Positions 1 through 64,000 of a stretch of DNA of 64,000 nt are shown here, in pieces. The translations under genes were made by a program, and so were the position numbers. Positions within the stretch are counted from its first letter, which is position 1; every line of letters starts with the position of its first letter. Below the pieces are notes generated by a model. It saw only the letters and a program-made list of their open reading frames with translations. It ran no database searches and was not told the origin of the DNA. Origin of the DNA: Acidibrevibacterium fodinaquatile (GTDB lineage Bacteria; Pseudomonadota; Alphaproteobacteria; Acetobacterales; Acetobacteraceae); assembly GCF_003352165.1 (NCBI RefSeq), contig NZ_CP029176.1, forward strand, positions 1,302,001 to 1,366,000, given 5' to 3'.

Positions 1-382
1 GGGCGGCGTTCGCCAGCCGCTCGGCGACGATCTCGCGGTCGCGATAGAGATCGCCGCCCTCGCCGAACAGCACGGTGATCACCGAGAGCCCCTGGATCGA
101 GGTCGAACGCAAGGTCTCCACGCCCGGCGCGCCGCCGAGGGCGTCCTCGATCGGCTGCGTCACCAGGGTTTCCACCTGCTCGGGCGAAAGCCCTGGCGCC
201 TCGGTCTGGATGCCGACCTGGGGTGGGGCGAATTCGGGAAAAACGTCGTAATTGAGACCGGGGAGGGTATAGGCGCCATAAGCGAGCAGCGTCATCGTGA
301 GGGCGGCGATGACGCCACGAAACCGGATCGCGAACCCGATCAGGGCCGCTTGCGGCCCGCGCGGCGCGGGTGGCTCGCTCAC
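1..382 (-). CDS. HME-type RND efflux pump inner-membrane subunit, N-terminal fragment
   Basis: Proton-driven inner-membrane pump of a tripartite efflux system, resembling the heavy-metal CusA/CzcA group. Only the first 127 codons are present and the gene runs off the left edge. One membrane helix (about residues 13-33) is followed by the periplasmic porter start with PEFAPPQVGIQTEAPGLS and a Q-P-I-E motif, which is typical of HME-RND pumps. It starts at a GTG that overlaps the adaptor stop codon as GTGA, so it is the third gene of an OMF-adaptor-pump operon. Substrate (Cu/Ag versus Co/Zn/Cd) cannot be judged because the membrane charge-relay region is missing. Confidence 0.88.
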   Translation of the reverse strand, partial: MSEPPAPRGPQAALIGFAIRFRGVIAALTMTLLAYGAYTLPGLNYDVFPEFAPPQVGIQTEAPGLSPEQVETLVTQPIEDALGGAPGVETLRSTSIQGLSVITVLFGEGGDLYRDREIVAERLANAA

Positions 383-1461
383 GGATCGCTATCCCCTTCG
401 CCGAGCTGGATTTGGCTGCGGAATTCCTCGGAAAAGAGGGAGGCGGCGCCACGCCCGACGATGGTTATCGGCGCTGCCGCCGGCGCCGGGTCGGCGATGA
501 TGAAGCCCCCCTCGGGCGAGGGCTGGTCGGTCGCGATCGCGGCGCGGGCAAAGCGCCCGGGCGCGATTTGACGATAGATCCAGGCCCGCCCCTGCCACCA
601 CAGCACCGCCTCGGGCGGCACACGCAACGAAGCCGGGCGCGGCGGGCCGGGCAGCGACACGGCAAGCGTCATTCCGGCGAGCAGCCCCTCGGCGTTCGGC
701 GCGACATAAAGAAGAAGCGGCGCCTGCGAACGCGGATCGACGCGCGGCAAGGGGGATACCAGACGCAAATCGCGCCGCCCCGCCGCAGCCCCGCTCGCCA
801 ACGTCGCCAGCGCCTGCGCCGGCGCCGCCAGCGAAGCCGCTGCCACCGGCAGGGCAACGCTGACCAGCCATTCCTCGCCGCGCGCGAGGCGCTGGGCGAA
901 GGCGCCACCCGCGACGATATCGGGGCCGAGCGCCGCGCCCCATTGGCTCACGGCGAGATCGCTCAGCGCGCGCAAATCGGCCTCACGCCCCGCGAGCAGT
1001 GCTGCGGCGGCGCGGTCATTCGCCGCCGCTGCTTCCAAAGCCTGCGCCGAGACCGTGTGCTGGTCACGAAACAGGGTTTGGTCGCGTTGGTATTCCGCCG
1101 CCGCCGCCCGCGCCCGTGCCCGCGCCTCCGCCAGCGCCGCTTGCGCCCCGGCGGCTTTTTGCATCGTCTCGGCAAGCATTGCGGGGTCGAGCACGGTGCC
1201 GAAGGTTGCGATCATCACCGGCTGCGGCGCCGCTTTCAGGGTGAGGAGTGCGATGTCGTTTTGCGTCTGTGCCGTGGGATCGAGCGCGATCAGCGGGGTG
1301 CCGTCCGGCCCGAGCGCGGCGGCGGCGGTTTTCGGCTTGGCCGCTGGGGCGTCGTCATCATCGGCGTCGTGATTGACGAGATAGAGCGCGACCACGCCAC
1401 CCGCGAGCGCCAGCACGACAAGCACGGCGAGCCCCAAGGCCCAGCGGCGGCGGCGCCTCAT
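379..1461 (-). CDS. Periplasmic adaptor (membrane fusion protein) of RND efflux system
   Basis: A 360-aa adaptor that would bridge the inner-membrane pump and the outer-membrane channel. A basic start and single hydrophobic helix (about residues 7-28) act as membrane anchor or signal. An Ala/Arg-rich coiled-coil hairpin (about residues 100-165) follows, then beta-barrel-type sequence with PLPRVDPRSQAPLLLYV. An acidic DADDDD stretch just after the anchor could bind metal, although that is only a guess. It is shorter than CusB (about 400 aa) and I see no Met-rich metal site. Its ATG overlaps the upstream channel stop by 4 nt (ATGA) and its stop overlaps the pump start. Confidence 0.85.
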   Translation of the reverse strand: MRRRRRWALGLAVLVVLALAGGVVALYLVNHDADDDDAPAAKPKTAAAALGPDGTPLIALDPTAQTQNDIALLTLKAAPQPVMIATFGTVLDPAMLAETMQKAAGAQAALAEARARARAAAAEYQRDQTLFRDQHTVSAQALEAAAANDRAAAALLAGREADLRALSDLAVSQWGAALGPDIVAGGAFAQRLARGEEWLVSVALPVAAASLAAPAQALATLASGAAAGRRDLRLVSPLPRVDPRSQAPLLLYVAPNAEGLLAGMTLAVSLPGPPRPASLRVPPEAVLWWQGRAWIYRQIAPGRFARAAIATDQPSPEGGFIIADPAPAAAPITIVGRGAASLFSEEFRSQIQLGEGDSDP

Positions 1462-2906
1462 CGGGCCGGGCTTTCGGCGCCGGCGAGTTCGGCGCGCGGC
1501 GGCGCCACCAGATCGGGCACACGCGCGCCCGGATCGAATAGCGGCTGGCGCAACGCGTCCTCCAATTCACCGATGGCGGTCAAGGTTGTCAGGTGGGCAT
1601 CAAGCCGGGCGAGGCGGGCGTGGGCGAGCGCGGCCTCGCTGGCAAGCAAGGCCGGCTGGTCACTGGCGCCCGCGCGAAAGGCACGGGCAACCGCGTCGGC
1701 GTGCGCCGCCTCAGCGTCGAGCAGTGCCGCCGCCTCGCGCTCGCTGGCAACGCTCGCGCGGTAATCGGCGCCGGCCTGATCGAGGGCTGCGATGATCCGC
1801 GCCTGGAGCGCAAGGAACCGCGCCGCCTCTTGGTTGCGCCGCGCCAGCGCCTCGCCGATCCGCCCTTGATTCTGATTGAGGATGGGAAGATCGAACCCCG
1901 GCGCCAAAGCATAGGTGTTGATCCCCTGATACCAGTTATAGCCCGGGCTCAGCACCAGATTGGGATAGCGATTGGCGAGCTGTTCGCGCAGCGCCGCCTG
2001 CGCCGCCGCATAACTGGCGAGTTGGGATTTGACATCGCTCCGGCCAATCAGCGCCGCGCGCCGCAGCCGGCCTTCGGCGAGATCGGCGGGAAGCGCCGGC
2101 GGCGTGGCGAGGCGGTCGAAATCGAGTGGCACGGCGCGCAGCGCCGCGACCGGGATGCCGATCGCGCTGGCGAGCTTCGCCTCGGCGAGGGCTTCCGCCC
2201 GGGCGTTGTCGGCGAGCGCGGTGGTGAGTGTCGTTGCGGCGATTCGTGCGGTGCTGACCTCGACCGCGCTCGCCGCGCCGGCGGCGAGGCGGGCCTCCTC
2301 GGCGGCGGCGAGTTTGCGCTGCACCGCTGCTTCCGCGGCAAGCCGGGTGCCGCGCTCGCGCGCCGCCCATAACGCCGCCATTGCATCGCGCACCCCACCG
2401 CGCACCTGCCAGCCGGCGGTGATCAAATCCTCCCGCGCCGCCTCGGCGCGTGCCGCGGCATTCGCAAGCCGGGCCGAACGCTTGCCACCGGTCTCGATGA
2501 CGGCATTGACGACGCCGCCGAAGAGAAATGGCGGCGGCACGAAGGCGAGGCTGGGATTGGGGCGCTCGCCGGCGGTGACCTTGCCGGCTTCGGCGAGCGC
2601 GAGCGCGCTCCGCGCGACATCGAGATCGGGATGGAAATAGAGCGCGGCGAGCGTCAGGCGCCGGAGCGTCCATGGCGGCGGCCCGGCCGCCTTATCCCCC
2701 CCGCCGGCGGGATCGGCCTGGCCGGGGTCGAGACGTTCGGCGGCATCGATGAAAGCCAGAAGACGCGGATCATCGAGCCTGCGCGCCGCGAGCGCCGCCG
2801 CCCCTGCCTCTGGCGACAGCGCCGGCGCCGGCGGCGGCGTTGCGCAGCCGATACAGAACGCAAACAGCACGAAGACGACGGGGCGCGGGCAAATTCGTGC
2901 TCGCAT
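1458..2906 (-). CDS. TolC/CusC-like outer-membrane efflux lipoprotein
   Basis: Outer-membrane factor of the efflux system, 482 aa from the chosen ATG. The start is set by a lipoprotein signal peptide directly after it: basic MRAR, a hydrophobic core and the lipobox C-I-G-C about residue 21. An in-frame start 24 codons upstream would bury this signal. Two long Ala/Glu/Arg-rich helical repeats (about residues 130-260 and 330-450) match the duplicated OEP domain. It is the promoter-proximal gene of the three-gene efflux operon and overlaps the adaptor gene by 4 nt. Confidence 0.83.
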   Translation of the reverse strand: MRARICPRPVVFVLFAFCIGCATPPPAPALSPEAGAAALAARRLDDPRLLAFIDAAERLDPGQADPAGGGDKAAGPPPWTLRRLTLAALYFHPDLDVARSALALAEAGKVTAGERPNPSLAFVPPPFLFGGVVNAVIETGGKRSARLANAAARAEAAREDLITAGWQVRGGVRDAMAALWAARERGTRLAAEAAVQRKLAAAEEARLAAGAASAVEVSTARIAATTLTTALADNARAEALAEAKLASAIGIPVAALRAVPLDFDRLATPPALPADLAEGRLRRAALIGRSDVKSQLASYAAAQAALREQLANRYPNLVLSPGYNWYQGINTYALAPGFDLPILNQNQGRIGEALARRNQEAARFLALQARIIAALDQAGADYRASVASEREAAALLDAEAAHADAVARAFRAGASDQPALLASEAALAHARLARLDAHLTTLTAIGELEDALRQPLFDPGARVPDLVAPPRAELAGAESPAR

Positions 2907-3008
2907 GTGCGGTCTTGCGTTTCCTCGACGGTTTCCTGATCGCTGCGAGCAGTGGCAGGAAGCGGGGGAAGCCGTCAAGCGTCGGGATGGCCGCGCGGCG
3001 CCGGGCGG

Positions 3009-3422
3009 TTACATTTTCGCGATGAGCGCGTCGACGACCTGGAGTGCGGTGCTGGTTTGCCCCGAGGCGAGGGCTTGCAAGGCCTTGCTGATCTCGCTGA
3101 TCGAGGGATCGGTGCTCGGCGCGCCGGCCTGCGAGGGCGCGACATCGCGGGTGAGAAGCCGGCTTTCGGCGCGTTCCAACGCCTCCTGCGCGAGGCCGGT
3201 CTTGCCGCCGGCAAGCGCGCTCCGCGCCGCTTTGAGATAGCTCAGCGCACTGTCATCGCTGACGGCGGGGATCGGCAGCTTGCTCGCGAGACCCGACCCA
3301 GACGCGCCGCCCATCAGCGCGCCGGTATCTTGCATCAGCGAAGACCCATTGCTTTGCGCCAGCGCCGGCGTGGCAAGAAGGGTTACGGTCAGCAGCGGAA
3401 AGACGAGATGAGACGCGCGCAT
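3009..3422 (-). CDS. Small secreted protein of unknown function
   Basis: I do not recognise the family. The 137-aa product starts MRASHLVFPLL with a clear Sec signal peptide and A-L-A cleavage site near residue 23. The mature part is Gly/Ser-rich at first, then two amphipathic helices (about residues 55-85 and 100-135) containing SALAGGKTGLAQEALERAES. A start 14 codons upstream is possible but would spoil the signal. The gene lies between the efflux operon and a UbiH-family gene, on the same strand as both, and is probably expressed separately. The signal and alphaproteobacterial codon usage support a real periplasmic protein. Confidence 0.65.
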   Translation of the reverse strand: MRASHLVFPLLTVTLLATPALAQSNGSSLMQDTGALMGGASGSGLASKLPIPAVSDDSALSYLKAARSALAGGKTGLAQEALERAESRLLTRDVAPSQAGAPSTDPSISEISKALQALASGQTSTALQVVDALIAKM

Positions 3423-3470
3423 TGAAGAGTCCCCCGATTTTCGGATGAACGATACCGCAGACACCGCGCC

Positions 3471-3510
3471 ACGGACAAAAGTTTTTTGGTTCTTTTTTTC
3501 AAAAAAGAAT
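3471..3510 (-). repeat. AT-rich palindromic repeat, copy 1 (inverted orientation)
   Basis: An A/T palindrome (TTCTTTTTT around a single C, then AAAAAAGAA at 3490-3509) is followed, read on the minus strand, by CCAAAAAACTTTTGTCCG. The same palindrome and tail recur at 18108 and 52347, with a shortened tail at 7784. This copy ends 8 bp from the stop codon of the UbiH-family gene, so its hairpin and T/A runs could end that transcript. Confidence 0.75.
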
Positions 3511-3517
3511 CTCTTTT

Positions 3518-4765
3518 TTACCCCTTAGCGAAGGCACCGCCCATCGCCTGGCGGATGAAAAACCGCTTGAGCGGCGGCAGGCGATGGACCAGAGCGATGC
3601 CGACATCGCGGGCGAGGCGAAGCGGCGGCATGTCGTTGCTGAACAGGCGATCGAGGGCGTCGGTCGCTGCCAGCATGAGGAGATTGGCGCCACGCCGCGC
3701 CCGTTGATAGCGGGCGAGCAGCGCCGGCGCGCCGGGATCCTCGCCCCGGCTTGCCGCGTCGATCAGGAGATCGGCGAGGGTGATCGCGTCACGGAAGCCG
3801 AGATTGAGGCCTTGGCCGGCGATCGGGTGGATGCCGTGCGCTGCGTCCCCGACCAGGACCAGGCGCTGGTCGTAATAGCGATGGGCGTGCAGCGCCGAGA
3901 GCGGATAGAGCCAACGCCGGCCGATCGGGCGGATGGCGCCGAGATGATCGCCGAGCCGGCGGGCGATCTCGGCGCCGAAGGCGGCGTCGTCGAGGGTCAT
4001 CAAATGCGCGGCCAAGGCCGGCCGCTCGGTCCACACCACCGCCGAAACATGCTCCGCCGCTTCGTTCGCCGCCATCGGCAATTGCGCGAAGGGGCCGGCG
4101 GGGAGGAAATGCTCGAGCGCGGTCTGGTGATGCGGGTATTCATGCGCAATCGCGGCGACGATTCCGCTCTGACGATAGGGAAAGCGCGTCACCGGGATGC
4201 GCGCCTGCCGCCGCAGAGGGCTTTCGCGCCCCTCGGCGGCGACGACGAGGCGGCATGCAATCCGCTTCCCGCCGTTCAGCGTGATCTCGGCGCCGTGTGC
4301 GTTGCGGACGATCTCGGCCTCGGCCGGGGCGAAGAGGTGGAGCGGTCGGCCGGCCAGCCCCCCCTCGGCCAGCGCCGCGTTGAGCGCCCGGCGCAGGCTC
4401 CGCGCCTCGACCATCCAGCCGAAGGCGGCGCCGTCCCCGACATCGTGCCCGATCTCGGCGATATCGAAATGCAGGAACAGGGGGGAGGCCGGGCGATCGA
4501 GCTTGCCGTCTGAGACCCTGATCGCCGCGATCGGGCCGGGGGGATCGGGAAGCCGCTGCCAGAGCCCAGCCGCTTCGAGCAGGCGGCGCGAGCCGGCGGC
4601 GATCGCATAGGCGCGGCCGTCGAAGGCGGGGTGTTCCATCGGCGGCAGCGGCGCGCGGTCGATGACCGCGGTCGTGATGCCGGCGGCGGTGAGCCGAAGC
4701 GCGAGCGCGGCGCCGACCGGCCCCGCCCCGATGACCGCAATCTCGACCGCGAGGCTCTCTGACAT
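3518..4765 (-). CDS. UbiH/UbiF/VisC-family FAD-dependent hydroxylase
   Basis: Flavoprotein monooxygenase of the family that hydroxylates the ubiquinone ring; 415 aa, as expected. It has the N-terminal dinucleotide fold GAGPVGAAL (residues 12-20), the central family region, and the second FAD motif GDAAHGIHPIAGQGLNLGFRDA split over about residues 300-322. The start at 4765 is preceded by GGGAAG at good spacing, while upstream in-frame ATGs lack one. Which ring position it modifies cannot be told from sequence. The stop codon abuts an AT-rich palindromic repeat. Confidence 0.9.
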   Translation of the reverse strand: MSESLAVEIAVIGAGPVGAALALRLTAAGITTAVIDRAPLPPMEHPAFDGRAYAIAAGSRRLLEAAGLWQRLPDPPGPIAAIRVSDGKLDRPASPLFLHFDIAEIGHDVGDGAAFGWMVEARSLRRALNAALAEGGLAGRPLHLFAPAEAEIVRNAHGAEITLNGGKRIACRLVVAAEGRESPLRRQARIPVTRFPYRQSGIVAAIAHEYPHHQTALEHFLPAGPFAQLPMAANEAAEHVSAVVWTERPALAAHLMTLDDAAFGAEIARRLGDHLGAIRPIGRRWLYPLSALHAHRYYDQRLVLVGDAAHGIHPIAGQGLNLGFRDAITLADLLIDAASRGEDPGAPALLARYQRARRGANLLMLAATDALDRLFSNDMPPLRLARDVGIALVHRLPPLKRFFIRQAMGGAFAKG

Positions 4766-5028
4766 CCGTCTTCCCATCCGCCCGAGAGCGCCCTGGCTTA
4801 GGCGTCCCATGATTGCACAAAAAAAAGGCATCGCGTGTGCCGCACGATGGCAAACCCGATCATGGCCCGCTGCCTGCCATCTAGGCAAGAGCAACCTGCC
4901 GCGTAGCATCCAGCACTCGGCAGAGAATTGCTGATCGCGGCACGGTTCTTGAATTCGGTGTTGTCGTGGATGTTATCCCGGCCATTACGGTGGGGCGCGT
5001 CCCGGAGAACGACAGTGATACGAAATGA

Positions 5029-5382
<354 letters not shown>

Positions 5383-5441
5383 TCGCCGACACCGCCCTCC
5401 CTCGGACCCGCCCCGACAATAACACCAAGGACAAAGAGACG

Positions 5442-6812
5442 ATGAAGCAAAACTGGCTTTCCCGAACCCGCGCGCCGCTGATCGCAACCGGCCTGCTCGC
5501 CCTGCCGGCGTTCGCCACGTCCGCCTTCGCGGCGGACGCGCCACCGAAAATCGATACCGGCGATACCGCCTGGATGCTCACCAGCACCGCCCTCGTGCTG
5601 ATGATGACCATCCCCGGCCTCGCCCTCTTCTATGCCGGCATGGTGCGCAAAAAGAACGTGCTCGCCACCATGATGCAGTCCTTCATCATCTGCTGCCTGG
5701 TGACGATCACCTGGATGGTCATCGGCTATAGCCTCGCTTTTACCAACGGCAATCCTTACATCGGCGATTTTTCGCGCGTTATGCTGGCTGGCATCGGCGC
5801 CCACATCAACCAGGGTAACGATGTCGCCTTCGTGCTCGGCGCCGGCACCGATGGCGCGACGCCGTTCACCATCCCCGAGACCGTCTACATGATGTTTCAG
5901 ATGACGTTCGCGATCATCACCCCGGGGCTGATCGCCGGCGCTTTCGCCGACCGCATGAAATTCAGCGCGATGTGCGTCTTCATGGTGCTGTGGTCGATCT
6001 TCGTCTACAGCCCGATCGCGCACTGGGTGTGGAGCGCCAATGGCTGGCTGGCGACGCTGGGTGCGGCGGATTTCGCCGGTGGCACCGTCGTGCACATCAA
6101 TGCCGGCATCGCCGGGCTGATGGCGGCGCTGGTGATGGGCAAGCGGGTCGGCTATGGCCGCGACAACATGATGCCGCACAATCTCGCCTACGCGGTGATC
6201 GGCGCCTCGCTGCTCTGGGTCGGCTGGTTCGGCTTCAATGCCGGCTCGGCGGTCGGCGCCAATGGCCGCGCCGGCATGGCGATGGCGGTGACACAGATCG
6301 CAACCGCCGCCGCCGCCCTCGCCTGGACGTTTGCGGAATGGGCGGCGAAAGGAAAGCCCTCGGTGCTCGGCGCGATCTCGGGCGCGGTCGCCGGTCTCGT
6401 CGCCATCACGCCGGCCTCGGGCTTCGTGCTGCCGGGCGGCGGCCTGGTGATCGGCATCGCCGCTGGTGTGATCTGCTTCTGGTCGGCGACCTCGCTCAAA
6501 CACATGCTCGGCTATGACGACAGTCTCGACGCCTTTGGGGTGCATGGGGTTGGCGGCATCGTCGGCGCGCTGCTCACCGGCATCTTCGCCTACGGCCCGC
6601 TTTCCGCGACCGCCGGCACGCCTGCGGGCATCGTCGGTGGCCTGCACCAGCTGATGATCCAGGCCGAGGCGGTGCTTGTTACCCTCATCTGGAGCGGCGT
6701 CATCTCCTTCATCATCCTCAAGGTGGTCGATGCGGCGATCGGTCTCCGCGTCTCCCCCGAGCAGGAGATCGAGGGGCTCGACGTGGTGTTGCACGGCGAA
6801 CAGCTCGGCTGA
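5442..6812 (+). CDS. amtB: Ammonium transporter AmtB
   Basis: Inner-membrane ammonium channel, 456 aa with 11 predicted helices. It opens with a cleavable signal peptide (MKQNWLSRTRAPLI through A-F-A-A-D), as in many Amt proteins. The twin pore histidines are visible in GGTVVHINAG and FGVHGVGGIVG. The start codon after an AAAGAGACG ribosome-binding region was chosen over an in-frame start that would overlap glnK. It is co-transcribed with glnK and ended by a strong hairpin. Confidence 0.96.
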   Translation: MKQNWLSRTRAPLIATGLLALPAFATSAFAADAPPKIDTGDTAWMLTSTALVLMMTIPGLALFYAGMVRKKNVLATMMQSFIICCLVTITWMVIGYSLAFTNGNPYIGDFSRVMLAGIGAHINQGNDVAFVLGAGTDGATPFTIPETVYMMFQMTFAIITPGLIAGAFADRMKFSAMCVFMVLWSIFVYSPIAHWVWSANGWLATLGAADFAGGTVVHINAGIAGLMAALVMGKRVGYGRDNMMPHNLAYAVIGASLLWVGWFGFNAGSAVGANGRAGMAMAVTQIATAAAALAWTFAEWAAKGKPSVLGAISGAVAGLVAITPASGFVLPGGGLVIGIAAGVICFWSATSLKHMLGYDDSLDAFGVHGVGGIVGALLTGIFAYGPLSATAGTPAGIVGGLHQLMIQAEAVLVTLIWSGVISFIILKVVDAAIGLRVSPEQEIEGLDVVLHGEQLG

Positions 6813-6827
6813 TCCTGGCCAAAGAGG

Positions 6828-6858
6828 GACCTGGGGGAACTCTCCTCCAGGTCTTTTT
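6828..6858 (+). terminator. Rho-independent terminator after amtB
   Basis: An 11-bp stem (GACCTGGGGGA with TCCTCCAGGTC, one wobble pair) around an ACTC loop is followed by five Ts. It lies 15 bp after the amtB stop and would end the glnK-amtB transcript. Confidence 0.85.
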
Positions 6859-6916
6859 GGGTGAATTCAACAAGGAGCGTGCAACTTCCGATATTTTGTG
6901 TTAGCATCCCCCGGCA

Positions 6917-7765
6917 ATGACCCGGAATTATACCGTAAGCCGCCGATTGCTGCTTGGCGCTGGGGTGAAGGCAACCTTCCTTCTCCCGACCACCCTGATC
7001 GCCGACCTCGCGGCGGCGGCGACCCCGGCGCCCCGCCATGCGCGCCGGGCCCCGGCCGCCCGGCCGCCGCGTCTGGTCGTTCTCGATCCCGGCCATGGCG
7101 GCAAGGATCCCGGTGCCATCGGCATTTCCGGCACCTATGAGAAGCATGTCGCGCTGGCCACCGCCTTCGAACTCAAACGGCAATTGGAGGCCTCGGGGCA
7201 ATACCACGTCGAACTCACCCGCGCGCGGGACATTTTCATCCCGCTCGAGCATCGGGTGGAGATCGCCGAACGCCATCGCGCGATGCTGTTCGTCTCGATG
7301 CATGCCGACGCCCTCAGCGACCCCCGCGTGCGCGGCGCCAGCATCTATACGCTCGGCGCCCACGCCTCGGATGCGCAGACGCGCGAACTCGCACGGCGCG
7401 AAAACAGCGCCGACCGCTTCGCCGGCCCCGATTTCCAGGGCACTTCGCCCGAAGTCGCAGAGATTCTGGCGAGCCTCGTGCAGCACGAAACCCGCGTCGG
7501 CTCGGCGCGCCTCGCCCATGACCTGGTCGGCGCCCTCGGCCCGCGCGTGCCGCTGCTCTCCAATCCCACCCGGCACGCCGGCTTCGTGGTTCTGAAGGCC
7601 GCCGACATTCCGAGCGTGCTGGTGGAGATGGGGTTCATGTCCAACCGCCAGGACGAGGCCGCGCTCCGCCGGCCGGCGCATCGTGTGCAAGTCGCGCAGG
7701 CGATGAAACACGCTGTCGATGCCTATTTCGCCGCCGCCGACCAGGGGCTCAGGGTCGCCGGGTAG
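6917..7765 (+). CDS. N-acetylmuramoyl-L-alanine amidase (AmiC type), Tat-exported
   Basis: Zinc amidase that cleaves the peptide side chain from peptidoglycan; 282 aa. The N-terminus has a twin-arginine motif (SRRLLLG) and hydrophobic stretch, so export is probably by Tat, as for E. coli AmiA/AmiC. An Arg/Ala/Pro linker precedes the Amidase_3 domain (residues about 50-275). The zinc and catalytic residues are visible: LDPGHGG, the Glu of TYEKHVAL, SMHADA and the C-terminal VEMGFMSN. No AMIN targeting domain is present. It is convergent with the AsmA-like gene, with hairpins between them. Confidence 0.93.
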   Translation: MTRNYTVSRRLLLGAGVKATFLLPTTLIADLAAAATPAPRHARRAPAARPPRLVVLDPGHGGKDPGAIGISGTYEKHVALATAFELKRQLEASGQYHVELTRARDIFIPLEHRVEIAERHRAMLFVSMHADALSDPRVRGASIYTLGAHASDAQTRELARRENSADRFAGPDFQGTSPEVAEILASLVQHETRVGSARLAHDLVGALGPRVPLLSNPTRHAGFVVLKAADIPSVLVEMGFMSNRQDEAALRRPAHRVQVAQAMKHAVDAYFAAADQGLRVAG

Positions 7766-7783
7766 GCATTCCGCAGAAAAATT

Positions 7784-7820
7784 GTTCTTTTTTGAAAAAA
7801 AGAACTTTTCTCCCGTTGGG
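7784..7820 (+). repeat. AT-rich palindromic repeat, copy 2 (shortened tail)
   Basis: A 10-bp A/T palindrome (GTTCTTTTTT, one G, AAAAAAAGAAC) is followed by CTTTTCTCCCGTTGGG. This is the family seen at 3471, 18108 and 52347, but it lacks the inner CAAAAAAC segment of the tail. It lies just after the amidase stop codon. Confidence 0.7.
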
Positions 7821-7840
7821 CAGTGCCTACGGCACTGCCC
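7818..7840. terminator. GC-rich perfect hairpin between convergent genes
   Basis: A perfect 10-bp stem (GGGCAGTGCC / GGCACTGCCC) with a TAC loop lies between the convergent amidase and AsmA-like genes. With the A/T palindromes on both sides it probably stops transcription from both directions. Confidence 0.55.
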
Positions 7841-7880
7841 GTGCTGCGGAAGTTGCCGCTCTGAGAATCCGGAAAAAAAT

Positions 7881-7904
7881 CTTCTTTTTCTTCAGAAAAA
7901 GAAG
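7881..7904. terminator. Bidirectional A/T hairpin at the end of the AsmA-like gene
   Basis: A perfect 10-bp stem CTTCTTTTTC / GAAAAAGAAG with loop TTCA lies 5 bp from the stop codon of the minus-strand AsmA-like gene. A-rich and T-rich flanks make it a plausible terminator for both convergent genes. Confidence 0.7.
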
Positions 7905-7908
7905 AGTT

Positions 7909-10900
7909 TTATTGATTGCTATTGAAGAGATTGAAAATATCCCGGGTAAATCCCGGCGTGAGCGCACTCAGCGGGTTGACCGAGACTTTTGGGTCGTCGA
8001 ATGGCCCGCTCGCCGCGTAGGACGCCGCCAGAACGCCGCCGCCGCGCTCGGGGCTGAACAGGCGCCCGAGCAAAGGGATGCGCCCGAGCAGCGAGTTGAA
8101 GAAATAGGCCGGAACGACGGTGCCGGCGAGATCGACGAAGCGGGTCTCGAGATCGATGGTTCCCTTCGCGGTGAACCCGAGCGAGGCGTTGGACATGCGC
8201 GCATTGGCGAGAGAAACCAGCCCGTCTTGGTAGGTGAGCGGCGCCACCAGCCGGTCGAAGGCGAGGCTTCGGCCAGGCTGCTGGCCGAGCAGGCCATAGA
8301 CCGTCATCCCCTGCAGGACACGCATGGTGAGTGGGGCGTCGCGCAGACTGAAGCCGGTGATCTCGAGCGTGCCGTCGAGCGGGTGCCCGGCCTTGTGATC
8401 GTCGAACCGCCCGGCAAAGCTGAGCCGCCCGCCGGCGAGCGTCGTGATCCCGGCGATGCTCGCGAATAGAGCGCCGGCATCCTCGGCGTGCGCGCTCACC
8501 CGCCGCTCGCCGTTCGCGGCAGGGGTGATCGCGAGCCGAAAATTCCCCCGCGCGCCGCCGCCGCGATCGAACCCCTCGGCGTTTAGGGCGGTGAGCCGAC
8601 GCCCATCATCTTCGGCGCTGAGATTGAGAAATCCGAGGCGCCGGCCCGGGCCGAGAAGAACGGTATCGAAGGCCGCCGAAACCTGCCATGGGGCCCCCGG
8701 CGTATCCGGCGCCGTGACCCTTGTTTCCGCGCGGCGGGCGGCGCGCGCCGGGTGATCGGCGGGCGAGGGCGGCCGCCGGCCGGAGAGATCGAGGCTCGGG
8801 CCGCTGAGACGCAGGCGATAGGGCGCATCGCTCGCCGCCGGGAACAGAAGATCGCCATGGACATGGGTCGCGCCGAGATCGCCGCGCGCGATCACCAGAT
8901 GCCAGGGCGCGCCGTTCGCAGTGTCGGCCGAAGCGAGGATGGCGGCATCCTGGCTTTGCAGCACGATATGATCGATGCCGGCCAAGCGGCCGTGATCGAA
9001 GCGGAGATCGGCCGCGAGATGGCCGCTTACCCCGGCCGGCTTGCGCCAGCCAAGCGGCACCGGCGCGAGATCGGCCGGGGTGAGATCGGCGGTGAGCGCG
9101 ATCAATGCTGCGCCGTCACGCCGTTCGATCCATTCGGCATCGAGCGGGATCGCACCGGACAATCGGCCCCCGGGATCGAGGCCGAGACGCGCAAAATCCG
9201 CCGCCCCGAGCCGTGCTCGCAGCGCGACCTCCGTTACTTCCTGGCTCGGTGGGCCGGCGGTGAAATCCAAGCGCACGCCGAGCTTGGTCGGAACGCCGGC
9301 GAGTTGCGCCGTGCCATCGCCATGCAGGCCGGCCTGATCGACCGTGAGCGTTGCCTCGCCTTCGGTGAGATCACGTCCGGCGGCGATCCCGCGCAGACGG
9401 AGGTCATGCAGGGTCGCATTCGCTGAGACCGTGACATCGTCGCTCTTCACCTCCCGCGCCAGCGGCAGCGCGACCGCGAGGTCGGCCGAAAACGTCCCGC
9501 CCGGCTCACTGAACGGCAGCTTCCGAGGGTCGAAGAGATGAAGGCGTTTCTGCCCGAGCAGGGCCAGCGCGTCGGCGACCTGGCCGGCGAGGGTCATATG
9601 CATCGCCGCTGTTTGGTCGGCGGCATCGAGCCCGGCGATCTCAAGGTTGCCGGCGGTGAGCTGGATCGCGCCGCCGCCGGGCATCGCGACCTCGCCGGAT
9701 CGCGCCGCGATACTGAGCGCGTCGGGGGCGGCGATGGTCAGGGTCGCGCTTGCGTGGCGGAGCGGCGGCAGTGGCGCGAGCCAGGTGATGGCGAGATCAT
9801 CGCCGGCGAGTTGGCCGGAGATCGCCTCGAGGCGCGGCGCTCCGCCGTCGGGATCGGCGCTTGCCGTGAGCGTCAGGTGCCCGTCATGCGCGCTGCCCTC
9901 GGTAATGTTGGTGGTCAGCCAGTCGCGCGTGTCGGGCGCGAGGCCGGGCGGCCAGTAGCGCGCGAGATCGGCAAAGGCGACGCGATCGAGTCTCGCATCG
10001 AGGGCGAGCGCGACCCGGCCGGCGGCGGCGCGCGACAGCACGCCCTCGGCGTGCAGCGTCGGGCCGGCGCCATGATCGGGCGCGGCCAGTGTCGCCGAGA
10101 GCGCGTGCAGCAGCAGATGATCGTGATCGGTCGCGCTGATTGTGCCCTGAGCGGCGAGCAGCGGGATCGCGCCGCCGGCGAGCGCCAGATGGCCGGGGCC
10201 GAGGGTGAAGGCGCCGGCAAGCCCACGCCAGGCAAAATCGCGGTCGAGGCGAAGCGTGATATCGGCGCCGAGCGGGGCGGCGATGGCGCGCAGCGGCGCG
10301 AACGCCGGCGCCGCATCGGCGAGCGCCGCCGGCGTGATCGGGCCGAGCGTTGCTGCAACCAGGATCGGCGCCGCCCCGCGCTCGGCGAGCGTGATGCGGG
10401 CGCGGAGCGGAAGCGTCTGGCCGGCGGCGACGAGCTTGGCCGCGACATCACCGGCGAACCCTTCATCGGCGCGGCGATCGAGCACCGCCTCGGCGCCGTC
10501 GATCCGCCAGATGAGGCCGAGCGCCTGGTCGGCGATGGTGATTTCGCGGCTGGCGAGGCGAATGCGGCGGAGATCGGTGAGGTCGATCCCACTCGCGAAA
10601 ATCAGGGACGCCGCCGGTGTGGTTGCGCGCGGGGCATTGTCGGCGAACAATGATAGCGCGCCGTCTTGCCCGCGCACCAGGCGAAGCCGCTCGATATCGA
10701 GATCGGCGGCGCGTGGCGCAAGGCGCCCGAGCAGGAGAGCGTGCAGCGCGAGCGAGACCTCGGCGCGCGGGATCTCGGCGATGGCGTGCCCGGCCCGGTC
10801 AGTGGCGACGAGATCGGCGAGACGGAGATCGATCGGGCGATCGACCCCGCCGCGGAACCCCTCCCAGACCAGCGCCGCTTGCCCGATATGCAGCACGATC

Positions 10901-11127
10901 GGGTGCGCGCCGCGATTGGCAACGGCCTCCAGCTGGCGGGCGAGCCAGGCGAGATTGATTGGCCCCTCGGTCAGCCGCCAAAATCCGGCGCCGAGCGCCA
11001 GCGACGCCAGCATCGCGAGCGCGAGCGTGAGCGCCGCCAGCCGGTGCAGTGCCCACCATGCCGGCCGCAGCCAATGCCGCCGGCGCCAAACATAAGCAAG
11101 TGAGGCTTGACCGCGCAGGGCTTTCAC
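7909..11127 (-). CDS. AsmA/YhdP-like large envelope protein (DUF3971 plus AsmA-like C-terminus)
   Basis: About 1072 aa. One N-terminal membrane helix (LTLALAMLASLALGAGFW) is followed by a very long periplasmic beta-rich region. The C-terminus, with VYGLLGQQPGRSLAFDRL, VPAYFFNSLLGRIPLLGRLF and GPFDDPKVSVNPLSALTPG, is diagnostic of the YhdP/AsmA_2 group. Members of the bridge-like AsmA group are thought to carry phospholipids from the inner to the outer membrane. No ATG lies near the N-terminus. A GTG at 11127 is my choice, leaving only 17 bp before the divergent glnE start; a longer form starting near 11259 would overlap glnE. Confidence 0.85.
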   Translation of the reverse strand: MKALRGQASLAYVWRRRHWLRPAWWALHRLAALTLALAMLASLALGAGFWRLTEGPINLAWLARQLEAVANRGAHPIVLHIGQAALVWEGFRGGVDRPIDLRLADLVATDRAGHAIAEIPRAEVSLALHALLLGRLAPRAADLDIERLRLVRGQDGALSLFADNAPRATTPAASLIFASGIDLTDLRRIRLASREITIADQALGLIWRIDGAEAVLDRRADEGFAGDVAAKLVAAGQTLPLRARITLAERGAAPILVAATLGPITPAALADAAPAFAPLRAIAAPLGADITLRLDRDFAWRGLAGAFTLGPGHLALAGGAIPLLAAQGTISATDHDHLLLHALSATLAAPDHGAGPTLHAEGVLSRAAAGRVALALDARLDRVAFADLARYWPPGLAPDTRDWLTTNITEGSAHDGHLTLTASADPDGGAPRLEAISGQLAGDDLAITWLAPLPPLRHASATLTIAAPDALSIAARSGEVAMPGGGAIQLTAGNLEIAGLDAADQTAAMHMTLAGQVADALALLGQKRLHLFDPRKLPFSEPGGTFSADLAVALPLAREVKSDDVTVSANATLHDLRLRGIAAGRDLTEGEATLTVDQAGLHGDGTAQLAGVPTKLGVRLDFTAGPPSQEVTEVALRARLGAADFARLGLDPGGRLSGAIPLDAEWIERRDGAALIALTADLTPADLAPVPLGWRKPAGVSGHLAADLRFDHGRLAGIDHIVLQSQDAAILASADTANGAPWHLVIARGDLGATHVHGDLLFPAASDAPYRLRLSGPSLDLSGRRPPSPADHPARAARRAETRVTAPDTPGAPWQVSAAFDTVLLGPGRRLGFLNLSAEDDGRRLTALNAEGFDRGGGARGNFRLAITPAANGERRVSAHAEDAGALFASIAGITTLAGGRLSFAGRFDDHKAGHPLDGTLEITGFSLRDAPLTMRVLQGMTVYGLLGQQPGRSLAFDRLVAPLTYQDGLVSLANARMSNASLGFTAKGTIDLETRFVDLAGTVVPAYFFNSLLGRIPLLGRLFSPERGGGVLAASYAASGPFDDPKVSVNPLSALTPGFTRDIFNLFNSNQ

Positions 11128-11144
11128 GGCGACGCTCGCCCAAG

Positions 11145-14063
11145 ATGACGCGCGCGATCGCCCCGATTTGGACCCGCCGGCGCCTGCCGCCGGCCGCCGA
11201 TCCCGCTGCCGCCGCGCGGCTGATCGAGGAGATCGCCGGCTCGGGCCGGCCCTGGGCACGCTCGCCCGAAGGCGCCGCCCTGCTTGCCGCGATCGGCGGC
11301 AACAGCCCGTTTCTCGCCGATCTCGCCAGGGGCGAAACCGCGACGCTTGACGAGATTTTCGCCCATGGTCCGCGCCCGGCGCTGGCGGCGATCAATGCCG
11401 GGCTTGCGTCCTGCCCGCCGACCCTCGCCCGTGCCGAGATCGCGCGCCGTCTCAGGGTCGCGAAGCGGCGGGCCGCGCTGATCATCGCGCTTGCCGACAT
11501 CGCCGGTGTCTTCCGGCTCGAAGACGTGACCGCAGCCCTCAGCCGCTTCGCCGAGAGAGCCCTTCGCCTTGCGACCGACCATCTTCTCGCCGACGCCGCG
11601 GCGAGCGGCACCCTCCGTCTTCCCGATCGCGCCCACCCGGCGCGCGGCGCCGGTTTCGTCGTGCTCGCGCTCGGCAAGCTCGGCGGGCGCGAGTTGAATT
11701 ATTCCAGTGATATCGATCTCGTCTTGCTGCATGATCCGGCCGCCCATCCCTACCACGATGACGCGATCGGCGCACAGTTCACACGCATCGCGCGGGCGCT
11801 GGTCGCGCTCATGCAAACGCGCGACGCCGATGGCTATGTGTTTCGCACCGATCTCCGGCTTCGCCCCGATCCCTCGGCGACGCCGCCCTCGGTGAGCCTG
11901 CCCGCCGCGATCGCTTATTACGAGGGCCTGGGCCAGAGCTGGGAGCGGGCGGCACTGCTCAAGGCGCGGCCGGTTGCCGGCGATCTCGCGCTCGGGCGGA
12001 CCTTCCTCGCGGCGATCCGACCCTTCATCTGGCGCCGCGGTGTCGATTTCGCCCTGATCCATGACATCGCCGCGATGCGCCGGCGGATCGAGGCGGAACA
12101 GCGGCGGATGGGCGCGGGCGATCCGCTCGCTCGCCTGCTCGGCCATGATCTCAAGCTCGGCCAGGGCGGGATCCGGGAGATCGAATTCCTGGTCCAGGCG
12201 CTGCAACTGGTCTGGGGCGGGCGCGATCCCGGGCTGCGCGTGCCGGCGACGCTGCCCGCGCTCCGCCTCCTCTGCCGCGCCGGCCATCTCGCGCCCGAGA
12301 GTGCTCGCGCGCTTGCCGCCGCCTATCGTTTTCTTCGCCGCGCCGAGCATCGGCTGCAGATGATCGCCGATCGCCAGACCCAGCGCCTGCCCGAGGACGA
12401 GGCGGACCTCCGGCGTTTTGCCCTATTTCTCGGCTTCTCTGCGACTCCGGCGTTTGTCGCGCGGCTTTCGCGCCATCTCGCCGCCGTCGCGCGGCATTAC
12501 CGGGAGGTGTTCGAGGCCGTGCCGGCGGCGCCGGCGGCGCTCGATTTCAGCGGGCCGGAGCCGGCCCCGGCCACGCTGGCGTCGGTGCGGGAGATGGGGT
12601 TTGCGCGGCCGGAGGCGGTCGCGGCGGCGGTCGGCGGCTGGCTTTCCGGCCGGGTGCGGGCGCTGCGCTCGGAGCGGGCGCGGGAATTGCTGAGCGAGAT
12701 CTTGCCGCAGCTGCTCGCCGCGTTCGGGGCGCAAGCCGATCCCGAAACCGCGTTCGCCCGTCTGCAGGCGTTTCTCGAGCGGCTTCCGGCTGGCGTGCAG
12801 CTTTTCTCGCTCTTTCAACACAACCCGGCGCTGATCGCGCGGATCGCGGCGATCCTCGGTGCCGCCCCGGCGCTCGCCGAGCATCTTGCCCGCGCCCCAG
12901 GCGCGATCGAAGGCTTGCTCGCCCCCGAGGCGCCGCCGCCGCCCGCGCGCATGTTCGCCGAGCGACTCGCCGATGCCGCTGATCTGGAAGTAGCGATCGC
13001 GATCATTCGCACCATCGTGCGGGAGGAGAATTTTCGCCTCTCGGTCGCGCTGATGGAGGGGCGCCTTGACGTCGACGCGGCTGGTGAGGCCCGCAGCGCG
13101 CTTGCCGACGCCGCGCTCGCGGCATTGCTCGCGCGGGTTCTCGCCGATCACGCGGCGCGTTTCGGGGCGCTTCCCGGCGGCGCGATGGCGGTGGTGGTGC
13201 TCGGCAAGGCCGGTTCACGCGAGATGATGGCAGGGTCGGATCTCGACCTGATGCTGATCTATGACCACCCGGAAAGCGTCAGCGAAAGTGAGGATCTTCC
13301 GGGGCGGCGGCGGATTCCGGCGGGGCAATGGTTCCTGCGCGCCGCGCAAAGTTTCATCGCCGCCGTCACCGCGCCGGACGCTGATGGACCGCTCTATGCC
13401 GTCGATATGCGGCTCCGCCCCTCGGGCAATAAGGGGCCGGTCGCGGTCGCGCTCGGCGCCTTCATCCGCTACCACGCGGAAACGGCGTGGACCTGGGAGC
13501 GCATGGCGCTGACCCGCGCCCGGGTGCTTGCCGCGGCGCCCGACTTCAGCGCGCGCGTGCAAGCGGCGATCGTCGCGGCGATCGCTGGCGCGGCGCCTGC
13601 GGCATTGGTGCGGGCGGACGCCGCCGCGATGCGCGCGCGCCTCGCCCGCGAGCATCCGCCGGCTGGGCCATGGGACGTGAAATACCGCGACGGCGGCCTG
13701 ATCGAGGTCGAATTCATTGCCCAGGCGCTGCAAGTGATCGCGGCGCGCGACGACCCCGCCCTCCTTCACCCGGCGACGCGGATAGCACTGACCCGCCTCG
13801 CCGCGCGCGGCTGGCTCACGCCGGCAGAGGCGGAAACCCTGATCGCCGCTGACCGGCTGTTTCGGATCGTCCAGGAAATGCTCCGCATTACCATCGGGCC
13901 GCAGCAGGGCGCGGCGTTGGCGGCGGGGGCGTTGCCACCGCTCGCCGCCAGCACCCTGTTGCGCGCCGCCGGCGCACTTGATATCGCGGCGCTTCACGCC
14001 ACGTTGAACCAAACCATGGCCGATGTCCGAAGGCTTTTCATCCGTCATCTCGGCGCGCCGTGA
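11145..14063 (+). CDS. glnE: Bifunctional glutamine synthetase adenylyltransferase/deadenylase
   Basis: A 972-aa enzyme that switches glutamine synthetase off by adenylylation and on by deadenylylation, under PII control. Both nucleotidyltransferase domains are intact. The N-terminal one has GGRELNYSSDIDLVLLHD (about residues 178-195) and the C-terminal one has AGSREMMAGSDLDLMLIYDH (about residues 690-709). An earlier in-frame start would overlap the divergent AsmA-like gene, so the ATG at 11145 is preferred. The PII gene glnK is in the same window, so a sensor and one of its effectors are encoded within 9 kb. Confidence 0.95.
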   Translation: MTRAIAPIWTRRRLPPAADPAAAARLIEEIAGSGRPWARSPEGAALLAAIGGNSPFLADLARGETATLDEIFAHGPRPALAAINAGLASCPPTLARAEIARRLRVAKRRAALIIALADIAGVFRLEDVTAALSRFAERALRLATDHLLADAAASGTLRLPDRAHPARGAGFVVLALGKLGGRELNYSSDIDLVLLHDPAAHPYHDDAIGAQFTRIARALVALMQTRDADGYVFRTDLRLRPDPSATPPSVSLPAAIAYYEGLGQSWERAALLKARPVAGDLALGRTFLAAIRPFIWRRGVDFALIHDIAAMRRRIEAEQRRMGAGDPLARLLGHDLKLGQGGIREIEFLVQALQLVWGGRDPGLRVPATLPALRLLCRAGHLAPESARALAAAYRFLRRAEHRLQMIADRQTQRLPEDEADLRRFALFLGFSATPAFVARLSRHLAAVARHYREVFEAVPAAPAALDFSGPEPAPATLASVREMGFARPEAVAAAVGGWLSGRVRALRSERARELLSEILPQLLAAFGAQADPETAFARLQAFLERLPAGVQLFSLFQHNPALIARIAAILGAAPALAEHLARAPGAIEGLLAPEAPPPPARMFAERLADAADLEVAIAIIRTIVREENFRLSVALMEGRLDVDAAGEARSALADAALAALLARVLADHAARFGALPGGAMAVVVLGKAGSREMMAGSDLDLMLIYDHPESVSESEDLPGRRRIPAGQWFLRAAQSFIAAVTAPDADGPLYAVDMRLRPSGNKGPVAVALGAFIRYHAETAWTWERMALTRARVLAAAPDFSARVQAAIVAAIAGAAPAALVRADAAAMRARLAREHPPAGPWDVKYRDGGLIEVEFIAQALQVIAARDDPALLHPATRIALTRLAARGWLTPAEAETLIAADRLFRIVQEMLRITIGPQQGAALAAGALPPLAASTLLRAAGALDIAALHATLNQTMADVRRLFIRHLGAP

Positions 14064-14099
14064 CGTGCCGGTGCTGCCATTGCCCGAAAGGAGAGAGAC

Positions 14100-14564
14100 A
14101 TGAGCCTCAAGGAGGGGGATAAAGCCCCCGATTTCGCCATGCCGGCTTCCGGCGGCCGCCATGTGAGCAGCAAGGCCCTCAAGGGGCGGCCCTTCGTGCT
14201 CTATTTTTATCCCAAGGCCGACACGCCGGGTTGCACCACCGAAGCCTGCGACTTTCAGGCGGGGCTCGGCCGGCTCGGCGCGCTGCCGCTCGACGTCATC
14301 GGCGTGTCGCGCGATCCCATCAAGGCGATCGACAAATTTGCGGCCAAATACGGGCTCGCTTTCCCGCTCGCCAGCGACGAGAGCGGCGCCGTCAGCGCGG
14401 CCTATGGCACCTGGGTCGAGAAATCGATGTATGGCAAGAAATACATGGGCATGGAGCGTGCGACCTTCCTGGTCGACGCCGACGGCAAAATCGCCCGCAT
14501 CTGGCGCAAGGTGCGAGTGCCGGGCCATGCCGAGGCGGTGCTCGCCGCGGCGAAAGCGCTTTGA
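14100..14564 (+). CDS. bcp: Peroxiredoxin Bcp (thioredoxin-dependent thiol peroxidase)
   Basis: A 154-aa atypical 2-Cys peroxiredoxin that reduces peroxides with thioredoxin. The peroxidatic and resolving Cys are in PGCTTEACDFQ, five residues apart as in E. coli BCP. The GDKAPDF start and the ATFLVDADGKI segment are family-typical. A GGAGAG ribosome-binding site precedes the ATG. It follows glnE by 36 bp and may share its transcript. Confidence 0.96.
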   Translation: MSLKEGDKAPDFAMPASGGRHVSSKALKGRPFVLYFYPKADTPGCTTEACDFQAGLGRLGALPLDVIGVSRDPIKAIDKFAAKYGLAFPLASDESGAVSAAYGTWVEKSMYGKKYMGMERATFLVDADGKIARIWRKVRVPGHAEAVLAAAKAL

Positions 14565-14660
14565 GCAGGGCCCTGGCCGTCGCCGCGCGATCATGCTAGG
14601 GCGGGGCCAGCCAGGGCGGGGCGAGAGCATCCCCTGCCCGCCCCGAGAATGGAGAGCACG

Positions 14661-15200
14661 ATGTCCGAGAGGCTACCGCCTGGCCAGCCGAGCGCGAACG
14701 CGCCGCTGATCATCAACACGCAATACGTCAAGGATCTCTCCTTCGAGGTGCCGGGTGCGCCGCAGATCTTCGCGACGCTGCGCAGCCAGCCGCAGATCAA
14801 TCTCGGGCTCGACGTCAAGGTGCAAAAGCTCGCGCCGGCGGAGCAGAATGCTTTCGAGGTCACCCTCCATCTCCGCGCCGAGGCGTTCGATCCCGCGCAG
14901 GGCGGCGCGGCGGCGGCAGCAGCAGCCGAGGAGGGCCGCAAGCCGGCGCCGATCTTCATCGCCGAACTCGCCTATGCCGGGGTTTTCACGTTGAACAACG
15001 TGCCGGAAAACGCGGTCGAGCCGGTGCTTCTCGTCGAGTGTCCGCGCCTCTTGTTTCCGTTTGCGCGCAACATCCTCGCCGATGTGACCCGCGAGGGCGG
15101 GTTTCCGCCGGTCTTGCTGCAACCGATCGATTTCGTCGCTCTCTGGCAATCGCGCCGCGCTCAGACGGCGGCGGCGCAAGGGCCGGCCGGCAACGCGTGA
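14661..15200 (+). CDS. secB: Protein-export chaperone SecB
   Basis: Tetrameric cytosolic chaperone that holds preproteins unfolded for SecA. The product is 179 aa; family members are usually 150-170 aa, and the extra length is an Ala/Gln-rich tail plus an Ala/Gly insert near residue 80. Family landmarks are YVKDLSFEVPGAP, ELAYAGVF and CPRLLFPFARNILADVTREGGFPP. The ATG at 14661 follows GGAGAG at good spacing and is preferred over one four codons upstream. Confidence 0.95.
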   Translation: MSERLPPGQPSANAPLIINTQYVKDLSFEVPGAPQIFATLRSQPQINLGLDVKVQKLAPAEQNAFEVTLHLRAEAFDPAQGGAAAAAAAEEGRKPAPIFIAELAYAGVFTLNNVPENAVEPVLLVECPRLLFPFARNILADVTREGGFPPVLLQPIDFVALWQSRRAQTAAAQGPAGNA

Positions 15201-15255
15201 GCGATGGCGCGGCGGCAACGGGCTTGAAACCGCCGCCGCGTGCCCCATCTCGCGG

Positions 15256-15284
15256 TTGACGTAGAAAAATGGGGCGGGTAGGAT
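15256..15284 (+). promoter_or_regulatory. Predicted sigma-70-type promoter for rho
   Basis: TTGACG (15256-15261) and TAGGAT (15279-15284) are separated by 17 bp. The start point would fall near 15291 and leave a leader of about 145 nt before the rho ATG at 15437. A long leader is a known feature of autoregulated rho genes. I see no short leader peptide I would trust. Confidence 0.55.
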
Positions 15285-15436
15285 AGCGCTCGTCTCAAGC
15301 GGGCAGCGGGAAGTTCGCCGCCGCTTTCGCCTGCTCCCATCCCCAGTCTGTGCCGGACATTTCCCCCGATCCGGCGCGCGGTGTGCATAAAGGCGCCCGC
15401 GCCCTTTTCCCTCCCGAGATTTCCGAGGCTTCACCG

Positions 15437-16711
15437 ATGCATCTCGCCGAACTCAAGGCAAAATCTCCCGCCGACCTTCTGAGCTTTGCCGAAAGCCTGC
15501 AAATCGAGAACGCCTCGTCACTGCGCAAGCAGGACATGATGTTCGCGATCCTCAAAACTCTCGCGGAAAACGATCAGGCGATCAGCGGCGAGGGGACGCT
15601 GGAAATCCTCCCCGACGGGTTCGGCTTTCTGCGCAGCCCCGAGGCCAACTACCTTCCCGGCCCGGATGACATCTATGTCAGCCCGACCCAGGTGCGCCGG
15701 TTCGGCTTGCGCACCGGCGATTCGGTCGAGGGGCAAATCCGCGCCCCCAAGGAAGGCGAGCGCTATTTCTCGCTGCTCAAGCTCAACACCATCAATTTCG
15801 AGCCGCCCGAAGCGGTGCGCCACCGCATCAATTTCGACAATCTGACCCCGCTTTATCCGACCCAGCGCCTCAAGATGGAGACCGAGAATTTCCAGTCCGT
15901 CGCCAAGGCACCGGGCAAGGATTTCACGCCGCGGGTGATCGATCTCATCGCCCCGATCGGCAAGGGCCAGCGCGCCTTGATCGTCGCCCCGCCGCGCACC
16001 GGCAAGACGGTGATGCTGCAAAACATCGCGACCGCGATCGCCGCCAACCACCCCGAGATCTTCCTCATCGTGCTGCTGATCGACGAGCGCCCCGAGGAAG
16101 TGACCGATATGGCGCGGAGCGTCAAAGGCGAAGTCATTAGCTCGACCTTCGACGAACCGGCGACGCGCCACGTGCAGGTCACCGAAATGGTGCTCGAGAA
16201 AGCCAAGCGCCTGGTAGAGCACAAGCGCGACGTCGTCATCCTGCTCGATTCGATCACCCGCCTCGCCCGCGCTTACAACACCGTCGTCCCCTCCTCGGGC
16301 AAGGTGCTCACCGGCGGCGTCGATGCCAACGCGCTGCAACGGCCCAAGCGCTTCTTCGGTGCGGCGCGCAATATCGAGGAAGGTGGCAGCCTCACCATCA
16401 TCGCGACCGCGCTCGTCGATACCGGCAGCCGCATGGATGAAGTGATTTTCGAGGAATTCAAAGGTACCGGCAATTCCGAGTTGATCCTCGACCGCAAACT
16501 CTCCGACAAGCGCTCCTTCCCGGCGATCGACATCACCAAATCCGGAACGCGCAAGGAGGAATTGCTGGTCGATAAGGGGACACTTTCGAAAATGTGGGTG
16601 CTGCGCCGCATCCTCAATCCGATGGGCACCGTCGATGCCATGGAATTCCTGTTGGACAAGCTGAAATACAGCAAGACCAATCAGGATTTCTTCGACGCTA
16701 TGAACACCTGA
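15437..16711 (+). CDS. rho: Transcription termination factor Rho
   Basis: A 424-aa hexameric RNA helicase that ends transcription. The N-terminal RNA-binding domain contains [26 protein letters not shown]. The ATPase core has the P-loop [12 protein letters not shown], the Q-loop and Walker [17 protein letters not shown], and the R-loop [19 protein letters not shown]. The start was set at 15437, giving the usual [11 protein letters not shown] opening; the frame is open 29 codons further upstream. Confidence 0.98.
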
Positions 16712-16750
16712 TCGCCGGCTTCACTGACGCGCCGCAAGAGGAAGATCTTC

Positions 16751-18040
16751 ATGTCCGACTATAAGGTTAAAGACATTGCGCTCGCCGACTGGGGGCGCAA
16801 GGAAATCGCCATGGCCGAGGACGAGATGCCCGGCCTGATGGCGATCCGCGCCGAGTTCGGCAAAACGAAACCGCTCGCCGGCGCGCGCATCGTCGGCTGC
16901 CTGCACATGACCATCCAGACCGCGGTCCTGATCGAGACGCTGACCGCGCTCGGCGCGAGCGTGCGCTGGTCGTCGTGCAATATCTTCTCGACACAAGACC
17001 ACGCCGCCGCCGCCATCGCCGCCGCGGGCATTCCCGTATTCGCCTGGAAAGGCATGAACGAGGAGGAATTCTGGTGGTGCATCGAGCAGACGGTGCGCGG
17101 CCCCGATGGCTGGACGCCCAACCTCATCCTCGATGACGGCGGCGATCTCACCAAGCTCATGCATGAGAAGCATCGCGACCTGCTCGCCGCCGTGCGCGGG
17201 GTTTCGGAGGAAACCACCACCGGCGTGCATCGCCTGCGCGACATGGCGCGCGCCGGCACCCTCCTGGTGCCGGCGATCAATGTCAATGACAGCGTCACCA
17301 AGTCGAAATTCGACAATCTCTATGGCTGCCGCGAAAGCCTCGTCGATGGCATCCGCCGCGGCACCGACGTGATGATGGCCGGCAAGATCGCCGTCGTCGC
17401 TGGCTTCGGCGATGTCGGCAAGGGCTCGGCCGCTAGTCTCCGCAACGCCGGCTGCCGGGTGATGGTGACGGAGATCGATCCGATCTGCGCGCTTCAGGCG
17501 GCGATGGAGGGCTATGAGGTCGTCACCATGGAGGAGGCGGCGCCGCGCGGCGATATCTTCGTCACCGCCACCGGCAATATCGACGTCATCACCATCGATC
17601 ATATGCGGGCGATGAAACATCGCGCCATCGTCTGCAATATCGGCCATTTCGATTCGGAAATCCAGATCGAGGCGCTGCGCAACTACCGCTGGGAGAACGT
17701 CAAGCCGCAGGTCGACGAGGTTGTTTTCCCCGACGGCAAGCGGCTCATCGTTCTCTCGGAGGGCAGGCTGGTCAATCTCGGCAACGCCACCGGCCATCCG
17801 AGCTTCGTCATGAGCGCGAGTTTCTCGAACCAAGTGCTCGCCCAGATCGAACTTTTTACCGCACCGAGCGGGCGCTATCAAAAGCAGGTCTATACCCTGC
17901 CGAAGCGGCTCGACGAGAAAGTCGCGGCGCTCCATCTCGGCAAGGTCGACGCGCATCTGACGAAACTCTCGCCCGCGCAGGCGAGCTATATCGGCGTCGC
18001 CGTCGAAGGGCCGTTCAAACACGACGATTATCGCTACTGA
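16751..18040 (+). CDS. ahcY: Adenosylhomocysteinase (SAH hydrolase)
   Basis: A 429-aa cytosolic NAD-dependent enzyme that splits S-adenosylhomocysteine into homocysteine and adenosine, clearing the inhibitor made by methyltransferases. The NAD fold [11 protein letters not shown], the catalytic [14 protein letters not shown] region and the conserved C-terminus PFKHDDYRY are present. It lies 39 bp after rho, too short a gap for an SAH riboswitch, and is probably read from the rho promoter or one inside rho. The two SAM-dependent Cfa-type methyltransferases in this window would depend on it. Confidence 0.98.
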
Positions 18041-18055
18041 GTGAGGTTTTTCTTG

Positions 18056-18080
18056 GCCGGCGAGGCCTCGCCTCGCCGGC
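18056..18080 (+). terminator. GC-rich hairpin after ahcY
   Basis: A perfect 10-bp stem GCCGGCGAGG / CCTCGCCGGC with a 5-nt loop lies 16 bp past the ahcY stop. It has no immediate T-run, but the AT-rich palindrome at 18108 follows. Together they probably end the ahcY transcript and separate it from the convergent regulator gene. Confidence 0.5.
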
Positions 18081-18107
18081 AAATCACTTGCCGCGGCGAA
18101 GGGAAGC

Positions 18108-18152
18108 GGTTCTTTTTTGAAAAAAAGAACCAAAAAACTTTTGTCAGTTGGG
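18108..18152 (+). repeat. AT-rich palindromic repeat, copy 3 (full)
   Basis: A palindrome of GGTTCTTTTTT, a G, and AAAAAAAGAACC is followed by AAAAAACTTTTGTCAGTTGGG. This is the reference copy of the family: 12-bp palindrome plus a conserved tail of about 20 bp. It lies between the convergent ahcY and response-regulator genes. Confidence 0.8.
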
Positions 18153-18200
18153 AAGGCGAAAGCAGGGTTTCATGGCATCCTGCTTGGAGACGGAAATCTG

Positions 18201-18920
18201 CTAGACGTCCATCGGCGGGCGCAGCATGAAGCCGGCGCCGCGGATGCTGTGCAGCATCGGCGCCTCGCCCGCGGCATCGAGCTTGCGGCGGAGCTTGCCG
18301 ATATGAACATCGACGACATTGGTGTGCGGCAGGAAGCGATAATGCCAGACATCCTCGAGCAGCATGCCCCGCGTCACCACCTGGCCGACATGGCGCATCA
18401 GATAGTCGAGCAGCTTGAACTCGGTCGGCAGCAATTCAACCTCGCGCTCGCCGCGCCGCGCGGTGCGGCCGATGAGGTCGAGCACCAGCGGGCCGACCCG
18501 CAGCACGGTCTCCAACGAGGGCGGCGGACGGCGGAGCAGCGCCTCGATGCGGGCGGCGAGTTCGACGAACGCGAACGGCTTGACGAGATAATCATCACCG
18601 CCCGCTTTCAGCCCGGCGACCCGCTCATCGACCGCCCCGAGTGCGCTCAGAAGCAGGACCGGAGTGCGGATCCCGGCCGAGCGCAGCGCCTCGAGAACGG
18701 TGAGCCCATCGCGCTCGGGCAGCATGCGGTCGAGAATCAGCAGGTCGAACCGGCCCTCATGCGCCTGTGCCTGTCCGGCGAGGCCGGTTGCGCCATGGCT
18801 TACCGCGTAGCCCCGGGCGCGGAGATCGGCGACGATCTCGGCCGCCAGTTCGAGATCATCCTCGACCAGCAATATGTTCGCCCTGGCCGTTTCTGGTTTG
18901 GCCTCGCTATCGGCCGCCAT
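18201..18920 (-). CDS. OmpR/PhoB-family DNA-binding response regulator
   Basis: A 239-aa two-component regulator. The receiver domain (about residues 14-125) has the acidic pair VEDD, phospho-acceptor D64 in LLILDRMLPERDG and the conserved Lys in DYLVKPF. The winged-helix domain (about residues 145-235) contains LLPTEFKLLDYLMRH and the recognition region VVDVHIGKLRRKLD. The ATG at 18920 was chosen because GAGGT lies 4 nt upstream; other in-frame ATGs lie 5-8 codons earlier. It is divergent from the histidine kinase gene across 121 bp, which must carry both promoters. The inducing signal is unknown. Confidence 0.92.
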   Translation of the reverse strand: MAADSEAKPETARANILLVEDDLELAAEIVADLRARGYAVSHGATGLAGQAQAHEGRFDLLILDRMLPERDGLTVLEALRSAGIRTPVLLLSALGAVDERVAGLKAGGDDYLVKPFAFVELAARIEALLRRPPPSLETVLRVGPLVLDLIGRTARRGEREVELLPTEFKLLDYLMRHVGQVVTRGMLLEDVWHYRFLPHTNVVDVHIGKLRRKLDAAGEAPMLHSIRGAGFMLRPPMDV

Positions 18921-19041
18921 CGCTACCTCGTGCATGAACCCCATCCCTTCCACCGCCGCGACTGGGTGCCGCGCCGCCGCCGGCTCGCCGGTAAAATCGC
19001 GCAACTGCGTTCTTTTCTCCATTAAAAGGTGATTTAACCCA

Positions 19042-20508
19042 ATGGCGAGCAACGCCTTGGCAGCCCCCTCTCGGCCACCTTCCTTGCAAACGAACGGTGC
19101 ACGCCAAGCGCTGCTTCCCGAGATCGCCCGCACCGCCGCCTTCCGCCTCGCACTTGGCTTCGTCGCCGCCTTCGCCGCCTCCATCCTGCTGCTGTTTTTG
19201 TTCATCTATTGGCAAACGGCCGTGGTCGAGACCCGCCGGATCGACGGCGTCCTGCTGCACGACGCCGCCGCCGCTGCCGCAACGTCACCGGCAGAGCTCG
19301 AACTCATGCTCGGGCCGCGATTGTCGCAAGATCTGCATCGCCTGACCTTCGCCGCCCTGTTCGATGCCGACGGCCATCCGCTCGCTGGCAACCTCGCCAA
19401 CATACCGCCCGACCTGCCGCGCGACGGCCGGCCTCATCGCACGCGGCTCCGCGTCGATAACGGCAATGGTGGGCAGGATGAGGCGGTGCGCGCCGTCATC
19501 CGCACGCTTCCCTCCGGCGAAACCTTCGTGATCGCGCGGAGCGTCGGCGATCTTCAGCAACTGCGCCGCACCGTGCAGCGCGCGCTCGGGCTCAGCGTCA
19601 TCCCGGCGACGCTGCTTGCGCTCGCCGCCGGGATTTTCCTCAGCCTGCGCGCGCTCCGCCGGGTCAAGGACGTGCATGAAACCATGGCCCGCATCCTCTC
19701 CGGCGATCTGCACGAGCGCTTGCCGATCCGCGGCACCGGCGATGATTTCGATCGCCTGAGCGACGGCGTCAACCGCATGCTGGACGAGATCGGGCGGCTG
19801 CTCGATCAGCTCAAGGGCATCGGCAACGATATCGCTCACGATTTGCGCACCCCGCTCACCCGGGTGCGGGCGCGGCTGGAGCGGGCGCGCGATGCCGGCT
19901 TCGAGACGGTTGGCGCGGCGGCGGACGCCAGCCGCCGCGAGGCGCTGCAGGACGCGATCGACCGCGCCATTGTCGGGCTCGATCAGACGCTCGGCATCAT
20001 CACCGCCCTCCTCAGGATCGGCGAGATCGAGGCGCGGCGGCGGCGCAGCGGTTTCGCCGCGGTTGACCTCGCCGGCATCGCCCGCGAAATCGAGGAGCTT
20101 TACCGGCCGATCGCCGAGGAACAGGAAATCCGCTTCGAGGTCGCGATCGAGGCGGTTGCGCCGGTTTTCGCCGACCGCGATCTCCTGCTCGAGGCGATCG
20201 CCAATCTCGTCGGCAACGCCATCAAGTTCACCCCGGCCGGCGGCACCGTGCGGCTTGCGTTGCTCGCAGGGCCGGAGGGGCCGCGGGTCCGGGTCAGCGA
20301 TACCGGGCCCGGCATCGCGCTTGCCGAGCGCGGCGAGGTGTTCAAGCGCTTTTACCGCGCCGACAAAAGCCGCCATATCGAGGGCAGCGGCCTCGGGCTC
20401 AGCCTGGTCGCCGCGATCGTCGATCTGCATGGCTTCACGCTCACCCTCGGCGATGCCTATCCCGGCTGCGTCTTCGAACTCCTCTGCCAGCCGCCGCCGC
20501 CGCCCTGA
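19042..20508 (+). CDS. Membrane sensor histidine kinase (HAMP-HisKA-HATPase)
   Basis: A 488-aa partner of the divergent response regulator. TM1 is at about residues 35-57, a periplasmic sensor domain at about 58-182, TM2 at about 183-203, and HAMP at about 204-256. The phospho-acceptor is H266 in the H-box DIAHDLRTPLTRVRARLE. The ATPase domain has N-box NLVGNAIKFTP, DTGPGIA and GSGLGLSLV. The periplasmic domain has no recognisable ligand motif. Its 3' end nearly meets the convergent recQ gene (7-bp gap). Confidence 0.92.
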   Translation: MASNALAAPSRPPSLQTNGARQALLPEIARTAAFRLALGFVAAFAASILLLFLFIYWQTAVVETRRIDGVLLHDAAAAAATSPAELELMLGPRLSQDLHRLTFAALFDADGHPLAGNLANIPPDLPRDGRPHRTRLRVDNGNGGQDEAVRAVIRTLPSGETFVIARSVGDLQQLRRTVQRALGLSVIPATLLALAAGIFLSLRALRRVKDVHETMARILSGDLHERLPIRGTGDDFDRLSDGVNRMLDEIGRLLDQLKGIGNDIAHDLRTPLTRVRARLERARDAGFETVGAAADASRREALQDAIDRAIVGLDQTLGIITALLRIGEIEARRRRSGFAAVDLAGIAREIEELYRPIAEEQEIRFEVAIEAVAPVFADRDLLLEAIANLVGNAIKFTPAGGTVRLALLAGPEGPRVRVSDTGPGIALAERGEVFKRFYRADKSRHIEGSGLGLSLVAAIVDLHGFTLTLGDAYPGCVFELLCQPPPPP

Positions 20509-20515
20509 GCGCCGC

Positions 20516-22345
20516 TCAGCCGGGGCTCAAAGCGGCCAGCAATGCCTTGCCGTAGCGCTGCAATTTGGCGGCGCCGACGCCTCGGACCTGCGCCAGCGCG
20601 GCGAGCGTCGCGGGTTTCAGCGTGGCGATCTCGTGCAGCGTCACGTCATGGAAGATGAGATAAGGCGGCAGATTTTGGGCATCGGCCGTTTGCTTGCGCC
20701 AGGCGCGTAGCCGTTCGAACAGCGCCCCTTCGCCCTTGCTGCGCGCCGGCGCCAGTGCAAGACCAGCGGGGGCAAGTCCAGCGGGGGCAAGTCCAGCGGG
20801 GGCAAGACCAGCGGGGGCCGCTTGCGTCGGCGCATGGATGCGAACGATCCGCTCGCCGCGCAGATAAGGCCGCGCGACGCCGGCATCGAGCGCGAGCGTC
20901 GCATAGCCTTCGCCCATCACCAGGGCGCCGGCGGCGATCATCGCCCGCCCGACGCTGTGCCAGAATTCCGCCGATCGCTCGCGGCCGATCGCAAACAGCG
21001 CCAGCCGGTCATGGCCATGCCGGCGCACCGCCTCACTCGCCTCACCACGCAGCACCGCGACCACGTGGCGCAGACCAAAGCGCTGACCGGTGCGATAGAC
21101 CGCCGAGAGCAGTTGCTGCGCCGGAACCGTCGCGTCCAGCGCCGGGCGCGGCGCGAGGCAATTATCGCAATGGCCGCACGGGCCTTCAAGGCGCTCGTCG
21201 AAACAGGCGAGCAGCGTTTGCGTCCGGCAGGAGCCGGTCTCGGCGAGGCCGATCATCGTCTCGAGCCGCGCCCTGAGCGCCGGGATCTGGCTCTGCGGCG
21301 CTTGCGAGCGGGCGAGAAAATGGCGCGCCCGGGCGATGTCCTCGATCCCGTAAAGCAGCAGCGCCTCGGCCGGCTCGCCATCGCGGCCGGCGCGGCCGAT
21401 CTGCTGGTAATAGGCCTCGGGGCTGTCGGGCATGTCGAGATGGGCGACGAACCGCACATCCGGCCGGTCGATCCCCATGCCGAAGGCGATGGTCGCCACC
21501 ATCACCACCGCTTCGCCGGCGCGAAAACGCCGCAGCGCCGCCTCTTTTTCAGCGCGCGCGAGGCCGGCATGAAAGACCACCGCCGGGACGCCATCGGCGC
21601 CGAGCCGCGCCGCGACCTGCTCGGTGCGGGCGCGCGAGCCGCAATAGACGATCCCGCTCGCGTCCTGGTGGCGGGCAAGCAGGGCGGCGAGCTGGGCGCG
21701 CGGGCGCTCCTTCGGGCGGGCGGCGAGAAAGAGATTGGGGCGATGGAAGCTGGCGACGAAGGTGCGCGCCTCCGGCATCGCGAGGCTGGCGAGAATATCG
21801 GCGCGGGTGCGCTGGTCGGCGGTTGCGGTCAGCGCGATCCGGGGCACGCCGGGAAAGCGCGCGGCAAGGCAGGCAAGCGCGCGGTATTCCGGGCGGAAAT
21901 CATGCCCCCATTGCGAGACGCAATGCGCTTCGTCGATGGCAAACAGCGCGATCCGGCGCGCTTCGAGCCGCTCGATCAGGCCGCCGAGCAGCCGTTCGGG
22001 CGACACGTAGAGGAGATCGAGGCCGTCTCGCGCGAGCGCCGCCGCGGTCTCGCGCGCGGCCATCGGGTCACATTCGGAATGCAGCGCCGCGGCGCTGACG
22101 CCGAGCTGGCGTAACGCCGCGACCTGGTCATCCATCAGCGCGATCAGCGGCGAGATGACGATCGCGGTGCCGCGGCGGCAAAGCGCCGGCACCTGATAAC
22201 AGAGACTCTTGCCGCCCCCGGTCGGCATCAGGACCAGGGCATCGCCGCCGGCGATGACATGGCGCACAGCCTCTTCCTGAAGCCCGCGAAACTGCGGAAA
22301 TCCGAAAATGCTGCGAAGAATCGTGGTCGGCGAATCGGGGGACAT
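20516..22345 (-). CDS. recQ: ATP-dependent DNA helicase RecQ
   Basis: A 609-aa 3'-5' helicase of recombination and fork repair. Helicase motifs are intact: MPTGGGKSLCYQVP (I), DEAHCVSQWGHDFRPEY (II) and QQIGRAGRDG (VI). The RQC zinc cluster is in CRTQTLLACF and CGHCDNC. An HRDC domain ends the protein (ARVRGVGxxKLQRYG-like). The linker between RQC and HRDC carries four near-identical APAGL pentapeptides encoded by a 15-bp tandem repeat. The ATG at 22345 is used; a TTG further upstream is less likely. It is the last minus-strand gene after the liv operon. Confidence 0.96.
   Translation of the reverse strand: MSPDSPTTILRSIFGFPQFRGLQEEAVRHVIAGGDALVLMPTGGGKSLCYQVPALCRRGTAIVISPLIALMDDQVAALRQLGVSAAALHSECDPMAARETAAALARDGLDLLYVSPERLLGGLIERLEARRIALFAIDEAHCVSQWGHDFRPEYRALACLAARFPGVPRIALTATADQRTRADILASLAMPEARTFVASFHRPNLFLAARPKERPRAQLAALLARHQDASGIVYCGSRARTEQVAARLGADGVPAVVFHAGLARAEKEAALRRFRAGEAVVMVATIAFGMGIDRPDVRFVAHLDMPDSPEAYYQQIGRAGRDGEPAEALLLYGIEDIARARHFLARSQAPQSQIPALRARLETMIGLAETGSCRTQTLLACFDERLEGPCGHCDNCLAPRPALDATVPAQQLLSAVYRTGQRFGLRHVVAVLRGEASEAVRRHGHDRLALFAIGRERSAEFWHSVGRAMIAAGALVMGEGYATLALDAGVARPYLRGERIVRIHAPTQAAPAGLAPAGLAPAGLAPAGLALAPARSKGEGALFERLRAWRKQTADAQNLPPYLIFHDVTLHEIATLKPATLAALAQVRGVGAAKLQRYGKALLAALSPG
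20761..20820 (-). repeat. 15-bp tandem repeat (4 units) within recQ
   Basis: Four units of 15 bp, GACCAGCGGGGGCAA or GTCCAGCGGGGGCAA, with the last unit ending CCG, encode APAGL repeated four times at about residues 509-528 of RecQ. Because the unit is a multiple of three, copy changes keep the frame, so the linker length could vary between strains. Confidence 0.95.
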
Positions 22346-22410
22346 CGCGGCAATTTCGCCAGGACGCGGCGCGAAGGGCAAGTCGGGAGATGGGATTGCC
22401 GGTGATTGGG

Positions 22411-23121
22411 CTACAGTGCGAGATAGCGGCTGCGGATCTCGTGGTTTGCATTAAGGCCGGCGACGGTGTCACGGTAGACGATCTGGCCTTTGTCAATGAT
22501 CAGGGCATCGCTTGCGATCGAGAGGCAGAAATGCAAATTCTGCTCGGCGAGCAGGATCGTTGCGCCTTGCGCGCGAAGATCGCGCAGCAAGTGCGCGATG
22601 CTCGCGACGACCAAGGGGGCCAGCCCTTCGCTCGGCTCATCGAGCAGCAGGATTTTCGGATTGCCGATCAAGGCGCGGGCGATCGCGAGCATTTGCTGCT
22701 CGCCGCCCGAAAGCCGTCCCGCTGGGCGGCGGCGAAGTGGCACGAGGAGGGGAAAACTCTCCCAAATCCGCGTGAGCGTCCACGCCGTCTCACCCTCGGG
22801 GCCGGGCTTCTGAGCGATCAGGAGATTGTCCTCGACCGTGTGGGCCGCGAAAACCTGCCGGTCTTCGGGGACATAGGCAAGGCCGAGGCGCGCCAGACGA
22901 TAGGGAGGCGCACCGGTGACATCGCGGCCGGCGAGCCGCATGCTCCCCTTGCGGGCCGGCAAGAGCCCTGCCAGCGCCTTCATCGTCGTCGATTTGCCGG
23001 CGCCATTGCGGCCAAGGAGGGCCAGCGTCTGGCCCGCGGCGAGGGTGAAGCCGACGCCAAACAGAATCTGGCTTGCGCCATAACGAACATCGAGGTCGCT
23101 GACTTCGAGCAGACCCGTCAT
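22411..23121 (-). CDS. livF: Branched-chain amino-acid ABC transporter, ATP-binding protein LivF
   Basis: A 236-aa ATPase. Walker A is GRNGAGKST, the signature is LSGGEQQMLAIARAL and Walker B is ILLLDEPSEGLAP. The FPLLVPLRRRPAGRLSGGE region separates LivF from LivG. The start at 23121 overlaps the livG stop by 4 nt. It is the fifth gene of the livKHMGF operon and pairs with LivG on the cytoplasmic face of LivHM. Confidence 0.94.
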   Translation of the reverse strand: MTGLLEVSDLDVRYGASQILFGVGFTLAAGQTLALLGRNGAGKSTTMKALAGLLPARKGSMRLAGRDVTGAPPYRLARLGLAYVPEDRQVFAAHTVEDNLLIAQKPGPEGETAWTLTRIWESFPLLVPLRRRPAGRLSGGEQQMLAIARALIGNPKILLLDEPSEGLAPLVVASIAHLLRDLRAQGATILLAEQNLHFCLSIASDALIIDKGQIVYRDTVAGLNANHEIRSRYLAL

Positions 23122-23870
23122 GGCGTCTGCGCCTCGGTGCCGAGATAGGCCGCGATCACGGCGGGATCGGCGCGAATGGCCGCCGGTGTTCCCGCTGCCA
23201 AAAGCCGGCCGTAGCACAGCACGGCCACACGCTCGGCGATACGAAAGACGATGTCCATGTCGTGCTCGATAAAGACCAGCGTCAGCTTCTGCTCGGCCCA
23301 GAGATGCTGCACCCGCTCGATCATGCGCGCGCGTTCTTCCGGTCCCATCCCCGCCGTCGGCTCATCGAGGAGAAGGATCTTCGGCTCGAGCGCCAGCGCC
23401 AACGCGATATCGAGCAGTTTTTGATCACCATGCGACAAGGTCGCCGCCACGCGATCGGCGCTTTCGACGAGACCGAGCATCGCGGCGATTTCACCGGCGC
23501 GCGCCCGCGCGCCGGGTGGGGGAAAGCGCCGCGCGAGGTTGCCCCATTGGCCGCGATGGGCAGCGACCGCGGCCATGAGATTTTCGCGCACCGTCATGGT
23601 CGGGAAAAATTGCGCGACCTGAAACGCGCGCCCGAGGCCACGCCGCACGATCCAAGCTTGGCCGCGCCCGGTGATGTCCTCGCCATCGACCAGAACCTCG
23701 CCGCCGTCGGGCGTGATCGCGCCGGAGATGAGGTTGAAGAAAGTGCTCTTGCCGGCGCCGTTCGGCCCGATCACCGCCGAAAGTGACCCGGCAGGAAATT
23801 CCAGCGTCACATCATCGATGGCGGCGACGCCGCCAAAGCGCTTGGTGAGGTTGCGTACCGCGAGCGTCAT
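23118..23870 (-). CDS. livG: Branched-chain amino-acid ABC transporter, ATP-binding protein LivG
   Basis: A 250-aa ATPase. Walker A is GPNGAGKSTFFN, Walker B is ILLLDEPTAGMGPEE and the H-loop is in FIEHDMD. The signature is degenerate (LSHGDQKLLDIALAL), as is common for the LivG/urea-transporter type. The start at 23870 gives MTLAVRNLTKRFGG; the frame is open far upstream but that part is a shadow of livM. It overlaps livM and livF by 4 nt each. Confidence 0.94.
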   Translation of the reverse strand: MTLAVRNLTKRFGGVAAIDDVTLEFPAGSLSAVIGPNGAGKSTFFNLISGAITPDGGEVLVDGEDITGRGQAWIVRRGLGRAFQVAQFFPTMTVRENLMAAVAAHRGQWGNLARRFPPPGARARAGEIAAMLGLVESADRVAATLSHGDQKLLDIALALALEPKILLLDEPTAGMGPEERARMIERVQHLWAEQKLTLVFIEHDMDIVFRIAERVAVLCYGRLLAAGTPAAIRADPAVIAAYLGTEAQTP

Positions 23871-24814
23871 GGCGATGCCGCATCGCCACGCGCGCGCAGG
23901 AAATCGAGCAGCCCGCGGCGCAGCCCGAGCGCAAAGAGCAAAATCACGCCGCCTTGCACGAGGCCGTGATATTCCGTGAGGCGAGTGAAAACGTCGTTGA
24001 GGGCGAGCAGAATTGCGCTTCCCGCCAGCGGGCCGAGAAAGCTCTCGATGCCGCCGAGCATAACGGCGAAGATCGCCTGGCCGGAAATCGGCCAATCGGC
24101 AAGTTCGGGATAGGCGCCGGAGACGAAAAGGCTCGCGAGCATACCACCGAGCGCGGCAAACACCGCGGCGAGAACGAAGATAGCAAGTTTGGGGCGCCAA
24201 AGCGGAATACCAAGAAACGCCGTGCGCGCTTCATTATCCCTGATCATGCGCAGCGTCATGCCGAACGGGCTCGCGGTGACATGGCGCATGGCAAGGAGGC
24301 CGACGATCAGAAGAACCGCGCAAACCTGATAAAGATGGATTTGATGATTGAGATCGAGACCGGCGATGACGCGGCGCGGGATGCCGCCGCGTAACCCTTG
24401 ATCACCGCCGGTCAGACTCTCCCAGGAGATGATCACGCTGTAAAACAGCATCTGGATCGCCAAGGTCACAAAGGCGAAATAGATGGTTTTGAGACGGATG
24501 CAGAGCGCGCCGACGAGAAGGGCTGCCAGCGCGGTGAGCAACAGGGTAAGCAAAGCGGCCGGTAATAGCGACAGCGTCGTCCGCTGCATGAGAAGGGCGA
24601 AGGCATAGGCGCCGAAGCCATAAAACATGCCATGGCCGAAGGAGATCATGCCGCTCGCCCCGATCAGGAGATTGAGCGAGGTCGCAAAAAGCGCGAGCGC
24701 GCTGAGGCGGATGATGAAATCCTCGAAAGCGGGGCTTGAGAAGACGAACGGTACGAAAAGCAAAAGAAGAAGCACGCCAAGCGCCAGCCCGGCGTCGCGC
24801 CAAAATGCCGTCAT
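23867..24814 (-). CDS. livM: Branched-chain amino-acid ABC transporter permease LivM
   Basis: A 315-aa inner-membrane permease with 8-9 predicted helices. Family sequence includes GMISFGHGMFYGFGAYA and the EAA-like loop GMTLRMIRDNEARTAFLGI. The ATG at 24814 lies 1 nt past the livH stop codon and is preferred to a start inside livH. The C-terminus overlaps livG by 4 nt. Confidence 0.93.
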   Translation of the reverse strand: MTAFWRDAGLALGVLLLLLFVPFVFSSPAFEDFIIRLSALALFATSLNLLIGASGMISFGHGMFYGFGAYAFALLMQRTTLSLLPAALLTLLLTALAALLVGALCIRLKTIYFAFVTLAIQMLFYSVIISWESLTGGDQGLRGGIPRRVIAGLDLNHQIHLYQVCAVLLIVGLLAMRHVTASPFGMTLRMIRDNEARTAFLGIPLWRPKLAIFVLAAVFAALGGMLASLFVSGAYPELADWPISGQAIFAVMLGGIESFLGPLAGSAILLALNDVFTRLTEYHGLVQGGVILLFALGLRRGLLDFLRARGDAASP

Positions 24815-24815
24815 C

Positions 24816-25718
24816 TCATACCATCTCGCGGCCAAACAAACCGCTCGGCCGCAGCAAAAGAACGAGAATCATCGCGCCATAGATCAGCCCATCGGTAAAG
24901 AGCGGAAAGCCAATCGTTCCAAAGCCGCGCAACAGCCCGATCCCAATCGCGGCAAGCAGGGCGCCGGCGATCGAGCCCATACCGCCGATCACGGTGATGA
25001 TGAAGCTCTCGATCAAAATCGAAAATCCCATCCCCGGTGAGAGCGAACGCACGGGGGCGGCAAGCGCCCCAGCCAGCCCCGCGAGCCCGCCGCCGAGGCC
25101 AAATACCAGAGCGAAAAGCGCCGTCGTGTTGATGCCGAGTGCTGAGACCATCTGCGGGTTGTCGGCGGCCGCGGTGATGATCTTGCCGATCCGGGTGAGC
25201 CCGAGACCAAGGCCGAGCAAAGCCGCAAGGCACAAAGAGATCGCGATCAGCCCAGCATAAAACGGCGGCACGACGCCGCCGGCGATGAAGATCGGCGCTC
25301 TTTGGAAGGCGTCGGGCATACCCATGGCATGAAAATCCGCGCCCCAAATCATTTTTACCAGATCGTCGAAAATCAACACCACAGCATAACAGATCAGCAA
25401 CTGCATGAGCACGTTGCCACCATAGACGCGGGCGATCAGAAGACGTTCGAAGGCGATCCCAAACACCGCCATCGCCGCCCCCGCCGCGAGCACCGCAAGC
25501 CCATAGCTGCCGCTCGCCCGCACGACGGAATAGGCGATATAGGCGCCGAGCATGTAAAATGTGCCATGCGCAAAATTGACGATTTTCAGAACCCCGAAAA
25601 TCAGCGTGAGGCCAGCGGCGACGAGAAACAGCAGCAAGCCGACGATTAGGCCACTGGTGGTTTGTGTGACCACACACGCCGAACTTGCAAGACAGGCCGC
25701 AAGCGCTTCAAGGTCCAT
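24816..25718 (-). CDS. livH: Branched-chain amino-acid ABC transporter permease LivH
   Basis: A 300-aa inner-membrane permease with about 8 helices. The LKIVNFAHGTFYMLGAY segment and GGMGSIAGALLAAIGIGL are typical of LivH. It lies 24 bp after livK. Together with LivM it forms the channel; which amino acid, amide or aromatic acid is carried depends on LivK and is not fixed by these sequences. Confidence 0.94.
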   Translation of the reverse strand: MDLEALAACLASSACVVTQTTSGLIVGLLLFLVAAGLTLIFGVLKIVNFAHGTFYMLGAYIAYSVVRASGSYGLAVLAAGAAMAVFGIAFERLLIARVYGGNVLMQLLICYAVVLIFDDLVKMIWGADFHAMGMPDAFQRAPIFIAGGVVPPFYAGLIAISLCLAALLGLGLGLTRIGKIITAAADNPQMVSALGINTTALFALVFGLGGGLAGLAGALAAPVRSLSPGMGFSILIESFIITVIGGMGSIAGALLAAIGIGLLRGFGTIGFPLFTDGLIYGAMILVLLLRPSGLFGREMV

Positions 25719-25742
25719 GGCACGAGAGCCGACGCGAGCGCT

Positions 25743-26981
25743 TCAAATATAACCCTGCTGCTTTTTCCACGCGGTTTCCAGTTCGATGATCTGCCCCCAA
25801 TCGGCGGGTTTGACGTCGGTGATGAAGGGTGGCTTGGCAATGGTATGGCCCCAGCCGATCGCGTAATTGATGATGGTATGATCGTCGCGCATGGTCACTC
25901 GGCTATCAACGCCAAACGGGCAATCGATGGTGAGTCCGGAAAGCACCGGCACCAGCACCTTGCCATCCGCGGTTCCGGCTTTTTTCACCGCAGCCTCGAG
26001 GAACATCATGGCGGCGGCGTTCTGCCACGACCAGTTCGTCGGATATTCGCCAAAGCGCGTGCGATACGCCTCACCCCAGGCCTTGTTTGCGGGCAGTGGC
26101 GGAAATTCCTCGAAATAGCGCGTGCCGGACTGGATGCCATCGGGGAGATTTTTGATCGCGTTGAGCACCGGATAATCGACATTCGGCGTACAGACGCTCA
26201 TCGCACCAAACAGCGCATAGACATTGCCCTGATTGATGAACGCGGAGAGATCGCCGGCATAAAGCAGGGTGAACAAGGCTTGTGGTTTGGCCTGGATCAG
26301 TTTGGTGATGACCTCGGTGAGGTCGGGCTGGCCGAGTTTCGGCCAGGATTGGGTGATGATCTCGATGTCTGGTTTGAAATGGCGAAAAAAATCGAGGAAT
26401 TGTGCGGTCGTATCGTGGCCATAGGCGTAATCGGGCGAACAGGTTGCCCATTTGGTGAATTTATGCGCGTTCGCGAATTGCGCGAGATAGGCGCCGCCGG
26501 CGATGCTGTCATGAACGCCCTGGCGGGCGCAGCGGAAGGCGGTCGGGGCACGCAGCTTGGGGTCGGCGGTCAGCGATGACGTTTCGCTTCCGGTATGAAA
26601 ACACAAAACCCCAAGATCGCGCACCACCTCTTGCACAGCGAAGGCGCCCGAGGATGGGGTTGCGTCGATCAGCAGGTCACAGCCGCCGCTGTTGATCATC
26701 TCGCGCGCGATACGCGCCGTTTCCTGTGGCTGCGCCTTGCCATCCTGGAACACCAATTCGATCTTGCGTCCAGCAAGCCCGCCGCCAGCGTTGATGCGAT
26801 CGGCCTCGAGGATCAGAGCATTGCGTGAGGAGGTGCCGAGCAGCGCGATCGGGCCCGAGAGCACAGTGGGCACGCCGATACGCAGCATATTGCCAGCGCC
26901 GCGCGCAACAAAGGGCATCGCAAACGTACTTGCAACCGCCGTTGCCAAAACCTTCCGACGGCTCACACCAGATTTTGTCAT
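25743..26981 (-). CDS. livK: Branched-chain amino-acid-type ABC transporter, periplasmic binding protein
   Basis: A 412-aa periplasmic ligand-binding protein of the Leu/Ile/Val type, opening the liv operon. A twin-arginine motif (SRRKVLATA) followed by a hydrophobic stretch ending in ARG suggests Tat export. The family start LRIGVPTVLSGPIALLGTSSRN follows. Sequences of this subgroup often bind amides, aromatic acids or other carboxylates rather than leucine, so substrate is open. AAGGGGGG about 8 nt upstream serves as ribosome-binding site. Two AAATGTAA boxes lie upstream. Confidence 0.88.
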   Translation of the reverse strand: MTKSGVSRRKVLATAVASTFAMPFVARGAGNMLRIGVPTVLSGPIALLGTSSRNALILEADRINAGGGLAGRKIELVFQDGKAQPQETARIAREMINSGGCDLLIDATPSSGAFAVQEVVRDLGVLCFHTGSETSSLTADPKLRAPTAFRCARQGVHDSIAGGAYLAQFANAHKFTKWATCSPDYAYGHDTTAQFLDFFRHFKPDIEIITQSWPKLGQPDLTEVITKLIQAKPQALFTLLYAGDLSAFINQGNVYALFGAMSVCTPNVDYPVLNAIKNLPDGIQSGTRYFEEFPPLPANKAWGEAYRTRFGEYPTNWSWQNAAAMMFLEAAVKKAGTADGKVLVPVLSGLTIDCPFGVDSRVTMRDDHTIINYAIGWGHTIAKPPFITDVKPADWGQIIELETAWKKQQGYI

Positions 26982-27025
26982 GTGTCGTCCCCCCTTGCTT
27001 TATTCCATTTATTGTTAGGTTACAC

Positions 27026-27054
27026 AAATGTAAGCCAAGCCAACCAAAATGTAA
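27026..27054. promoter_or_regulatory. Paired AAATGTAA boxes upstream of livK
   Basis: Two direct repeats AAATGTAA at 27026-27033 and 27047-27054 start 21 bp apart, two turns of the helix, in an AT-rich region 45-73 bp upstream of the livK start. Spacing and position fit a transcription-factor binding site on one DNA face. The factor is unknown. Confidence 0.4.
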
Positions 27055-27071
27055 ATTCACTATTTGTCAGC

Positions 27072-27368
27072 TTAGAGTCTATTCCGAATTTCCTCAGCAA
27101 CGACCGGCCAGCGGCGTGGATATGCGCTTGTGCGAGCGGAAACTGCACGCCTTGAGAAGATCCGATGGGCTGGCCACCAAAGCGCCGCCGTGGTGACGAT
27201 CGGCTCGGTATTGAGCACATCAAGCAACGCGCGGAATCCGCCATCGAGCTTGCCGAGCAATGCGTCCTTCTCGACAGGCGCCTTGTCGAAAAACAGCATA
27301 CGCGACGGCAGCGTGTGGGTGCCCATCTTATCGATCTCGCGATGCGACAAACCGGCGCGCGCGATCAA
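27072..27368 (-). CDS. Unrecognised small ORF or gene remnant
   Basis: A 98-codon frame opening at a TTG lies between cfa and livK, the only stretch over 300 bp without a firm gene (26982-27420). I do not recognise the product. The first 65 residues (with MLFFDKAPVEKDALLGKLDGG and ALLDVLNTEPIV) look protein-like, while the rest is Arg-rich and resembles shadow reading. Base composition is visibly lower in GC than the neighbours. It may be a decayed gene or acquired DNA; I give it little weight. Confidence 0.2.
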   Translation of the reverse strand: MIARAGLSHREIDKMGTHTLPSRMLFFDKAPVEKDALLGKLDGGFRALLDVLNTEPIVTTAALWWPAHRIFSRRAVSARTSAYPRRWPVVAEEIRNRL

Positions 27369-27420
27369 TCACAAACAAGCTTATCCCGTCGATCTTTCGT
27401 GGAACCGCTTCGGCCCGGCA

Positions 27421-28641
27421 TCAGCGCGGCTCCAGCCGCCATAGCCCGACGTCGACGCGGCCGGCACGGAACCCGGCCTCGCAATAGGCGAGATAATAAT
27501 CCCACAGCCGGCGGAACCGCGGCGGGAAGCCCATCGCCGCGATCGCCGGCCAGGCGGTATGGAACCGCGCCCGCCAGGCGGCCAAGGTGAGGGCATAGCT
27601 GTCGCCGAAGCTTTGGCGCGCCCGCACCGCCAGCCCGTGGCGTTGCGCAAGCGCCGCGATCGTCCCCGGCGAGGGCAGCATCCCGCCTGGAAAAATGGCG
27701 TGCTGGATGAAATCGGTGCCGCGGCGATAATCCTCGAACCACGCGTCGGCGATGGTGATCGCCTGCAGCACGGCGACGCCCCTTGGGGCGAGGCGCGCGC
27801 GCAGCGTCTCGAAATAGAGGGGCCAGTAGCGCTCACCCACCGCCTCGATCATCTCGACCGAAACGATACGATCGAAGCGGCCATCGACATCGCGATAATC
27901 CTGCAATCGCAGATCGGCGCGCGATGCTAAGCCGGCTTGCGCCAAGCGCGCGGTCGCATAGTGCAACTGCGCCGGTGATAGCGTGAGTCCGGTGACGCGC
28001 GCGCCGGCGGCGGCGATGCGCTCGGCCAGCCCGCCCCAGCCGCAACCGATCTCGAGCGCATGCTGGCCGGGGCCGAGATCGAGCAACGCCAAGACCCGAT
28101 CCTGCTTTTCTGTCTGCGCGGCTTCCAGCCCGGCCACCGGATCGACCGCCGGATCGGTGTAGATCCCCGAGGAATAGCTCATTCCCGGATCCAGCCATTG
28201 CGCGTAAAAATCGTTGCCGAGATCGTAATGCGCCATGATGTTGCGCCGGCTGCCGGCGCGGCTATTGGCGTGGGTGAGATGGCGCAGCCGGTGCCACAGC
28301 CGGGCCGGCCACGGGCCGCCACTGGCGCCGGGGATGCGCGCCATATTGCGCGCGGCGAGGTCGAGCAACGCTACCGGATCTGGGCTCGACCAATCCTGAT
28401 CGATATAGGCCTCGGCGAAGCCGATGTCCCCGCCGGTCGCCAGCCGGCGCAGTGCGCGCCAGCGATGCAGCACCAATACCGCCTCAGGTCCCGGCTCCGC
28501 GCCAACATGGCGCACACGCGCGCCGCCCGGCAGGATCACGGTCAGCGTGCCCGCCGCGATCCTACCCAGCGCGCGCGCAAGCAGCGCCGGGCCGGGAGAG
28601 AGGAACCAGGGCGCCGGTCCGGCGAGGGTACGACCGCTCAC
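27421..28641 (-). CDS. cfa: Cyclopropane-fatty-acyl-phospholipid synthase, canonical type
   Basis: A 406-aa SAM-dependent enzyme that adds a methylene or methyl carbon to double bonds of membrane phospholipid acyl chains. The SAM site is ALEIGCGWGGLAERIA. The catalytic region IVSVEMIEAVGERYWPLYF and the C-terminal YYLAYCEAGF with Cys387, equivalent to the active-site Cys of E. coli CFA synthase, are present. It ends a three-gene leftward operon (FAD oxidoreductase, DUF1365, cfa) and overlaps the DUF1365 gene by 4 nt. A second, divergent Cfa-like protein is encoded on the other arm of the locus. Confidence 0.93.
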   Translation of the reverse strand: MSGRTLAGPAPWFLSPGPALLARALGRIAAGTLTVILPGGARVRHVGAEPGPEAVLVLHRWRALRRLATGGDIGFAEAYIDQDWSSPDPVALLDLAARNMARIPGASGGPWPARLWHRLRHLTHANSRAGSRRNIMAHYDLGNDFYAQWLDPGMSYSSGIYTDPAVDPVAGLEAAQTEKQDRVLALLDLGPGQHALEIGCGWGGLAERIAAAGARVTGLTLSPAQLHYATARLAQAGLASRADLRLQDYRDVDGRFDRIVSVEMIEAVGERYWPLYFETLRARLAPRGVAVLQAITIADAWFEDYRRGTDFIQHAIFPGGMLPSPGTIAALAQRHGLAVRARQSFGDSYALTLAAWRARFHTAWPAIAAMGFPPRFRRLWDYYLAYCEAGFRAGRVDVGLWRLEPR

Positions 28642-29417
28642 GCGACCCTCCCCGGCAGGACGATGCTGACAGGCTCAGCCGGTGGCGGCGGGCGCGGGCG
28701 CACGCGCATTCCCTTGCCCCAGAGCTTCGCCGCCTCCCAATGGATCGCACCCAACACCTGGGCGGCGAGCAGGGGATGGCGCAGGAAGCCGCGTAGCAGC
28801 GCGCCGTCCGTCAGGGGCTCGCGCCGCGCCGCAAGGCCAGCGGTCAGGACCGGGCCGGTTGCGTCGCGGACTTCGATCGCCACACCCAGCCTCTCGCTCG
28901 GCGGGATCAGCCGAAAACGGTAGCGCAACGCCATGTCCATGAAGGGAGAAACATAAAAACCCTTCGCGCATTCCTGGCGGATCGGCAGACCGGGCCCCGC
29001 GACCGGGATCAGGTAGCTATGGCGCTGGCCGAACGTGTTGTTGACCTCATACAGCACGGCGCAGAGCGCACCCGAGCGCGCGTGGCAGAAGAAGATGCTG
29101 AGCGGGTTGAAAACGCTGCCCAACACGCGCGGCATCGCGAGTAGGCGGATCGGCCCGCCATCGGGGGTGATCCCCGCCGCGGTTAGCGCCGCCTCCACTT
29201 GCGCGCGCAGACTGCCAGCGCCGGGCACCAGATGATCGCGCTCGGCGAAGCCGAACAGATTGAACCGATCAACGGAAAACAGCCGCAGCCGCCGCGCCAG
29301 CGCCGGGATTTCGTCGAGGTCGAGCAGCAGCGTCATCATCCGGTAGCGCAACCGGTGCCGCACCGGGCGCATGCGGGTATGCACCACCGTGCCGGTATAA
29401 AGCGCCGAGATGCTCAT
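28638..29417 (-). CDS. DUF1365 family protein
   Basis: A 259-aa protein of unknown function. Family landmarks are ALYTGTVVHTRMRPVRHRLRY, the Asn/His-rich FNPLSIFFCH, YEVNNTFGQRHSYL and KGFYVSPFMDM. DUF1365 genes are commonly found between an FAD oxidoreductase and a Cfa-family methyltransferase, as here. A role in acyl-chain modification is therefore likely by context but not proven. It overlaps both neighbours by 4 nt. Confidence 0.9.
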   Translation of the reverse strand: MSISALYTGTVVHTRMRPVRHRLRYRMMTLLLDLDEIPALARRLRLFSVDRFNLFGFAERDHLVPGAGSLRAQVEAALTAAGITPDGGPIRLLAMPRVLGSVFNPLSIFFCHARSGALCAVLYEVNNTFGQRHSYLIPVAGPGLPIRQECAKGFYVSPFMDMALRYRFRLIPPSERLGVAIEVRDATGPVLTAGLAARREPLTDGALLRGFLRHPLLAAQVLGAIHWEAAKLWGKGMRVRPRPPPPAEPVSIVLPGRVA

Positions 29418-30742
29418 GCCGCCGACACCTGCGTCTCAGAGGGGAGCGGCAAACGGTCTGACGGGTTGGCGACGCGCCAGGGCCGGCGCACCCCGCCCAA
29501 CGCCTCGGCAACGGCGAGGCCGGCCTGCACCCCGTCTTCATGGAACCCGGCCCCGAACCAAGCGCCGCAGAACCAGGTGCGGCGCTGCCCCTGCAGCGAC
29601 CACAGGTCGCGCTGGGCGCGCAAGGCCGCGGCATCAAACAGCGGATGATCGAAATGGGCACGGTGCAGCACGGTTTCGGGCGCCGGCGGGCGCACCGGGT
29701 TCAGCGTCACGAACACCGGCCCGGCGCCGGGGATATGCTGCAAACGGTTCATCCAGTAGGTCACGCAGAGCGCATCATTCGCGGCGGCGCCGATATAGTT
29801 CCAGCTCGCCCAGACCCGCCGGCGCCGCGGCATCAGCGTCGGATCACGGTGCATCACGGCTTCGTTGCGGGTGCTGCCTACCGCGCCCAGCAGCGCCACC
29901 TCCGCGGCCGAGGGATCGGCGAGCAGCGCCAGGGCCTGATCGGCGTGGGTTGCGATGACGACGTGATCGTAGCGGGTTTCCTCGCCGTCGGCGGCACGCA
30001 GGGCAACGCCGTCGGGCAAGCGCCGGATGGCGCGGACGGGGCAGTTCAGGCGGATTGCGGCGGCGTAGGGCGCGGTCAGGCGCCGGACATATTCGCCGCT
30101 CGCGCCGACCACGCTCCGCCATTGCGGGCGGTCGCGCAGCAGCAACAGCCCGTGATTCTGGCAAAAACGGATGAATGCCAGCGCCGGATAGGCGGCGATG
30201 CGCTCGGCCGGCGCCGACCAGATCGCGGCAGCCATCGGCAGGAGGTGATCGCGCGCGAATTCCGGCCCATAGCGACGCGCGGCGAGATAGGCGCCGAGCG
30301 TGGTGTCCGGGTCCAAATGCCGCGCATCCGCCGCGGCCTCGCGGTAAAAGCGCAGGATGTCGCGCAGCATCGCCCAGAAACGCGGGCGGACGAGATTGCG
30401 CCGCTGCCCGAACAGCCCGGCGAGTTCAGTCCCGGCATATTCCAGCCCGCCACCGCGCAAGGAGACCGCGAATGACATGTCAGACGCGTGCGTCGGCACG
30501 TCGAGATGCTGAAACAGCGCGGTCAGGTTCGGGTAGGCCGGCGGATTATAGACGATAAAGCCCATATCCACCGGCACCTGGCCGGCAACGCCCGGCACCG
30601 CGACGGTGTAGCTGTGCCCGCCCGGCCGCGAGGCGCTTTCATAGATCGTGACGTCATGGGCGGGATGGAGCAGCCAGGCCGCCGCCATTCCCGAGATGCC
30701 CGTTCCCACCACCGCAACCCGCAGCCGCGCCTTGCCCCGCAT
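29414..30742 (-). CDS. FAD-dependent oxidoreductase (flavin amine oxidase/desaturase-like)
   Basis: A 442-aa flavoprotein. The N-terminal FAD fold VVGTGISGMAAAWLL is followed by YESASRPGGHSYT, the second FAD-contact motif of the amine oxidase/phytoene desaturase superfamily. The start at 30742 places this fold next to the N-terminus; the frame is open 42 codons further but would cross the promoter. A relative encoded with a cfa gene belongs to the Rhodobacter sphaeroides RpoE regulon. By context it probably acts on a fatty-acyl chain, for example as a desaturase. It is the first gene of the leftward operon. Confidence 0.85.
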   Translation of the reverse strand: MRGKARLRVAVVGTGISGMAAAWLLHPAHDVTIYESASRPGGHSYTVAVPGVAGQVPVDMGFIVYNPPAYPNLTALFQHLDVPTHASDMSFAVSLRGGGLEYAGTELAGLFGQRRNLVRPRFWAMLRDILRFYREAAADARHLDPDTTLGAYLAARRYGPEFARDHLLPMAAAIWSAPAERIAAYPALAFIRFCQNHGLLLLRDRPQWRSVVGASGEYVRRLTAPYAAAIRLNCPVRAIRRLPDGVALRAADGEETRYDHVVIATHADQALALLADPSAAEVALLGAVGSTRNEAVMHRDPTLMPRRRRVWASWNYIGAAANDALCVTYWMNRLQHIPGAGPVFVTLNPVRPPAPETVLHRAHFDHPLFDAAALRAQRDLWSLQGQRRTWFCGAWFGAGFHEDGVQAGLAVAEALGGVRRPWRVANPSDRLPLPSETQVSAA

Positions 30743-30770
30743 GTGCCTTGCTACCTGTGCTATCCGGACG

Positions 30771-30800
30771 CAACTACGATCTGCCCGCCGCGTTGGATCA
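30771..30800 (-). promoter_or_regulatory. Predicted RpoE(ECF)-type promoter for the FAD-DUF1365-cfa operon
   Basis: On the minus strand, -35 TGATCC (30800-30795) and a -10-like TAGTTG (30776-30771) are separated by 18 bp. The Rhodobacter RpoE consensus is TGATCC, about 18 bp, then TAAGA. The -35 is exact and the -10 is partial. It lies 29 bp before the FAD oxidoreductase ATG, in the right orientation. Confidence 0.6.
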
Positions 30801-30820
30801 CCGCGCCAGCCGTGATCCAA
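30793..30820. promoter_or_regulatory. Inverted repeat formed by two back-to-back ECF -35 elements
   Basis: TTGGATCAC at 30793-30801 and GTGATCCAA at 30812-30820 are perfect 9-bp inverted arms, 10 bp apart. Each arm holds the TGATCC -35 of one of two diverging promoters, with identical flanking AA. Both arms of the locus would thus be recognised by the same sigma factor. Confidence 0.7.
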
Positions 30821-30841
30821 TGCGCCCGGGTCTGCGTAAGA
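30813..30841 (+). promoter_or_regulatory. Predicted RpoE(ECF)-type autoregulatory promoter for sigma-chrR
   Basis: TGATCC (30813-30818), an 18-bp spacer and TAAGA (30837-30841) match the promoter recognised by the R. sphaeroides singlet-oxygen sigma factor RpoE at both elements. The transcript would start near 30848, about 75 nt before the sigma ATG. This argues against the in-frame ATG at 30847 as the true start. Confidence 0.7.
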
Positions 30842-30921
30842 GGGGCATGTATGTTTCACGCCAATCATGGGCGGTGCGACGAACGGCCGAGGCGGGCTCG
30901 CTCTGGCCGGGGGCCGACGCC

Positions 30922-31479
30922 ATGACCCATATGTCGGGGGAGACCTCGCACGCGGCCCTGATCCGCGTCGTCGCGATCAGCCGCGACCGCGCGGCGTTCG
31001 CCGCGTTGTTCTCGCACTACGCCCCCCGGATAAAATCCTTCCTGCAACGGCGCGGCGCCGATGCCGCAACCGCTGAAGAACTGGCGCAAGAGGCTTTGCT
31101 CGCGGTCTGGCGGAAGGCGGCGCAATTCGACCCCGGCCGCGCCACCGCCGGCGCCTGGATCTTCGCGATCGCGCGCAACCTTCATATCGACTGGCAGCGC
31201 CGCGCCCGCCGTGCGGTCCCCGCGCCAGACCCTACCGACGATCCGTCGCCGGACGCATCGGCCGATGACGTGTTGGCGGCCGACCAACGCGCCCGCCGCC
31301 TGCACGACGCCATCGCCGCCCTGCCGGCAGAGCAGTCGGAGGCCCTGCGCCTTGCCTATTTCGACGAACGTTCGCACAGCGAGGTGGAGACCGCGCTCGC
31401 GATCCCGCTCGGCACCGTGAAATCGCGCCTGCGTTTGGCCATGGCCCGGTTGCGCGCGGCGCTGGGAGAGGACACATGA
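30922..31479 (+). CDS. rpoE: ECF RNA polymerase sigma factor, RpoE/ChrR-partner type
   Basis: A 185-aa group-4 sigma factor. Region 2 (about residues 25-95) contains FSHYAPRIKSFLQRRG, EELAQEALLAVWRKAAQFDP and AWIFAIARNLHIDWQRR. Region 4 (about 125-180) contains LPAEQSEALRLAYFDERSHSEVE and LGTVKSRLRLAMARLR. The next gene encodes a ChrR-type zinc anti-sigma factor, overlapping by 4 nt (ATGA), which places it with the Rhodobacter RpoE group. A matching promoter upstream suggests autoregulation. Frames open further upstream (30748, 30847) but precede or coincide with the predicted start point. Confidence 0.9.
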   Translation: MTHMSGETSHAALIRVVAISRDRAAFAALFSHYAPRIKSFLQRRGADAATAEELAQEALLAVWRKAAQFDPGRATAGAWIFAIARNLHIDWQRRARRAVPAPDPTDDPSPDASADDVLAADQRARRLHDAIAALPAEQSEALRLAYFDERSHSEVETALAIPLGTVKSRLRLAMARLRAALGEDT

Positions 31480-32090
31480 TCAACCATCATCCAGCCGAGG
31501 CGAGCCTGATCGCCTGCGCCGCCGGCACCATGCCTGTGGCGCATGCGCGGGTGATCGAAGCCCATGCCGCGCTCTGTCCGGTTTGCGCGTCCGGCCTGCG
31601 CGCCGCCGAGGCCGCCGGCGGCGCCCTGTTGGAGGCGCTGCCGCCGGCACCGATGGCGCCTGACGCGCTCGCCCGGGCGCTGGCGCGGCTCGACGCGGCG
31701 GCGCTCGAATCGGCACCCGCCGCGCCGGCGTTCGACCTCGCCGCCCTTGCCTCCGGGCGCTGGCGCCGTGTCGCGCCCGGCATCGCGATCATGAAGCTGC
31801 AGCCGCGCGACGCGACCGACAGCCGGCTCGATTTGATCCGCGTCGCTCCCGGCCGCGCGCTATTGACCCATGGCCATACCGGCCCCGAATCCACCTGCGT
31901 TCTGTCTGGCGCCTTTTCCGACGGCATCGGCACTTTCGCGACCGGCGATTTCATGGCGGCCGACGCCGCCCTCGACCATACCCCGCGCGCCTTGCCGGGC
32001 GAGGACTGCATCTGCCTGATCGCCACCACGCATCATCTGCGCCCGCATAGCTGGCTCGGCCGGCTGGTGCGCCCATTGCTCGGGATGTAG
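31476..32090 (+). CDS. chrR: ChrR-type zinc anti-sigma factor with cupin sensor domain
   Basis: A 204-aa cytosolic anti-sigma factor predicted to hold the ECF sigma factor inactive until singlet oxygen or organic peroxide triggers release. The N-terminal anti-sigma domain has His5, His30, Cys34 and Cys37, matching the zinc ligands H6, H31, C35 and C38 of R. sphaeroides ChrR. The C-terminal cupin (about residues 110-190) keeps the HGHTGPE metal motif and a later His in DHTP, as in the ChrR cupin. It overlaps the sigma gene by 4 nt and is 4 bp from the esterase gene. Confidence 0.92.
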   Translation: MINHHPAEASLIACAAGTMPVAHARVIEAHAALCPVCASGLRAAEAAGGALLEALPPAPMAPDALARALARLDAAALESAPAAPAFDLAALASGRWRRVAPGIAIMKLQPRDATDSRLDLIRVAPGRALLTHGHTGPESTCVLSGAFSDGIGTFATGDFMAADAALDHTPRALPGEDCICLIATTHHLRPHSWLGRLVRPLLGM

Positions 32091-32094
32091 CGCG

Positions 32095-32946
32095 ATGTCG
32101 GCCATCCTCGCGTCACCCGCGCGGGCGCGCGGCGGGTTCGCCGTCGACCTGCTGAACCGGCTGTCGCCGCGGCGTGGCGTCACGATACGGGAGGGCGTGG
32201 CGTATGGCCCGGGGCCGCGGCATCGGCTGGATGTCTATAGCCCGGCCCGCGCCGCGGCCGCGGCGCCCGCCCCGGCGGTGGTGTTCTTCTATGGTGGCGG
32301 CTGGGAGGAAGGCGATCGCGGCATTTATCGTTTCGTCGGGGCGGCGTTGGCGGCGCGCGGCATCCTGACCCTGGTGCCCGACTATCGCTTGTATCCCGAG
32401 GTCCGCTTCCCCGCCTTCATCGAAGATGCTGCCGCCGCCGTCGCCTGGGCGCGGTCGTTCCTCACAACGCTGGGCGGCGATCCGGGACGGTTATTCCTGA
32501 TGGGACACTCCGCCGGCGCGCAGATCGCGACCCTGCTGGCGCTCGATCCAAGCTATCTGCGCGCGGCGGGGATGGCGGGGGGGCGCCTCGCCGGCGTGAT
32601 TGGCCTTGCCGGCCCGTATGATTTTCTGCCGCTCCGCAGCCCCACCCTCAAGGCGATCTTCGGCCCCGAGGTGGACTGGCCGGTGAGCCAGCCGATCACC
32701 TACGCCTCCGCTGCGGCGCCGCCGATGCTGCTCGCGGCCGGCACGGCGGACCGGGTGGTCGATCCCGGCAACACCGAGCGCCTGGCGGCGCGGCTGCGCG
32801 CGGCGGGAGCAACCGTGGAGATGCGGCTCTATCGCGGCCTCGGGCATCGCGTGCTGATCGGCGGTTTCGCCTCGGCGCTCGCGCCATGGCTGCCGGTGCG
32901 ACGCGAGGCGCTGCGCTTCATCGCGCAGGGCGGGGGCGCGGCATGA
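32095..32946 (+). CDS. Alpha/beta hydrolase (HSL/BD-FAE-like esterase)
   Basis: A 283-aa serine hydrolase. The oxyanion motif is YGGGW, a variant of the hormone-sensitive-lipase HGGG. The nucleophile elbow is GHSAGA, and the late acid and base are likely in AGTADRVVDP and GLGHR. No signal peptide is seen, so it is probably cytosolic. It sits third in the sigma-chrR operon and overlaps the DUF1295 gene by 4 nt. Context suggests an acyl-ester or damaged-lipid substrate; this is inference. Confidence 0.85.
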   Translation: MSAILASPARARGGFAVDLLNRLSPRRGVTIREGVAYGPGPRHRLDVYSPARAAAAAPAPAVVFFYGGGWEEGDRGIYRFVGAALAARGILTLVPDYRLYPEVRFPAFIEDAAAAVAWARSFLTTLGGDPGRLFLMGHSAGAQIATLLALDPSYLRAAGMAGGRLAGVIGLAGPYDFLPLRSPTLKAIFGPEVDWPVSQPITYASAAAPPMLLAAGTADRVVDPGNTERLAARLRAAGATVEMRLYRGLGHRVLIGGFASALAPWLPVRREALRFIAQGGGAA

Positions 32947-33719
32947 TCGTGCTCGCGGTTACGGCCGGGTTGTCGCTGGCGATGATGCTGGCTTGGGTGG
33001 CGCAACGGCGCACCGGCAACGCCGGTTGGGTGGATGTGATCTGGACCTTCGCCCTCGGGGCTGCCGGGGTCGTTTACGCGCTGGTAGCGGGCGCGGCCGG
33101 GCCGCGCGACTGGTTGGTGGCGGCGCTCGCGGCACTCTGGGCGCTGCGGCTCGGTATTTACATCCTCCGTCGCACCCGCCACGGCGCCGAGGATGCCCGC
33201 TATGCGAAGCTACGCGCCGAATGGGGGGACGCGTTTCAGCGCCGCATGTTCGGCTTCCTGCAGATCCAGGCGGCGGTGGCGGCGGTGCTGGCGCTCGCCA
33301 TAGGGCTCGCGGCACGCAATCCCGCCCCGCTCGGCCTGCGCGATGCGGCCGGTGTCGCGGTGTTCCTGATCGCGATCCTGGGTGGCAATGCCGCCGACGA
33401 GCAGCTTCTGCGTTTCCGCCGCGACCCGGCCAATCGCGGGCAGGTCTGCGCCGTCGGGCTGTGGCGTTGGTCGCGCCATCCGAATTATTTCTTCGAGTTC
33501 CTCGCCTGGTGCGCGTGGCCGCTGCTCGCGATCTCCGCCGCCCATCCCCTGGGCGCGCTGGCGCTGGTCGCGCCGGCGGTGATGTATGGGGTGCTGGTGC
33601 ATGTCTCGGGCATTCCACCGCTCGAGGAGGCGATGCTGCGCTCGCGCGGCGATGCCTATCGCGCCTATCAGGCCCGCACCCGACCGTTCCTGCCGCTGCC
33701 GAAATGGAGCCACAAATGA
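32943..33719 (+). CDS. DUF1295 (steroid 5-alpha-reductase-like) membrane protein
   Basis: A 258-aa polytopic membrane protein with about 6-7 helices. The C-terminal signature GLWRWSRHPNYFFEFLAWC, and ending RTRPFLPLPKW, is typical of DUF1295/ICMT-like enzymes that bind NADPH or SAM near the membrane. Family members are thought to reduce lipid double bonds or methylate lipids, but its reaction is unknown. It has 4-nt overlaps with both neighbours, so it belongs to the sigma-chrR operon. Confidence 0.9.
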   Translation: MIVLAVTAGLSLAMMLAWVAQRRTGNAGWVDVIWTFALGAAGVVYALVAGAAGPRDWLVAALAALWALRLGIYILRRTRHGAEDARYAKLRAEWGDAFQRRMFGFLQIQAAVAAVLALAIGLAARNPAPLGLRDAAGVAVFLIAILGGNAADEQLLRFRRDPANRGQVCAVGLWRWSRHPNYFFEFLAWCAWPLLAISAAHPLGALALVAPAVMYGVLVHVSGIPPLEEAMLRSRGDAYRAYQARTRPFLPLPKWSHK

Positions 33720-34744
33720 ACCTGGTCGCCGCCGCCACCGGCGCTGTCGAGCGCTTGCCGCTGCCGGATGCCTTGACCCGGGCCGGGATCGCCATGCTGG
33801 TAGAGCGGACCAGCCGGCGTCTCGACCGCGCCCCGCCGGAGGCCGAGCGCGCGTTCGCGCGGCGCATGCGCGCCTACCCGATCGCGCGGACGCCCGAGGC
33901 CGCCAATGCGCAACATTACGAGCTGCCGGCCGAATTCTTCGCGCAGGTGTTGGGCGCGCGGCGCAAATACTCCTGTTGTCTCTATGACGAGGGGGCCGAC
34001 ACGCTGGACGCGGCCGAGGAGCGCGCGCTCGCCGCAACCGCCGCCCATGCCGAACTCGCCGACGGGCAGCGGATCCTCGAACTCGGCTGCGGCTGGGGAT
34101 CGCTGACCTTGTGGATGGCCGAACGCTATCCGAACGCGAAGATCGTTGCCGTCTCAAACTCCGCTCCGCAACGGGCGTTCATCGAGGCGGCGGCGAGGGC
34201 GCGCGGCATCGCCACTGTCGAGGTCATCACCGCCGACATGAATCACTTCGAGCCCGCCCGCCCGCGGTTCGATCGCGTGGTTTCGGTGGAGATGTGGGAG
34301 CATATGAGCAACTGGCGCGCGCTGCTGGCGCGTGTGCATGGGTGGCTTGAACCAAATGGGCGGCTGTTCCTGCACGTCTTCAGCCACCACGCGGTGCCCT
34401 ATGTTTTCGACCATGAGGACCGGGCCGACTGGATTGCGCGGCATTTCTTCACCGGCGGGATCATGCCGAGCCACCGCCTGATCCGCCAATGGGACGAGCA
34501 CTTCACGCTGGAAGCCGACTGGCGCTGGAGCGGATTGCACTATCAGCGCACCGCCAATGACTGGCTGGCCCGCTATGACGCGAACGCGGCCGCGATCGAC
34601 CCGATCCTGCGCGCCGTTTATGGCCGCGAGGCGGGGTTGTGGAAGCGCCGCTGGCGCCTCTTCTTCCTCGCCACCGCCGGCCTGTTCGGGGCGCGCGAGG
34701 GCCGCGAGTGGGGCATCAGCCATTATCGGCTGCGGCCACGATGA
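33716..34744 (+). CDS. Second Cfa-family SAM-dependent methyltransferase, atypical active site
   Basis: A 342-aa protein related to cyclopropane synthases and to coclaurine-type N-methyltransferases. The SAM motif is ILELGCGWGSLTLWMA, followed by VVSVEMWEHMSNW and FFTGGIMPSH. The C-terminal block reads FFLATAGLFGAREGREWG. Thr320 stands where canonical enzymes, including the other Cfa of this locus, have the catalytic Cys. It probably transfers a methyl group to a lipid or other substrate without ring closure. The start overlaps the DUF1295 stop (ATGA), and its stop overlaps the next gene. Confidence 0.88.
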   Translation: MNLVAAATGAVERLPLPDALTRAGIAMLVERTSRRLDRAPPEAERAFARRMRAYPIARTPEAANAQHYELPAEFFAQVLGARRKYSCCLYDEGADTLDAAEERALAATAAHAELADGQRILELGCGWGSLTLWMAERYPNAKIVAVSNSAPQRAFIEAAARARGIATVEVITADMNHFEPARPRFDRVVSVEMWEHMSNWRALLARVHGWLEPNGRLFLHVFSHHAVPYVFDHEDRADWIARHFFTGGIMPSHRLIRQWDEHFTLEADWRWSGLHYQRTANDWLARYDANAAAIDPILRAVYGREAGLWKRRWRLFFLATAGLFGAREGREWGISHYRLRPR

Positions 34745-35286
34745 CGCTCCGCGCCGCAATGCGCGCCTATGGCTCGCATCCCGATCCGGTGACGGCGGTC
34801 GCGTGTTTCGTCGCGCTGGTTTTGGGGGCGAACGGGCCGTTCTACCCGCTCTATGTCATCGCGCTGGTGGGCTGGGCGCGCGGCCACGCGGCCTTCCTGA
34901 CCATGGGGGCGATGCCGCTATTCCTCGCCGTCCCGGCGCTGGCGCGCTGGCAGCCGGGCGTGGCACGCGTGGCGCTGTGGTTGGTCGGCACGGTGAACAC
35001 GGTATGGTGCATGAAGCTGCTGGGGCCGGAGACGGGCGTCGGGCTGTTCCTGCTGCCCTGCATCGCGCTCGCCGCACTGCTTTCCGGGCGGCTATTGACC
35101 CTGGCTGCGGCCGGCCTGCCGATCCTGCCGTTGCTGATCCCGGTCGCGGCGTTCGGGCAGCCGATCATGGCGCTGACGCCGGCGGAGGACGCACGGCTCG
35201 CCGCGCTGAACGGTTTCAGCGCGGCGTGCCTGATGGGGCTGATCGCATTGCGGCTGGCCGGCGTGCTGCGCGGCTCGGACGCCTAG
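34741..35286 (+). CDS. Small polytopic membrane protein of unknown function
   Basis: A 181-aa hydrophobic protein with 5-6 predicted helices; I do not recognise a named family. It has charged loops of the type RGSDA at the C-terminus and a Pro-rich fourth helix LPILPLLIPVA. It starts inside the stop codon of the atypical methyltransferase gene (ATGA), so it is the last gene of the sigma-chrR operon. Its TAG stop codon coincides with the first three bases of a 106-bp MITE-like repeat, so the insertion may have set or altered its C-terminus. Confidence 0.7.
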   Translation: MTLRAAMRAYGSHPDPVTAVACFVALVLGANGPFYPLYVIALVGWARGHAAFLTMGAMPLFLAVPALARWQPGVARVALWLVGTVNTVWCMKLLGPETGVGLFLLPCIALAALLSGRLLTLAAAGLPILPLLIPVAAFGQPIMALTPAEDARLAALNGFSAACLMGLIALRLAGVLRGSDA

Positions 35287-35389
35287 AGCGCGATCGGTTT
35301 ACGTCGATCACGCTCTACCCCTATTTTGGCGAGCAAGTTGGCCGGTTTTGATGGAACAGGATGGTTCAATCAAAACCTACCTTGCTCTA
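35284..35389 (+). mobile_element. 106-bp MITE-like element, copy A
   Basis: The element begins TAGAGCGCGATCG and ends CCTTGCTCTA. It has imperfect terminal inverted repeats (GAGC..G.T.GGTTT) bounded by TA on both sides, as expected for non-autonomous relatives of IS630/mariner-type elements. Inside are two hairpins: AGAGCGCGATCG with CGATCACGCTCT, and GGTTTTGAT with ATCAAAACC. An inverted copy at 61144-61249 differs at only two positions. No transposase is encoded. Confidence 0.75.
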
Positions 35390-35424
35390 ACGCCGGCGGG
35401 CTGCCACGCGCCGCGATCGCCGCA

Positions 35425-36903
35425 TCACCGGCTGCGGGTGCGAGCGACCGCGTCGCGCCAGCCGTGCCATTTGCGTTCGCGCGCCGCCGGATCGAGATGC
35501 GGCGTGAACCGACGATCGAGCGCCCAGGAACGCGCAAACGTCTCCGGCGCCGGCAGAACGCCCGAAGCCAAGCCGGCGAGATAGGCGGCGCCGAGCGCCG
35601 TCGTCTCCATGATCTTCGGCCGATCGACGGGCGCGTCGAGAATGTCGGCGAGAAATTGCATCGTCCAGTCAGAGGCGGTCATGCCACCATCGACGCGCAG
35701 CACCGTCTGAGCCGCGCCCGGCCAATCCGCCCGCATCGCCTCGATCAGCTCGCGGGTCTGGTAGCCAACGCTTTCGAGTGCGGCGCGCGCGAGTTCCTTG
35801 CGCGTGGTGCCCCGCGTCAGGCCGAAAATCGCGCCGCGCGCGCCGGCGTCCCAATGGGGCGCGCCAAGGCCGACGAAGGCGGGCACCAGATAGACGTCCT
35901 GCGCGGGATCGGCCGCCGCCGCAAGCTCGCCCGCCTCGCCGGCGGCGGCGATCAGCCGAAGCTCATCGCGCAGCCATTGCACCGAGGCGCCGGCGACAAA
36001 GATCGCGCCTTCGAGCGCGTAGGTGCGCCGGCCGTTCAATTGATAGGCGATCGTCGTCAGCAGCCGGTTTTTCGAGGCGACCGGCTGATCGCCGGTATTG
36101 AGCAGCGCGAAGCAGCCCGTGCCATAGGTCGATTTCAGCATGCCGGGCGCGAAACAGGCTTGTCCCACGGTCGCCGCCTGCTGGTCGCCGGCGACGCCGC
36201 GAATGGGCAAAGCGCGGCCGAAGAGATCAGGCGTCGTCGTCCCGAAATCACCGGCGCTGTCGCGCACCTCGGGCAGTAGCGATAGCGGCACGTCAAAGGC
36301 GGCGCAAAGCGCCTCGTCCCAGGCGCCGCGATGGATGTCAAAGAGGAGCGTGCGCGAAGCGTTGGTCGCGTCGGTTGCGTGAACGGCGCCGCCGGTGAGC
36401 CGCCAGATCAGAAAACTGTCAACGGTGCCGAAGGCAAGCTCTCCGGCCGCGGCGCGCGCGCGCGCGCCCTCGACGTGATCGAGCAGCCAAGCGATTTTGG
36501 TGCCTGAGAAATAGGGATCGAGCAGCAGCCCGGTCTTTTTGGTGATCATCGGCTCGAGACCCTGGGCCTTGAGCGCCGCGCAACGCTCGGCGGTGCGCCG
36601 ATCCTGCCAGACGATGGCGGGCGCGATCGCCTGGCCGGTCTTGCGGCTCCAGAGGATTGTCGTCTCGCGCTGGTTGGCGATGCCGAGTGCCGCGATTTCG
36701 TCGACCGAGACGCCGGCGAGTGCTTCGCGCAGCGTCGCGACGGCGCTCCGCCAGAGATCCTCGGGGTCGTGCTCGACCCAGCCGGGCTCTGGGTAATGCT
36801 GCGGAAATTCCTGCTGCGCGACGGCGGCGACGCTGACATCGTGGCGGAACAGGATCGACCGCGTCGAGGTGGTGCCTTGATCGAGTGCAAGCAGATAGGT
36901 CAT
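35425..36903 (-). CDS. glpK: Glycerol kinase
   Basis: A 492-aa FGGY-family kinase that phosphorylates glycerol to glycerol-3-phosphate. The N-terminal phosphate loop is [15 protein letters not shown]. The glycerol-binding [15 protein letters not shown] and NQRETTILW, the [13 protein letters not shown] segment and the C-terminal FGGY signature [19 protein letters not shown] are intact. It ends a long minus-strand operon and overlaps glpD by 4 nt. Confidence 0.97.
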
Positions 36904-38435
36904 CGCGCATTTCCCCGCTGCGCCTCACGCGGGCGCGTTTGCGCCATGAAGGCGTCGAGTTCGGCCGCCTCGGCGGCGCTCATCCTAAGCCCAAGCTTGG
37001 TGCGCCGCCACAATATGTCTTCGGCGTTGCGCGCCCATTCGCGCGCCATGAGATAGCCGACCTCCGCCTCGCTGAGATCGGCGCCAAAGCCACGCCCGAG
37101 ATCGGCGCGGCTTCGTGCCTCTCCGAGAACGCGCGTCGCCAGAACGCCGTAGGTCGAGACCAGCCGCTCGGCGGCGCGCGCGTCGAGAAAATCATAGCGC
37201 GCGGCAAGGTTGCGCGCGAGTTCGGCGCGGCCGGTGACGGGAAAATCGCCGCCTGGCAGCGGCGTGCCCGCCGTCCACGGCGCACCGCACGGCCCAAGAT
37301 GAGGCGCGAGCTTCTTCAGCGCCGCCTCCGCCAGCCGGCGATAGGTGGTGATCTTGCCGCCGAACACCGACAGCAGCGGCGCCGTCGCGACGCTGGCGTC
37401 GAGGTCGAGAACGTAATCGCGGGTCGCGGCTTTCGCTTCGCTCGCGCCATCGTCATAGAGCGCGCGCACGCCGGAAAATGCCCAGATCACGTCATCCGGC
37501 GTTATCGCTTGCGCGAAATAATCGTTGGTCGCGGCGCAGAGATAGGCGATCTCGTCGGAGGTTGCGCGCGCTTGCGCGGGATCGCCGTGATAGTCGCGGT
37601 CGGTGGTGCCGATCAGCGTGAAATCGCGCTCATAGGGAATGGCGAAAATGACGCGGCCGTCGCCATTCTGGAAGATGTAGCAGCGATCGTGATCGTAGAG
37701 GCGGCGCACGACGATGTGCGAGCCCTGCACCAGCCGCGCTTTCGCCTGCGCCGTTGTGCGCAGCGTATCGGCGAGCACGTCGGCGACCCAGGGGCCAGCG
37801 GCGTTGATGAGCGCTTTGGCGTGGATCGTGCGCGCCGCGCCGGCGGCGCCAGACCCCCGCACCGCAAGCCGCCAACCATCGCGGCCGCGTTCGGCGCCGA
37901 TGGCCTGCGTGCGGGTCTCGATCACCGCGCCGCGGTCGGCGGCGTCACGCGCGTTGAGCACGACCAGCCGCGAATCATCGACGCGGCAATCGGAATATTC
38001 GAACCCACGATGAAACAGGCCAGGCTTCAGCGGCGCGCCGGCGGCGTCGCGATCGAGATCGAGCACCCGCGTCGGCGGCAACAGGCGCCGGCCGCCGAGG
38101 TGATCATAGAGAAACAGCCCGAGCCGCAAGAACCAGGCGGGCCGTAGCCCGGCATGATGCGGCAGCACGAAACGCAATGGCGCAATGATATGGGGGGCGG
38201 CGCGCCACAACACTTCGCGTTCGATCAGCGCCTCGCGCACCAGACGGAATTCGTAATATTCGAGATAACGCAAGCCGCCATGCACGAGCTTGGTCGACCA
38301 TGACGAGGTGCCGCTGGCGAGATCGCCCTGCTCGCACAGATAGACCGACAAGCCGCGCCCGGCGGCGTCGCGAGCGATCCCGCAACCATTGACGCCGCCG
38401 CCAATGATCGCGAGATCGTAGGACGGCGCACTCAT
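36900..38435 (-). CDS. glpD: Glycerol-3-phosphate dehydrogenase, aerobic FAD type
   Basis: A 511-aa membrane-associated flavoenzyme that oxidises glycerol-3-phosphate to dihydroxyacetone phosphate, feeding electrons to ubiquinone. The FAD fold [36 protein letters not shown] and [15 protein letters not shown] are characteristic. The ATG at 38435 is used instead of a TTG four codons upstream. It lies 28 bp after the esterase gene and overlaps glpK. Confidence 0.97.
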
Positions 38436-38463
38436 CGTTGGACGCAAAGACCAGCGCTGTGCC

Positions 38464-39219
38464 TCACGCCGTCGCCATTTCGCTGAAGAAGGCGCCGACG
38501 CGATCGAGAATCAAGGCCTTGTCGTTGTCGAGCGTCGCGACATGATAGGAATTGTTGAGCCAGAGCAGCCTGATGTCGTCGGCGCGGATCATCTCGACGA
38601 TATCCATCGCGTTGCGCGGCGGCACGACGTGATCCTCGCGCGAATGGATGACGAGCGACGGGCAGACGATGCGGCTCAGCATCCCGCGTGTCATCGAAAT
38701 CAGCACGGTGACCTCGCGCAGGCAGGCAACAGGCGTTTCCTTATAGGCGAGTTCGACCACGCCCGGCGCCTTGATGTCAGAGCCGATGCCGGGCAGGCGC
38801 TTGGGCGCCGGATTGATCGCCAGCGCGTCTGACAAAGCTTCGCTCGCGAGCCCCGCCGCGGCGGCGATCGGCGCGATGGCCGCGACTTCGCTCGGAAAGC
38901 GCGCCGCGAGGTTGAGCGTCAACGTGCCGCCCATCGACAGGCCGGTGACGAACACCTTGCGCTTGCGCTGCACGAGATCGTGCAACGCGCGCTCGGCTTC
39001 GCCCAGCCAATCGAGATAGCCGGTGGTCTCCATGTCGTCGGGCGAGGTGCCGTGGCCCGGCAGGCGCGGCCCGACCACCGTGAAGCCGAATTTGCGGTGC
39101 AGCCCCTCGCCGAGATAGCGCATGCTTTGCGTCGAGCCGGTGAAGCCGTGCACGACCAGCACGCCGACGTCGTTGCCTTCGAACGCGAACGGCTCCGCGC
39201 CTGGCATAATGTCAACCAT
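38464..39219 (-). CDS. Alpha/beta hydrolase, carboxylesterase/monoacylglycerol-lipase-like
   Basis: A 251-aa cytosolic serine hydrolase of the Est30/bacterial monoacylglycerol lipase group. The nucleophile is in GLSMGG, the acid in HSREDHVVPP and the base His in NNSYHVATLDND, in the usual order. The oxyanion HGFTGS segment is near the N-terminus. It lies between ABC transporter genes and glpD, 12 and 28 bp away. Release of glycerol from a short acylglycerol is the natural reading, but other esters are possible. Confidence 0.85.
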   Translation of the reverse strand: MVDIMPGAEPFAFEGNDVGVLVVHGFTGSTQSMRYLGEGLHRKFGFTVVGPRLPGHGTSPDDMETTGYLDWLGEAERALHDLVQRKRKVFVTGLSMGGTLTLNLAARFPSEVAAIAPIAAAAGLASEALSDALAINPAPKRLPGIGSDIKAPGVVELAYKETPVACLREVTVLISMTRGMLSRIVCPSLVIHSREDHVVPPRNAMDIVEMIRADDIRLLWLNNSYHVATLDNDKALILDRVGAFFSEMATA

Positions 39220-39231
39220 TGTCTTTTCTCC

Positions 39232-40212
39232 TCAGTGGATGCGCTCTTGCCCGCGCGCGGCATAGGCGATGGCGGCCAGCGCGACGACGGCGCCCTGCGC
39301 CATCTGCTTGCCCGGCTCGCCGAGCCCGATGCTTGTCAATACGTTGAAGGTGAACATCAGCATGAAGGCGGCGACCGCCGGCCCGAGCACGCCGCCCTTG
39401 CCGGAGCCGAAACCGACGCCGCCGAGAATGACCGCCGCCAGTGAATTGAGCGCGAGATCGGCGCCGATGCTGAGACTGCCGAAGCCGACGAAGCCGACCA
39501 GCAGAAAAGCGCTGAGCACCGCGAAAAGGCTGGAAAAGATGTGCGCGACATAGATCGCGCGCACATAGGGCACGCCCGAGGTCAGCGCCGCGCGCGGATT
39601 GGCGCCGATCGCATCGACATAGCGCCCGAATACCGAAAGGCGCAGAAACGCCGCCATCGGGATCAGCGCCGCGACCCAGATGATGACGGTGATCGGCAAT
39701 ATGCCAAGCCGCGTCTGGCCGATATAGCGCAGCATCGCCGGCGAATCGCCCGGGGCGCGCAACTGGCTGAAGGCGGTGACGACACCGCTCAGAATAAGCA
39801 CCATCGCCAGTGTCACGATCACCGAGGAGGCACGCAAGCGGGTGATGAAGAAGGCGTTGATCGCGCCAATGGCAAAGCCGAACAGCAGGCAAAGGGCGAT
39901 GAGAACGGGTTCGGGGAACGCGAAGATGCCGCTGGTCAGAATGTAGCTGACGACGAGGGCGACGCCGCCGAAGGAAAGGTCGAGCGACAGCAGGCGGATG
40001 CAGAGCGATTGCCCGATCACCGCAACGCCGAGCGGCGCCGCCTGACGCAAGATCAGCAGCAGGAGGAACGGCCGCAACAGGGTCGGCCGCGCCACCGCCG
40101 CGAACAAAAGCAGGGCGCCCGTGCCGTAATAGGCGATCGGTAGCGAGAGCAGCGTGTCGGCCACTCTCTGCGCCCATCCCGGGCGCGCCCCGTCCATCGC
40201 GATGCCGCTCAT
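39232..40212 (-). CDS. RbsC-type sugar/polyol ABC transporter permease 2
   Basis: A 326-aa inner-membrane permease of the BPD_transp_2 family with about 9 helices. Landmarks are LRLLSLDLSFGGVALVVSYI, IGANPRAALTSGVPYVRAIYVAHIF and LNSLAAVILGGVGFGSGKGGVLG. The start at 40212 overlaps permease 1 by 4 nt. The long reading frame extending upstream is a shadow of permease 1. Confidence 0.92.
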   Translation of the reverse strand: MSGIAMDGARPGWAQRVADTLLSLPIAYYGTGALLLFAAVARPTLLRPFLLLLILRQAAPLGVAVIGQSLCIRLLSLDLSFGGVALVVSYILTSGIFAFPEPVLIALCLLFGFAIGAINAFFITRLRASSVIVTLAMVLILSGVVTAFSQLRAPGDSPAMLRYIGQTRLGILPITVIIWVAALIPMAAFLRLSVFGRYVDAIGANPRAALTSGVPYVRAIYVAHIFSSLFAVLSAFLLVGFVGFGSLSIGADLALNSLAAVILGGVGFGSGKGGVLGPAVAAFMLMFTFNVLTSIGLGEPGKQMAQGAVVALAAIAYAARGQERIH

Positions 40213-41138
40213 ATGCCGATCACCTTGCGACGTTGCAGGCTGATCGCGGCAAGCAGCAGCACGCCCGTCAATGCCGCGCTGAAGAACGGCGAGACGCCGA
40301 GCAGGTTCATGCCATTGGTGATGAGCCCGAGCGTGATCGTGCCCAGCACCGCGCCGGCGACGCTGCCGACACCGCCCGCGAGCTGAACGCCGCCGAGCGC
40401 AATCGCCGTCACCGAATCGAGGCTGAACGGCTGGCCCATCGTCGGGTCGCCCGAGACGATGCGGCCGGTTAGATAGATGCCGGCGACGACGCTCGCGAGC
40501 GAGCACAGCACATAGCAGGCAAGCCGCGGCCAGAAGGCCCGCACACCGCTGAGCTCGGCGCTCTCGGCATTGCCGCCGATCGCAAATAGGCGCAAGCCGA
40601 AACGGGTGAAATAAAGCAGCACGGAGGTGAGCGCGATCGCCGCGATGCACCAGAGGAACGCGGCGGGAAGCCCGAACAGCGATGCCTTGGCCGCGAAAAC
40701 CAGCGGGGCGGGAACGGTTCCGCCCGAGCCCGCGAGCCACAGCAGCGCCAACCCCTGAAGAAACGTCATCGACGCCAGCGTCATGATGAGCGGATGCACG
40801 CCGAAGCCGACGCCGAGCCCATTCGCCAGACCAATCACGACGCCGAGCGTGAGCGCGGCCGGCACGGCGAACGCGGGGGGGGCGGAGACGATCACGACGC
40901 TCGTCAGGCTGACCACGGAGCCGACCGATATGTCGATGCCGCCGATCAGCGCGACGAGCAACTGCCCGAGTGCGACGAGCATCAGCGCAGTGATCTGATT
41001 GTTGACGTCGACGATGTTCTGCAGCGACAGGAACTCCGGCGCGAACGCTGCCAACAACGCGAAAATCGCGAGCGGCAGGCCGATTGCGACATAGCCGAGC
41101 CCGGAGCGGCCGAAGCGGCGAGCACTGCCGCCGATCAT
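40209..41138 (-). CDS. RbsC-type sugar/polyol ABC transporter permease 1
   Basis: A 309-aa inner-membrane permease of the same family. LVALIGGIDISVGSVVSLTSVV, AIGGNAESAELSGVRAFWPRL and DSVTAIALGGVQLAGGVGSVAG are the conserved segments. Two different permeases with one double ATPase indicate a heterodimeric importer. It overlaps both the ATPase gene and permease 2 by 4 nt. Confidence 0.93.
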   Translation of the reverse strand: MIGGSARRFGRSGLGYVAIGLPLAIFALLAAFAPEFLSLQNIVDVNNQITALMLVALGQLLVALIGGIDISVGSVVSLTSVVIVSAPPAFAVPAALTLGVVIGLANGLGVGFGVHPLIMTLASMTFLQGLALLWLAGSGGTVPAPLVFAAKASLFGLPAAFLWCIAAIALTSVLLYFTRFGLRLFAIGGNAESAELSGVRAFWPRLACYVLCSLASVVAGIYLTGRIVSGDPTMGQPFSLDSVTAIALGGVQLAGGVGSVAGAVLGTITLGLITNGMNLLGVSPFFSAALTGVLLLAAISLQRRKVIGI

Positions 41139-42661
41139 GATGGCGCACCGTGCGTTGCGGCGCTCATCAGCGCATGCCGCATGACGATTTCCTCCGTCGC
41201 CCGCGCGCCGTCGAGTTCGGCGACGATCGCCCGGTCACGCACCACCAGGATGCGGTCGCAGAGGCCAATATGCTCGGTCAGCTCGCTCGATGTGATGACG
41301 ACGGCGCCGCCGCGATCGGCAAATTCGCGCAGCAGACGGTAGATCTCCGCCTTGGCGCCGACATCGACGCCGCGGGTCGGCTCCTCGACGATCAACACGT
41401 CAGCTTCGGCGGCGAGCCAGCGCCCGATCATCACCTTCTGCTGATTGCCGCCCGACAACGCGCCGACCGGCTGCCTCGCATCGCGCGCCCGCACCTTCAT
41501 CTCGCCCATCAGCGCTCTCACACGCGCCTTGTCGATCCTCGCTCGCGCCGAGAGGGAGGCACGGCGCAGCATGCCGAGGCCGATATTCTGTTCGATGGAG
41601 AGCGGCAGATAGAGCCCCTCTGACTTGCGATCCTCCGGCACGAAGCCAACCCCCGCCCGCACCGAGGCGACGATGGCCTCGCCGATCTTCGTCTCGCCGG
41701 CTGCGTCGTGCTTGCGCACCGTTCCCGCCATATGCGGCACGAGACCGACGAGCGCGCGCACAATCTCGCGCTGCCCCTGCCCCTCGAGCCCGGCGAGACC
41801 GAGGATTTCGCCGCGCTTGACCTCGAAACTGACTCGCGCCGCTTGCGCCTCGAGCGCGAGATCGGCGACGGTGAGCGCCGGCGATCCTGCGCGTTTGCTG
41901 CGCGTCGGATAGAGTTGCCCGAGCTCGCGCCCCACCATCAGCGAAACCAGGCTCTCGCGCGTCAGCTCGCGGGTGGGCCTTGTCGCCACGTGCTGGCCGT
42001 CCTTGAGGACGGTCGTCGTGTCGCAGAGCCGGAAAATTTCATCGAGGCGGTGGCTGATGTAGAAAACCAGCTTGCCCGCCGCCTTTTGCGCCTCGATCAG
42101 ACGCACCAGCTTTTCCACGCCCGGCGCGTCGAGTGCGGCGCTCGGCTCGTCATAGATGACGACGCGCGAGGGCGCTGCCGCGCCCTTGGCGATCTCTATC
42201 AGATGCTGCTCGGAGATTGTGAGATCGCCGCACATGTCGTTGACGTCGAGATCGACACCGACGCGCTCGAGAATTGCGCGCGCGCGTCGGCGCATTTCGC
42301 CGCGATCGATGAAACCGGCGCGTCGTGGCTCGCGGCCGAGGAACAGATTCTCGGCGACCGTCAGATTGGGCAGAAGCGTCAGCTCCTGAAAAACGGTTGC
42401 CACACCTTTGGCGCGCGCATCGGCCGAGCCTTGGAAGCGGATCGGCTGACCGTCACGAAGGATCTCGCCGGCGTCGGGCGAATGGACGCCGGCGAGGATC
42501 TTGATCAAAGTCGATTTGCCGGCGCCGTTCTCGCCCGTCACCGCATGCACGCTGCCGCGTCTCGCAACGAAGGACACATCCGTCAGCGCCCGGATTGGGC
42601 CGAAGCGCTTTGAGACATTGCGAAACTCGATTTCGCAATCATCGGCTCGCGACGAGGTCAC
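41135..42661 (-). CDS. RbsA-type double ATP-binding protein of sugar/polyol ABC transporter
   Basis: A 508-aa fused ATPase. NBD1 has Walker A GENGAGKSTLIK and Walker B VVIYDEPSAAL. NBD2 has the usual degenerate Walker A (GLEGQGQRE), the signature LSGGNQQKVMIGRWL and VLIVEEPTRGVDVGAK. The signature in NBD1 is atypical (LTISEQHLIEIAKGA), as is common for this family. Translation starts at GTG, 27 bp after the binding-protein gene. Confidence 0.93.
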   Translation of the reverse strand: MTSSRADDCEIEFRNVSKRFGPIRALTDVSFVARRGSVHAVTGENGAGKSTLIKILAGVHSPDAGEILRDGQPIRFQGSADARAKGVATVFQELTLLPNLTVAENLFLGREPRRAGFIDRGEMRRRARAILERVGVDLDVNDMCGDLTISEQHLIEIAKGAAAPSRVVIYDEPSAALDAPGVEKLVRLIEAQKAAGKLVFYISHRLDEIFRLCDTTTVLKDGQHVATRPTRELTRESLVSLMVGRELGQLYPTRSKRAGSPALTVADLALEAQAARVSFEVKRGEILGLAGLEGQGQREIVRALVGLVPHMAGTVRKHDAAGETKIGEAIVASVRAGVGFVPEDRKSEGLYLPLSIEQNIGLGMLRRASLSARARIDKARVRALMGEMKVRARDARQPVGALSGGNQQKVMIGRWLAAEADVLIVEEPTRGVDVGAKAEIYRLLREFADRGGAVVITSSELTEHIGLCDRILVVRDRAIVAELDGARATEEIVMRHALMSAATHGAPS

Positions 42662-42688
42662 GGGTTCAGCGCCTTCGGGAGGTTCCTA

Positions 42689-43765
42689 TCAGCGCTTGAA
42701 TTCTTTCGCGATCACGTCCTCGGGCAGCGTCGAGGGGAACCAATAGGCGTCGTTGAGATCAGGCCGGTAATATTTGTCGAAATTGGCCTTTGTGATCGGC
42801 TCCGGGTCGGAGAGATAGGCCTTGTGGAGCGCCTCGCCCTTGAGCAGTGCCACGGCAGCGTGCAGCGTCGCGACCCCGAGGCCAGGCGTGAAGATCGGCC
42901 CGACGCTGTCGGCGCCGGCGTTCTTCCAGGCGCGCAGGAAGCCGTTATTGGCCTCGCCAGTCATCGGCACCAGCGGCTTGCCGATTTCCTTGAACACGTC
43001 AAAACAGGCGCGCGTCATGTCGGCGCCGGAAAACCAGATGCCATCGACCGGCTGGCCGGACGCGACGAGGTTTTCGCACAGGCCCTTGGCCTTGGCATAG
43101 TTCCAATCGCCATAGACCTCGGCGCCGATCTTGATGTCGCTGCCTTTGAGGGCCTCGCGCAGGCCGTTGTAGCGCGCCGTCTCCTCGCCCACCCCGGCGA
43201 CGCCGCGGAACACCCAGATCACACCCTTGCCGTTCAGCGTCTTCCTGAGAAACTCGCCGCCGGTCTTTCCGAACGCCTCGCCGCCGCCTTGCACGGCGAC
43301 GGTTGCGTCCGGCGCGGGCGTTCCTGCCGTGACGGACAAGATGACGGGAATGCCGGCGGCCGTCGCCGCCTTCACTTGCGCCTTCACCAGATCCGGCGAG
43401 ATCGGCACGATGATGAGCGCATCGACCTTATGCGCCATCAGATCCTCGATGTCGGCAACCTGCTTGGCCGGCTGCCAGTTCGCCTCTGAGAAGCGAAATT
43501 CCTTGATGTCGGGATCGTGGCTGGCGGCGTATTTGATCTCGCCAATCGTCTGCACGATCCAAGTGTTGCCGACGCCCGGCCACGACATGCCAATCACCCA
43601 CGGCGGCGCCTTCTTGAACTTGCCGGCCGGCACCATGTCCGGGGAGGAGGGCGCCATCAGCCCATTCGGCAGAAGCGCGACGTCGTCAGCCGCGGCCACG
43701 AGCGGCGCGAATAAAGCCGTGCCCGCGAGAAGTGCGGCTGCCAGCAACGATTTGTATTTCATCAT
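42689..43765 (-). CDS. Periplasmic binding protein of sugar/polyol ABC transporter
   Basis: A 358-aa Peripla_BP_4 (RbsB-like) protein with a Sec signal peptide (MKYKSLLAAALLAGTALFAPLVAAA). The fold is marked by WVIGMSWPGVGNTWIVQTI, ALIIVPISPDLVKAQVKAA and GIWFSGADMTRACFD. It opens the operon binding protein-ATPase-permeases-esterase-glpD-glpK. Two adjacent ATGs follow GGGAGGA; the second (43762) has the better spacing. The ligand is unknown, with glycerol or a related polyol suggested by the downstream genes. Confidence 0.92.
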   Translation of the reverse strand: MMKYKSLLAAALLAGTALFAPLVAAADDVALLPNGLMAPSSPDMVPAGKFKKAPPWVIGMSWPGVGNTWIVQTIGEIKYAASHDPDIKEFRFSEANWQPAKQVADIEDLMAHKVDALIIVPISPDLVKAQVKAATAAGIPVILSVTAGTPAPDATVAVQGGGEAFGKTGGEFLRKTLNGKGVIWVFRGVAGVGEETARYNGLREALKGSDIKIGAEVYGDWNYAKAKGLCENLVASGQPVDGIWFSGADMTRACFDVFKEIGKPLVPMTGEANNGFLRAWKNAGADSVGPIFTPGLGVATLHAAVALLKGEALHKAYLSDPEPITKANFDKYYRPDLNDAYWFPSTLPEDVIAKEFKR

Positions 43766-43924
43766 TCCTCCCTGGAGTCGCTTCCCGCGACGTCGTGTTC
43801 GTTCAATGCGCGTACGACACCCTAAGCGAACTTTTTTCGCGGCGCAAGCGGCGCGCTGACAAGGTCCGGGTTTCGCCTCCAGACGGAAAATTCCCGACGG
43901 GCGTCGCCTGACATCCCCCCGTCC

Positions 43925-44248
43925 TCAGGTCCAATGCCCGGGAACCCAGACCCAGGCGCCCAGTTCGCGTTTCCAGTAGCCCTCCATCCACATGGCGCTG
44001 TGGCCGTCGCGCGGCACCCATTTCCCGGCGATCCAGTCATAGCCATGGCCGTTCCAGTCCCAATGACCGGGCTGCCAGAGCAGCGCCTGTTCCGAGACCG
44101 GCGGCTTGGGCATGGTTTCCTGGCGTGGCGGCGGCACTGGCGGGAAGGGCGGCGTCGCCACCGGCGTGGTCGCGGCGCAGGCGGCGAGCAAAGCAAGCAA
44201 AAACCCGGCGATGGCGCCGGCGCGCCATTGTGTCTTTGGCATGTTCAT
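43925..44248 (-). CDS. Small WXXGXW-repeat lipoprotein
   Basis: About 107 aa from the ATG at 44248, which has GGAG 6 nt upstream. The signal has a lipobox LLAAC, so the protein should be lipidated. A Pro-rich linker precedes four tryptophan repeats of the WXXGXW type: WQPGHW, WIAGKW, WMEGYW and WVPGHW. YXWGXW/WXXGXW lipoproteins are common in Proteobacteria and probably sit at the outer membrane, with unknown function. The gene stands alone, divergent from wrbA. Confidence 0.75.
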
Positions 44249-44384
44249 TTTTGACTCCGGTGATTTCCCCATGGCCTCTCGACGGGGGCGCGATTTCGAG
44301 ATAAAAACCTGCGTTATCTTACGGGAGCGAAGTTTATCCCGTGAGACCTCTCACCCCTCCCTCCGGTTACGAAGGAATTGGTAC

Positions 44385-44987
44385 ATGGCAAAAATCCTGG
44401 TTCTTTATTACTCGACCTATGGCCATATCGAAAAGATGGCCGAGGCGGTCGCCGAAGGCGCGCGCTCGGTCGCGGGTAGCGCCGTCACCATCAAGCGGGT
44501 GCCGGAACTGATGCCGCGCGAGGTCGCCGAGAAGGCGCATGTCAAGCTCGATCAGGCGGCGCCGATTGCGACACCCGACGAACTCGCCGACTATGACGCG
44601 GTGATTTTCGGCACCCCGACGCGCTTTGGCAACATGGCGGCGCAGATGCGCAATTTCCTCGACCAAACCGGCGGGCTCTGGGCGCAGGGCAAGCTGATCG
44701 GCAAGATCGGCAGTGTTTTCGCCTCCACCGCCTCCCAGCATGGCGGCCAGGAAACCACCATCACCTCGTTTCACACGACGCTTCTCCATCATGGCATGAT
44801 CATCGTCGGCGTGCCTTATTCCGAGCCCGGGCTCACCATCCTGAGCGAGATGAGCGGCGGCACCCCCTATGGCGCGACCACCATCGCCGCCGGCGACGGC
44901 TCGCGTCAGCCCTCCGCGAACGAGCTGAAAATCGCCCGTTTCCAAGGCGCCCATGTCGCGGGGATCGCAGCCAAGCTGTTCGGCTGA
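44385..44987 (+). CDS. wrbA: NAD(P)H:quinone oxidoreductase WrbA
   Basis: A 200-aa FMN-dependent two-electron quinone reductase that limits redox cycling. The FMN phosphate site is [12 protein letters not shown] at the N-terminus. [24 protein letters not shown] and SHGGQETT-like [11 protein letters not shown] are the flavin and NADH regions. The length equals E. coli WrbA. The ATG follows GAAGGAATTG. It is monocistronic. Confidence 0.96.
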
Positions 44988-45078
44988 GACCCAACCTCCG
45001 CTCCCCCGGCCGCGCGGCCGGGGGATGCCGCCGGGACGGTCGCTGGCGCCCGTGGCGCCGCCGCTTTAGTCTCGGCGC

Positions 45079-46185
45079 ATGACAGCGCCGCGGATCATCG
45101 AGGTTTTGCCGCCGAGCGAGGCGTTTTCGCCCGCCGCCGCCGGCGCCATCGCGCTGATGGTGGCGCGGCTGTTTGCCCGCAGCGAGGCGTTCGCGCCCTT
45201 GGTGCTCGGGCCGGCGCCGCCCGCGCCGGCCTTCCCGGGCGTTGCGTTTCAGCCGGTGCGGCCGGCGTTTCGCCCGCTGCGCCGCGCAACGCGGTATGCG
45301 ATCGGGGTGCAGCGGGCGGCGCGGGCGCTCTCGCCGGCGCTGATCGCGGTCCATAACCGCCCCGATATCGCCCGTTTTCTCGCCGGCCGCGGCGCAGCCC
45401 CGGTGCTTCTTTGCCTGCAGAACGATCCGCAAGCGATGCGCGCAAGCCACACGCCGGCGGCGCGGGAGGGGCTGCTCCGCGTGCTCGGCGGGGTGATCGT
45501 CGCCTCCGACTTTCTGCGCCGGCGGTTTCTCGACGGGCTTTCGCCGGACGCGGCGGCGCGGGTTTCCGTGGTGCCAAACTGCCTTGACTTCGCGGCTTTG
45601 CCGCCGCCGCTGCCGGCCGCGGCGCGCGAGCCGGAAATCCTTTATGTCGGCCGGGTGGTCGCGGATAAAGGGGTGGACGGGTTCGTCGCCGCCTGCGCTG
45701 ATGCCTTGCCGCGGCTTGCGGGCTGGCGGGCGAGCATCATCGGCGCCGATCGGTTTGGGGCGGCAAGCCCCGAGACGCCATTTCTGCGCGGCATCCGCGA
45801 GCGGGCGGCGCAAGCCGGGATCACGATGCACGGCTATCGCACCCATGATCAGGTGCTGGCGGCGATGGCGCGGGCGGCGATCGTTGCGGTGCCGAGCCGT
45901 TGGGATGAACCGTTCGGCCTGACCGCGATCGAGGCGATGGCGAGCGGCGCGGCGCTGATGACGACACGGCGCGGCGCATTACCCCATCTCGCCGGCGCCG
46001 CCGCTCTCTATATCGACCCCGATGACGTCGCCGGCATGGCGCAGGCGATCATCGCGCTCGCCGCTGACCCCGAACGCCGCGCGACCCTTGCGCGCGCCGG
46101 CCTCGCGCGGGCGCGGGATTTCGATTGCGCCGCCGTGCTCACCACGCTCGATCGCTTGCGCCGCGAGATCGTCGGCCGGGGTTAG
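45079..46185 (+). CDS. GT4-family glycosyltransferase
   Basis: A 368-aa GT-B fold enzyme. The donor-binding domain contains [16 protein letters not shown] and the characteristic [18 protein letters not shown] (acidic-x7-acidic motif). The acceptor domain (about residues 1-170) is unlike any I can name, so the sugar and acceptor are unknown; LPS or other cell-surface glycan assembly is usual for this family. No other polysaccharide genes are next to it. Confidence 0.85.
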
Positions 46186-46230
46186 GGAAACTCTGAAAAC
46201 GCGGGTTTGGGGACGCTGTCGCCTTTGGGT

Positions 46231-46247
46231 CCAGGGTGGAGCCCTGG
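46231..46247 (+). other. Small hairpin in the pheST leader region
   Basis: CCAGGG / CCCTGG with a 5-nt loop lies in the 157-bp gap between the glycosyltransferase gene and pheS. There is no T-run after it and no convincing Phe-rich leader peptide, so I do not claim pheM-like attenuation. Confidence 0.3.
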
Positions 46248-46342
46248 CCTTGCCTGATGCGTTTCCACCCAGACGATTGATCAACGACGCGCCGGGCGCC
46301 AAAAGGCTGCCTGTTTCAGTCTCTCAAGGATGGCCCTCGCGC

Positions 46343-47413
<1,071 letters not shown>

Positions 47414-47416
47414 GCG

Positions 47417-49876
47417 ATGAAATTCACCCTCTCCTGGCTCCGCGATCATCTCGAGACCGAGGCGCCGCTTGCCCGCCTCACTGAGACCCTGTCTGCGATC
47501 GGGCTCGAGGTCGAAAGCATCGATGACCGCGCCGCGGCGCTGGCGCCGTTCCGCATCGCGCAGGTGATCGCGGCGGAGCCGCATCCGGACGCCGATCGCC
47601 TGCGCGCATGCCGGGTCGAGACCGGAATGGGGGCGCCGGTTTCGGTGGTTTGCGGTGCGCCAAACGCCCGGGCGGGCATGAAAACCGTCTTCGCGCCGCC
47701 CGGCAGCGTCATTCCGGGCACCGGGGTCACGCTGAAAACCGGCAAGATCCGCGGGGTCGAAAGCGCCGGGATGCTGCTTTCGCTCCGCGAGCTTGGGCTT
47801 GGCGAGGATCATGCCGGCATCGTCGAGCTGCCCGAAAGCGCGCCGGTCGGGGCGAGCTATGCCGGCTGGGCGGGGCTCGACGATCCGGTGATCGAGATCG
47901 CTGTCACCCCCAATCGTGGTGACGCGCTGGCCGTGCGCGGCATCGCCCGCGACCTCGCCGCTGCCGGATTGGGGCGGCTCAAGCCCTGGTCGGCGCCGCA
48001 GGTTGCAGCCGCTTTCAAAAGCCCGCTCGCCTGGCGGATCGACTGGCCGGAGGCCTGCCCCTACGTGCTCGGGCGGAGCTTTCGCGGCGTGCGTAATGGC
48101 CCGAGCCCGGATTGGCTGGCCGCGCGCCTGCGCGCAATTGGTCTCCGCCCGATCAACGCCCTTGTCGACATCACCAATTTCTTTACCTTCGATCTCGGCC
48201 GGCCGCTCCATGTCTTCGATATCAAAAAAATCCGCGGCCATGAGATGGTGATGCGCCGCGGCGCTGGCGAGACGCTGCGCGCGCTCAATAACCGCGAATA
48301 TCGACTGGAGCGGGAGGATTGCGTGATCGCCGATGCCGCCGGTGTGCGCTCGCTCGCCGGGATCATGGGCGGGGTCGAGAGCGGCTGTGACGACGAGACC
48401 AGCGAGGTTTTCCTCGAATGTGCGCTGTTCGATCCGGTGCGGATCGGCCAGAGCGGGCGGCGGCATCAAATTCTTTCCGATGCAAGGAGCCGCTTCGAAC
48501 GCGGCATCGACCCGGCGCTGCTGCCTGATGCGGTCGCGGCGGCGAGCCGGATGATCCTCGATCTCTGCGGCGGTGAGGCGAGCGAGGTCGTCTCCGCCGG
48601 CGCCGAGCCGCGCTGGCAGCGACAAGCGGCGCTGCGGTTTGCCCGGCTGCGTGAGCTCGGCGGGGTCGAGATCGCGCCCGAGACCGCGATCGCGCGGCTC
48701 GAAGGGCTCGGCTTCGCGCTTGTGGCGCGTGACACGGAGCGTGCGGTGTTCGCCGTTCCCGCTTGGCGCAACGACATCGCCGCACCCGGCACCCTCGATC
48801 TCGCGCCCGGAATCGCCGCCGATCGCGCCGCAAGCCTTGCCGACAGTGTCGCCGCGATCGCCCCCGAGGCCGATCTGATCGAGGAGGTGTTGCGGCTCGG
48901 CGGACTGGACGCGGTGCCGGCGGTCTCGCTGCCGCGGCTCGCCCCGCTCCCGCGGGCGAGCCTCAGCCCCGCTGGTGCGCGCGCAGCACTCGCGCGGCGG
49001 GTGCTGGCCGCGCGCGGTCTCGCAGAGTGCGTGAGTTTCGCCTTCATGGCGCGGCATGATGCGGCGCGGTTCGGCGAGACACCGGAGCGGCTGCGCCTTC
49101 TCAACCCCATCGCCGCTGATCTTGACCAGTTGCGCCCGACCCCGCTCGCGGTGCTCGCGCACGCGGCGGCCCGCAATCTTGCGCGTGGCGCCGAGCACGT
49201 CGCGATCTTCGAAATCGGCCCCGGATTCGCCGCCGATGGCGCGCGCGAGATCGCCGCCGGGCTTCGCGCCGGCGCCCCGCCACGCCATTGGGCGGTGCCG
49301 GCGCGCGCCTTCGATGCGTTCGATGCCAAGGCCGACGCGCTCGCGGTGCTGGCGGCGCTCGGTGTCGCGCCGGACTCTCTCTCGACCGTCGCCGAAGCGC
49401 CGGCGCATTACCATCCCGGCCGTGCCGCGATGCTCCGCCTCGGCCCGCGCGCGGTGCTCGCGGTCTTCGGCGAACTCCACCCCAACGTCACCGCCGCCCT
49501 CGACATTACCGGCGCGGCGGTGGCGTTCGAGATTTTTCTCGATGCCATCCCCGCCGCCAAGCGCCGCCGGCGCGCGCCGCCCGCGCTTTCGCCGCTGCAG
49601 CCGGTGCGTCGCGATTTCGCCTTCGTCGTCCGCGATGACGTGCCGGCGGACATGGTTTTGCGCGCCGCGCGCGCGGCGGAGCGAGACCTCATCGCCAGCG
49701 TCTCGTTGTTTGACGTCTATACTGGCGAGGGGTTGGCGGCGGGCGAGACGTCGCTTGCGATCGAAGTGGTGTGGCAGCCGCGCGAGCGAGCGCTGACGGA
49801 TGCCGAGATCGAGGCGATGGCAGCACGCATCGTCGCCGCCGTCACCGCCGCGACCGGCGCGCGATTGCGGGGCTGA
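47417..49876 (+). CDS. pheT: Phenylalanine--tRNA ligase beta subunit
   Basis: An 819-aa subunit with the normal domain order: EMAP/tRNA-binding domain (about residues 40-150), B3/B4 editing domain (about 210-390), B5, the inactive synthetase-like core and the C-terminal anticodon-binding FDX-ACB domain (about 725-819). GPNAR-like CGAPNARAGMKTVFAPPGS and PINALVDITNFFTFDLGRPLHVFD are typical. Translational coupling to pheS is likely. Confidence 0.97.
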   Translation: MKFTLSWLRDHLETEAPLARLTETLSAIGLEVESIDDRAAALAPFRIAQVIAAEPHPDADRLRACRVETGMGAPVSVVCGAPNARAGMKTVFAPPGSVIPGTGVTLKTGKIRGVESAGMLLSLRELGLGEDHAGIVELPESAPVGASYAGWAGLDDPVIEIAVTPNRGDALAVRGIARDLAAAGLGRLKPWSAPQVAAAFKSPLAWRIDWPEACPYVLGRSFRGVRNGPSPDWLAARLRAIGLRPINALVDITNFFTFDLGRPLHVFDIKKIRGHEMVMRRGAGETLRALNNREYRLEREDCVIADAAGVRSLAGIMGGVESGCDDETSEVFLECALFDPVRIGQSGRRHQILSDARSRFERGIDPALLPDAVAAASRMILDLCGGEASEVVSAGAEPRWQRQAALRFARLRELGGVEIAPETAIARLEGLGFALVARDTERAVFAVPAWRNDIAAPGTLDLAPGIAADRAASLADSVAAIAPEADLIEEVLRLGGLDAVPAVSLPRLAPLPRASLSPAGARAALARRVLAARGLAECVSFAFMARHDAARFGETPERLRLLNPIAADLDQLRPTPLAVLAHAAARNLARGAEHVAIFEIGPGFAADGAREIAAGLRAGAPPRHWAVPARAFDAFDAKADALAVLAALGVAPDSLSTVAEAPAHYHPGRAAMLRLGPRAVLAVFGELHPNVTAALDITGAAVAFEIFLDAIPAAKRRRRAPPALSPLQPVRRDFAFVVRDDVPADMVLRAARAAERDLIASVSLFDVYTGEGLAAGETSLAIEVVWQPRERALTDAEIEAMAARIVAAVTAATGARLRG

Positions 49877-49959
49877 TCCACGGGCGGCGCCGCGACCCGC
49901 GCGCCGCGATTGCATGCGTGCTGGCGTGGTGCGATGGTGAGGTGAGGGAGGAAAGCACG

Positions 49960-51114
49960 ATGTTCGTTCGGGTTGGCGATCTTGTGACGCATGTCCAGGT
50001 TTCGGGTCCGGCCGGGGCGCCGGCGCTGGTTCTTCTCCACTCGCTCGGCACCTCGCTCCATGTCTGGGATGCGCAGGTGGATGCGCTGGCGCGCCGGTTT
50101 CGCGTCATTCGGCCGGATTTGCGCGGCCACGGCCTGACCACGGTCACGCAAGGCCCCTATCACATGGCAACGCTCGCGCGCGACGTGCTCGGCCTGCTCG
50201 ATGCGCTGTCGGTCGCGAACGCCCATGTCGCCGGGCTCTCGATCGGCGGCCTGATCGCCCAAGCCATGGCCGAGATCGCGCCGCGGCGGGTCAAAACCCT
50301 CATTCTCTGCGACACCGCCATGGTCATCCCGCCGCCGTCGAACTGGCACGAGCGGGCGCGGCTGGTGCGCGAGGGCGGTATGGCGGCGAGCGCCGAGGCG
50401 GCGATGGCGCGTTGGGTGACGCCGGGTTTTCGCGACCAGCCGGCGGCGCTCGGCCTTCGCCAAATGCTGCTCCGGACCGATCCCGAAGGCTATGCCGGCG
50501 CCGCCGAAGCGATCGCGACCGCGGATTTCACCGCGATCACCCCGAAGCTCAAACTCCCCGCCCATGTCATCGTCGGCGCGCAGGACGAGGCAACCCCGGT
50601 CGCCAGCGCGAAGGCGCTGCAAGCGGCGCTCGGCGCCTCGCTCGCCATCATCCCCGATGCCGCCCATATCCCGACCATCGAGCACCCGCGCGCGGTCAGC
50701 GCCGAAATCGCCGCCTTTCTCCTCGCCAATACCGAAAGCGACACGTATGAAGCCGGGCTCCGCGTTCGCCGCGAGGTGCTCGGCGAGGCGCATGTCACGC
50801 GCGCGCTGGCGGCGGCAACCGAGTTCGACCGCGGCTTTCAGGAATTCATCACAAGGAGTGCCTGGGGCGGGGTCTGGGCGCGCGGCGATCTCGACCGGCG
50901 CACCCGCAGCCTGATCACCCTCGCCCTCCTCGCCGCCCTCGGCCAGCACGAGGAATTCCGCCTCCATCTCCGCGCGACGCGCAACACCGGCGCGAATGCC
51001 GAGGAGATCGCGCAAGCGATGCTGCATGTCGCGGTCTATGCCGGCGTGCCCGCGGCCAATGCCGCGATCCGTGAGGCGAAAACGGTGTTCAAAGAAATGG
51101 AGCAAAATCCATGA
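49960..51114 (+). CDS. pcaL: PcaDC fusion: 3-oxoadipate enol-lactonase / 4-carboxymuconolactone decarboxylase
   Basis: A 384-aa bifunctional enzyme of the protocatechuate branch of the beta-ketoadipate pathway. Residues about 1-260 are the alpha/beta-hydrolase lactonase (HSLG oxyanion, nucleophile in GLSIGGL, RPDLRGHG). Residues about 265-384 are the carboxymuconolactone decarboxylase (GLRVRREVLGEAHV, HEEFRLHLRATRNTGA, EIAQAMLHVAVYAGVPAAN). The ATG follows GGGAGGAAAG. The fusion makes the last two lactone steps on one chain. It overlaps pcaH by 4 nt. Confidence 0.93.
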   Translation: MFVRVGDLVTHVQVSGPAGAPALVLLHSLGTSLHVWDAQVDALARRFRVIRPDLRGHGLTTVTQGPYHMATLARDVLGLLDALSVANAHVAGLSIGGLIAQAMAEIAPRRVKTLILCDTAMVIPPPSNWHERARLVREGGMAASAEAAMARWVTPGFRDQPAALGLRQMLLRTDPEGYAGAAEAIATADFTAITPKLKLPAHVIVGAQDEATPVASAKALQAALGASLAIIPDAAHIPTIEHPRAVSAEIAAFLLANTESDTYEAGLRVRREVLGEAHVTRALAAATEFDRGFQEFITRSAWGGVWARGDLDRRTRSLITLALLAALGQHEEFRLHLRATRNTGANAEEIAQAMLHVAVYAGVPAANAAIREAKTVFKEMEQNP

Positions 51115-51815
51115 GCGACCCCGCGCCCTTCCGCCCGGCTGGTGCCGGCGCCCAGCCCGCCTATGACACGCCCTCTTACGCCAGCACCGCCAAACGCCAC
51201 CCGAAAGCGCCCCTCCTTGCCGTCCCGACGACTCTGACCGAGGCCACCGGCCCGCGCTTCTTGCCCAGCCACTTCCCCGCGCTCGCCGATCTTTCGATGA
51301 CCGCGGGCAAGCCCGCCCTCGGCGAGCGGATCATCGTCGAAGGAAGGGTTACGGACGAAGATGGGCGGCCGGTGCCCAACACCATGGTCGAAATCTGGCA
51401 GGCCAACGCCGCCGGCCGCTACGACCATCCAGGCGATCAGCACGACGCGCCGCTCGATCCTCATTTCCACGGCGAGGGGCGGGTTTTTACCGACGCCGAA
51501 GGGCGCTATCGCTTCGTCACCATCAAGCCCGGCGCCTATCCCTGGCGCAACCACCCCAATGCCTGGCGGCCGAACCATATCCATTTCTCGCTCTTTGGCA
51601 GCGGCTTCGCCCAGCGCCTGATCACCCAGATGTATTTCCCCGGCGATCCGCTGCTCGAGCTCGATCCGATCTATCACGCGGTCGCCGATCGTTACGCGCG
51701 CGAGCGGCTGATCGCGCGTTTTGACATCGCATTGACCGAGCCGGAGCGGGCGCTCGGTTATCGTTTCGACATCGTGCTGCGCGGGCGCGGCGCGACCCCG
51801 ATGGAGACTGCCTGA
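51111..51815 (+). CDS. pcaH: Protocatechuate 3,4-dioxygenase beta subunit
   Basis: A 234-aa Fe(III)-bearing subunit of the intradiol ring-cleaving enzyme. The iron ligands are visible: Tyr of AGRYDHP, Tyr of GAYPWRNH, and His residues of RPNHIHFS. The family region VEIWQANAAGRY is intact. It overlaps pcaL (ATGA) and pcaG (TGATG), so subunit synthesis is coupled. Confidence 0.96.
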   Translation: MSDPAPFRPAGAGAQPAYDTPSYASTAKRHPKAPLLAVPTTLTEATGPRFLPSHFPALADLSMTAGKPALGERIIVEGRVTDEDGRPVPNTMVEIWQANAAGRYDHPGDQHDAPLDPHFHGEGRVFTDAEGRYRFVTIKPGAYPWRNHPNAWRPNHIHFSLFGSGFAQRLITQMYFPGDPLLELDPIYHAVADRYARERLIARFDIALTEPERALGYRFDIVLRGRGATPMETA

Positions 51816-52336
51816 TGCCGACCGCGACCGCGAACCAGACCATCGGCCCTTACTGGCATCTGATCGAACATCCGGAATGGGCCGATCTCACCCGCTTTGG
51901 CGCGAGCGGCGCAGTGATCACGGTCACCGGGCGCGTCGTCGATGGCGACGGCGCGCCGGTGGCCGACGCCGCCATCGAGATCTGGCAGGCCGACCCGCCG
52001 GCGGACGCAACCTTCCCCGGCTTCGGCCGCGCGCGCTGCGATGAAGACGGGCGGTTTCAGTTCCGCACCCTCAAACCCGGCCCCGTCCGCGGCCGCGGCA
52101 ACGCCTGGCAGGCGCCGCATCTGGCGCTCGCGCTGCATGCCCGCGGCGTGCTCAAACCGCTGTTCTCGCGCCTCTATTTCGCCGGCGATCCGCGCAACGA
52201 GAGCGACCCGCTGCTCACCGCCATCACCGATCCCGCGCGCCGTGCAACATTGATCGCTCAGGAGGCCGAACCAGGGCATTGGCATCTCGACATCCGCCTC
52301 CAGGGCCCCGGCGAGACGGTGTTTCTCGAGCTTTAG
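51815..52336 (+). CDS. pcaG: Protocatechuate 3,4-dioxygenase alpha subunit
   Basis: A 173-aa structural partner of PcaH, without iron ligands. NQTIGPYWHLI, VADAAIEIWQADP and the C-terminal GHWHLDIRLQGPGETVFLEL fit the alpha subunit. It is shorter than the usual about 200 aa because loops in the middle are missing. The start codon shares its A with the pcaH stop. An AT-rich palindromic repeat begins 10 bp after its stop. Confidence 0.94.
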   Translation: MPTATANQTIGPYWHLIEHPEWADLTRFGASGAVITVTGRVVDGDGAPVADAAIEIWQADPPADATFPGFGRARCDEDGRFQFRTLKPGPVRGRGNAWQAPHLALALHARGVLKPLFSRLYFAGDPRNESDPLLTAITDPARRATLIAQEAEPGHWHLDIRLQGPGETVFLEL

Positions 52337-52346
52337 GGGGAAAAAT

Positions 52347-52390
52347 GTTCTTTTTTGAAAAAAAGAACCAAAAAACTTTTGTCCGTTGGG
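52347..52390 (+). repeat. AT-rich palindromic repeat, copy 4, between pcaG and pcaB
   Basis: A 10-bp palindrome GTTCTTTTTT / AAAAAAAGAAC is followed by CAAAAAACTTTTGTCCGTTGGG, split here as CAAAAAAC and TTTTGTCCGTTGGG. It is the same element as the copy at 18108. It separates two genes of one pathway and could lower pcaB expression by partial termination. Confidence 0.8.
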
Positions 52391-52412
52391 TGGTGCCGCA
52401 GGCCCCGTCGCC

Positions 52413-53789
52413 ATGGCGGTGAACCCCGCCGACAGCCCGATTTTCGGCACGCTTTATGGCGCCGAGACGATGCGGGCGGTGTTCGATGAGCGCGCACTGC
52501 TCCAGCGCATGCTCGATGCCGAGGCGGCGCTGGCCCGCGTCGAAGCGCGGCTCGGGCTGATCCCGGAGGCGGCGGCAGCAGCGATCACCAGCGTCGCGCG
52601 CGTCGAAGCGCTCGACCTCTCGGGCTTGCCGGCGAGCACGCGCAATGTCGGCTATCCCGTGGTTGGGCTGGTCGCCGCCCTCTCGCGCGCCGCCGGCGCC
52701 GAGGCCGGGCGCTGGACGCATTGGGGCGCGACGACGCAGGACATTCTCGATACTGCCGTCGCCCTTCAGGTCAAGGCGGGGCTCGCCCTGCTGCGGTCCG
52801 ATCTGCTTCACCTGATCGCAGCCCTCGCCGAGCAGGCGCAAGCGCATCGCGCGACGGTGATGGCCGGGCGCACCCATTTGCAACACGCGCTGCCGATCAC
52901 CTTCGGGCTCAAATGCGCGGTCTGGCTCGCACCGCTCATCGCCCATGTCGAACGGCTGGACCAGCTCCGCCCGCGTGTCGAGTTGGTGGAACTCGGCGGC
53001 GCGGCGGGAACGCTCGCCTCGCTCGGCGGTGAGGGACTCGCGGTGATGGCGGGCCTGGCCGAGGAGCTGGCGCTCGGCGTGCCGCCGCTTCCCTGGCATG
53101 TGCGTCGCGAGGGCCTGGCCGAGGCGGTGTCGTTCCTCGGCCTTCTCTGCGGCAGCCTCGGCAAGTTCGCAACCGACATCATCCTGCTCGCGCAAACCGA
53201 ACTCGCCGAGGTCGCCGAGCCGCATGCGCCGGGGCGTGGCTCGTCTTCCACCATGCCGCAAAAGCGCAACCCGATCGCCGCCGAATATGTGCTCGCCGCG
53301 ATGCGCGCGGTGCAGGCGCTGGTGCCGCTGATGCAGGGTGCGATGGCGCAGGATTTCGAACGCGCGACCGGCCCCTGGCAGGCTGAGCCGCTGGCGCTGC
53401 CGCAGGCTTTCGTTCTCACCCATGGCGCCGTTCGCCATGCGCTCTTCATCGCGGAAGGCATGGTGGTCGATCCCGCCAGGATGCGCGAAAACCTCGATGC
53501 CACCGGCGGGATGATCGTCGCGGAAGCGGTGATGATGGGGCTCGCGCCGCTGCTCGGGCGGGACGCCGCCCACCACGCCGTGCAAGCCGCCTGCGATCGC
53601 GCGCGCGAGGAAAAAATCCCGCTCGCCAAGGCGCTCGCGACCTTCCCCGAAATCACCGCGCGGCTCGATGCGACGGCGCTCGAAAAATTGACCGATCCCG
53701 CGAATTATCTCGGCAGCACCGCAGATTTCATCGACCGCGTGCTGACGGCGGCAAGGGCGCTCGGCACGTCCTCAGCGTCACCGCCGTGA
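52413..53789 (+). CDS. pcaB: 3-carboxy-cis,cis-muconate cycloisomerase
   Basis: A 458-aa member of the fumarase/aspartase superfamily that lactonises the PcaHG product to 4-carboxymuconolactone, the substrate of the fused PcaDC. Signature GSSSTMPQKRNPIAAEY and the conserved TRNVGYPVVG, HWGATTQDILDTA and AGRTHLQHALPITFG regions are present. The ATG at 52413 is preferred to a TTG nine codons upstream. It lies 76 bp after pcaG, the gap holding a repeat. Confidence 0.95.
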   Translation: MAVNPADSPIFGTLYGAETMRAVFDERALLQRMLDAEAALARVEARLGLIPEAAAAAITSVARVEALDLSGLPASTRNVGYPVVGLVAALSRAAGAEAGRWTHWGATTQDILDTAVALQVKAGLALLRSDLLHLIAALAEQAQAHRATVMAGRTHLQHALPITFGLKCAVWLAPLIAHVERLDQLRPRVELVELGGAAGTLASLGGEGLAVMAGLAEELALGVPPLPWHVRREGLAEAVSFLGLLCGSLGKFATDIILLAQTELAEVAEPHAPGRGSSSTMPQKRNPIAAEYVLAAMRAVQALVPLMQGAMAQDFERATGPWQAEPLALPQAFVLTHGAVRHALFIAEGMVVDPARMRENLDATGGMIVAEAVMMGLAPLLGRDAAHHAVQAACDRAREEKIPLAKALATFPEITARLDATALEKLTDPANYLGSTADFIDRVLTAARALGTSSASPP

Positions 53790-53831
53790 CGGGGCACGAG
53801 TGTGGCAAAAACGCAACATGTCGAGCGGTAT

Positions 53832-53849
53832 TTTGCTGCATTGCACAAA
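53832..53849 (+). promoter_or_regulatory. PhaR-like TGC box upstream of the predicted sRNA
   Basis: The box contains TGCTGCATTGCAC, one mismatch from the TG-N-TGC-N3-GCAA site reported for PhaR/PhbF regulators of polyhydroxybutyrate genes. It ends 7 bp before the -35 element of the predicted small RNA. The motif match is from memory and needs a matrix search. Confidence 0.4.
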
Positions 53850-53855
53850 TTTCAT

Positions 53856-53883
53856 TTGAAGCCAGGCCTGGCGGCGTTATATC
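53856..53883 (+). promoter_or_regulatory. Predicted sigma-70 promoter of the small RNA
   Basis: TTGAAG (53856-53861) and TATATC (53878-53883) are separated by 16 bp. Initiation would be near 53890. The only downstream feature before a strong terminator is the small RNA. Confidence 0.55.
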
Positions 53884-53889
53884 TCGACC

Positions 53890-53968
53890 TGCGCGAGGCC
53901 ATGCCTTGCGCTTTCTTGGACGTTTCCTCCCTAAACTTGGCGGCCTTTCCGGCCGCCATTTTTTTTTT
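53890..53968 (+). ncRNA. Predicted MmgR/ar8-like small RNA, about 79 nt
   Basis: A short transcription unit in the 228-bp gap between pcaB and putA. It contains the pyrimidine-rich motif TTTCCTCCCT (53923-53932), probably unpaired and complementary to ribosome-binding sites. A terminator with a perfect 7-bp GC stem and 10 Ts follows directly. Size, motif and terminator resemble MmgR (ar8 family, about 77 nt) of Sinorhizobium, which limits polyhydroxybutyrate accumulation. I did not run a covariance search; family placement is by pattern recall. Confidence 0.6.
53939..53968 (+). terminator. Strong Rho-independent terminator of the small RNA
   Basis: GGCGGCC / GGCCGCC stem with loop TTTCC, then A and ten Ts. 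It is the clearest intrinsic terminator in the window and would form the 3' end of the predicted small RNA. Confidence 0.9.
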
Positions 53969-54017
53969 GCGCAATCGCCGCCGCGGCGTAACGCGAGGGC
54001 TGGCCGCCGCCGGCGGT

Positions 54018-57000
54018 CTACAGGCTCATCAGGCTCGCATTGCCGCCGGCGGCGGCGGTGTTGATGCTGATGGCGCGTTCGCTCACCAACAGGTCGAGAG
54101 GATAGAGCCCGTCGCGCGGCACGATGATCGGGCGGATGGGGCCCTCCGCCGCCGCGACCGCCGCCGCGAGGCGCCGGAGGGTGTCTCGTGAGCCCTCGAA
54201 CAGCAACGCATCGCAGTCTGCAATCGCGTCCTCGCCGGCGGGCGCGATCTCGGCGGCGATCGACGCGGGCAGGCCCGGGGGCAACAGCTCCGGGCGCTTG
54301 ACCCGCGCCCGATTGCCGGTGGCGAGGCAGGCCGCGAGCTGGCGCAAGGCGCCGTCCGGCTCGTCGGCGTCGCAAAACACGCGGCCGCGCGGATCGAGGC
54401 GATAACGGTTCTGCTCCCCGACCGGGCCAGGAAGGTCGATCTGCAAACCGAAACGCGCCGGGCGCGCTTGCGCCAAACAAAGCGCCGCCGCCGCCTCTCG
54501 CCCCTGGGCGCGGAGCCAGTCGCAAAGCGCGGTGACGGCGGGCGCCGGCGAAGTGGCCGGGAGCCCCGTCTCAAGCGGGCAGGCCGAGAGAAGACGGCGC
54601 AGATAAAGCGGCCCGCCCGCCTTCGGCCCGGTGCCGGAGAGGCCGTGGCCGCCAAACGGCTGCACGCCGACAACCGCGCCGATCAGGTTGCGGTTGACGT
54701 AAATATTGCCCGCCTTCGCCTGCGCCGAAAGCCGCGCCACCACCTCGTCGAGGCGTGAGTGGACGCCGAACGTGAGGGCGTAGCCGGTGGCGTTGATGTC
54801 GCGCATCAAGGCGTCGATCGCATCGCGCCGGAAACGCAGGACATGGAGCACCGGGCCGAAGACCTCGCGCGTGAGCTGCGCCAAGCCGGTGATCTCGATG
54901 ATCGTTGGAGGAACGAAGGTGCCATGAGAGCACGCATCGGGCAGCGGCAAGGAATGCACCGGCCGGCCGGCGGCGCGCATGGCCGCGATGTGCCGCAGAA
55001 TGCCATCGCGCGCTTGCTCGGAAATCACCGGGCCGATATCGGTTGCGAGACGATCGGGATTCCCGACCGACACTTCCGCGAGCGCCCCCGTGAGCATGGA
55101 AAGGACGCGGTCGGCGATGTCCTCCTGCAGGCAAAGAACGCGCAGCGCCGAGCAACGCTGGCCGGCGCTATCGAAAGCCGAGGCGAGCACGTCCATCACC
55201 ACCTGCTCGGCGAGGGCGGAGCTGTCGACGACCAAGGCGTTCTGCCCCCCGGTTTCGGCGATCAGCGGAATGGGCTCGCCATGGCCGCCCAGCCGGCCGG
55301 CGAGGTCGCGCTGAATGTTCCGTGCGACCTCGGTCGAGCCGGTGAACATCACGCCCTGCGTGCGCGGATCGGCGACAAGCCGCGCGCCAACCGCGCCATC
55401 GCCCGGGAGGTAGTGGAGGACGCCGCGCGGCACCCCGGCCGCGTGCAGCAGCCCGACGGCAAGGGAAGCGATCAGCGGCACCTCCTCCGCTGGTTTGGCC
55501 AGCACCGGGTTGCCCGCCGCGAGCGCGGCCGCCACTTGGCCGGTGAAGATGGCGAGCGGGAAGTTCCACGGCGAGATGCAGACAACCGGGCCGAGGGGGC
55601 GGTGCGCGGCGCCGAGGTCGCGGGCGCCTGCGGCGTAGTAGCGGAGAAAATCCACGGCCTCGCGCACCTCGCCGATCGCGTTGGGCAGGGATTTGCCGGC
55701 TTCACGCACAATCGGCGCCATCAGCGCGCCCATGCGCGCTTCCATGAGATCAGCGGCGCGGTCGAGGATCGCGGCGCGCTCGCGGGGGGGTGTTGCGGCC
55801 CAGGTACTGGCGGCGGCTTCGGCTTCGGCCAGCGCCGCGGCCATGACCGCCTCCGTCGCGTCCACGACCTCGCCCACCACATCCCGCCGATCGGCGGGAT
55901 TGCGAACCTCGCGCGCCGGGCCCGCGGCCGCGCCGGCGCCGAGGCGCGGCGCGGCGCGGAGCGGCGCCGCACCCTTCTTCAAGGCGACCGCGAGCGCAGC
56001 GAGATGCTGCTCATTCGTAAGGTCGAGCCCCGCCGAGTTTTTGCGCGTTGGCGCAAACAGGTCGGAAGGCGCCGCGATGCGGTCGTGCGGCCGGCCGAGC
56101 GGCGCGAGGGCGCGGGCTTCCTCGACCGGGTTGCGCACCAAGGTCTCGACCGGCACCGCGGGGTCGTTGACGCGGTTGACGAAGGACGAATTCGCGCCGT
56201 TTTCCAACAGGCGGCGCACGAGATAGGCGAGCAGGGTCTCATAGGTGCCGACCGGCGCATAGATGCGGCATGGCCGGGCGAGGCCCTGCGGGTCGACCAC
56301 TGTTTCATAGAGCGGCTCGCCCATGCCGTGCAGGCACTGGAACTCGTATTGGCCGGGCCGCCACGCCGCGGGATCCGCCATGGTGTAGATGGCGGCGACG
56401 GTTTGCGCATTGTGCGTCGCAAATTGCGGGAACACCGCCTCGGGTGCGGCGAGCAGCTTACGCGCACAGGCGAGATAGGAGACGTCGGTGTGGACCTTGC
56501 GCGTAAAGACCGGAAAGCCCTCCAGCCCCTCTTGCTGCGCCCGCTTGATTTCGCTGTCCCAATAGGCCCCCTTGACCAGGCGCACCATCATGCGCCGCCC
56601 GGTGCGGCGGGCGAGATCGACCACGAAATCGATCACGAACGGCGCGCGGCGCTGATAGGCCTGAATGACGAAGCCGACGCCGCCCCAGCCATTGAGCCGC
56701 TCGTCATGGCAAAGCGTTTCCAAGAGATCGAGCGAAAGGTCGAGACGGTCGGCCTCTTCCGCGTCGATATTGAGGCCGATATCGTAGCGGCGGGCGAGGG
56801 CGGCCAGGGTCGCCAGGCGCGCCTGCAACTCCGCCATCACCCGCGCGCGCTGAGCGCGCATATAACGCGGGTGCAAGGCCGAGAGCTTGACCGAGATGCC
56901 CGGCCCCGCGAGGAGTCCGCGCCCGGCCGCCGCCTGGCCGATGGCGTGGATGGCGTTCTCATAGTCGCCGAAATAGCGCGCCGCATCCGCCGCCGTGATC

Positions 57001-57659
57001 GCCGCCTCGCCGAGCATGTCATAGGAATAGCGGAAGCCCTTGGCCTCCAGGGCGCGGCTCCTGGCCAGTGCCTGCGCGATGGTCTGGCCGGTGACGAACT
57101 GCTCGCCCATCATGCGCATGGCGAGATCGACCCCGCGCCGGATCACCGGCTCGCCCGCGCGCGCGATCAGCCGGGTCAGCGCGGCGCCGAGGCCGGCCTC
57201 GCTGTGGGTGGCCGATAGCCGGCCGCTCACCACCAACCCCCAGGTCGCCGCGTTAACGAAAAGCGAGGGTGAGTGGCCGAGATGCGCACGCCAATCGCCG
57301 CCGCCGATCTTGTCGCGGATCAGCGCGTCACGCGTCGCCGTGTCCGGGATACGCAGCAGCGCTTCCGCGAGACACATCAGCGCGACACCCTCCTGTGAGG
57401 AGAGCGAAAATTCCTGCACCAGCGCTTCCACCCCGCCGCCGCGGTGATGGGCGCGGAGTTCTGCAACCAGGCGCCGGGCAAGAGCGCTTGCTGCGGCGTC
57501 CTGGGCGGGCGTGAGCGCTGCGGCCGCGATGAGCGGCCCAAGGCAGTCCTCCTCGGCGCGGCGGTAGGCTGCGGTGATCGCTGCCCGCAACGGCACTTCC
57601 GCGCGCAGATCGGCCGCAAAGGCCGCGAAAGGGGGTGGGGCGATGTTGTCAGCAGACAT
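54018..57659 (-). CDS. putA: Bifunctional proline dehydrogenase / P5C dehydrogenase PutA
   Basis: A 1213-aa enzyme that oxidises proline to glutamate. The proline dehydrogenase barrel (about residues 150-470) has DAEEADRLDLSLDLLE and VRLVKGAYWDSEIKRAQ. The aldehyde dehydrogenase domain (about 500-985) has SPWNFPLAIFTGQ, GSTEVARNIQ and catalytic Cys in DSAGQRCSALRVL. A C-terminal ALDH-like domain ends in NTAAAGGNASLMSL, as in type B PutA. There is no N-terminal ribbon-helix-helix domain, so it should not act as its own repressor. The ATG at 57659 is used. Confidence 0.96.
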   Translation of the reverse strand: MSADNIAPPPFAAFAADLRAEVPLRAAITAAYRRAEEDCLGPLIAAAALTPAQDAAASALARRLVAELRAHHRGGGVEALVQEFSLSSQEGVALMCLAEALLRIPDTATRDALIRDKIGGGDWRAHLGHSPSLFVNAATWGLVVSGRLSATHSEAGLGAALTRLIARAGEPVIRRGVDLAMRMMGEQFVTGQTIAQALARSRALEAKGFRYSYDMLGEAAITAADAARYFGDYENAIHAIGQAAAGRGLLAGPGISVKLSALHPRYMRAQRARVMAELQARLATLAALARRYDIGLNIDAEEADRLDLSLDLLETLCHDERLNGWGGVGFVIQAYQRRAPFVIDFVVDLARRTGRRMMVRLVKGAYWDSEIKRAQQEGLEGFPVFTRKVHTDVSYLACARKLLAAPEAVFPQFATHNAQTVAAIYTMADPAAWRPGQYEFQCLHGMGEPLYETVVDPQGLARPCRIYAPVGTYETLLAYLVRRLLENGANSSFVNRVNDPAVPVETLVRNPVEEARALAPLGRPHDRIAAPSDLFAPTRKNSAGLDLTNEQHLAALAVALKKGAAPLRAAPRLGAGAAAGPAREVRNPADRRDVVGEVVDATEAVMAAALAEAEAAASTWAATPPRERAAILDRAADLMEARMGALMAPIVREAGKSLPNAIGEVREAVDFLRYYAAGARDLGAAHRPLGPVVCISPWNFPLAIFTGQVAAALAAGNPVLAKPAEEVPLIASLAVGLLHAAGVPRGVLHYLPGDGAVGARLVADPRTQGVMFTGSTEVARNIQRDLAGRLGGHGEPIPLIAETGGQNALVVDSSALAEQVVMDVLASAFDSAGQRCSALRVLCLQEDIADRVLSMLTGALAEVSVGNPDRLATDIGPVISEQARDGILRHIAAMRAAGRPVHSLPLPDACSHGTFVPPTIIEITGLAQLTREVFGPVLHVLRFRRDAIDALMRDINATGYALTFGVHSRLDEVVARLSAQAKAGNIYVNRNLIGAVVGVQPFGGHGLSGTGPKAGGPLYLRRLLSACPLETGLPATSPAPAVTALCDWLRAQGREAAAALCLAQARPARFGLQIDLPGPVGEQNRYRLDPRGRVFCDADEPDGALRQLAACLATGNRARVKRPELLPPGLPASIAAEIAPAGEDAIADCDALLFEGSRDTLRRLAAAVAAAEGPIRPIIVPRDGLYPLDLLVSERAISINTAAAGGNASLMSL

Positions 57660-57808
57660 GGCAGCGTCACGCCTCTCGGCACACGGGAATTGTCTGGTCA
57701 AAATCTCCGTCGAAGAAGCATGACGAGGTCGGATCGCGCGTTCAAGAGGCAACGGGATCAGGGGCGCCGGCCAAACCTGCGGCGAGCGGCCTGGTCGTTT
57801 GCGGACGA

Positions 57809-58507
57809 CTAACCCGGCGCCGGCGTCTTCGGAGAAAAATGGCACCAGGCGGCGGCAACGCAGCGCCAGCATTCCGGCTTGCGGGCGCGGCAGACATAGC
57901 GCCCGTGCAGGATCAGCCAGTGATGGGCGTCGGCCAGCCTCTCCGGCGGCAGGCGCTTGAGCAGTGCGTCCTCGACCGCCCGCGGCGTCTTGCCGGGGGC
58001 AAGGCCGGTGCGGTTGCTCACCCGGAAAATATGGGTATCGACCGCCATCGTCGGCTGGCCGAAGGCGACGTTGAGGACGACATTGGCGGTTTTGCGCCCA
58101 ACCCCGGGCAGCGCCTCGAGGGCGGCGCGATCGGCCGGCACCTGCCCGCCATGGCGCTCGACGAGGAGGCGCGCGAGTTCGGCGAGGTGGCGCGCCTTGG
58201 CCTGCCACAGCCCGATCGAGCGGATGAAGCGGCCGATCTCGTCCGCGCCAAGGGCCGCCATCGCGCGCGCATCGGGGGCGGCGGCGAATAGGGCAGGGGT
58301 TGCGCGGTTGACGGCGGCGTCCGTCGTCTGCGCCGAGAGCACGACGGCGACCAGGAGGGTGAAGGGATCACGATACTGGAGTTCGGTGCGCGGGTTGGGA
58401 TTGGCGCTGGCGATGGCGCCGATGAAGTGCCGCACCTCATCGGCGGAAAGCGGTTTGATCGCGCGCGCGGGCGCGGATTTTGGCGGCTTGGGCGTGATCT
58501 TCGGCAT
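57809..58507 (-). CDS. nth: Endonuclease III (DNA glycosylase/AP lyase)
   Basis: A 232-aa base-excision-repair enzyme that removes oxidised pyrimidines. The helix-hairpin-helix with catalytic Lys is in LPGVGRKTANVVLN and the catalytic Asp in VDTHIFRVSNR. The [4Fe-4S] cluster uses Cys spaced C-x6-C-x2-C-x5-C near the C-terminus. A basic N-terminal extension of about 18 residues is present. It is divergent from the DUF2244 gene and 149 bp upstream of putA. Confidence 0.96.
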   Translation of the reverse strand: MPKITPKPPKSAPARAIKPLSADEVRHFIGAIASANPNPRTELQYRDPFTLLVAVVLSAQTTDAAVNRATPALFAAAPDARAMAALGADEIGRFIRSIGLWQAKARHLAELARLLVERHGGQVPADRAALEALPGVGRKTANVVLNVAFGQPTMAVDTHIFRVSNRTGLAPGKTPRAVEDALLKRLPPERLADAHHWLILHGRYVCRARKPECWRCVAAAWCHFSPKTPAPG

Positions 58508-58593
58508 TCCCTGCTTGTCGCGCGGGCATTGCGGGATGACAAGCGCGGCGGAATGCCTATTCTTGAGGGAGTTTGTGGTTTCGGAGCGGCGAG

Positions 58594-59124
58594 ATGAGTG
58601 AGAGGGTCACGGACGCGCCGATGTTCGAAGCGGTGATCGTGCCGCATCGCAGCCTGTCGCGGCGCGGTCTTGCCGGGCTGATCGTCGCCGTCGCCGGCGC
58701 CAGCGGGTTGACGGCGTTGCTGTTCTTTCTGCTCGGGGCGTGGCCGGTTGCGGGATTTAGCGGCGCCGAAATTCTCCTCGCCGTCATCCTGATCCGCGCC
58801 CATGCCCGGGTTGCGCGCGAGAGCGAGGTGGTGCTGCTCTCCGAGCGTCGGCTGCGCGTGATCCACACCGACCGTAAAGGCGGGCGGCGCGAGATGGCGC
58901 TCGATCCCTCCTGGCTCCGCGCCGAGTTGCAGGAACGCCCGGGGCGGGTGCCGGCGCTTTTGCTCGTCGGCGGGCGGCGGCGGCATGAAATCGCGGCACG
59001 GCTGGGGGAGGCGGAAAAACGCGACCTCGCCGCGGCGCTGGCCGAAGCGCTGCACGCCTGGCGCAACCCGCGTTTCGACAATCCGCAGCTCCGCGAGCCG
59101 GATTTTCGCACCGCGCTGCCGTGA
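58594..59124 (+). CDS. DUF2244 membrane protein
   Basis: A 176-aa protein of unknown function. Two membrane helices (about residues 28-50 and 55-72) are followed by a cytosolic beta-rich domain. FEAVIVPHRSLSRRG at the start and RVIHTDRKGGRREMALDPSWLR are typical of DUF2244. In Alphaproteobacteria this family often lies next to nth or cytochrome oxidase genes. The nth gene diverges 86 bp upstream. The ATG at 58594 is the start of the conserved region. Confidence 0.85.
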   Translation: MSERVTDAPMFEAVIVPHRSLSRRGLAGLIVAVAGASGLTALLFFLLGAWPVAGFSGAEILLAVILIRAHARVARESEVVLLSERRLRVIHTDRKGGRREMALDPSWLRAELQERPGRVPALLLVGGRRRHEIAARLGEAEKRDLAAALAEALHAWRNPRFDNPQLREPDFRTALP

Positions 59125-59134
59125 TCGGAGCCGC

Positions 59135-60121
59135 TCAGCCGCCGGTCATGCTCATATGGCGGGCGAGCGCGGGGCGGCGATGATCGCGGTCGATAATGAA
59201 ATCATGGCCCTTGGGCTTGCGCGCGATCGCCGCCAGGATCGCGTCCGAAAGCGCGTCATCGCTCGTCTCGCGGCGTAAGACGGCGCGGAGATCGGCGGCA
59301 TCCTCCTGGCCGAGGCACATAAACAGCGTGCCGGTGCAGGTCAGGCGCACGCGGTTGCAGGATTCGCAGAAATTATGCGTAAGCGGCGTGATGAAGCCGA
59401 TCCGCCGGCCGGTTTCGCCGATCGTCTCATAGCGCGCCGGCCCGCCGGTGCGGTAATCGCTCGGCGTCAGCGTCCAGCGCCGGGCAAGCCGCGCGCGCAC
59501 CAGCGACAGCGGCAGATATTGCGCCGTGCGGTCGCCCTCGATTTCGCCGAGCGGCATGGTCTCGATCAGGCAGAGGTCGAAGCCATGCTCGCCGCACCAA
59601 GCGATCATGGTATCGATTTCGTCCTCGTTCACCCCCTTGAGCGCGACCATGTTGATCTTGACCGCGAGACCGGCGGCCTTGGCGGCGAAGATGCCATCCA
59701 GCGTCCGCTCGATCCGGCCCCAGCGGGTGATGGCGGTGAAGGTCGCGGCGTTCAGCGTATCGAGGCTGACATTGATCCGCCGCACCCCGGCGGCGCGGAG
59801 CGGCTCGGCAAAGCGCGCGAGCTGGCTTGCGTTGGTGGTGAGGGTCAGCTCCTCGAGGCCGTGGCCGAGCCGTGCGCCGAGCGCGTCGATGAGGCGCATG
59901 ACATCGCGCCGGACCAGCGGCTCGCCGCCGGTGATGCGGAGTTTGGTGACCCCGAGCGCGATGAAGGCGCCGCACAGCCGCTCCAACTCTTCGAGCGAGA
60001 GGATGTCCGCCTTCGGCAGGAAGGTCATGTCCTCCGCCATGCAATAGACGCAGCGAAAGTCGCAGCGGTCGGTGACCGATACGCGGAGATAGGTGATATC
60101 GCGGCCGAACGGATCGCGCAT
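59135..60121 (-). CDS. moaA: GTP 3',8-cyclase MoaA
   Basis: A 328-aa radical-SAM enzyme that begins molybdenum cofactor synthesis from GTP. The SAM cluster is in [12 protein letters not shown]. The second cluster and substrate site are in [20 protein letters not shown]. The C-terminal Gly-Gly that serves activity in trans (MSMTGG) is present. The ATG at 60121 gives [20 protein letters not shown]; the longer frame is unlikely. Other moa/moe genes are not in the window. Confidence 0.97.
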
Positions 60122-60242
60122 GTATCGCCAAATCCTTATATAACGCCCGACCCGCCACGGGCTTCGCCGGGCGGCAGCCGGTTTCCTCAAATTCGGCCGT
60201 GACGCGGCGCCGTGCAAGAGGGGGCCGGGGATATCGCGAAAA

Positions 60243-60434
60243 TTAGTGCTCGTCCTCGGCGATGACGTCGAGCGGCACGCTGGCAATGTTCACCAGAATT
60301 TTGCCAATGTGCTCGAAATTGACCGTGACCCGATCGCCGATCGCGGATTGCACCTGGCCGATTCCCCATTCCGGCCGGGCAGGATTGCGGACCCATTGGC
60401 CGGGTTCGATCGGTGAGGTCTGGTCGGGCGCCAT
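60243..60434 (-). CDS. DUF3553 family small protein
   Basis: A 63-aa protein. The [18 protein letters not shown] region and [10 protein letters not shown] are typical of DUF3553, an SH3-like fold also found at the C-terminus of some UvrD-type helicases. It has no signal peptide and is probably cytosolic. The gene is divergent from chpT, 64 bp away, and upstream of moaA on the same strand. Confidence 0.8.
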
Positions 60435-60498
60435 GGTGGCGCGGGTTATGCGCGCGCCGGGTGGACCTGTCGAGGCGTGGATGTTGAGGAGGCGTGAT

Positions 60499-61146
60499 AT
60501 GACAGCGAATGCGTCGTCCCTGCTATTGGCGGAATTGGTGGCGGCCCGGCTCTGCCATGATTTCAGTGGCTTGATCGGGACGCTGGGCGGCGCTTTGGAA
60601 AGCGTCGAGGGCGGGGCGACGGCCGAGGATGACGAGGCGCTCGAGATGGCGCGCGAGGCGGCGGCGGCGCTCGGCTTGCGGCTGCGCCTCTGGCGGGGGG
60701 CGTGGACGGGGCTGAGCGAAGAGATGACCATCCCCGATCTCTTCACTTTGCTCGCGGCCTCGCCGGCGGCGCGCCGGGTGCGGCTGGAGAGCGCCGGCAT
60801 CCCCGAAGACGTCGCTTTCGCGCCCGAGGATGCGCGGGTGATCCTCAATGTTCTGATCCTCGCCGCCGAATCCGCCGGCGAGGGGGGCGGGGTTCTGCTT
60901 GCCGGGCAGCCGGACGGTGATCTCGCCGTCATGCTCGAGGGCCGGGCGGCGACCTGGCCGCCGGGTCTCGCCGCTTGGCTCGCCGATGACGCGGCGGCCC
61001 TGGCCGCGTGTGATCAGCCGCGCGTGATCCAAGGGGTGCTCACCGCCCTGATCGCCCGCGCCAGTGGCGCGAGCCTCTCGCTTTTGTTTGCAACGGGCCC
61101 TGGCGGTGGTCCGGCGCCGCTGTTGATCCGCCTGGCCGGCGTCTAG
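60499..61146 (+). CDS. chpT: ChpT-like histidine phosphotransferase
   Basis: A 215-aa protein with degenerate kinase fold. LAELVAARLCHDFSGLIGTLGGALE carries the phospho-accepting His, as in ChpT, which relays phosphate from CckA to CtrA and CpdR in the alphaproteobacterial cell-cycle pathway. The C-terminal half is an inactive HATPase-like domain without N- and G-boxes. GAGGAGG lies 6 nt before the ATG at 60499. Its TAG stop is formed by the first bases of a MITE-like repeat. Confidence 0.85.
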   Translation: MTANASSLLLAELVAARLCHDFSGLIGTLGGALESVEGGATAEDDEALEMAREAAAALGLRLRLWRGAWTGLSEEMTIPDLFTLLAASPAARRVRLESAGIPEDVAFAPEDARVILNVLILAAESAGEGGGVLLAGQPDGDLAVMLEGRAATWPPGLAAWLADDAAALAACDQPRVIQGVLTALIARASGASLSLLFATGPGGGPAPLLIRLAGV

Positions 61147-61249
61147 AGCAAGGTAGGTTTTGATTGAACCACCCTGTTCCATCAAAACCGGCCAACTTGC
61201 TCGCCAAAATAGGGGTAGAGCGTGATCGACTTAAACCGATCGCGCTCTA
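61144..61249 (-). mobile_element. 106-bp MITE-like element, copy B (inverted)
   Basis: The reverse complement differs from copy A (35284-35389) at two of 106 positions. Ends are TAGAGC and GCTCTA. It begins on the stop codon of chpT, as copy A begins on the stop codon of its upstream gene. The two elements are 26 kb apart in opposite orientation. Confidence 0.75.
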
Positions 61250-61373
61250 ATACCAGCCAGCCGAAAGAATGACACGTCGCTTGAAGACGGTTGGCTGGTA
61301 TCTTTTTGATGTTGCGCGCAGCCGCCACACCAACCCTGCGCGCATACCGGTCAGCGATTTCGCTGACCGGTAT
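61250..61373. mobile_element. 124-bp second MITE-like element or hairpin cluster
   Basis: The ends are similar inverted sequences, ATACCAGCCAGCCGAAA at the left and, reading back from the right, ATACCGGTCAGCGAAA. Inside, 61250-61263 pairs with 61288-61301 over 14 bp with one wobble, followed by five Ts, and 61344-61373 is a perfect 13-bp hairpin with loop ATTT. It abuts MITE copy B and lies 11 bp from the TetR gene stop. It may also terminate both convergent genes. Confidence 0.5.
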
Positions 61374-61383
61374 AACGGCGGGC

Positions 61384-62001
61384 TCAGCGCGCGGCGGCGA
61401 GCACGGCGCGGGTGGCGAGCGACGCGTAAGCCGCAAGGCTCAGCGCCTCCGCCGCCTCGTCTCGCGGCTGGAGCCAGCGCGGCGCCTCGTTCAGCATCGC
61501 AAATAGCGACAAGGCCAGCGGCGACAGCAGGGCGGCGGCGCACTGCGGCGCGGCGGCGGCCAGCGCCGTGCTGAACAAGGCGAGCAGCCAGCGTTCGCGG
61601 GTACGGAGATCCTCGCGCCGGGCCGCGGGGAGAAACCGCGCCGCCTCGCGCAACAGACGATGGCCGTTGGCAGCCGGCCCGGCGATGGTCGTGAGATAGC
61701 CGCCGGCGAGCGCCTCAAGCCGCGGGCGCGGCGCCAGGGTCTCGTCATCGGCCCGCTCGACGGCGGCGAGCAGCGCCACGAGATGCGAATCGAGGATGGC
61801 ATAAAGCAGATCCTCCTTCGAGGAATAATAATTGCTGATGCCATTGGCGGTGACGCCGAGCGAGCGGGCGAGGCCGGCGAGGGAGGCGCGCTGATAGCCA
61901 TCGCGCGCGAACAGCGCCGCCGCCTGCTCGCGGATCACCGCGCGGCGGGCGTCAAAGCCGGGGGCGCGGCGGCTTGGCAGGCGGTGATCGAGGGGAGGCA
62001 T
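61384..62001 (-). CDS. TetR/AcrR-family transcriptional regulator
   Basis: About 205 aa (an ATG five codons upstream is also possible). The N-terminal helix-turn-helix is SLAGLARSLGVTANGISNYYSSKEDLLYAI. The C-terminal ligand domain is Ala/Leu-rich and unassigned. It diverges from the acyl-CoA synthetase gene across about 150 bp and probably controls it. Ligands of such regulators are often acyl-CoAs. Confidence 0.85.
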   Translation of the reverse strand: MPPLDHRLPSRRAPGFDARRAVIREQAAALFARDGYQRASLAGLARSLGVTANGISNYYSSKEDLLYAILDSHLVALLAAVERADDETLAPRPRLEALAGGYLTTIAGPAANGHRLLREAARFLPAARREDLRTRERWLLALFSTALAAAAPQCAAALLSPLALSLFAMLNEAPRWLQPRDEAAEALSLAAYASLATRAVLAAAR

Positions 62002-62154
62002 GTCGCGGTCGGGCATGGGCGATCATTACGCGACGGCCGATCTCTCGCAAGCGGGGGCAAGCGGGCGGTTGAAGGGGTGGGTTTTCCGCGCCTATGCTTG
62101 CCGCGCCTGTCAAGAAACGCCGCCATCACGAAACCAGCGAGGGAACGCCAATCC

Positions 62155-64000
62155 ATGACCGATGCCGCACGGCCGCTCTACACCCACGCCCAGCTTCGCC
62201 GCCTCCTTGACCCGCAAAGCGTCGCCCTGGTCGGCGCGAGCGAACGCGCGGGGTCATTCGGCGACCGGGTGGCGAGCAATATGGCCGGGTTTCGCGGCCG
62301 CCTTCATCTGGTGAATGCCCGCTATCGGGAGATCGGCGGCAAGCCCTGCTATCCCTCGCTCGCCGCCCTGCCCGAGGTGCCGGATTGCGTCGTGAGCGCG
62401 GTCGCGCGCGAGGCGGTTGAGCCGGTGCTCGAAGAGGCCGCGTCGCTCGGCGTCGGCGGCGCCGTCGTCTTCGCCTCTGGCTACGCCGAGACCGCGAAAC
62501 CCGGGCGCGCCGCCGAGCAGGCGCGGCTTCAGGCGCTGGCGCGCACGCGCGCGATGCCGATTATCGGCCCGAATTGTCTCGGCATCGTGAATTACCTCTC
62601 GGGCGCGGCGATGACGTTCTCGGCGGTGCCGCGCCAAGGGGAGGTCGCGCCGCACGCGGTCGGGATCATCAGCCAGTCGGGCGCGCTCGGCTTCGCGCTC
62701 GCGCTCGCCGTCGCTCACGGCACCGCGGTGAGCCATGTCCTGACCTCGGGCAATTCCTGCGACGTCGATATGGCCGATTATGTCGCCTATCTCGCCGACG
62801 ACCCGGCCTGCCGCGCCATCGCCTGTCTCTTCGAAGGGATGGCCTCACCGCGCCGGCTGCTCGATGCAGCACGCCGCGCCGCCGAGCGCGGCAAGGTGGT
62901 GGTCGCGCACAAGATCGCGGTCGGCGAAAGCGGTGCGGCGGCGGCGCTTTCTCATACCGGCTCGCTCGCCGGCTCAGATGCCGCCTATCGCGCCGCCTTC
63001 GCCCGCGCCGGCATCGTCGTCGTCGATCAGTTCGAGGCTTTGATGGAAACCGCCGCGTTTTTCGCGAAGGCGCCGGCCCCGCGCGGCGCCGGCATCGCCG
63101 TCGTTGCGGCCTCTGGCGGGGCCGCGATCATGGCCGCCGACAAGGCCGAAATCCATGGCGTGCCGCTGCCGCAGCCAGCACCCGCAACCCGCGCCGTTCT
63201 CGAAGCGCGCATCCCCGAGTTCGGCTCGCCGCGCAACCCGTGTGACGTCACCGCGCAGGTGCTGACCGATCCCGAAAGCCTCAACGCCTGCGCCAAGGCG
63301 CTGCTCGACGACCCCGCCTATGCCGCGCTCGTGGTGCCCTCGGTCTATGCCTATGAGCCGGTGGTGCGGCGCATTCTGGCGTTCGATGCCTTGGCGGCGA
63401 CGGCGGGGAAATTCGCCTGCACGATTTGGGTCAACGAGCATCTCGAAGGCCCCGGCGCGCGCGAGGCGGAGACCGCCGCTCATACCGCGCTGTTTCGCTC
63501 GACCGATCGCTGCTTCGCCGCCCTCGCCGCGTGGCTCGCGCGGCCGGCGGCGCCGCACGGGCTCACCCCGGCCGAGCGCTTGGTTCCGGCCGCGGTGCGC
63601 GATGAGGTCGCGGCCGCGCTGGCCAAGGAGGGGGGTGCGATCATCGGCGAGGCGCGGGCCAAGGCGCTGCTCGCGCGCTATGGCATTCCGGTGGTCGGCG
63701 AAGTGGGCGCTGATGACGCCGAGGGCGCGGTGGCGGCGGCCGAGCGGCTCGGCTTTCCGGTCGCCCTCAAGGTTGCGGCGCCCGATCTTGCGCACAAGAC
63801 CGAGATCGGTGGGGTGCGGCTTGGTCTTCGCGATGCTGGGGCGGTGCGCGAAGCGGCGGCCGAGGTGCTGGCGGCGGCAAAGCGGGCGGGGGTTGGTGGC
63901 GCTGGGCTCCTGGTGCAGCGGATGATCCCGGCCGGGCTCGAAATCATGCTCGGGGCGCGCGTCGATCCGCTGTTCGGGCCGCTGGTCGTGGTCGGGCTCG
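62155..64000 (+). CDS. Acetate/acyl--CoA ligase (ADP-forming), 3'-truncated by window end
   Basis: The first 615 codons of an NDP-forming acyl-CoA synthetase. The order is CoA-binding domain (VALVGASERAGSFGDRV, about residues 22-120), succinyl-CoA-ligase-like domains (about 155-460, with GIISQSGALGFAL and the His loop SHTGSLAGSDAAYRAAFARAG) and the start of an ATP-grasp domain (PVALKVAAPDLAHKTEIGGV). It converts an acid, CoA and ATP to acyl-CoA, ADP and phosphate, or the reverse. The substrate is unknown. A divergent TetR gene is next to it. Confidence 0.93.
   Translation, partial: MTDAARPLYTHAQLRRLLDPQSVALVGASERAGSFGDRVASNMAGFRGRLHLVNARYREIGGKPCYPSLAALPEVPDCVVSAVAREAVEPVLEEAASLGVGGAVVFASGYAETAKPGRAAEQARLQALARTRAMPIIGPNCLGIVNYLSGAAMTFSAVPRQGEVAPHAVGIISQSGALGFALALAVAHGTAVSHVLTSGNSCDVDMADYVAYLADDPACRAIACLFEGMASPRRLLDAARRAAERGKVVVAHKIAVGESGAAAALSHTGSLAGSDAAYRAAFARAGIVVVDQFEALMETAAFFAKAPAPRGAGIAVVAASGGAAIMAADKAEIHGVPLPQPAPATRAVLEARIPEFGSPRNPCDVTAQVLTDPESLNACAKALLDDPAYAALVVPSVYAYEPVVRRILAFDALAATAGKFACTIWVNEHLEGPGAREAETAAHTALFRSTDRCFAALAAWLARPAAPHGLTPAERLVPAAVRDEVAAALAKEGGAIIGEARAKALLARYGIPVVGEVGADDAEGAVAAAERLGFPVALKVAAPDLAHKTEIGGVRLGLRDAGAVREAAAEVLAAAKRAGVGGAGLLVQRMIPAGLEIMLGARVDPLFGPLVVVGL

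Follow-up and report, generated by a model that had tools for sequence, protein, structure and literature searches.

Gene content of the locus

Nine genes in two diverging operons lie within the window, by which we mean the whole 64,000-nucleotide stretch of Acidibrevibacterium fodinaquatile DNA that was analysed (Table 1). All nine reading frames are open at the coordinates listed, and profile matches confirm the expected family for eight of them, the ninth being a membrane protein. The nine-gene divergent layout proposed in the original prediction is thus borne out, as is its broader description of an ECF11-type sigma–ChrR module for lipid modification whose regulator and enzymes share a locus; the present analysis establishes what the genes are, where the promoter sites lie, which ligands are kept and how far the arrangement is conserved. 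Likely starts were chosen at 30742 for UfaD, 30922 for the sigma factor and 33716 for FufM, the longer UfaD frame (start 30868) being one that spans both promoters. Taken together, the features below make it very likely that the locus is a self-regulated pair of operons for furan fatty acids (FuFA).

Table 1. Predicted genes and promoters of the locus (window coordinates), with the Rhodopseudomonas palustris XCP comparison protein.
Feature	Position	Strand	Basis
ufaM, predicted SAM-dependent acyl methylase, FuFA first step	27421..28641	-	CMAS E 3.3e-76
ufaO (DUF1365), predicted O2-dependent furan-forming enzyme	28638..29417	-	DUF1365 E 7.4e-80
ufaD, predicted FAD-dependent acyl desaturase	29414..30742	-	Amino_oxidase 1e-24, NAD_binding_8 1.6e-15
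Leftward sigma–ChrR promoter, predicted	30771..30800	-	TGATCC-N18-TAGTTG
Rightward sigma–ChrR promoter, predicted	30813..30842	+	TGATCC-N18-TAAGAG
ECF sigma factor, RpoE (ECF11) type	30922..31479	+	sigma-70 r2/r4; nearest solved relative SigE
chrR, zinc anti-sigma factor with cupin domain	31476..32090	+	Cupin_7, TIGR02451
Alpha/beta hydrolase (esterase), accessory	32095..32946	+	BD-FAE, Abhydrolase_3
DUF1295 membrane protein	32943..33719	+	DUF1295 E 1.4e-68, Steroid_dh E 5.6e-7
fufM-type methylase, predicted second methylation, dimethyl FuFA	33716..34744	+	CMAS-like E 1.1e-39
Membrane protein, weakly MASE7-like	34741..35286	+	MASE7 E 0.086
R. palustris XCP FufM candidate	G100:C25:30820-31521		assigned by elimination among XCP CMAS matches

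Sigma factor, anti-sigma factor and trigger

Compared with solved structures, the sigma factor is closest to Rhodobacter sphaeroides SigE (2q1z_A, E 3.2e-40), followed by SigK (4e-23), and ChrR is likewise closest to its R. sphaeroides counterpart. ChrR passes the TIGR02451 model (148.7 bits, cut-off 124.5) and falls below the cut-off of another ChrR model, NF051881 (149 bits, cut-off 300). The zinc ligands and cupin domain claimed for it at the outset are confirmed: read off an alignment to 2z2s/2q1z with the residue list of PMC6852236, all eight ligands are kept (H5, H30, C34 and C37, plus H132, H134, E138 and H168). These include the two cupin residues that R. sphaeroides ChrR reportedly requires for its responses to singlet oxygen and organic peroxide (PMC6852236).

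The same genome carries two Photo_RC genes, which encode photosynthetic reaction-centre proteins, and the host is probably photosynthetic; the trigger here would be singlet oxygen. It is unlikely that another oxidant, such as superoxide or an organic hydroperoxide, is the trigger and that the lipid product has a general effect on the membrane. Stenotrophomonas maltophilia rpoEc-chrR-chrA mutants do have changed superoxide tolerance with unchanged singlet-oxygen tolerance (PMC11832516), and the Caulobacter system responds to organic hydroperoxides too, but both the reaction-centre genes and the full set of ChrR ligands, cupin pair included, speak against that reading.

Divergent promoters

Between ufaD and the sigma factor gene lie two outward-facing TGATCC-N18-TA cores, at 30800-30775 (-) and 30813-30838 (+), and none occurs in the window beyond this pair (expectation 0.46; six of 100 whole-window shuffles gave two sites, with position and orientation left free). 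The published sigma–ChrR promoter motif is TGATC-N16-18-CGTAW, given as N18 in the body text of the same paper. Both window sites read TGATC-N17-CGTA, the rightward one agreeing with the motif throughout and the leftward one everywhere except at the final base, which is G rather than A/T. For the proposal that the two arms share one control point, these paired sites give more support than the prediction itself had offered.

Conservation follows the regulator. Of the 12 loci with sigma-chrR, eight have the exact pair and ten have one exact site or more (L045 and L047 have none), versus none of five loci lacking the sigma-chrR pair, a count that omits four of the 21 genome loci (L048, L051, L055, L059), in whose stretches ufaD is not seen. 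Five sigma-bearing plasmid loci were opened, and the exact pair lies in the expected gap in Shinella and Azospirillum only. Genome-wide, TGATCC-N18-TA occurs 36 times against five for the reversed control, and TGATC-N17-CGTA 19 times against one. In a rough scan of frames of at least 100 aa, which draws over-long frames across both divergon sites, a same-strand start lay within 220 bases of three of the 17 other TGATC-N17-CGTA sites (L200, L204, L214); two exact genomic sites that were inspected had no obvious target gene.

Furan fatty acid genes of the left arm

By homology, the left arm is the FuFA pathway set ufaD-ufaO-ufaM. Its products are 50% (UfaD), 49% (UfaO) and 49% (UfaM) identical to the cluster proteins of R. 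palustris XCP, and the gene order is that of the R. palustris cluster shown to produce furan fatty acids (RPA2571-2570-2569). DUF1365, listed in the original prediction as an unassigned step, no longer is one, because UfaO, demonstrated in R. sphaeroides and R. palustris, is a DUF1365 protein (PMC7380195). Nor is the last gene of the arm a canonical Cfa, as had been supposed: in the tree its product shares a branch with XCP UfaM (99/97), separate from the R. palustris RPA3082-like proteins, and cyclopropane is therefore not its expected product.

We consider it very improbable that both CMAS proteins are ordinary Cfa synthases making cyclopropane or methyl-branched acids, with the FAD protein and DUF1365 as accessories. 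Both do match CMAS, the solved structures nearest to the left protein are Cfa synthases, and both CMAS proteins of the S. maltophilia cluster are named Cfa synthases (PMC11832516). Nevertheless, the left protein clusters with UfaM, the D-O-M order is that of a proven furan producer, the right protein lies across a 100/100 branch from the left one, and both miss the 400-bit NCBIfam Cfa equivalog cut-off (left 225.9, right 150.9). A cyclopropane module is thus disfavoured by the affinity of the two proteins to UfaM and FufM.

The right-arm methyltransferase

The methyltransferase originally described as atypical and unassigned is probably a FufM-type dimethyl-FuFA methylase, an assignment made through the XCP FufM candidate. 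Three XCP proteins match CMAS above 100 bits (five more reach at most 43.6 bits); one is UfaM-like, one RPA3082-like, and the third is the candidate. The window protein is 57% identical to this candidate and forms one clade with it (support 100/100), while its identity to XCP UfaM (26%) equals that published for FufM and UfaM (26%). FufM methylates 9M5-FuFA in vitro, and yields the dimethyl form both in vitro and in R. sphaeroides. We counted as FufM orthologues all matches at or below E 1.9e-114 (21 genomes) and a 70%-identical contig-end fragment (G007); some CMAS-like match occurs in 93 of the 100 genomes, the best below this cut at E 2.8e-29. UfaO is present in 21 of the 22 FufM-positive genomes, as it should be if the UfaO product is the substrate of FufM.

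Among solved structures, plant coclaurine N-methyltransferases come closest (coclaurine/pavine enzymes at E 8.6e-59 versus 4.7e-30 for Cfa), and the sole plant enzyme in the tree is nested, on a long branch, within the FufM clade. Even so, there is little chance that the protein is an N-methyltransferase for amines or lipid head groups rather than an acyl methylase: the XCP candidate has equal plant affinity, FufM itself acts on 9M5-FuFA and is reported to be 37.87% identical to Arabidopsis AT4G33110 (PMC10940516), and the gene accompanies ufa genes in alpha-, beta- and gammaproteobacteria.

DUF1295 and the accessory genes

The FufM-type methylase has a near-constant companion in DUF1295, whose gene lies immediately upstream in 30 of 31 loci. 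DUF1295 orthologues (E <1e-50) and FufM occur in the identical 22 of 100 genomes and in none of the remaining 78, both cut-offs having been fixed after the lists were viewed; Fisher tests of genome co-occurrence ignore kinship. Weaker matches exist in six more genomes (G068, 1.1e-39; G097, 1.6e-35; G081, G077, G060, G062), and the wider family is present irrespective of FufM, for example in three of 14 control genomes. No further DUF1295 sequences were found in viral contigs. None of the open-access papers listed in literature searches linked DUF1295 to FufM, and the term is absent from the main texts of PMC7380195 and PMC10940516. An obligatory role as a helper of UfaO or FufM is unlikely, because ufaM, ufaD and ufaO suffice for monomethyl FuFA and FufM has produced the dimethyl form.

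We suggest instead that DUF1295 may be an NADPH enone reductase whose substrates derive from FuFA. In line with the steroid 5-alpha-reductase superfamily, the protein passes the Steroid_dh profile (30.1 bits, cut-off 22.6), which matches all 18 homologues examined at E <=0.01 (best 6.5e-10). Among these homologues D152 and N181 are invariant, E185 is kept in 16 and R159 in 11; by SRD5A numbering we take the four to align with the NADPH-contacting Asp, Asn, Glu and Arg. An ICMT-like methyltransferase is the less probable reading, though not a far-fetched one: a profile of the 18 homologues favours the ICMT structure 4a2n (E 4e-4) over the steroid 5-alpha-reductase 7c83 (3.8e-3), and ICMT matches ten members. 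Against it stand the Steroid_dh match in every member and the conserved putative NADPH contacts, R159 less so than the others. A single-sequence AlphaFold model (mean pLDDT 54.9) was too poor for a fold search.

The esterase gene lies in the right arm in 12 of the 21 genome loci (the window and L040-L059); in one more, L057, it sits at another place in the stretch. The terminal membrane protein matched no family at E 0.001 in profile searches; nine of the 11 proteins in its alignment match MASE7 at E <=0.1 (best 2.2e-10). The DUF1295 protein, the esterase and the membrane protein have putative roles in the locus.

Related loci and known systems

The locus joins an already known type, as a lipid-gene/sigma–ChrR divergon has been published (PMC11832516) and named plasmids carry the gene set too (a comparison covering five of the 44 plasmid records that match FufM, and one record for DUF1365). 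On Mesorhizobium terrae plasmid NZ_CP044217 all nine genes, the esterase among them, are ordered and oriented as in the window, with an exact TGATCC match at the rightward promoter only; unlike the window, it is a plasmid, typed mobilizable, and after the cluster come genes for DUF2177, DUF2147, a lipocalin and a heme-binding product. Five loci retain the lipid enzymes without a local sigma-chrR pair, and the coupling is therefore not obligatory.

The R. sphaeroides RpoE–ChrR system (ECF11) shares with the window the sigma factor, ChrR with its zinc ligands, and UfaD and UfaO. Its genes had been called scattered, which holds for ufaM (RSP2144, elsewhere in the genome) but not for ufaD (RSP1091), the neighbour by locus tag of rpoE (RSP_1092). 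There the ufaD-ufaO operon includes RSP1087-1089, whereas in the window ufaM is part of the left arm, and the esterase, DUF1295, FufM and membrane protein genes follow chrR. In R. palustris, where fufM is RPA0924, a DUF1295 gene immediately precedes the XCP candidate, as it does the window methylase, but the two halves occupy different contigs; in both XCP stretches examined (15-16 kb) the window sigma factor and ChrR found no match above 50 bits.

In S. maltophilia, rpoEc-chrR-chrA is divergent from the strongly sigma-dependent smlt2375-2367 lipid cluster (PMC11832516). The resemblance, by description, is of a sigma–anti-sigma operon facing away from an FAD oxidoreductase and two CMAS genes; there, a single arm holds all the lipid genes, among which are a desaturase and a lipocalin, and neither 'furan' nor 'DUF' appears in the main text of that paper. 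Likeness by family name extends to Chlamydomonas, whose SAK1-dependent singlet-oxygen list contains CFA1, CFA2, DUF1365 and DUF1295 (PMC4067076, Table 5), CFA2 being annotated as a coclaurine N-methyltransferase (Table 9 of the same paper). Unlike the window, this is a eukaryote with another regulator and genes bearing separate locus numbers.

A proposed circuit and its implications

Control of the sigma factor by ChrR, the chemistry of UfaM, UfaD, UfaO and FufM, and the ChrR-turnover loop have been demonstrated by others, in relatives; we infer that the pathway steps also operate in A. fodinaquatile. In the unstressed state, zinc-bound ChrR would hold the ECF11 sigma factor. An oxidant, most probably singlet oxygen generated by the photosynthetic pigments of the cell itself, would cause the loss of ChrR, and the freed sigma factor would fire both back-to-back TGATCC-N18-TA promoters, the right arm yielding extra sigma factor and ChrR plus the late enzymes, and the left arm UfaD, UfaO and UfaM. 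UfaM would methylate the cis-vaccenoyl chains of phospholipids, UfaD would introduce a second double bond, UfaO would close the furan ring with O2, and a second methylation, by FufM, would yield the dimethyl furan, with DUF1295 probably a reductase for a product of the FufM branch. The resulting furans would scavenge singlet oxygen and, if needed for ChrR turnover as in R. sphaeroides, would close a positive loop.

A bolder but unlikely reading would make DUF1295 a membrane-bound NADPH enone reductase, within the steroid 5-alpha-reductase superfamily, for a clean-up step, reducing the reactive ene-dione left when dimethyl furans quench singlet oxygen; FufM-DUF1295 would be a quench-and-repair unit common to bacteria, where sigma–ChrR controls it, and green algae, where SAK1 does, and a FufM-type family of lipid-stress methylases would be the ancestor of the plant alkaloid N-methyltransferases. 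DUF1295 in any case gains a sharp context – FufM genomes, an oxidative-stress lipid module and an algal singlet-oxygen list – that narrows its function to a few enzyme assays. With the regulator and, by homology, the entire dimethyl FuFA route held within one block of ~8 kb that has relatives on named plasmids, the pathway should be easily moved and tested.

A divergon of a known kind

All nine genes of the two diverging arms lie where the original prediction had placed them, and eight of the nine match the families it named. The locus belongs to a kind that is already known, as two sources establish. In S. maltophilia, rpoEc-chrR-chrA is divergent from the lipid cluster smlt2375-2367, and smlt2367-2374 are among the genes listed as upregulated in a chrR mutant, by 165- to 507-fold (PMC11832516). 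The rpoEc-chrR-chrA mutants had a superoxide phenotype and no singlet-oxygen phenotype, and neither 'furan' nor 'DUF' appears in the main text of that paper (PMC11832516). In a review of ECF11, furan fatty acid (FuFA) genes form part of the core regulon, and the loop through ChrR is set out (PMC6852236).

The best match of the window's sigma factor among solved structures is R. sphaeroides SigE (E 3.2e-40), and its ChrR scores over the TIGR02451 cut-off. The zinc ligands of ChrR (listed in PMC6852236) are intact: alignment to 2z2s and 2q1z finds H5, H30, C34 and C37 of the anti-sigma domain and H132, H134, E138 and H168 of the cupin all kept. Elsewhere the host genome encodes another protein that matches Cupin_7, the ChrR cupin family, twice (see table).

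The gap between ufaD and the sigma gene holds two outward-facing TGATCC-N18-TA sites. The window has no copies beyond this pair (0.46 expected), and two copies anywhere were reached in 6 of 100 whole-window shuffles. When compared with the Vibrio cholerae-derived motif for this sigma type, TGATC-N16-18-CGTAW (N18 in the body text of PMC5241685), the rightward site fits completely and the leftward site fits except at the last base.

Positions of features in the window and the host genome (G000)
Feature	Location	Position	Strand
ufaD likely start	window	30742	-
sigma gene start	window	30922	+
last right-arm protein	window	34741-35286	
glycerol kinase and glycerol-3-phosphate dehydrogenase-like ORFs, right of the divergon	window	35425-38447	
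Rfam suhB/mmgR small RNA	window	53903-53973	
protein with two Cupin_7 matches	G000:C1	3046740-3047360	
two Photo_RC genes	G000:C1	3276428-3278108	

The glycerol-related ORFs were judged from their translations, and the small RNA scored 47.1 bits. The last right-arm protein matches no family at E 0.001, its own MASE7 match being only 0.086; in the alignment of this protein and its homologues, nine of 11 members match MASE7 at E 0.1 or better (best 2.2e-10). MASE7 is a membrane sensor domain, and a membrane-sensing role is possible on these sequence matches.

Conservation in relatives and on plasmids

Among the genome loci compared, the window's own included, ufaD falls within the stretch taken in 17 of 21, and is head-to-head with the right arm in all 17. 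Twelve of those 17 carry the sigma-chrR pair, of which eight have the exact promoter pair, two have one exact and one single-mismatch promoter, and two (L045, L047) have no exact site. There is no exact site in any of the five loci without sigma-chrR, one of which (L058) has two one-mismatch sites; the L057 and L058 stretches contain a different sigma gene, 35-36% identical. Ignoring kinship, sigma-chrR is associated with at least one exact site (Fisher p 0.003) and with the exact pair (p 0.03).

A Mesorhizobium terrae plasmid carries all nine genes of the divergon, arranged as in the window, but, unlike the window, has an exact promoter site on the right alone. Around its divergon lie MsrP, fasciclin, DUF2177, DUF2147, lipocalin and heme-binding genes. 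Plasmids of Rhizobium tropici, Shinella and Caballeronia hold rearranged versions of the cluster, sigma and anti-sigma genes included, whereas that of Acinetobacter piscicola has the enzymes and lacks sigma and anti-sigma genes. The latter cluster, which adjoins a histidine kinase gene, is possibly under another control system. An Azospirillum plasmid encodes the sigma factor, a cupin protein and ufaDOM, with DUF1295 and FufM absent from the stretch; the exact promoter pair lies in the expected gap on the Shinella and Azospirillum plasmids.

Several M. terrae flanking genes recall a list from Chlamydomonas. Among 104 SAK1-dependent singlet-oxygen genes in this alga, Table 5 includes CFA1, CFA2, DUF1365 and DUF1295, CFA2 (Cre09.g398700) being a coclaurine N-methyltransferase by Table 9 annotation, and the list also has DUF2177, SOUL heme-binding and fasciclin entries (PMC4067076). 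The likeness to the bacterial locus, where DUF2177 occurs at three of six opened plasmid loci and fasciclin and heme-binding genes at that of M. terrae, is one of annotation. According to a 2021 review, its authors had tests for fatty acid modification of this type under way in the alga (PMC8491031).

Furan fatty acid enzymes

UfaM, UfaD and UfaO convert cis-vaccenoyl chains to the furan fatty acid 9M5-FuFA, as do RPA2571-2570-2569 of R. palustris, and UfaO contains DUF1365 (PMC7380195). The R. palustris XCP ufaD-ufaO-ufaM cluster has the gene order of the window's left arm, with protein identities of 50% for UfaD and 49% for each of UfaO and UfaM. Given these published roles, this order and these identities, the DUF1365 protein, originally left as an unassigned step, is assigned as UfaO, and the supposed canonical Cfa is UfaM. 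The original observation is confirmed, and its interpretation, acyl-chain remodelling under singlet oxygen, stands in part and is sharpened.

The dimethyl furan fatty acid of R. palustris is made by FufM (RPA0924), 26% identical to UfaM, while deletion of RPA3082, 38% identical to UfaM, changed nothing significant (PMC7380195). In a CMAS scan of XCP, three proteins scored over 100 bits (309.7, 291.0, 140.8); another five scored no higher than 43.6 bits, two of which still pass the Pfam cut-off. The top three are UfaM, an RPA3082-like protein (37% identical to window UfaM) and a third, L190, 57% identical to the window right-arm methylase (METHYLTRANSFERASE). In a midpoint-rooted tree of 54 proteins, a 100/100 branch parts 31 FufM-like proteins and one plant coclaurine N-methyltransferase, a long row of odd composition, from 22 others (20 UfaM-like, two RPA3082-like). 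The nearest solved structure for both the window and L190 proteins is a plant coclaurine N-methyltransferase, and Arabidopsis AT4G33110 is presumably coclaurine N-methyltransferase-like. FufM is 37.87% identical to AT4G33110 (Omata et al., PMC10940516). These comparisons point to a FufM-type right-arm methylase; L190 is matched to FufM by elimination among the XCP proteins, as a candidate.

DUF1295 and a possible mechanism

A FufM orthologue occurs in 22 of 100 relatives, and a DUF1295 orthologue (E <1e-50) in the identical 22 and in none of the other 78, six of which have weaker DUF1295 matches. DUF1365 is found in 47 of the 100, including all of the 22 except G084, an assembly that is 86% complete. 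In 30 of 31 loci (20/21 genome loci, 5/5 opened plasmid loci, 5/5 Rhodopseudomonas) the gene immediately upstream of FufM is that for DUF1295; in the exception, G053, the DUF1295 gene is on a separate contig. Five of six Rhodopseudomonas genomes hold both genes. In the sixth, R. rhenobacensis, nothing of the FufM type scores over 100 bits, and the sole DUF1295 match is a weaker paralogue (106.5 bits) of a sort also present in the other five.

FufM is active without added DUF1295, both in vitro and when expressed in a heterologous host (PMC7380195), and DUF1295 is therefore probably not needed for methylation itself. All 18 DUF1295 homologues scanned match Steroid_dh and ten match ICMT, and at sequence level the family is compatible with either a reductase or a methyltransferase; a single-sequence structure model was of too low quality for use. 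Singlet oxygen converts furans to ene-diones, and steroid 5-alpha-reductases reduce enones. Together with the link to FufM, this analogy suggests that DUF1295 may reduce furan-derived ene-diones.

The host, probably an anoxygenic phototroph, has two Photo_RC genes (PufL/PufM type) and therefore probably generates singlet oxygen itself. Once free, the sigma factor would fire both divergon promoters; UfaM, UfaD, UfaO and FufM would then build dimethyl furan chains, which would scavenge the oxidant. In R. sphaeroides without furan synthesis genes, sigma activity fails to rise under singlet oxygen (PMC6852236). Within a locus of an otherwise known kind, DUF1295 is the testable piece.
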